The notes beneath the pieces are model-generated. The model did not search any database. It was given only the letters and a program-made list of their open reading frames with translations, and had not been told where the DNA came from. Made by a program: the position numbers and the translations under genes. From Chromera velia (lineage: Eukaryota > Sar > Chromeraceae), in contig JAHBMJ010003647.1 of NCBI GenBank assembly GCA_018398765.1, forward strand, positions 22,501 through 55,121: DNA of 32,621 bases. The letters are read 5' to 3'. How positions within the stretch are numbered: position 1 is the first letter of the stretch; each line of letters begins with the position of its first letter. Positions 1-32,621 of the stretch are shown here, one piece after another.

Positions 1-167
1 GTGCGTGGATGTATGCATGTGCGTGTGTTTGTCGATTAAAAGTCTCTCTTGTCGAGTTTCGGTCAACTACAGAGCCTTCAACTGATGAAGCACACAGTCA
101 TTCCAACCCCTGCACATCTCTCTGCTGCGCCCCTGCCTGCAACCGCCTTGATGATGCAGAGATTCAG

Positions 168-932
168 GTGTTCCAGGCCCTCACTGCGTTTGTTGGGACG
201 GCAGGGGTGATGGCAGTGGTGGGTCTGTTCCTGAGTGGGATGCTGACGAACATGATCGATTCCCTTGTCTTCGTCTTCTTCCAGCACCCCTACGAAATCA
301 ACGACTTGGTCAAGGTCCCTCTGATCACAGAGTCCGGTGGATTCGGGGCCAGCTACAACATCCTCTGCAGAGTCAAAGGCATCTCCATCATGACCACAAC
401 CTTCCAGACCACAACGAATCTAGTCTACATTGTACCCAACTATATTCTCGCAAGACAACCGATCATGAACAGAAGTCGGTGTGGCACTGCGAAAGTGCAG
501 CTGTTTTTCCGCTTTCTCCCAACAACTTCCGAAAAGACGATGGAGGAAATGCACGCCGCCCTCTCTGCCTATCTGGCTGAGAGGCCCACAGAGTGGAACG
601 ACAAGGAGCTCTTCACAATGGTACAGGAACTGAGGGGGGGGGCCTACCTGCAGTGGAAGGTCGGGTTGACTTCCAAAATGACTTACAACACCATGAAAGA
701 GGTGATTCGTTGTCGGGACCGCATTATCTTCTTCATTCATCAAGAAGCAGAGAGGCATGGAATAGTCTACAAGGCACCCGTGCAGCCTGTGGAGCAGTCT
801 GGAAGTGCGGCTGGCCTTGGAACGATTCCAACATCCGTCTTCCCCCCGGACGGAACCATTGAACAGCAGCAAAAGGCACGGGAAGGTGCAAGCACTGCCG
901 GCGTACTGCCATCAGGTGCTCTTGCTTTTTAA
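168..932 (+). CDS. MscS/MSL-type mechanosensitive ion channel, C-terminal exon (5' part outside window)
   Basis: Predicted small-conductance mechanosensitive channel, which opens in a stretched membrane and releases ions or osmolytes. The exon begins with a glycine- and alanine-rich hydrophobic helix (about residues 5-35 of the exon) that matches the pore-lining TM3 of MscS. It is followed by FFQHPYEINDLVKV, which corresponds to the plant and fungal MSL signature of an aromatic-HPF/Y step and then the beta-domain. VYIVPNYILARQPIMN matches the conserved beta-domain stretch around the invariant PN. An alpha/beta cytoplasmic domain follows, then a Gln/Ser/Pro-rich tail that ends at TAA 930-932. 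I place the exon start at 168 because CAG|GTG there is phase 0, like most introns in this window. An acceptor at 160 (TGCAG) is also possible. Upstream sequence reads as intron. The exon gives 254 residues; earlier transmembrane helices lie left of the window. The family call is firm; the exact boundary is not. Confidence 0.82.
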   Translation: MFQALTAFVGTAGVMAVVGLFLSGMLTNMIDSLVFVFFQHPYEINDLVKVPLITESGGFGASYNILCRVKGISIMTTTFQTTTNLVYIVPNYILARQPIMNRSRCGTAKVQLFFRFLPTTSEKTMEEMHAALSAYLAERPTEWNDKELFTMVQELRGGAYLQWKVGLTSKMTYNTMKEVIRCRDRIIFFIHQEAERHGIVYKAPVQPVEQSGSAAGLGTIPTSVFPPDGTIEQQQKAREGASTAGVLPSGALAF

Positions 933-2699
<1,767 letters not shown>

Positions 2700-2700
<1 letters not shown>

Positions 2701-2862
2701 TTCACACACACTGACACACACACACAAACACATGCACTCAGAGATAGAGATAGATAGAGAGCGCTAGAAAACGAGAGAGAGAGAGAGAGAAAGGAAGGAA
2801 GGAAGGAAGAAAGAAAGTCTTAGACAGAAAGACAGACAGACACAGACAGAAACTAGGAAGGA

Positions 2863-2893
<31 letters not shown>

Positions 2894-3195
2894 GGGGGGA
2901 AAGGAAAGAAAGCAGAAAGAAGAAAGAAAATAGGAGAAAGAATTTTCAATCAATCAAAGAAACAAAGAAAGAAAGAAAGAAAAGAAAGAGAGGCTGGAGC
3001 GAGGGATGAAGGCAGGAAGTAAGGAAAAAAAAAGAGAGAAAGGCAGAGGGGGAGAGACAGAAAGAGAAAGGCAGAGCGAAAGAGTCTCAGAGGGGGGGAG
3101 GCTCGGAGAGAGAGAGAGTATCTGGGGGAGAGAGAAACTCTTGCATAAGAGGCTCATAGAGGGAGAAAGAGAGGAGGGGGCGGACAGGGATCGCA
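2700..3195 (+). repeat. Long polypurine (GA/GAAA/GGAA) tract
   Basis: About 450 bases that are almost all A and G on the + strand after a short CA-rich lead-in. It includes (GA)n near 2773-2791, (GGAA)n near 2791-2810, (AGAC)n near 2825-2850 and (GAAA)n near 2861-2893. Apparent low-complexity reading frames here are translations of the repeat and are not genes. Such tracts can form triplex DNA. Confidence 0.85.
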
Positions 3196-3273
3196 AAAGA
3201 GATCACCACGCATACAAAAGAGTCCATTTGTTCGTCTTATTAATCATAATTAATGAATTGCAGCAGAGCACGG

Positions 3274-3283
3274 TTATATATAG
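3274..3283 (+). promoter_or_regulatory. Possible TATA-like element upstream of the 3408 gene
   Basis: TTATATATAG lies about 125 bases before the proposed ATG at 3408 in otherwise mixed-composition DNA. The spacing would leave a 5' untranslated region of roughly 90-100 bases. This is a sequence match only; TATA use in this organism is not known to me. Confidence 0.2.
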
Positions 3284-3407
3284 CGGGCCTGGCTTGTTCG
3301 CACGACGTCGCATGCACGGTGAAGCAGGGCAGTCCGGTCATTCAGCTGCATGATCTCTCTCAATTTGATCAGTCGATCACCCATGAGCGACAGAACTTAA
3401 TTCCAAA

Positions 3408-4085
3408 ATGCACAGACCGACCGAGACAGACGAGGATCATGAAGATCAAAGCCAGATCCCTAGCTGTTTCTCGGTCAGTCTAGCTTCACTATGCACTATG
3501 CCTCTACCCAGAGTCCCCCCCCCCCNNNNNNNNNNNNNNNNNNNNNNNNNNNNNNNNNNNNNNNNNNNNNNNNNNNNNNNNNNNNNNNNNNNNNNNNNNN
3601 NNNNNNNNNNNNNNNNNNNNNNNNNNNNNNNNNNNNNNNNNNNNNNNNNNNNNNNNNNNNNNNNNNNNNNNNNNNNNNNNNNNNNNNNNNNNNNNNNNNN
3701 NNNNNNNNNNNNNNNNNNNNNNNNNNNNNNNNNNNNNNNNNNNNNNNNNNNNNNNNNNNNNNNNNNNNNNNNNNNNNNNNNNNNNNNNNNNNNNNNNNNN
3801 NNNNNNNNNNNNNNNNNNNNNNNNNNNNNNNNNNNNNNNNNNNNNNNNNTGTACCCGGGAAGGACGCTGCCTGTACCCGCTTCTCTTCTCAACCCCCTCT
3901 CCCCCTCCACCCCCCTCGCCCAGCAGCATCCAGTTGACAGCGGGAGGCAGTGCACGCAGCCTCTGGCCCCCAAGAAAGCTGTGCTCAACGAGGAAAGAAG
4001 TGAACACAACCAGAGGCCAAAAGCCCCGCAACCCCCCAAGGAAAAGCCGAAACCGCCAACTTTAGCTGCCAGGCGAAACAACTGA
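3408..4085 (+). CDS. Hypothetical protein gene interrupted by an assembly gap (tentative)
   Basis: Two pieces look like the ends of one gene. The first exon would be 3408-3473: ATG after AAA, then 22 residues rich in Asp, Glu and polar residues, ending at a TCG|GTCAGT donor in phase 0. The last exon would be about 3924-4085, after a strong pyrimidine tract and CCCAG acceptor, also phase 0. It encodes a basic, proline-rich tail with PKEKPKPP near the end and a TGA stop at 4083-4085. Any middle exons fall in the run of N at 3526-3849. Donor style and phase match the better-supported genes here. I do not recognise a family. The two ends could belong to different genes, or the first exon could be spurious; the terminal exon is the more credible half. 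Confidence 0.35.
   Translation: MHRPTETDEDHEDQSQIPSCFSVSLASLCTMPLPRVPPPXXXXXXXXXXXXXXXXXXXXXXXXXXXXXXXXXXXXXXXXXXXXXXXXXXXXXXXXXXXXXXXXXXXXXXXXXXXXXXXXXXXXXXXXXXXXXXXXXXXXXXXXXXXXXYPGRTLPVPASLLNPLSPSTPLAQQHPVDSGRQCTQPLAPKKAVLNEERSEHNQRPKAPQPPKEKPKPPTLAARRNN
3515..3849. other. Poly-C run and assembly gap (324 N)
   Basis: A C11 homopolymer at 3515-3525 runs directly into N at 3526-3849. The assembler probably failed at the homopolymer. The N count may be an estimate, so distances across this point are uncertain. Confidence 0.98.
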
Positions 4086-4515
4086 ACGCCCCATCGCGTT
4101 TGTCTGGCTTGTACCATGAGAAGAGAGAAGAGAACGGGAGTCCCCGTTTGCAGCCATCACGAGCACGGTTCCCTGAATTCTCCTCCACCCTCCACAAGCA
4201 GCCCCACCCACCCCTCTACAAACATCACTCGGCTACTCGTTACATGCCCCCCTGCCCCCCCAACCCTGCTCCCCCGCCTCCCCCCCTGCTGTGCTTCGAA
4301 CCTCACATGCGCGTCGTGAAAAACAGCCAAGACCGATGAGCTAGCTTCTCCCCCCGTCCCGCAAGGAGGAATCAGTCATGCCACAACAACAAACGTCAAC
4401 CATCTCTTTCTCTCTCTGTCAAGTTAATTGCTTTCTACACTCTCTCTTTTTCTCTCTGTTGATCTGTCCGCGACTCTCTCTGCAATCTATTGCGTGTGCG
4501 AGTTGTTCCGTTGAT
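4086..4515. other. Convergent 3' intergenic region
   Basis: Lies between the stop of the tentative + strand gene (4085) and the stop of the minus strand gene (4516). It is C- and CT-rich (near 4190-4290 and 4400-4470) and has no credible exon. It probably holds both 3' untranslated regions. Confidence 0.5.
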
Positions 4516-5527
4516 TTACTTCTTCTTGCCTCCCTTCGATCTGATCTGCTTGAGCTTGGTGCCGAAGGAAAAGTCCTGCTTTCCCTTGGAGAAGAGGGTG
4601 GTCTGGAAAGTTCTGTTGGTGGGCGATCCCTTCTTAGAGAGTTCGTCCTTGGCTTTGTTCCATGTGGACAACAGCTGAGAAGAACAAACGGAAAGGGGAA
4701 GGGGAAGTGCACACAGGGAAGGGAGGCGAATGAGGGGGAAGGGAGGGGAAGAGAATTACAGAGGGCGCAAGGGAAGGCAAAGGGGGGAAATGCAATGCGC
4801 ACAGCCAGACCAACAACACAAAGCAGCAGGGACACATCAAGAAGCCAACGAGAGAGCCAACAAAGGGCATTTAAGGGGGCGTGAGCAAACAAAGCATCGG
4901 CCTGGAATCAACGAGCACTCCTTTTCGTACGACACTGTCAGTGTTGAGACAGGAGCTGGTACAAGGAAGCTCGGGGGAAAATCCTGCCGTCCAATCGCTC
5001 TTGCCCACACCACGGGCGGCAGATCGAAGCAGCAGGTCCGTATTCATTTGGAGCGTTGGGACAGAGGCCGCGAAGAGAAAACATGGTCCTGGGGGGGGCA
5101 AGAAGCTAGGAGACGCCCCCCTTGAGACCGACCGTGAATCCGACATCGGGGGTGGCTCCAACTCCGTCTCTGAAGCCAATTCTCTCTGCGGTCTTGGCCT
5201 CCACCTGCTTCTTTGCGAAACGAGCGGCATTGTTGCTGTTATTCAGACCATCCTTGTCAACAGTCAGCCACTTCTTCACAAACTGCAAAAGCAGAGACAG
5301 ACAGAGGTACAGAGAGAGAAATGAGAAGGTTGGGAAGACCACATAAATTGCACCTCAAATTCTCCGGACGTGTACACATACACTTGTCTCACCTGCTTCT
5401 CGGAGTAGGGACCCGACGGTGCGGGAGGGCCAGCTGTGGAGGCGCTCAGAGGTCCCATGGAGATGACGAATCTGTAGGCAGTGCTAAGGGGCACAGCCAC
5501 GAGGGCGAGAAGTGCAACGAACTTCAT
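4516..5527 (-). CDS. Small secreted or plastid-targeted protein, three exons, unknown family
   Basis: Exons on the minus strand are 5527-5393, 5282-5133 and 4674-4516, all joined in phase 0, giving 147 residues. Residues 1-17 are a clear signal peptide: MKF, then a Leu/Val/Ala core, then a small-residue site (LSTA). The mature part starts with Tyr-Arg-Phe and a Ser/Ala/Pro-rich stretch to about residue 40. A signal peptide followed by an aromatic residue and such a stretch recalls the two-part targeting signals of red-lineage complex plastids, but ordinary secretion is also possible. Exon 2 (residues 46-95) is polar and Lys/Asn-rich. Exon 3 (96-147) begins LLSTWNKAKDELSKKGS and ends GGKKK before TAA. 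Donors are GTGAGA and GTCGGT; acceptors are TTGCAG and CTCAG. The ACG|GTCGGT donor is identical to one used in CCT6 below, which supports that boundary. I do not recognise the family. It is divergent from the gene at 6142. Confidence 0.68.
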
Positions 5528-5869
5528 TTTGCAGCACCAAAAAAGGCCAACACCAACACAAGAGAAATGAATAGTGGTGCCACTCACTAATTTCCACTCT
5601 CGCCACCGCTGGAGCTCTTCAGAGATGCAGAAAAAAGTCGGTTTGTGGTCTTTTGGAGAACAGAGGGGAGGCTTCGGGCCCGCGCGAGGCGTCTCAGAGC
5701 GGCCCCGGAAAGTCCAGAAGCTTTTGGACATGGTCCAGAAAAGAGTATTTCTGGCTAGCAATTTTAAGTGCCCCGTGAAAACGCGGGTCCGCGATCGACC
5801 GCGCGGCCGCGTGGAGCCATCCGAGGAACGCACCCCTCTAGCTTCTGCGGCCACCATTGCAGAGCTTGA

Positions 5870-5883
5870 CCGAGCTAGCTCGG
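5870..5883. repeat. 14-base perfect palindrome CCGAGCTAGCTCGG
   Basis: Exactly self-complementary, 33 bases left of the 20-base palindrome and in the same divergent region. Candidate binding site for a dimeric regulator; function is inferred from position only. Confidence 0.85.
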
Positions 5884-5916
5884 CAGTCTTTCCGCCCAAA
5901 GCTCTTCGCTTGCAGT

Positions 5917-5936
5917 CGATCGATCATGATCGATCG
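5917..5936. repeat. 20-base perfect palindrome CGATCGATCATGATCGATCG
   Basis: Exactly self-complementary over 20 bases with no spacer, made of overlapping GATC/CGAT words around a central CATG. It lies between the two divergent genes. It could bind a dimeric factor or be a concentration of GATC methylation sites. It also contains an ATG that is in frame with the downstream gene if no upstream stop intervenes. Confidence 0.9.
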
Positions 5937-6141
5937 TCTCCTGATAAACTGGGCATCGATCTGCACTCATTGGGGTACTGTCAATCAGTACAGATTCTTC
6001 ACCCTGTGCGAGCTCGCCACTTGGATTTTTGAAGCGTTTGCTCTTACGAAGTTGGTGTTCACGTTTGAGAGAGATTGGCTGCTTTGTCCGAGACCTTCAC
6101 CTGCAATTTCTGTGGACTTCCGACTCAGTCTGTTCACCACT

Positions 6142-7982
6142 AGTAAGTTGTTCTCATTTCTCTCAAACTTCTTCGATTCCTCTTTAAGCGTGCACATGAA
6201 CAATCCTATCTGCCTCTTTGCCTGCAGTGTCTGCAAAAACTCAATCAGGCGGTGGTTGTGGTTGCTTCAACTTTGGAAAGAAGAAAAAAGTCAGTCAATT
6301 GATTGCAGGTGCAAGATCACGTGTCTCTTCTCTGCAGCCGTTCACTTTTGCTGGCCTTTCTTCTGCCCTTGCAGGCCGCTGCTGTCGAAGAGGAGCCGGC
6401 GTGCAGGGAGGAGCAAGTCGACCGCTCTGCCGGGGTGCTCTGTGCCCAGCAGGCCGCAGCGCCACCTGCAGAGACGGAGACGGAAACTGGGAACAGGTCT
6501 GGAGAGAGCAGCAAGCTCCAGACTCCCGCAGTGACGACTGTGGACCCTTCCGTTGCTGCTGACACAGCCTGCAGTCCTGACCGTGGTGTCACTGACAACA
6601 GGCACACACAGGAGGAGGGGGGAACGAGAGAGGAGAAGGAGCACGATGAAGGGGAGGTTGCAGATGAAGCTGTGAAGAGGGGGGAAGATGCTGCGCCTGT
6701 GGTGTCTAAGCCTCAGGGCTTTGCCGCGTTGTTGTTTTCTGCCTTCACCTCCCGATCTCTCACGTTTGAGAGAGAGCCGGCAGACCCCGCACCTCCTGCC
6801 GCAAGGGGGGGTGAGGAGACAGAAGAGAAGGAGGTAGCAGAGACGAGAGAAAGGGGCTTGGCCTTGTCGAACGAGGAAGCACACGGGGAGGGGGGGAAAG
6901 CAGAGGGTGCAGCAGAAGAAGCAGGCGCCCCTCCTGCAACAGAAAACGACCAGAAGGAGACAGAGAACGATGCCAAGCCTGAAACTCCGACACGCCAAAC
7001 CACGGTGATGCAGATTGTGTCCTCAGTTGTCGAGAGTGCAATAGCCGCAGTGAGAGGGAGACCTGCCCCCCCTTCCTCCCCCAACCTCCCGCCAGAAGGC
7101 GCTGCTCCCGCCTCAGTCGAGACAGAGGCACAGGCAGAGGCAGAGGAAGGAAACAGAGACGCACCTGCCCCCGTAGAGAAGAGGGCACAGGAGGTGCAGC
7201 AGGAGCAGAAGAGGGAGGAGGAAACGAGGAATATTGGAGGAATCACGTTTCCTGTTTTTGAAGAGGCCGCCAAAACTCAACCAGAACAAATTGAGCCGAC
7301 CACCTCGGATGGTCTCATGGGGACCTCTGAAGAAAAGGAAAAAGAGAAGGAGAGAGAGGAGGCAGTGGAGAGGGAGGTTGCTGCAGCGATGCTGTCGACA
7401 GAGGAGAAAGACGCCCAATCCCCAACCACCCACAGCCGCGCTGTTCCCTTCCCTGTCCCTGTCCCTTCCCCCAACAACGAGCGAGAGTTACCGTTGACTG
7501 CTCAGACAACGGATGCCACTGCACACGGGGACCATGTGACCGAGGAATCCGACAGAGATGCACCCCCTGAAGATAAAGACATTGCGATTACCCCCCCAAA
7601 GACGAAGCTCGCCAAGAGGGTCTCGTTCGCAACCCCTGTCGTTCCCTGTCGGGAGGTTGAAGAGCTCGAAAAGGCTGCAGAAGAGGACGAGGTGGAGGCG
7701 ATAGCGAATGCTGCTGTCCGTCTCAGCGCCGAGATGCCCTCCGAAGATCAGAACGCAGCTGCTCTCGCTGAGGCTGCAAACAGCAGTAGCAGCAGTAGCA
7801 GCACCGCTTTTGCGGTTCTGCGTGCGAACTCAGGAACATCGGCTGGGGGGAAGAGTCTGGCCTCATGGGCGGAAGTAGGAGATGACTTCGACACTCAGAG
7901 CATGCGTTCGTTCGTTGACGGTGCGGACAAGAGAGAGGACATCAAGAGGTGGCAAGATATGCTCGATCTGGGCACTTTATGA
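6142..7982 (+). CDS. Acidic disordered protein with Cys/Lys-rich N-terminus and RVSF (PP1-docking) motif
   Basis: Proposed coding parts are 6142 (the A of ATG), 6228-6289 and 6375-7982, giving about 556 residues. A strong donor at 6143 (GTAAGT) follows that A. The acceptor at 6226-6227 restores ATG and the reading MSAKTQSGGGCGCFNFGKKKK. The second intron (6290-6374) is phase 0, GTCAGT to TTGCAG. The CGC motif next to KKKK looks like a lipidated, membrane-binding N-terminus. The rest is Glu/Ala/Pro-rich and probably disordered, with two possible amphipathic helices (near GFAALLFSAFTSR and TTVMQIVSSVVESAIAAVRG). Residues 436-439 are RVSF preceded by Lys/Ala, the classic RVxF docking motif for protein phosphatase 1. 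A Ser run follows near 7785, then a more ordered C-terminus ending KRWQDMLDLGTL. No enzyme domain seen. Alternatively, translation starts at 5926 and adds 72 residues, since that frame is open through the first exon; the composition there looks untranslated. Confidence 0.65.
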
Positions 7983-9800
7983 GGGAAAAAAAAAGAAAGA
8001 AAGAAATAGTGAGAAAGGGAAAAAAAGAAAAAAGGAAGAATGACAAAGAGAAAGTTCCTTTCTGTCTGTCAGCAGACGGAAGCAACCAGATGGAGACAGC
8101 AGCAAAAACTGTGTGTCGTCTAGAAGTGTAAATGAACACTTTGAAAGACTGTCCATCTGTCAATCTGTCTTTCTGTCTTTCTTCTTTGTGTCATTCTGTC
8201 CACTCCCTTCGCTTCTTTTCTTTTTGTTGAGTGGGGACTTCAAAAATTGACATTGACGTCTGTCCGATGGTGCAGATCCGTGCATGTCTGTGGTCTCTTC
8301 TCGTGTCATTTCGTTTTGTGTGTTCACTTCCGTCCCGCGTCAAAGTTGATGCATGGGGAGGCTGATCGGGAAAGGGAGAAAGAGGGAGGAGCTTTCCTTT
8401 TGTTGCTTGCTTTCAGCATGAAGTGCTCAACATGTTTCTTGTAGAAGCTCATGCAGTTTCTTTGTTGCTGCAGAGAGAATGAATCGCATTCGATGGACCC
8501 GTGTTTCTTTCCGGTCCCTTCACGCACTCTCTTTGTCACTGCCCCTTACTGCAACAGAAATGCTTCACGTTGTCTTCGTAATATTACAAATGTGTTCGCT
8601 TCCGCCACCCGCCTTTGCATGAATGATTTTGTGCTGTTGGGAATTGACTGCTTTCTCAAGAAAAGTCGCTGTGTGCACCCGCCGGTCTTGGTCTATCCGC
8701 TTTCTTCCTCAAAAAAACGTACCAAAGTTTCAAGAAGATCTTCAGACGAGAACCTGTTCTAAACAGTGGGCCTGTCTGTGGCCGTGTTTGTTAGCGATAG
8801 CTGCTGAGAAAAAAGCGACGAGACGCGAAGCGGAGATGTGAGAAAAGAAGAGAGGAAACTGTCCAGAATGATACTCCGAATCACGAAATCGAATAGCAAG
8901 GGACTGAAGGATAAGAAAAAAAAGAGAGAGAGAAAAGGGAACGGACAGACGGATGGATGGACAAACTGTCAGACGGCCCTTTTTGGCCTGCCTGCCTGTC
9001 TGCTGTGCTGCCTGGGTGCCCATGCGTTCTAGCATTTCTTCATTTATTCCTTCTTCCTACATCCAAACCGCCTTCCTGGATCCAATGGGCTTCCTTCCTG
9101 TTCCTCGGTTGAATCAGGTCTCATTGCCTCGGCACGTCCTCTTTCTCCTTGCATTGATTGCTCTTTGCTTTGTCCACCCGTCGAAGAAATGAAAAGACCT
9201 CACCTGCACCTGACTGCATGCGTACCTGACCGTCTCTTCTTTTGAGACACATCCCTCCCTCCCTCTTTTCACTTTGCTCCCTTCTCCTCATCTCTCTTCT
9301 CTCTGTGTGTTGACGGACACGAGGGGCTGGCTGCGTGTGAACAGAGCATGTCACCCAGGAGGAAAGAAGAAAGGGCGTGTGGAATGAAGAAAGGAAAGGA
9401 CAGACCGCCTGAATGAAATGAAACAGCGATTGATGCGAAGGGTGTAAGGTCCTCAGAAGCAGCTCCATGGACCGTGAGGAGACGGCCGAGACCGAATGAG
9501 CGCGGGAGAAATGGAAGCAACGGAAACCCCGTGGAGAATGGAAAAAGAGAGAGAACTTTCTCGAGGGTCGCTCTCTCGACCTCTCCTTCGTGCACGAAGA
9601 CTGAACCTGACAAGCGTGGATCAGCAGAAGCTTGCTATGTCGTACTCATTCATTGTGTCTCAGTCTGGTAGAGAATTTGATTTTGTTTTGGTTCTTGTCA
9701 CATTGACTCGTTCATTCGTTTGTTTCTGGTTGAATACTTCATGGACCGTTTTGTGTTGTCTTATTTTGATCCACTCATGTAGGCCACCTGATGCCCTTCT
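7983..9800. other. Non-coding 3' flank and start of gene-poor region
   Basis: Starts with A/G-rich sequence (7983-8060), then T/C-rich stretches full of TCTG and TTTC words. I see no recognisable protein or RNA gene. A weakly coding-like stretch at 9496-9668 is discussed under rejected items. Confidence 0.5.
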
Positions 9801-9809
9801 TTTTCTTCT

Positions 9810-9870
9810 CTGGATACCTTTTTGAAAAGAAGCAGAGGATCTGGATACCTTTTTGAAAAGAAGCAGAGGA
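9810..9870. repeat. 31-base tandem duplication
   Basis: A unit beginning CTGGATACCTTTTTGAAAAG occurs at 9810-9840 and again at 9841-9870. Thirty bases are identical and the copies are directly adjacent. The perfect match points to a recent slippage or duplication event, or to an assembly duplication. Confidence 0.95.
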
Positions 9871-10513
9871 AGAGAGGGCATGCAACGGCTTTCTTGCTTT
9901 CTTTCATGTTAGAAAAGACGTACATGCAGCCAGCAGGTCTGCCTGCCTGCTCAAATGCTCGCAGACGTCCTCGATAGGGTTTGTGCCCCCGCCCCTGGTG
10001 AGGTCTTTTGGCTGGTATGGTAAGTTTTGCACTGTGATTGCATGTGCGTGTTGACGTTGACATGATGATTGTGGATGATGATCAATGCATGCACCTACCT
10101 GATCGATCCTCCCTCCTCTCCCTCTTCCTCTTTCTCTCCCCCCTACCACTCCCTTTCTTTCTCTCAATGGTTGTTGGGGGAGAATCGGAATAGATCCATT
10201 GCTTTCGGGGATGTGAGAGAAAAAAGATGTTGGTTTGTTTCCATTTGTCTTCCTTCCAATCGTTCTGTTTGTATTTCTTGTTGGTGCTTGCAATTTTCCC
10301 AGCAACTTTACGTTGGAGGGGCTCAGAAAACCTTCCATGAAGAAGGGAGGAACCTGATGAACGGGGGGGCATCGGGGAGAAAGAGAAGGGGCCCACCCGT
10401 CTGCTGTTAACAGGGGGTCAGGGTATGAATTATTCTCTCAATCATTGGAATGCACGCAGGGGTGTTGATTTTCTTCGATCGATCGATTGTGTAATCTTGG
10501 AGGGGTGCTACTG

Positions 10514-10522
<9 letters not shown>
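9871..10522. other. Non-coding segment
   Basis: Mixed-composition DNA with short GATC-rich words near 10080-10110 and 10477-10490. I find no exon with plausible splice sites and no RNA gene. Confidence 0.4.

Positions 10523-10550
<28 letters not shown>
10523..10550 (+). repeat. (GA)n microsatellite
   Basis: Uninterrupted GA dinucleotides after an A9 run. Confidence 0.95.
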
Positions 10551-10553
<3 letters not shown>

Positions 10554-10960
10554 GCCAGGGGAGGGGCAGCAATGATGCAACGAGCTAGGCAGACAGGAAG
10601 ACAGCGAAGGACCGAAGCCAGCAGGTCCGGTTACAGACACCGTTTCCTTGCCATCGTGTTGTCCATCCGTCGGACACCTTCCCGCCCCCACCTTCCTCAT
10701 CGGTCCTCCTTCCTGCATTGCCGTCAATCCATCGATCCATCCATCCCCCATAGATCCGATCGAAGGATCTTCTCATTCATTCTGTTCACCCACTCACTCG
10801 TCTGGGCGATCTAGAGGCGGGCGGGAGTTTGAAGCAGAAAGAACAACCCTCTTGTCCAGTCAGTCAGTTCAGTACTGCATCCGTTGCATTCAGGTGGATT
10901 TTCACTTCGTCGACCTAAATTCTTTCAGTCTTTCATCTTGTTGGTGAGTTGATGGAGCAA
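10551..10960. other. Non-coding segment
   Basis: Unique-looking sequence with ATCC/CATC words near 10730-10750. No gene recognised. Confidence 0.4.
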
Positions 10961-10971
10961 AGAACAAAGAA

Positions 10972-11002
<31 letters not shown>

Positions 11003-11172
11003 AAGAAAGAAAGAAAGAAAGGAAAGGAAGGAAGGAAGGAAAGGAGGAAAGAAAGAAAGAAAGAAAGAAAAGAAGGTAGAAAGAAAGAAAGAAAGAAAAG
11101 AAAGAAAAGAAAGAAAAGAAAGAAAAGAAAGAAGAAAAGAAAGAAAAGAAAGAAAGAAAGAAAGAAAGAAAG
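10961..11172 (+). repeat. Polypurine tract, (GACA)n then (GAAA)n
   Basis: Seven GACA units at about 10973-11000 lead into some 170 bases of GAAA and GGAA units with interruptions. Nearly pure purine on the + strand. The 80-110 residue frames across it are repeat translations (runs of Lys, Arg, Glu, or Ser, Phe, Leu). Confidence 0.95.
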
Positions 11173-11285
11173 GGAACACAGGGGAGGTGGATACTCTTAT
11201 ACGGTCTTTTTCGTCTGTGTCAGCATGTCCGGTGATGGGAAGGGGGTGCCTTCATTGGTTGTTTGTTGGCATGAGGGCGTCTGAG

Positions 11286-11351
11286 AGAAAAGAGAGAGAG
11301 AGAGAGCTAGAGAGAGAGAGAGAGAGAGAGAGAGCCAGAGAGAGAGAGAGC

Positions 11352-11381
<30 letters not shown>
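11286..11381 (+). repeat. Interrupted (GA)n microsatellite with GAGCTA/GAGCCA spacers
   Basis: GA runs are broken by GCTA or GCCA at several points, so the array has a higher-order unit of GA blocks with short identical spacers. Confidence 0.92.
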
Positions 11382-11384
<3 letters not shown>

Positions 11385-11879
11385 AAAGGCCTGCAGTGGG
11401 GGTGCAGGGGGCATGCTGTCTGTGTGTTGGTAGGCCTGTCCGATTGTGCTTCAATTCAAGCGAATTAACGGACAAACAGATTAATTGTCGCATACGAATT
11501 TGGAGCATGGTCAGCCAAGGCTTCCTCACATGCAGAAAGAGAACCCGCCTGTCTGAAAAGGTCTGTCTTCTTTCATCTTGAGCGCTTTCCTGCATATGAA
11601 TTACTCTTCTGTTCGTTCATCTTTTTTCTTCTATTTCGCTGTACCACGTACGCCATTTCGGTTTCTCTTTAATTGGACTGAGCCGACGGGTTCTACCACT
11701 GACTCCAGTCGTCTTATCTTGGTCGTGCATAACAGATTTTCGTGGAAGTCACCCGGAAGTGTTCTAATACTAGTAGGAAGTGTTCCGCTAACATGCATGC
11801 TTGCAGACTGTGTAACTGTGCTCAATGCTGTCCGCCAGTGTCTAGTATGCCAGGTATAGTATATGCAAGGTTTGACCGC

Positions 11880-12400
11880 ACAATCGAAGAGGGCATAAAC
11901 GTAACGGTAACTTCAAACATTATCTAATTGTTGGTTTTTAAAAGTATAACATCATATGCTATTTTATATATATAATGTCAGGGATATAAGAAGCGCTGCC
12001 GCTGCCACTTGCACCATGCAGTGGTCCAGTGCTGCACCACTCTCCGTGAATTACTGTGAGTCATACGAGGCGCCAGAGGGTTAGGCGCCACACATTTAAA
12101 AAAAAAAAAAAATAGGCCTCCCCAACTTTTTTTTTTTTAAGGTTAAAAGTTAGGTAAACATCACATGTGGACTAGGTGTGATCTATAAAGTTTTAAAGTG
12201 AAATAAAGTTTAAAGTCTAATTTGAGACCGTTTATTGGGAATTATAGTTTATCGATCATGGATAGCGTGACATAAATTTAACTTTTTTTGTCTAGCTTGT
12301 GAATGTATGTAGTTAACTTTGAAATTAGGAGTTACCTTGTAGTAGCACTGCATGCTCAGGCTGCCGATGCAGTGTTTTCATGCCAGAAAGAATAACAATG
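11880..12400. other. AT-rich island with A15/T12 inverted homopolymers
   Basis: Composition shifts sharply to AT. A GC-richer block at about 11985-12090 carries GGCGCC twice (12069-12074 and 12084-12089) and ends in A15 (12098-12112). Fourteen bases later comes T12 (12127-12138). A GC-bearing body ending in an A run is the shape of a short retroposed element, but I see no clear Pol III box or target duplication. Beyond 12140 it is low-complexity AT. Confidence 0.4.
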
Positions 12401-13820
12401 ATCGGAGTGCTTAGTGCTGATCGGTAAGGCTCTAGACTTCAAGCAAGCGGAGTTTCAGAACGGACTGTGTGTTGACGAACGCCGCCTTTTGCAGTCAGTG
12501 CGCTCATTGCACTGTAAGCAATCAAGCGGACAATCGCACACTCCAAGTCTTTCGCGCATTGCTGTTGTTCGGCAAAGGGAGACGGATGGAAAAAGAGACA
12601 AAAGGGAGAAGAAGTTACGGAACATGACTCCTCGATCGGCGGTTCTGCCCAACGCCCCTCCCTCCTTCCTGCATTGATTGGACCTAATTGGAATGGTTGT
12701 TGTCTGTCTGTGTGCGCAGAGAGAAAACAGGAATAGGGATGGGGGGGGACAGATATTCGCGTTGATGTGAGGTCATGTCATCTCATGCAAGTCTGCATGC
12801 ATCCGTATGCCACTGGTCTCTTTCCCTGTCTCCATTGCAGCCTTCCTCCCTCTTTCCGATCGTCCCAAGCGCTGTCTTCTTCAGCACAGGCGAGCAGTTC
12901 GGCGCTGCCGAACCCTCTTCGCGTCCTTCTTTCTTCACGCCACCGCCTTCGACTCCCCCCCTCCGCATCCCTCGCGGGGGGGTCTCCAATGAAGGCAATA
13001 GAACCAAAGAGAGAGAGAAGAGAGAGAGAACTTGCATGTGAGTTGTCCTTGCTTTCGCTGTCTCTCTCCTTCTGCTTTCCCTCTCTCTCTCTCTCTGTGT
13101 CCTCTCTTTCTCCCGGTCTGTTGTGCACGTCCACTCAATCAATCAATCACTGTCTGTGCACCCCCGTCATCCAACAGGAAGGAATGACGGATGTGATTTT
13201 AAAGGAGCGAATTCGTGTGTCTCTCCTTCTGCTTTCCTTCTTTCTTCCCTTTTTTATTTCTTTAATTCAAGAATCAATCTGTGTAAATGTGTGTGCGTTT
13301 GTATGCGTGTGTGTGTATTTCTTTATTTGTGAACCAACGCTGCCGTCATTCAACTCGAGACGGAAGGAAGGGAAGAGGAGAGGAGAAAATTACGTCTTGG
13401 TCTTTTTCGGTCTCCTTTTCATCTCAATGTGAAATTTCCCAACGGATCAGACAAAGGCAATGAAAAAGGGTGTGGCAGAGCAAGGCAGAGGGAAAAGAGA
13501 GTATCTCGAAGGAAGCACTTTTGTCCATCTTTTCCTACCTGCCTGCGTCTGCTTCCATACTCATTCATCACTTTCTTCCTTCCTCTCTTGTCTGTCAATC
13601 TGTCTCCAACCTTCCTTTCCCACGCTCTTTTTGCTTGCAGTCTCTGATGTGACCAAATCGTCTTTCTTGTTTCTTTTCCAACCGTTCTGTCTGTTGCTGC
13701 TTCGGCACTCCTTCTACCTTCAATCCATTTCGTTTTCGGCATCTGCCGCCACGTCGGAATTTCACCTTGCGTAGTCTACTCTTTGCATGCCCATCTCATA
13801 TGCACATCTTCTCTCTCCTC
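12401..13820. other. Non-coding segment
   Basis: CT-rich blocks (12770-13120, 13200-13260, 13520-13700) alternate with GA-rich ones. Overlapping frames exist in several phases, but none has consistent composition, recognised motifs or matching splice phases. Confidence 0.4.
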
Positions 13821-13846
13821 ATTCATTCATTCATTCATTCATTCAT
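13821..13846 (+). repeat. (ATTC)n microsatellite
   Basis: Six ATTC units. Shorter ATTC runs recur near 14040-14060. Confidence 0.93.
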
Positions 13847-15185
13847 GCAGCATCTGCCCATGCACACGCAGTCACTCACTCACTCTGACTTGTGTGTGGA
13901 TTGTGGATGGATGGCGCACTTTCGAACCAAGCATGCAAGCAAATGATGAATCAAAATGCACGCATGCAAACATCAGATGGCACAGCACGAGAGAGAGAGA
14001 GTGCGTCTGGCCTTGCTGACTACTCCATTATGTTCGGTCGTCATTCATTCATTCATACATTCAGGCTCCGACTCCCCCCCAAACAGATTTGCTTCGGAAA
14101 GAGAACACCCACAAACACAGTGGGAGAGAGGAACTTCTAGAAGTCACAGGAGAAGCGGGTCTGTGGTTTCAGGGAGAGAGGGCGACAGGAGAGAGGAGAA
14201 GGATGGACGGAAGGAAGAATTGAGAGTATCTCAACGAGAGTGAAGTCACGTGAGTAGTGTACGCTCTCCGTCGCACAGTCACGATCCAAGGAGGTTCGAA
14301 AGGAAGAAGGGACAGGAGAAGGAGAGAGGCACGACTGATCCAGTGCATAAGCAAGAGAGAAGAGACGAAAGACATGGTCACGCCTGAGACGAAAGAGAGA
14401 AGAAGAAGAAGAAGAAAAAAGAAAGTCACACACAGACAAAGACCCCCCCCAGAAAGCACCTCCTTTCCTTCTTTCATTCTTTCTTTCTAGCTTTTTTTTT
14501 CGCCCTCTTCCCTTATTTCAACGACATTCTTTCAACAGAGGAGAGAGTGGAAGACCAGTCGTGAGAGTGAGGATCTGCACCCATCGAGCGAGTGAGTGTG
14601 TATCTTACAACATGCAGACCCGCACTGTCACATAGGCATGCTTCTTTTACACCAGCTTCCTTCCCCTTTCCTCCCATCTCCGCCAGTTTAGTTTTTTCAA
14701 TTTCTTTTATTTGCCTGCCCGCCTTTCCCCGCATGCCGTTCTTTCCGTCGTTCAGTAGACAAGCCTTTCGCTCTACCTACTGAGAGGAAGGAAAGAGGAC
14801 AACAGTTAGTTGGCCCAAGTCTTTCTCGTCCCCCCCGGATCCTTCCCCGACCCCCGAAAGCTCGAAGTCACATCGCAGATCGACTCCATAGATGCCTGAC
14901 ATTTGCCTGAAATTCCTACACAGCAGCTGGTTGAAAAGAGAAGAAACAAAACGTCTTCCTTCTTCCTCCTTTCCTTCTGATGACCCTAAATCGACATTCC
15001 TCTGACTGGACTTGAGAGGAAGGGAAAAAGAGTTGATTGTTCTACTCCTTTAATTTGCCAAATTGACCGGTTGTCCACGAAACAACTCCACAACGGATGC
15101 GAAAAAGCGAATACACACACAGGGCAGGAAACAGAAGACAGTAACGAAACACGACACGAACCTGTTCAGTCAAAGTCCGACTGGG

Positions 15186-15186
<1 letters not shown>
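13847..15186. other. Non-coding segment
   Basis: Purine-rich (14140-14440) and pyrimidine-rich (14460-14510, 14640-14780) blocks with no gene that I can support. Confidence 0.4.
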
Positions 15187-15216
<30 letters not shown>

Positions 15217-15227
15217 GGGGGGGGGGG
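15187..15227 (+). repeat. (CA)n microsatellite followed by G13
   Basis: CA repeat at 15187-15212, then CAGA and thirteen G residues at 15215-15227. Confidence 0.93.
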
Positions 15228-16071
15228 AAATAGAGGCCGATGGATAGAGTGAAGGCAACCGAAGAGGCAGAAGTCTGTAGACAAGACTGCCCTCTCGGCA
15301 GAAGAGAGAGAGAGAGAAAGATAACAGGGTTCGTTGGTTGCTCTGTTCTCTTCTTCCTCATCTACGCCCGTCCCAACTTCCTTACGCCACTTCTCTTTTT
15401 CTTTACAGCTCCTGCAGCTTCCCCCGTCAGTCTCAGGAAATTGAGTGATGGATGGATCTACGGTTCGGCTGTTTGTTCTTCCTTCATTCCTCCTTGCTCA
15501 CAGAGATCTATCCATCTGCTTTTTGAGACGACTCTGTGCTTCCTGAAGCCAGCAGGGCAAAAGCGAAAGTCTAAATGAGACTGGAAGTGACGAGAAAAAG
15601 TGCAAAACCACCTCTCCCCGTCATTCCTGGTCTTTGCATGAACTGTTACTTGTTTCACCAGTTATCTCCTCGCTGCCTCCCTCTGTCTCCTCTCTCTCTC
15701 TTCCAAATGCTCCTACGCCATCTTCCCTTCAAGTGTTTGCTGCCTACACCCGTCAGAAGTCTCCCCCACCCAACAACTTTCTTTCTTACCTGACTGACTT
15801 ACCACTCACTCAAAGAGAAACGAAGCCACAACACGCCATTAAAGAGCATGGATTTTTACAGAAGGACACAAACGTGAGCCATCAACAATCCAACAGAGAA
15901 GAAATGAGTTTGAAACCAAAGAATCAATATATCTGGGAAGACGGGTCGAAAAGATGGATGCTAAGAAAAAAGATCAGAAACGAATTGTAGGCGGGCCTGC
16001 ATTTTTTTCTCCGCCTTTTCGACTTGTTTCTGATTTTCTTTCTTCCCACCTGACTCGCAAGACTTCATACA
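15228..16071. other. Non-coding segment
   Basis: Mixed sequence with short CT-rich tracts; no gene recognised. Confidence 0.4.
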
Positions 16072-16114
16072 CTTTCTTTCTTTCTTTCTTTCTTTCTTTC
16101 TCTCTCTCTCTCTT
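16072..16114 (+). repeat. (TTTC)n / (TC)n microsatellite
   Basis: TTTC units run into TC dinucleotides; pure pyrimidine on the + strand. Confidence 0.93.
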
Positions 16115-16235
16115 CCTTCTGTCCCTTGTATCCTTCCTGCCTCTTCCCCCAGTTATCTTTAATGGTCTCTACGAGCCATCAATCGCCAAAAAGAAAGGAA
16201 GGGGCATGATTGATTGTCCGCCCTTCTCGTTTGCG

Positions 16236-16238
<3 letters not shown>

Positions 16239-16275
<37 letters not shown>

Positions 16276-16284
16276 CACACACAC
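16239..16284 (+). repeat. (AC)n microsatellite
   Basis: About 23 AC units with one ATGC interruption near 16273. Confidence 0.95.
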
Positions 16285-18105
16285 GGGGCAAGCAAACGAG
16301 CAACAACTGTCCACAGACAAATCATCGTCCCTCTCTTCGCTACCGTCTATCTTGCCCGTTTGGCCGCTCCCCATGTCCTGAATTCTGTTCCCGTCTTCCT
16401 TCTTGTGTACGCATAGACGGTACCGCATTTTCTGTCTGACTTTCTGGGTGGACTACTCTGTCCGCTCGTGACCCTTCTCAGCGGACGAGCCCCGTCTCTT
16501 CTCTTTCAGCAGTCACACCTCAAATGCATCCATTCATGCATTTACTTTGATGATTCTGTTCCAATGACATCATGCAGTAGTGGAAAGGATGAGAAGAGAA
16601 AGGAAGAAGACAGGAAAGAGGCTTGCCAGGAATACGTGCAGCGAAATGGTCACAGAGTGCATGTAGGATGGGAAGGGGACAAACAGAGAGAAGATGAGAG
16701 AATGCAAAGCGCTTCTAAAGTGCATTCAATCGACCGAGGAAGCGATCTGTCAACACTCATGCTTGTGCACTTATTATATTCATGATCTCGCATTCACGCA
16801 TGCATGGAAAGAAAGACGGGTAGGACCGTGTTGTTGAAAGGAGAGAAGAGCAGTCTCACAATTCATCCACACAGACAAGCAGAAAAAAGGGGAGACAGGA
16901 AGAAAGACAGGAAAGAACGAAGAGAGCAATACAGCATGAAGCCCTGTGCCCGTGCAAGCTCACATGTGTGTCCCGTCTGTGTTCTTTGTCTCGCAGTGTC
17001 TGTCTTCATTGTGTGTTTCTTTTTCTGCTTTGGAGGGTGTTGGTGGGGAGATGGCAACACTTCAATTGTTTGATTGTAATCATTCCCGTGCTCCTTGCCC
17101 TTCTCTTCTGGCTTTTCTTTCGGTTTCTGCCCTCAAGGTCTGGTCTCTCCTCTCTTCCGCTTTCTCTTTCTTGCTCAATGAACAGAGAAAAGAAAGGGAT
17201 CGAGAGTTTGCGGGAGGGGATTTCTGGACATCGGCAGAGGAAGGACCTTGTCCATTTCTCTTGCTGCTTCGCTTTTGCTGGACAGACAAACAAACAAACC
17301 AGCAGGGTCACATTCACTGCGAGCTTTGCCTTTACTGTACGGATTGCAAAAGGGCCAACAGGCCGGGGAGAGCAGAGAGAGAGAGAGAAAGACGGATTCA
17401 ACACACATCGAACGAAGAAGCAAACAGGGAAGAGAGAGGGAGGCAGGAAGAGACGACCCCCCCGCGTGGATCCAGAGGGCGAACCAGGACATTCATCGCC
17501 AATCCGTTCAACCACGACTTCTCTCTTCACATGCGCATTAAAACAGAATGAATGAAGGACGCATCCATACAGAAGCAACCCACTCTACAGGAAGCAGAAA
17601 AAGACATAAAAGAGGTGAAAGGAAGACAGAAGAGGGACTGGAAGACAGGCCACGAAGAAATTGATAGAGAAAAAGCGACAAACATACGAAGTGAGTCGTC
17701 AGCACACGAATGGAGGGCATGTCCACTTATTCAGTTCCCCATGGATGCATCCATTTTTTGACCCTTCTCCGTCTTCCCTCCCGTCCATTTATCTACCTGT
17801 CTTCTGCTTGTTTCTCTTTACAGCTCCGTTCCACAATTCTCTTTTTTGAATTGATAGATGGATGGCCAGACGTTCTTTCTGTGCACTGCAAAGAACAGAA
17901 GGAAATTGATAGACGACTGATGAACGAACGCATTTCCGGGGAGTGAAGGAGAGAATCAATCCACTCCTCCGACGGGCCTGCCTGCATGTAGCATCTTCTT
18001 CTCTGTCGTGGATGGCGCGGGGAGGAGGCGAGTGCATGGATATGTCTTGAGGAGAACCGGACGTGCCTCTCCTCTCTTTCTTTCTGTGTCTCTCTCTCTT
18101 GCTCC
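16285..18105. other. Non-coding segment
   Basis: Alternating purine- and pyrimidine-rich stretches. Open frames of up to about 200 codons around 16946-17578 occur in several phases on both strands at once, as expected for skewed low-complexity DNA. No protein motif recognised. Confidence 0.4.
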
Positions 18106-18185
18106 TCCCTTCCTTCCTTCCTTCCTTCCTTCCTTCCTCCCTTCCTTCCTTCCTTCCTTCCTCCCTTCCTTCCTTCCTTCCTTCC
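18106..18185 (+). repeat. (TTCC)n microsatellite
   Basis: About twenty TTCC units with two CTCC interruptions; pure pyrimidine on the + strand. Confidence 0.96.
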
Positions 18186-21002
18186 AATTCATCATCCTTT
18201 ACTTTTCTTTTCTTTTCTGCAGCAACCAATCAACTGATGAATCAATCAGCTTATGAATGAATGAGGCTGCCTTCATCATTCGTCTCTCTCTCTCCTTTCT
18301 TTTCGGATATTCCGATGGAGCCTCTCCTCCATTCCTTATTGCTCGCTCGGCCCTTCCTCTCCCTTCAGGTCTGTCCTGACTGATGCTCTGGCTTGAAAGG
18401 CAAAAGGCCGCCAGTCAAGTCGAACAGAGGAATCCGGAAAGAAGAGAAGGAAGAAGAAAGGGGAGCAGAGTGATGAGTCAGAAGAAGCAAATCACGCACC
18501 ATGAGAGAAAAAATGAAATGTGATACATTTTCTCAGTCTCTAGAAACGGCTCGAGCAGGGTACAGCCATATTATTCGTTCTTGTTCTGTCGAACTTTCCA
18601 CCAAAGTCCTTCTTCATGGGTCCGCATGCTGTCTGCCCGTCTTACTTGCCTTCTGTCTGTCTGTGGGTTGTTTTGTCAATTCAGGAAGGAAGCAAGAGCC
18701 TGCTGGAGATCCAGGAAGCGTGACTGAAAAAATCGATCGAGTGGATAATTAAGAAGTGAGAGGGAGGCTGATGATGAATTCTACTGATCGCTTTCCTTGC
18801 CTGGCTGCCGATGGAAGTGTGGTGGGGGCATCGGAAGAAAGAACGGAAAGGAACGAACCAGAAAGGAGAAGAGGCGCACCGGGTAGCTCATAGTGAAAGA
18901 GAGGAAAGAACATGTAGTGTAGAGAGAAAAGGAGAGGACGTAAAGAATGCTCAACTGAAGCGGGCCATTGGAAGGTGGGGTGAAAGAGTCGTTCAAGAGT
19001 GTTTGGTTGATTTCTTGACGAGGTTTTTCTTTTCTTGATTCGTTCTTTCGCTTCCGACCATTCCGCTGGTCACACTGTCAGTCTCGCAGTCGACGCACCC
19101 GCCTCCTTTTCCCTCTCTTCCTCTCTCGCGTTCGCTTCTGTGTCGCCGGCCGAGCCTCCCTTTCTGGCCGCCTTCCTTTCTCATCGATCTACTGCACATT
19201 CGAAGCCCCCCCCCTCCATCGTTGATGACCTCGCGTCACCTGGCAGGCAGGTGGTCTGCTGCTCATTGTCTAATACAGATTATTGCTCTTCGAGTCTACG
19301 TGTCCTGAAATGGCACGGGGTTCGGTTTTCTCTCTGCCGTCTCCATTACTTTCTGTCTTTCTTCTTTATTTCTTTCTGTGTGCAAGTAATGAAAAGGACG
19401 AAAATGGAAGAAGCTACTTTGTGTCCGCATCGGATGGACGGATGGATCCATTTAAAAGGAAAGAAAGAAGGGGTCATTGTCGGGAGGGGAGAGAGAGAGG
19501 GAAGCTTGCAAGCACAGAAATGAAGGAAGAGGAGGGAAGGTTTCAGAAGATTTCTAAGAAAGACGACCATCAATCAGATGAATCACATGGGGCCAACCAG
19601 AGTTGACGCAGGCAGATCTTTCTCTCTCTCGTTGTGTTTTCAGGAGACGGCAGACCGCCATACAGCCTCACTGTTGCTTCCTTTCTGCCTTCCCATCTCC
19701 CTTTCCTATCCAATTATTTATTTCTTCTTCTCAATCGCTCCCTCACTCACTCACTCACTGTGTATTGCCTTTGCTTCCTCACTAATGCAGTCAATGAACC
19801 AACGGAAATTTCGGTTCCTTGACCTCTCTCATTTTGCCTTTCCTTCTTTCTGTTGCTGTTATGCATTCCCAAAATGAGACAGACCGGAGACGGAGGACGG
19901 AGCCGCAACAACAACGTTTGCCTGTCGAGCCCGGCCGGGTGTCGCTGTCAGGCATGCATGTGCACTTAATTGTCAATCCATCCATCTATCTCTCCAACTA
20001 ACCATTGATGCAAACACTCCCTCCACCAGTCAGCCTCATTCTTCCATCTCCAGAAACTGCACCAGGTCCCTCCCTCCCTTTTTCTTTTCTTACATGCATA
20101 GGGCCTTCCTTCACTTATTTCCTATGTCTGTATCGATTCATTGTGGTAGAGAGATACATCATGGAATCGAAGGGAAGACGAAGACGCAAATATGAATACA
20201 CGCAGGGTGGGTACAAGAGGAGAAAGAGAGAGAGACGCATCTGAAAGGAGAGGGGGGCAGAAAAGGGCAAGGAAAGAAAGTGGAAGGAAGACAACGCAAA
20301 CACACAGCACGCAACGGTACAGATCGATTCGCTCTGTTACATGACTGTCTGCCTGTCCGTCTCCTTCGCTGCCTGCCCACAGTTGATCGATGCACCTTCA
20401 AGCTTCTGTCGACTTCCACCCAGTCACAAACACACACAGGCACGTGCGTGAGCGTGTCTAGACATGTTTTACAAGTTGGTCGCTCGATCTTCCAGAAGGA
20501 AGGAAGGGCTATACAGTTTCGAAATCGTCTCATCATTTCTTGCTCTTTGTCTATCATGGTCTTTACCTTTTCCCTCTTCTTTCTTTCCTTCTTTCCCTTT
20601 CCGTTGACAGCGAAAAACAAAACAGAGCATACGCACCGAGATTGAATCCGACCACCCCACCTACCCCTCTTCCGTCCCAAAGTTTATCGAACAAACAGAG
20701 GAAAGAAGGGAAGCAAGGACAGAAACGGAAAACGAAATGGCCACATGACTCGATCACACCTGAATACGCACCCTTGTTTCCACTTTTTCCCTTCAACATT
20801 GTGAAACGCGTACCACAATGATTGATTCTTTCTTTCTTTCTTCCTTTCTTCCTTCATGCCCACCTTTATCTATAGATATTCGCCTTTCTTTGCTACGCCT
20901 CTTCAATGCATCCCATACCCCCCCCAAGGACGAGAGAGAAGAGAGGCAGAAAAACAAAACAACATGAGGGAGGTTCCCCTTCCCTTCCTGCCACAGCTGT
21001 CA
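18186..21002. other. Non-coding segment and 3' flank of the OAS-like gene
   Basis: No supportable gene. Contains CTCA repeats near 19740-19757, a C9 run near 19206 and CTTT runs near 20830. The right end should include the 3' untranslated region of the minus strand gene that stops at 21003. A weakly coding-like stretch at 19081-19255 is discussed under rejected items. Confidence 0.4.
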
Positions 21003-21417
21003 TCACCAGAAGAAGTGTGTGCGCTCTGCGTGGGAGATCATCTCACTTGGGTCAAATTCCTGAGAGCAAAGGGGAAAGGGAGGGGGGGCACAAGGGCATG
21101 CGTCAGAGATTTGTAGAGAGGAGTTCTAGAGTAACAAGGAGCTATGCGGAACGGGGGGAGGAGGGGGAAGGAGTTTGGGATGCCGGGCATACAGAAAGAA
21201 TGGGACGCTTCTCTCTCTTGCATTTCTCTGTGTCTTTGCAAACAACACGGCTCTCTTCTCTTGCCAGTGTGTTATCCAGCCATCCTCCGCTGCATCGACT
21301 GGCGTGTATTCGCCCGTCACTCAGTGACACAGAGACCCCAGACGAGACACACAGCAATCCTTGAAGAGACCACGAAAAGAAAAGGAAAAAAAAAAAACAA
21401 GCAAGAAAGCCGGGAAG

Positions 21418-21448
<31 letters not shown>

Positions 21449-24400
21449 CAAAATGACAACCCCTCTGAGTTCTTCACAAAGAAACGATCACTCACTCACT
21501 CACTCACCGACGGGTCTGCAACGTTCCGGAAGCGGTTGACAGGGTCAGCCAGCAGAGGGGCGTGCAGAGTCAGAGGACCCCAAAGGTCTTCAGCGAGATA
21601 TTTGACGTTCCAGACGACCCGAAGGTCTCTGAAGTTTTTCATCTGATCAACCACTGCATCCGCAGCCTCTCTCTGGCTCTTTGGACGTCTCGACTGATGT
21701 GCGAAGATGCAGAGGAGCTCAAGAAGGTAGTCAGAGGGGGTGTAAAGATCCCCGCTCCACGCCTGCTGAGACCTCCACCACTTCAGCAATCGGATGGTCA
21801 CCTTCACACACCCGGGTTGTTTTCCCACAAACGCGACCTCCTCCTTCACTAGAGACGGTCGGAGAAAGGGGCGCTGGGAGGGCGGCATCTTGTCGAGGAC
21901 TGCCGAGGCTTCCTCAAAGGTTTCGAAGAAGGGCACGGGGAAGAGAGCGACCTCCATGCCGCCACGAGTAGTCACCACCACCCTGTCAGGCTCTGCGCGA
22001 ATCGCTACGACAGCCACCCAGGCAGCCGAGGGGACTGATAGGGAGGCTGCGAGAGATTTGCACAGAGGGGGGAGCCACTTGAGGAAGTTGGAGGGGGGGA
22101 GGTTTTCGACTGCGATGACAAGGTCGGTAGATGCACAGCCGCTGATGGCAGTGCCCTTGCCGACGTTACCAGCCTTGACGATCTCGCGGATGCGGAGGCA
22201 GGAGTGCCGGACCACCCACTGAAAGGAAGGAGGGGGGGGAAGAGAGGAAGCACAACGGGAGGGAGGGAGAGAACACACGCAGAGGAATACAATTATGAGA
22301 GAGGCCCCCTTCATCAAACCCTCACCCACTGAACCAACCCTGCAAAACAGATTGAAAGGACAGGAGGGTAGAGGAATGGACTCGAGAAGACAAAAATAAA
22401 AAGAAAAGGAATCTTCAATCAATCAGATAATTAAAGAAAGAAAAATCGGGGCGCGGAGTGGGAAAAAAGGAGAAAACGGTGCATGGAGCATCGCAAAGAC
22501 AGATGATGATGCAGGGCGGGTGCTTGACTCTGTTCCTCTCAAAACTTTATTTCTTCCTTCAATTCCTTGTTTTCTGTGCTGTCGTTCTGCCTTTCCCCCC
22601 TCTCTCTGTCTACCAGTCTGTCTATCTGTCTTCACACCACCATCACCCATTTGTCTCCCTTCTGCTGACCTCTGCGACTGCCGAGGCAGTCTGTGCAGAT
22701 CTCGAGTTGAATGCTCGGGAGGAAATCGTTGTGTGGAGCTCTGTGAATAGACGGTCCGCCTTCAAACACGCTTCCCTCTGCCTGATCTTCTCTTGTTGCT
22801 TTTCCTCCTTGCTCATCATACCTGCTGTGGCAGCCTGCACATCCCTCTCCTCCTCCTCCTCTCTCTGTTTCCTGCCCACCTCCTCCCTCTGCCTCTCATT
22901 CTCATGCTGTCTGGTATCATTTGGAAACCGGTCTCCAGAGAAGCCGGGGGGGGCACGGAAAGGGGCGGGATGGGGGTACAGTGGGTGGAAGGCATTCACA
23001 CCGAACGTCTCCTCGTCCTTCTGTCCGAGCCCCCCACCCACCCCCGGGACGGAGAAAAAACGGAGAGCAGAATCGGGAGGGCGGGAAAGAGGAGCAGCGG
23101 GAAAATTCACGTCTGCTGAAGTGGACTGATCAAGGGTGGGAGGCGGCTTGAAGATGCGGACACCTTCACCTGTCACCCGAACGATGTCACCGTTTTCTTC
23201 ACCATCCGCGTCCGCCCCCGTCTCCTCTCTCTCCTGCTCCTTCCCTTTCTCACGTCTCTTGCTCTTTCTGGGCCCCCGTCTTCTCAAACGCATCTTCTTC
23301 TTCTTCCCCTCCTCAGTGCCAAAACCAGAACTGTCAGAAGAAAAAGAGCCCACTCCCCCCATTGGACTCTCCTCCCCCCTCCCGCTCGTGGTCCCGCTAC
23401 CAATCGTTGTTCCACTTCCCCTGAACAAACCATCAGAATCATCCTCATCCTCCCCCTCTGAAACCCCAGAGGAGAGGAAACCCGCATCAAAGAACGTTGG
23501 CACATCACCCCTGTCACTCCACTCCTCTGTCCCTTCTCCTTCTCTCTCATGAACTGGCACCCCGCGACGAGGAAAACCGTAACCGTAGAAACTGTCCTCC
23601 TCTTCCTCCTCTTCTCCGTAGCACCACCCAGGTAAGGGGAGGAAGGCTCCCCCCTCGGCTCCCCTGCGATCTCTCGTGTGTGTCTGGCAACTCGCTCTCT
23701 GGTGTGGCAGCTGCCCTTCTACCCCTTCCTCCTCTTCCTCACACCCCTCTTCGTCCTCTCCGGAGTCAGAGGGAACGGGGGCAAGCAGAGAAGAAGCGTT
23801 CGGGCCATGCGGACGGCTGGCGTGGGCATAGGGGGACAGCATGGGCACGGGGACTCTGTTGGAAGAGACCCCGGAGAGAAGAAGGAAGAAGTCGGAATTG
23901 GACGCAGGAGAGGCCGCAGGGGACGCTAGAGGTTCGGGAACGGCGGTGGTTGAGGGGGGCGGGTGCCGGTGTGCAACCTCGCTGGGGACACTCAGAGAGA
24001 TCGCAGGTTTTGCCCTCACACATGAAGGAGACTGCATCGGAGTGGGTCTCTTTTTCCTGCTCGCTCCACCAGATTTCCCCCCCGGAGGTTCGGCTGCTTT
24101 GGAGAGAGGCGAGCCTGCTGGAGCTGCCAAGCCGTCTGATGGTATGAGGGAGAAGGGAAGGGCACGGGTGGAATGCGAAACTCCTTTGGACCCCCCCCCA
24201 AGGCCAGAGGAGAAGGGTCCAGGGACAGAAGGAGGAAGAAAGGGGCTGGCGGTGACTTGGAGGGGGTCCACGTTGGTGTTGGCAGAGGAGGAGAAGGTCG
24301 GGGGGGGAGGGGGAGGCTCGGATAGAGCGTCAGGGGAGTCGGTGGCTGTTCGATCGGATGGTGTGACCGTTCTGTTTTCTTCACTTCCCCCTTGGAAAGG

Positions 24401-25432
24401 GACGTGCAGGCCGGGAGGGGGTGTGAGAGGGCCGGAAGCGGTTTTGTTGGTTGCCTGGTGGAATGAAGGGAAAGCCTCGATGTCGGTCAGAGGGGGAGGT
24501 CCGTTAGTGGAGTGTTTCTCGTCGTCTGCAGGAAAACTAGGGGCCCCATTTGCGACCGACCCCTCTCCCCCTGCTGCTGCGAGAGGACCTGTGCGGACGG
24601 AATAGGAAATGCTGGCGGATGATGTGCGTGAGACTCTCTCAGAACCTCCAGTGATTGCAGACTGAATGGAAATTGAGTTTGTGCTCTTCGTCGGCGCTCT
24701 GCTGTGCACTTTTGGTCGGTACGTTTTCGTGAAGGTTTGAGGCACGCTCTGTTCGTCTGCACACTCGGGGGTGGTGTTTTTGGAGTTGCTGCTGCTTTTG
24801 CGAATGTGAGTGAGTCCTCCAGCTACTCCATTGCCATTCTTCTTCTGTTGATGCTGCACAGGCGGAGCGACAGAGACAAAGTCTCCATCCCTCTCCAGTG
24901 TCTGCATCAAGTTTGTCGAGTTTGTCTGAGAGCTGCGGTCTGCTGCCGAGGAATCGAGATGGTTGGCGGTTTCGTTTGCGGTTCGGGCGTTCGCATGAAG
25001 AGGCGGAGGGTCTCCTGGTTGGTTTGGGCTGCTGTCTTTGTTGAGAATCTCGAAAAGGCGGTTGGCAAAAATGCTTTGAGAAGGATCGCAGTCGATGTTG
25101 TCAGTCTTGTTGGACGAGCGCTGCGGATCGACAAGAAGTCAAGAGAGACAAATGGAAAGGGGCGATCGGGAACAAAAACAAGCCAGAGACGTACCGAAAT
25201 TGTGCCTTTTCTATTTCTTTTTTGTTTGAACAACACCCAAGCACAACAGCAAGCAAGTCCCAAAGAGGAAAAAGCGAATAAACAATACAAAGCCGAAAAA
25301 GAGGCACGCACCCAGGCAGAGGAACCAGGGCATGAAGGGAAACATTTCACTCACCTTTCGGAGGGAGAAATCTGGGTTGGGGACCTTGAAGACCCCGCAC
25401 TCCCCTGACTTCCTCCTGCCTGGAGTTGACAT
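21003..25432 (-). CDS. OAS-like nucleotidyltransferase with ~840-residue disordered N-terminal extension
   Basis: Minus strand exons 25432-25355, 25120-22670, 22218-21508 and 21059-21003, all joined in phase 0, give 1098 residues. Introns use GTGAGT, GTCAGC and GTGAGT donors. Residues 27-760 are Ser/Pro/Gly-rich and probably disordered, with an acidic Glu run near 480-495 and a strong Lys/Arg-rich nuclear-localisation-like stretch near 630-655. Residues ~760-843 are a charged helix. Residues 844-1098 match the OAS family: KAGNVGKGTAISG (858-870) aligns with the G-S-x-G-K-G-T loop, FVGKQPGCVKVTIRLLKWW (973-991) with FVK-x-x-P...LIRLVKHW, YTPSDYLLELL (1002-1012) with the LELL helix, and ADPVNRFRNVADP with DPADP-x-x-N. 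OAS enzymes make 2'-5'-linked oligoadenylate on double-stranded RNA. Here the first catalytic Asp is Ser873, the second is Asp875, and the third appears to be Glu932, so activity is doubtful. DZF proteins (ILF2/NF45 type) are the other candidates. Head to head with CCT6. Confidence 0.8.
21421..21448 (+). repeat. (GA)n microsatellite inside intron 3 of the OAS-like gene
   Basis: Fourteen GA units, preceded by an A12 run near 21388. It lies in the intron 21507-21060 and reads as pyrimidine on the transcribed sense strand. Confidence 0.93.
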
Positions 25433-26411
25433 CGGGTGCGTCTCTCCAACACTCAATCCTGTTTCTGGTCGAAATCTTCAGATGTGCAAAGCTTGGAAGG
25501 AGTTCTTAAATACTGCAATGAATCGACTGTCCTGTTGTACGAAGAGACAATTTCCGATCTTTTGGGTTTTCTTTCACTGCCAAAGGCTGACGGGATACAC
25601 AACTTGCTGTGGCGGCTATTTCGGCGATCGGGTGAGAGTAAGCTTCGAAGGATCCGAGCTGGCCGGGATCATTCGAGGTCCTCTGCACTGAACGGGGAAT
25701 GTCGACCACGATCTCACACAGGACAGGACAGTTTGTGTCACGTATACAGACCGGTGTGAATATAGTTTTCAAGTTCCCGAAAGAAAGCTTTTCAGATCGA
25801 CCTTCCAACGGCTTCTCTTCTGCATCTTTTCAATCGCCTGCACATGCCTGCATGCTTAAATTGTCTCCCTAGCTAGCTGGCACGCACTGCGTGCGTCGAC
25901 AACTCTAAAAAACGAAGTGCCCCCCATGCAAACGTGGCCCCGGAAATGCAGTTTTCAGTGGCCCGCGCGGCCGTCAGTCACAAAATTTAAATTTTTCAGG
26001 AGACGCTCAATTGAAAAATCAAACGATCGAACGCTGAACATCTCTGAGGCTGAGTCTGAGCAACTGAGTTGTGTGGATCCACTGTCTAAACCAGTCAGGA
26101 CTTGAGTGCTCCCCCCAGGTCGAGTCAGGCGATAAGCAGGCACTTGTATGTACAGAAAAAGAATTTCAAGGTTTTTCATCGGTGACAAAGTGCAATCCAA
26201 CAACCAAAACAGCGGCGAGTTGGAACGGACTTCTTATTCAACCCTCGAAGCTTCAGATCAAAACCGAGTCCCTCAATCAGAACTTCCTTGCCGTCCTTCG
26301 CGAAGGGCGCTCTCAGCACGTATTCGCTGCAGTCAAGTAGGCTTGTACGACTTGGTTTTACTTTCCGTTAGTTAGTGGCTGTGAAGGCTTGAACTCAAAT
26401 CCTGCCTCATC
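25433..26411. promoter_or_regulatory. Divergent control region of the OAS-like gene and CCT6
   Basis: 979 bases between two start codons that point away from each other. It contains an inverted repeat GCACGCA-C-TGCGTGC (25880-25894), AGCTAGCT just before it (25870-25878 region), and CCGCGCGGCCG (25963-25973), which is identical to an 11-mer in the divergent region at 5799-5809. No coding exon seen. It must hold both 5' untranslated regions and probably shared promoter elements. Confidence 0.55.
25880..25894. repeat. Inverted repeat GCACGCA-C-TGCGTGC
   Basis: Seven-base perfect arms with a one-base spacer in the divergent control region. Candidate binding site for a dimeric factor; inferred from symmetry and position only. 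Confidence 0.8.
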
Positions 26412-29205
26412 ATGGCTGTCAACGCACTTAATTCTCGTGCGGATGTCTTGAAGAAGACAGCAGCCCTTGCTGTGAACTGCAATGCCGCCAAGGGTCTCGA
26501 GGAAGTTTTGAAAAGCAATCTAGGGCCGAGGGGCACGTTGAAGATGCTGGTGGGAGGTGCAGGGCAGATCAAGATCACTAAGGACGGTAACGTCCTCCTC
26601 CACGAGATGCAAATCCAACACCCAACTGCTGCGATGATCGGGAGGGCCTCCACTGCTCAGGATGACATCACAGGAGATGGCACAACTTCCAATGTCATCC
26701 TCATAGGAGAGCTCATGAAACAGGCAGAGCGACATATCGCAGAGGGAGTGCACCCCCGGCTCCTCTGCGAGGGGTTCGACCTCGCCCGCACGAAGACTCT
26801 GGAGATTTTGGACAAATTCAAGACACCCATCGATGTGGAGGACAGGGAACTGCTCACATGTGTCGCCAGAACATCCCTCTTCACAAAGCTCCAGGTGGGC
26901 CCAGGCTCTTTGCTTCTTTCTTCTTTTCCTTTTGTTTGCCACTTCCTTCCTCTCTAGCTTTTCCAAGGGACTTCCCTCCTCATGTTTCCCCATTTTTGTT
27001 TGATTTTCTTTCCTCAGTTTCAACTTTCCCTTTCGTGCTCGACCTTTTGTTTTCGCGTTCCTGCTTCTCGTCTTTTTTGGCCTGATGATGGAAGGGTGGA
27101 CTGACCTGGTATGTGACCGAAAGAAAGAATACGAGACTGACTCACGTGCACTCGATCCATTCTGTCTCCTCCCTGTCCTCTCTGCAGAAGGAACTCGCCG
27201 ACCGTGTCACCGACATGGTCGTGGATGCAGTCCGCTGCGTGCGTCAGGAGGGGGAGCCCATCGACCTGTTCATGGTGGAGATGATCCATATGAGGCACAA
27301 GCTGACCAGCGAGACGCGGCTGGTGAAGGGCCTGGTCCTTGACCACGGCTGCAGACACCCGGATATGCCTAGGGGATTGAAGAAGGTCCTCATCCTCACC
27401 TGCAACGTCTCTCTGGAGTATGAAAAGGCAGAGGTGGGTATCGCTGTGATGTATTTCGGTTCATCGCTCTTTTCTTTGAAAGCATAAGAGGGAAGGGTCC
27501 GTCGTGCGGCAGTTGACACGGACCTGCTGAGAATTGAGGTTGGAGACGGAACACAGTGTTCATTATTGCTTCTGTATTGCTTCTTTTTCCTTTCTTCTGA
27601 AGGAGTGAAGAAGGGCACATTCTGAGGCTTACGATCTTTTCATTCAATTTGGCGGTATGTGTGGATGAGAGCAGCGTGATCCTGTTTTGGATTCATCTGA
27701 CGTCTCGCTTTCTTTCTCTCTCTCTCTCTATCCCCCTCCCCCCTCTCCCCCCCCCTCCTCTCTCTATTTCACTCTCTGCGTGTGTGCGTGTGTGTGCATG
27801 TGTAAGTTTGGCCCTGAGTTTGATCACTCATTCGCTTGCCTCTTTGTGCAGGTGAACAGTGGATTCTTTTACTCGTCAGCCGAGCAAAGGGACAAGCTGG
27901 TGATTGCAGAGAGAAAATTCACCGACGAGAAGGTCAAGAAGATCATCGACCTGAAGAGAAAGGTCAGGAAATCAGGCAGGGAGGCAGTCAAGTCAAGCAG
28001 ATGGCAACTTGTTAAGAGCAGAAGGGTGGGGCCAGGAAGAGAGAGAGAGAGAGAGAGTTTTGCCTCCGTTCCTGTTCTTTTTTGGGGAAGCAAGATGTAC
28101 AGAGAGGGTCTTTTTCTTCACTCCGGCGGTCCTGCTGATTTCCGTTTTCTCTCCACAAGGCAGTCCATCCCTTGGTCGTTTCGTTTCTTTCGTCCGTTTT
28201 TTTTTTTTCACATCGCACACCACCCCCCTCTGTCCATTTATTTATTTGCAGGTGTGCACTGAGGAGAACGGGTACTCGTTCATCGTGCTGAACCAGAAGG
28301 GAATCGACCCCCCCTCTCTGGACATGCTCGCAAAGGAGGGCTGCATGGCACTCAGAAGGGTGAGTGGGTAGACGGGTGGGTGAGATCGGTATTTATATGT
28401 AGGAGCTCGGGTGATTTCAGTACCAAGATAGTCATCTGCTTCTGAGCCAAGTGCACCGCTTTCGAAGGAAAATCGGGATTGTGTTTCCCTTTCATGTGAG
28501 TGTGTCTCTTTGTGTGGCGTTGGCTGCTCACTCTTTCCGGCGTGTCGGACATGTCTGCCCTTTCTGTTAAGACAGCGGAGAGATGCCTGCGAATTCGTCA
28601 ACATCCATAAAACGCATTTTTGGGACGAAGTGACATTGCGCTTGTCTTATCTGTCTAGTTGCTACTCTGCGTTCTCCCGTTCCGAAAGTCTCCGTTGCCT
28701 GTTCAAGGGGAAAATGGGTGGAGAGGAGAAAGCTGACTGTTTTATTTTTGGAAGCGTGATACAAGCTTTGAGTTTTTTGTTTTCTCTCCTTCCTTGTTTG
28801 TGTTTGCATTGCAGGTGAAGAGAAGGAACATGGAGCGTCTCGTGAAGGCTTGCGGTGGGAGGGCCGTGAACTCTGTGGAGGACCTCGACGAGAGTGACCT
28901 TGGATACGCAGAAACGGTCGGTCGTTTGGAAAGGGGCAGATTGTTGTGGCTTCTATTTCTTCCTTCTTGCTTCTTCCTTCTTGCTGCTTCCTCTCCGCGT
29001 GCTTGATTTTTTCTTCCGACCCTGCAAAGTCTCCTCCAATTTTCCTGCCTGCCTGCCTGTCTGTCCACTTGTCTGCCTGCCTGCAGGTCTCGGAGGAGAC
29101 TCTGGGAGACGACAAGTACACTTTTGTGGAGGGAGTGAGACACCCCCAGAGCTGTACCATCCTCGTGAAGGGCCCCACCGACCACGCTATTGTACAGGTC
29201 CGTCC

Positions 29206-29241
<36 letters not shown>

Positions 29242-31076
29242 CTTTGGCTGGCTGTCTGTTTGCTTGACGGAGGAGAGGAGTCTCAGATGGATTTTATGCT
29301 GTCCTGCCCTGCTGTGTTCTGGCTTGCCAAAGTGGTTACATTCTTCTCATTGCCCTTTCCGGCTTTGATGAAGGAGGGATTGGCTCTGCCTTCTTTTTTC
29401 GGACCTTGATCTGCTTTTGTGTCATTGCGCTGCGTCTGTACATGCATTGTGCTTTTTCTGTTTGGGAGTTGCACTTGAGTCTTCGCACCCTGCCCCCGCC
29501 CGGCCTGCAGATCAAGGACGCAGTGAGAGACGGCCTGAGAGCGGTGAAGAACGCCATCGAGGACGGAGCTCTGGTGGCGGGGGCGGGGGCTTTTGAGCTG
29601 GCGGCTGCGCATGAGCTGCAGGTGAGTTTGAGTGGGTAGGTGATGGGTGGGCAAGTCAACAGAAAAGGCGGGAGAAGGAAAGGAAAGAAAGAGTTCATGT
29701 GGAGAGGCATGCAGACGCCCTTTGTTTAGCAGTGAGCAGATGCAAGAATCATGTCAGGGTGAGAAAAGTCTCTGTAGAGTGATAATTACGAGATGCATTT
29801 GAGTCCCGCATCGCTCGCTCTCAATGGATAGGTCAGATGATCGCTGTGTTTCTCTACATATTCTCCCCACCGATGTGGCCCCCTTTTCCCTGTGTGTGCA
29901 GAATTACAAGAAAGAAGTGAGCGGCAAGGCTCGCTTGGGTGTTGCCAGCTTCGCAGAGGCGCTCCTCGCGATTCCGAAGATTTTGGCAGAGAACTCAGGT
30001 CTCGACCCTCAGGTTGGTTTGTGCGTACATGGCTCGGTGCGGTGCGTGTCTGTCTGGCTTTCTGTCTGTCTGTCTGTCTGTTTTCCTTTGTCTTTGTTCT
30101 TTCTTTCTTTCTTTCTTTCTTTTTGTCTCTTATTTACATGAAGAAAAGAAAGGAGAAGAAGAAACATATAGTCTGTCTGTCTGTGTGTCTGGCTGGCTGG
30201 CTGGCTGGGTGGCTGGCTGGCTGAACGCAAGGAAAAAGAAAGGGAGAAAGAAACCGTCTAGTCTGTCAGGCTGACTTTCGCCGGTGCTCGTTTCAAGCGC
30301 TTTCCGTGATTATCTGACGTTTCTTTGCTCTCTGTGACAGGTTGGATTGCTGTGGATATGCACTTTTGCTGAGTTCTGTTATTTCACTGAAGGTCTCGTC
30401 TCCTTGATGTCAAAAGTTGCCTAGTCTCCCTTTGTCCATGTTTCTTTCGAGGGTGTTCTTTCTCTTTCTCTTTCTGGCTCGCGTTCTTACTCTCTGTCTC
30501 TTCCGATTTGCTTCAATTGTCTTCGCTTGGTTCGTTTCTGCCTGCAGGACACTCTTCTCGCCCTCCAAGAGAGACACGAGAAGAACCCCTCCGAGAAGAT
30601 CGGGCTGGACATCATGACGGGAGACGCGTGCTTGCCTGCAGATGAAGGTCAGACAATAGAGAAGAGAAGAGAGGACACTTAAAAGAAGTAAGGAATTACT
30701 GGCAGCACTTTGTTTGTGCCTGTGCGCAATAGGGTGGTTTTTTTTTTCTGTGTGCCTGCTGTTCAGGTGTTTCCCCGGCCAGATCTTTCCTTTTGCACAG
30801 TGTCTATGTTTCTTTCTTTTGCTTTTGTGGAAGTCCCGCTCGCTTTTTGTTGCTTGCTCGTACGCGTCTCTCAATGTACGGCTGAACAGTTGTTGATTGG
30901 CTTTTCGTGGTTCTTCCTGTGAGTTCTTTTCCTTCATTACTTGCTTACCTCCTGCAGGCATCTGGGACTGCTACCGTGTGAAGAGACAGATGATCGCTCT
31001 GGCCCCTTCCCTTGCCCAGCAGCTGCTCCTGGTAGATGAAGTGATCAAGGCAGGGAAGCAGATGGGAAAGGGATAG
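26412..31076 (+). CDS. CCT6: T-complex protein 1 subunit zeta (CCT/TRiC chaperonin)
   Basis: One of eight subunits of the cytosolic group II chaperonin that folds actin, tubulin and other proteins using ATP. Exons: 26412-26894, 27188-27433, 27852-27962, 28252-28359, 28815-28916, 29087-29197, 29511-29621, 29902-30012, 30548-30647, 30958-31076. They join without a frame break to 533 residues, close to the usual ~530 for CCT6. Exon 1 starts [20 protein letters not shown] and carries the nucleotide-binding [10 protein letters not shown] and the catalytic GDGTT motif. Exon 2 has the zeta-like [16 protein letters not shown]. The apical domain spans exons 2-6. The C-terminus holds GAGAFELA (ATP site, exon 7) and [15 protein letters not shown] across the last junction, matching the EAGIWDNY region of other CCT6 proteins. 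Introns 1-8 are phase 0 and intron 9 is phase 1. All acceptors are TGCAG. The start is fixed by the conserved N-terminus. Confidence 0.97.
27715..27806 (+). repeat. CT-rich and TG-rich low-complexity in CCT6 intron 2
   Basis: TC dinucleotides (27715-27730), C-rich and CT-rich sequence, then TG-rich sequence near 27779-27805. It supplies an extended pyrimidine tract within intron 27434-27851. Confidence 0.8.
29209..29239 (+). repeat. (TG)n microsatellite in CCT6 intron 6
   Basis: About fifteen TG units starting 12 bases after the donor at 29198. Confidence 0.95.
30057..30222 (+). repeat. (TCTG)n, (TTTC)n and (GGCT)n cluster in CCT6 intron 8
   Basis: TCTG units near 30060-30081, TTTC units near 30101-30122 and nine GGCT-type units near 30188-30222, all in intron 30013-30547. 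Three different four-base repeats sit in one intron. Confidence 0.93.
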
Positions 31077-31538
31077 ATAGATAGATAAGAAGAGAGAGAG
31101 GGGTCTGCATGATGAGGAAGGAGGGTGAATGGACAGGGAGGGAAGAGGGGTCGGGTGAGCGGAGGGGTTCACTTCGGTTCGGGGTGAGGGAAGCAGGACA
31201 GAGGGCATGCATCATTGATTCATTGGCAGACAGGGGGCCACATTTCTGCTCTCAAAACAGAGAGGAGAAAAGAAAAGGAGGCCAGCACTGCCACGATCTT
31301 TCAGCCCCCCGACCCTTCTGTCTTTGTCTTCCGGGTTGCTTGAGTCTTTTCTTTTGTCTCTTTGTCAAAAAACTGGGAGGGTACCCCGATTGCTTATTGG
31401 GACTCTTTTTCCTGTCTGAGGCCGGGTTTGTGCAGTGGTAGACTGGAAAGCAGAAAGACACGCGAGGGTGTCAGAACTGAATTCATGTATTCATTCACTT
31501 GCACGACTAGATTCGAGCTCGAAGCGTGCGGGCGTGTC
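31077..31538. other. 3' flank of CCT6
   Basis: Begins with GATA repeats (31072-31086) that overlap the stop codon, then GA/GGGA-rich sequence. It probably includes the 3' untranslated region. No other gene seen. Confidence 0.5.
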
Positions 31539-31540
31539 AC

Positions 31541-31602
<62 letters not shown>
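31539..31602 (+). repeat. Compound (AC)n microsatellite
   Basis: Two AC runs separated by a short TCACC interruption near 31569-31573. Confidence 0.95.
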
Positions 31603-31604
<2 letters not shown>

Positions 31605-31799
31605 TGTTTTACGAGACCTCTCTTGCCCGTCGAACTGATCCCTCAACCCTCACAATCTGGGAGCAGACTTCGCCTCATCAGCTTGAATGGATAGTCTTGA
31701 TTCTCCCGGCTTTGAAGTGGGACGTAATATCCGACGTATGCAGTCGACTTGACGGTCACGCGGATCGCGACTAGCACGCGAAAGAGCTGGGGAGGCGCC

Positions 31800-32240
31800 T
31801 AGGAAAGAGCAAAAATGTAACTAGAAATGTAGCTTGTGTAAATAAATACAGACTTATGATAATCGGAAGAACGGTTTTGCGGAACTAGGTGGGAAAGCAA
31901 CTAAAGAGATCAATAAAGTTGAATAATTTGCAACGACTTGAAACTAGTTTCAAACTGTATAAAAACACTTTTTAATGTTTTTTAGGGGGCCATATAAAAA
32001 TTTATTTGAGTGCCAATGGCACGCAAGACCCCCCCCCCCCCNCCCCCCTAGACCTTTTCGCTTCGGCACGCAAATGTTTTTCTTTTAAATTTTTTTTTTG
32101 ACACTAATTTTTTTACCACTTAGAGTTCAAAATCATGTTGAACAACCACTAAAACTTAAGTTAAAAACTTGTTAAAAACTCAAATTTGAATTATTATGCA
32201 AAAATTATGCGATCGATATATATCTGCGACAGGTTTGTTC
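31800..32240. other. AT-rich island
   Basis: Composition drops to AT-rich directly after GGCGCC at 31794-31799, resembling the islands at 1586-2700 and 11880-12400. No long open frame. It includes a short inverted repeat GTGCC-AAT-GGCAC at 32010-32022. Confidence 0.45.
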
Positions 32241-32621
32241 AATGCAATTTAGTGATCAAATGGCAAAGTGCGCAGGCATTGGATCATCCTTCTGCAGTAG
32301 AGAGACAGAAAAATGCATGCACTTTCGGAAGAAACTGAAAAGCAGCAACAGGGGCGTTGATGAAACAAATAAATTTTTTGAGCACTGCAGGGCATCAGAG
32401 GAGACTTATCAAGGGGGGGGATGAGGGAGTCATGGAGGGGGAATGAAAATGTTAGACCTCTGGTGCTTCAGAACCAGATGACATCTGGAGAAACTATTTG
32501 GTGGCTTTTATGTGGCAACCATAGGGATCAAGATTAAGCACTTATGGCTTGTCCACCAGACCCTACTGAGATGAATACCCAAAAAAGGCTCGATGGCACG
32601 CAAAGACCCCCCCCCCCCCCC
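32016..32621 (+). repeat. Direct repeats of ATGGCACGCAA(A)GAC plus poly-C
   Basis: ATGGCACGCAAGAC followed by a long C run (with one N at 32042) lies at 32016-32048. The near-identical ATGGCACGCAAAGAC plus C run lies at 32593-32621, where the window stops. GGCACGCAAA occurs a third time at 32065-32074. The two full copies are 577 bases apart in the same orientation, which suggests a repeat unit or the ends of an element. Confidence 0.7.
32242..32424 (+). other. Possible short coding remnant between poly-C repeats
   Basis: A 60-codon frame starts at ATG 32242. It has mixed, protein-like composition with several Cys and His residues and ends at a TGA just after a G8 run (32414-32421). In another frame, 32452-32550 also reads without stops as protein-like sequence (PLVLQNQMTSGETIWW within it). 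Together they could be a frameshifted remnant of a mobile-element protein or an exon of an unknown gene. I recognise no family. Confidence 0.2.

Follow-up and report, generated by a model that had tools for sequence, protein, structure and literature searches.

A probable pseudo-nucleotidyltransferase of the OAS superfamily with a long N-terminal arm in Chromera velia

The 32,621-nucleotide stretch of Chromera velia DNA analysed here (contig C3426:22501-55121 of a genome of 177.8 Mb in 4040 contigs, referred to below as the window) contains a gene with an OAS-like C-terminal domain, which raises the question whether its product is an OAS enzyme or a relative that does without catalysis. We consider it probably a pseudo-nucleotidyltransferase of the OAS superfamily, in which an OAS-shaped C-terminal domain lacking the metal-binding residues follows a putatively disordered arm of ~800 residues. 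OAS in protists is already known: the gene resembles the protist OAS superfamily of Culbertson and Levin (2023, PMC10732462) in being an OAS1-C-containing homolog, and such homologs are reported there in eight of 12 eukaryotic supergroups, so that its presence in a single-celled eukaryote is not the anomaly that the sequence-only reading had made of it. The source genome is taken to be that of a photosynthetic alveolate, from its matches to the light-harvesting domain PF00504 (58 matches; one of 14 control genomes, a cyanobacterium, was also positive) and to the alveolin repeat PF12314 (14 matches; one of 14 controls, Caulobacter, was also positive).

Gene structure and the N-terminal arm

The four-exon model on the minus strand proposed earlier proved exact, including the positions of S873, D875 and E932. 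Exon 1 (25355..25432) codes for residues 1-26 from the start ATG, in a frame open up to a GTGAGT donor; exon 2 (22670..25120), which sits in an 831-codon open stretch, codes for residues 27-843, in which an arm rich in S, P, G and E, bearing acidic and basic tracts, is followed by the opening helix of the OAS fold; exon 3 (21508..22218) covers residues 844-1080 with the nucleotidyltransferase core and the OAS1_C domain, while exon 4 (21003..21059) adds residues 1081-1098 and the stop codon, with a terminal FFW as in the paralog C690. All four exons are in phase 0 with lengths divisible by three, each of the three introns starts with GT and ends with AG, and the product is 1098 residues long. 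The OAS motifs follow each other in the order claimed (GNVGKGT, FVGKQP..IRLLKWW, LLELL and DPVNRFRNVADP). Exons 2 and 3 appear to form one gene rather than two, as had been assumed, because the 3' end of exon 2 (22670..22762, residues 813-843) codes for an OAS-type N-terminal helix (SSRAFNSR), an arrangement also seen in the paralog C3577, where the same helix ends a 728-codon frame directly before the OAS exon. This helix shows 48% identity to that of C3577 (E 1.4e-4), and aligns with C690 and, in the family profile, with the N-terminal helix of OAS1. The proposed 840-residue extension thus stands as a long arm but not at that length, as the OAS fold takes in about 30 of the 843 residues preceding exon 3, leaving an arm of about 800-810.

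S, P, G and E abound in residues 1-799, a composition which predicts disorder. Acidic runs occupy 481-491, 529-535, 583-587 and 780-784, and a basic stretch at roughly 632-649 would be compatible with nuclear import. Pfam gave no match to these residues up to E 1, finding neither a dsRBD nor a zinc finger, a difference from NF45/NF90, and the comparison with the arms of C3577 and C690 gave no convincing similarity beyond the terminal helix, which is common to C3577. PPG-hydrophobic motifs, a type of GYF-domain ligand, occur twice in the window arm (residues 261 and 750, shuffle p 0.013), once in C690 (0.025) and not in C3577; with weak enrichment in two arms and none in the third, they were discarded as candidate GYF ligands.

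Elsewhere in the window, an open frame at 9-932 (+) matches the beta-domain of mechanosensitive ion channels (PF00924, 1.6e-8). The first part of a gene for a TCP-1/cpn60 chaperonin subunit (PF00118, 5.1e-48) lies at 26412-26957 (+), divergent from the OAS-like gene with about 1 kb between the two starts. An E/A-rich frame of 559 codons at 6303-7982 (+) has no Pfam match at E 0.001, unread bases at about 3520-3850 lie inside a frame and are translated as X, and Rfam gave no match over the window at gathering scores.

Family membership and paralogs

Membership of the OAS superfamily is well supported, and the profile search upheld the original assignment: OAS1_C (PF10421) matched the window protein with E 1.7e-8 and 34.7 bits against a cut-off of 19.9, and matched all four family members at E up to 1 (best 6.9e-10). 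The domain combines a nucleotidyltransferase core carrying the GG-x-x-GKGT loop with the OAS fold, and HHalign against four OAS domains gave a probability of 99 and E 4e-18. Searched against the PDB, the four-member profile matched OAS2 best (6.1e-31, the best stretch being domain I), followed by three porcine OAS1 sequences (3.5e-17 to 3.8e-17), human OAS1 (3e-15), OASL (3.3e-14) and OAS3 (2.5e-13), with far weaker matches to the DZF proteins NF45 (0.005 and 0.02) and NF90 (0.48 and 0.49), to E. coli CdnC (0.0034) and to one kinase fragment (0.93). The window domain alone matched OAS2 (6.3e-11) and six more sequences, all of the OAS family (2e-5 to 0.002). PADLOC and NCBIfam gave weak matches to CBASS cyclases, which fits the published placement of OAS within the bacterial clade C CD-NTases (PMC10732462).

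At moderate model confidence, the predicted fold also points to OAS. A first AlphaFold model (alignment A6) was poor (pLDDT 51), and the second was made from alignment A9, picked after trial alignments, which omits one misaligned C1785 exon and three short C690 exons and has short misaligned tails in two rows. The fold comparison was a second look with VIA-align at the list given by Foldseek, in which the OAS1 and NF90 rows were partly tied.

The family comprises four loci, the window gene (C3426), C3577, C690 and C1785, which were recovered by genome searches with each member (best E <=0.064 each); further matches to C3121, C751 and C1867 had E 1.3 to 2.7. A human OAS1 query recovered the window gene alone (E 0.43), not its three known paralogs, and PF10421 matched two of the four copies (and none of 14 controls), so an intact, intron-rich OAS could have been missed. 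A SMODS match in C1264 was rejected, being below the cut-off at E 0.21 and in frames where no nucleotidyltransferase motifs were seen, and of the 9 and 50 stretches matched by the family profile in viral_contigs and genome_contigs, none codes for a relative. As modelled, all four OAS-like domains are free of stops, and pN is 0.39-0.54 over the six pairs versus 0.74 with shuffled codons, with pS saturated at 0.66-0.74 so that no real dN/dS can be obtained; from their sequences, the domains do not look like decaying pseudogenes. In C690 an S/T/P-rich insert of ~100 residues (L010 6261-6560) lies within the OAS-like domain, in frame in a single open stretch. In C1785 the domain is followed downstream by long low-complexity frames (L011 6713-8957) that contain PPG-hydrophobic motifs and a KKNKRRKAKKK tract, and this paralog may carry its arm at the C-terminus.

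By analogy with NF45/NF90, the paralogs might be pseudoenzyme heterodimers whose OAS-like domains pair and whose arms recruit partners, but we regard this as rather unlikely, since the sequence is far nearer to OAS than to DZF and DZF_N (PF07528) reached only 12.1-12.2 bits for the window protein against a cut-off of 27.1, which also led us to reject a DZF identity. A cGAS/Mab21 identity was likewise rejected, the Mab-21 domain (PF03281) not being recognised by Pfam. Genome searches for DZF_N and Mab-21 gave no match; the 14 control genomes were likewise empty, and hence these searches do not show that the two domains are absent.

Metal site and RNA groove

The D-x-D site corresponds to S873-T874-D875 (codons 22123..22131, minus strand), with the first Asp replaced as had been claimed: in all three MAFFT modes the D75 column reads S/S/D/D (window/C3577/C690/C1785, the order used throughout) and the D77 column D/E/E/A. 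Glu932, previously suggested as third carboxylate, was rejected in this role: it was placed at D148 by none of the MAFFT modes nor by HHalign, and its column in alignment A1 holds Ser, Gln and Ser in C3577, C690 and C1785. Two MAFFT modes gave T/E/E/E at D148 (window T926, also the HHalign choice) and one gave A/S/R/F (window A915).

In OAS1, D148 lies on the last strand of the sheet. We prefer A934 (codon 21946..21948, minus strand) as its equivalent, since the OAS sheet is five-stranded (PMC4446440), the predicted model likewise shows five strands, the last of which holds A934, and the window G-M-E-V-A-L-F-P shares G, E and P with G-V-E-F-D-V-L-P of OAS1. By this strand count E932 would correspond to OAS1 E146 rather than D148, and C3577 and C690 would have Arg at D148. 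The register is uncertain: A934 was given by no sequence-only alignment (three MAFFT modes and HHalign), and against it the T926 register puts Glu in all three paralogs, with C690 then reading D, E, E. The window protein is non-acidic at D148 in every reading (T926, A915 or A934), from which we infer with fair support that the third carboxylate is lost and, with it, 2-5A synthesis. The suggestion that the protein is catalytically dead is therefore well supported by Ser873 at the first Asp and a non-acid at D148 in each register, and less so for C690.

R210, K213 and Y230 contact ATP in OAS1, and their equivalents are kept in all four members, a pattern consistent with binding of a nucleotide or with some activity; a literature search on the Y230/K213 contact with ATP found no paper. 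Together with the kept D875 and with E932 lying two residues from A934, these invariant residues are what speaks for the other option raised earlier, a nucleotidyltransferase that is active through an altered metal site made of D875 and E932 or another acid. This we consider very unlikely given the Ser at the first Asp, the variable E932 column and the failure of every alignment tried to supply three acids for the window protein, and D148A alone inactivates OAS1 (PMC13372824). Least probable of all is an enzymatically active C690 with the window protein as its regulator or decoy: C690 has D and E at D75/D77 and, according to two of the three MAFFT modes, E at D148, giving three acids, but the model-based strand count would put Arg there.

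For the RNA groove, OAS1 residue numbering and roles follow PMC11359028, PMC4446440 and PMC13372824, and the picture from its residues is mixed. The K60 equivalent is basic and K66 and E233 are kept in all four members, while the R195 (V/T/V/V) and K199 (G/A/S/S) columns are basic in none; Q200 reads K/R/R/N, T203 G/G/G/A, K204 C/C/Q/H, S56 R/R/V/K and K57 E/E/E/D, acidic throughout. With R195 and K199 non-basic, K204 changed and K57 acidic, OAS-style dsRNA binding is not well supported, although the neighbouring Q200 column reads K/R/R/N, and the R195-K66-E233 switch of OAS1 could not, as judged from these columns, run in the manner of OAS1.

Relation to known OAS proteins and possible roles

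The window protein resembles human and porcine OAS1 in motif order, N-terminal helix, five-strand sheet and C-terminal helical lobe, and the K60, K66, K213, Y230 and E233 equivalents are present in the Chromera proteins; it differs from OAS1 in the missing first Asp, the probable loss of the third, the loss of R195 and K199, and the ~800-residue N-terminal arm. The dsRNA function of OASL needs K63 and the basic groove R45/K66/R196/K200 (PMC4446440), whereas compared with human OASL (PDB 4xq7) the window protein has lost the R196 and K200 equivalents; OASL has two further domains at its C-terminus, whereas the extra region here is N-terminal and predicted to be disordered. Domain I of OAS2 and of OAS3 are inactive OAS domains, but are fused to more OAS domains, while each Chromera gene as modelled has one. 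The inactive OAS relatives met in the literature searched were vertebrate, and the same literature yielded nothing on the role of OAS genes in protists. A search combining Chromera with oligoadenylate found no paper, and the terms Chromera, Vitrella, 'active site' and 'pseudo' do not occur in the main text of PMC10732462.

A binding or scaffold role rather than an enzymatic one would follow the precedents of OASL and the DZF proteins. The OAS-like domain would then be the part that binds, with RNA, a nucleotide or another of the OAS-like paralogs as its partner, and the arm would tether it to a nuclear or cytoplasmic RNA-protein assembly, as in OASL or NF45/NF90. Only tentatively do we extend this to a family of self-pairing, RNA- or nucleotide-binding pseudo-OAS scaffolds with long disordered arms in photosynthetic alveolates, without a working triad in the preferred register, which might be a non-animal counterpart of OASL and NF45/NF90 that arose independently. 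A small algal family with its fold under constraint in the absence of a metal site would point to non-catalytic reuse of the OAS fold outside animals, and would offer a testable case of whether a protein can sense nucleic acid or act as a scaffold when it makes no second messenger.
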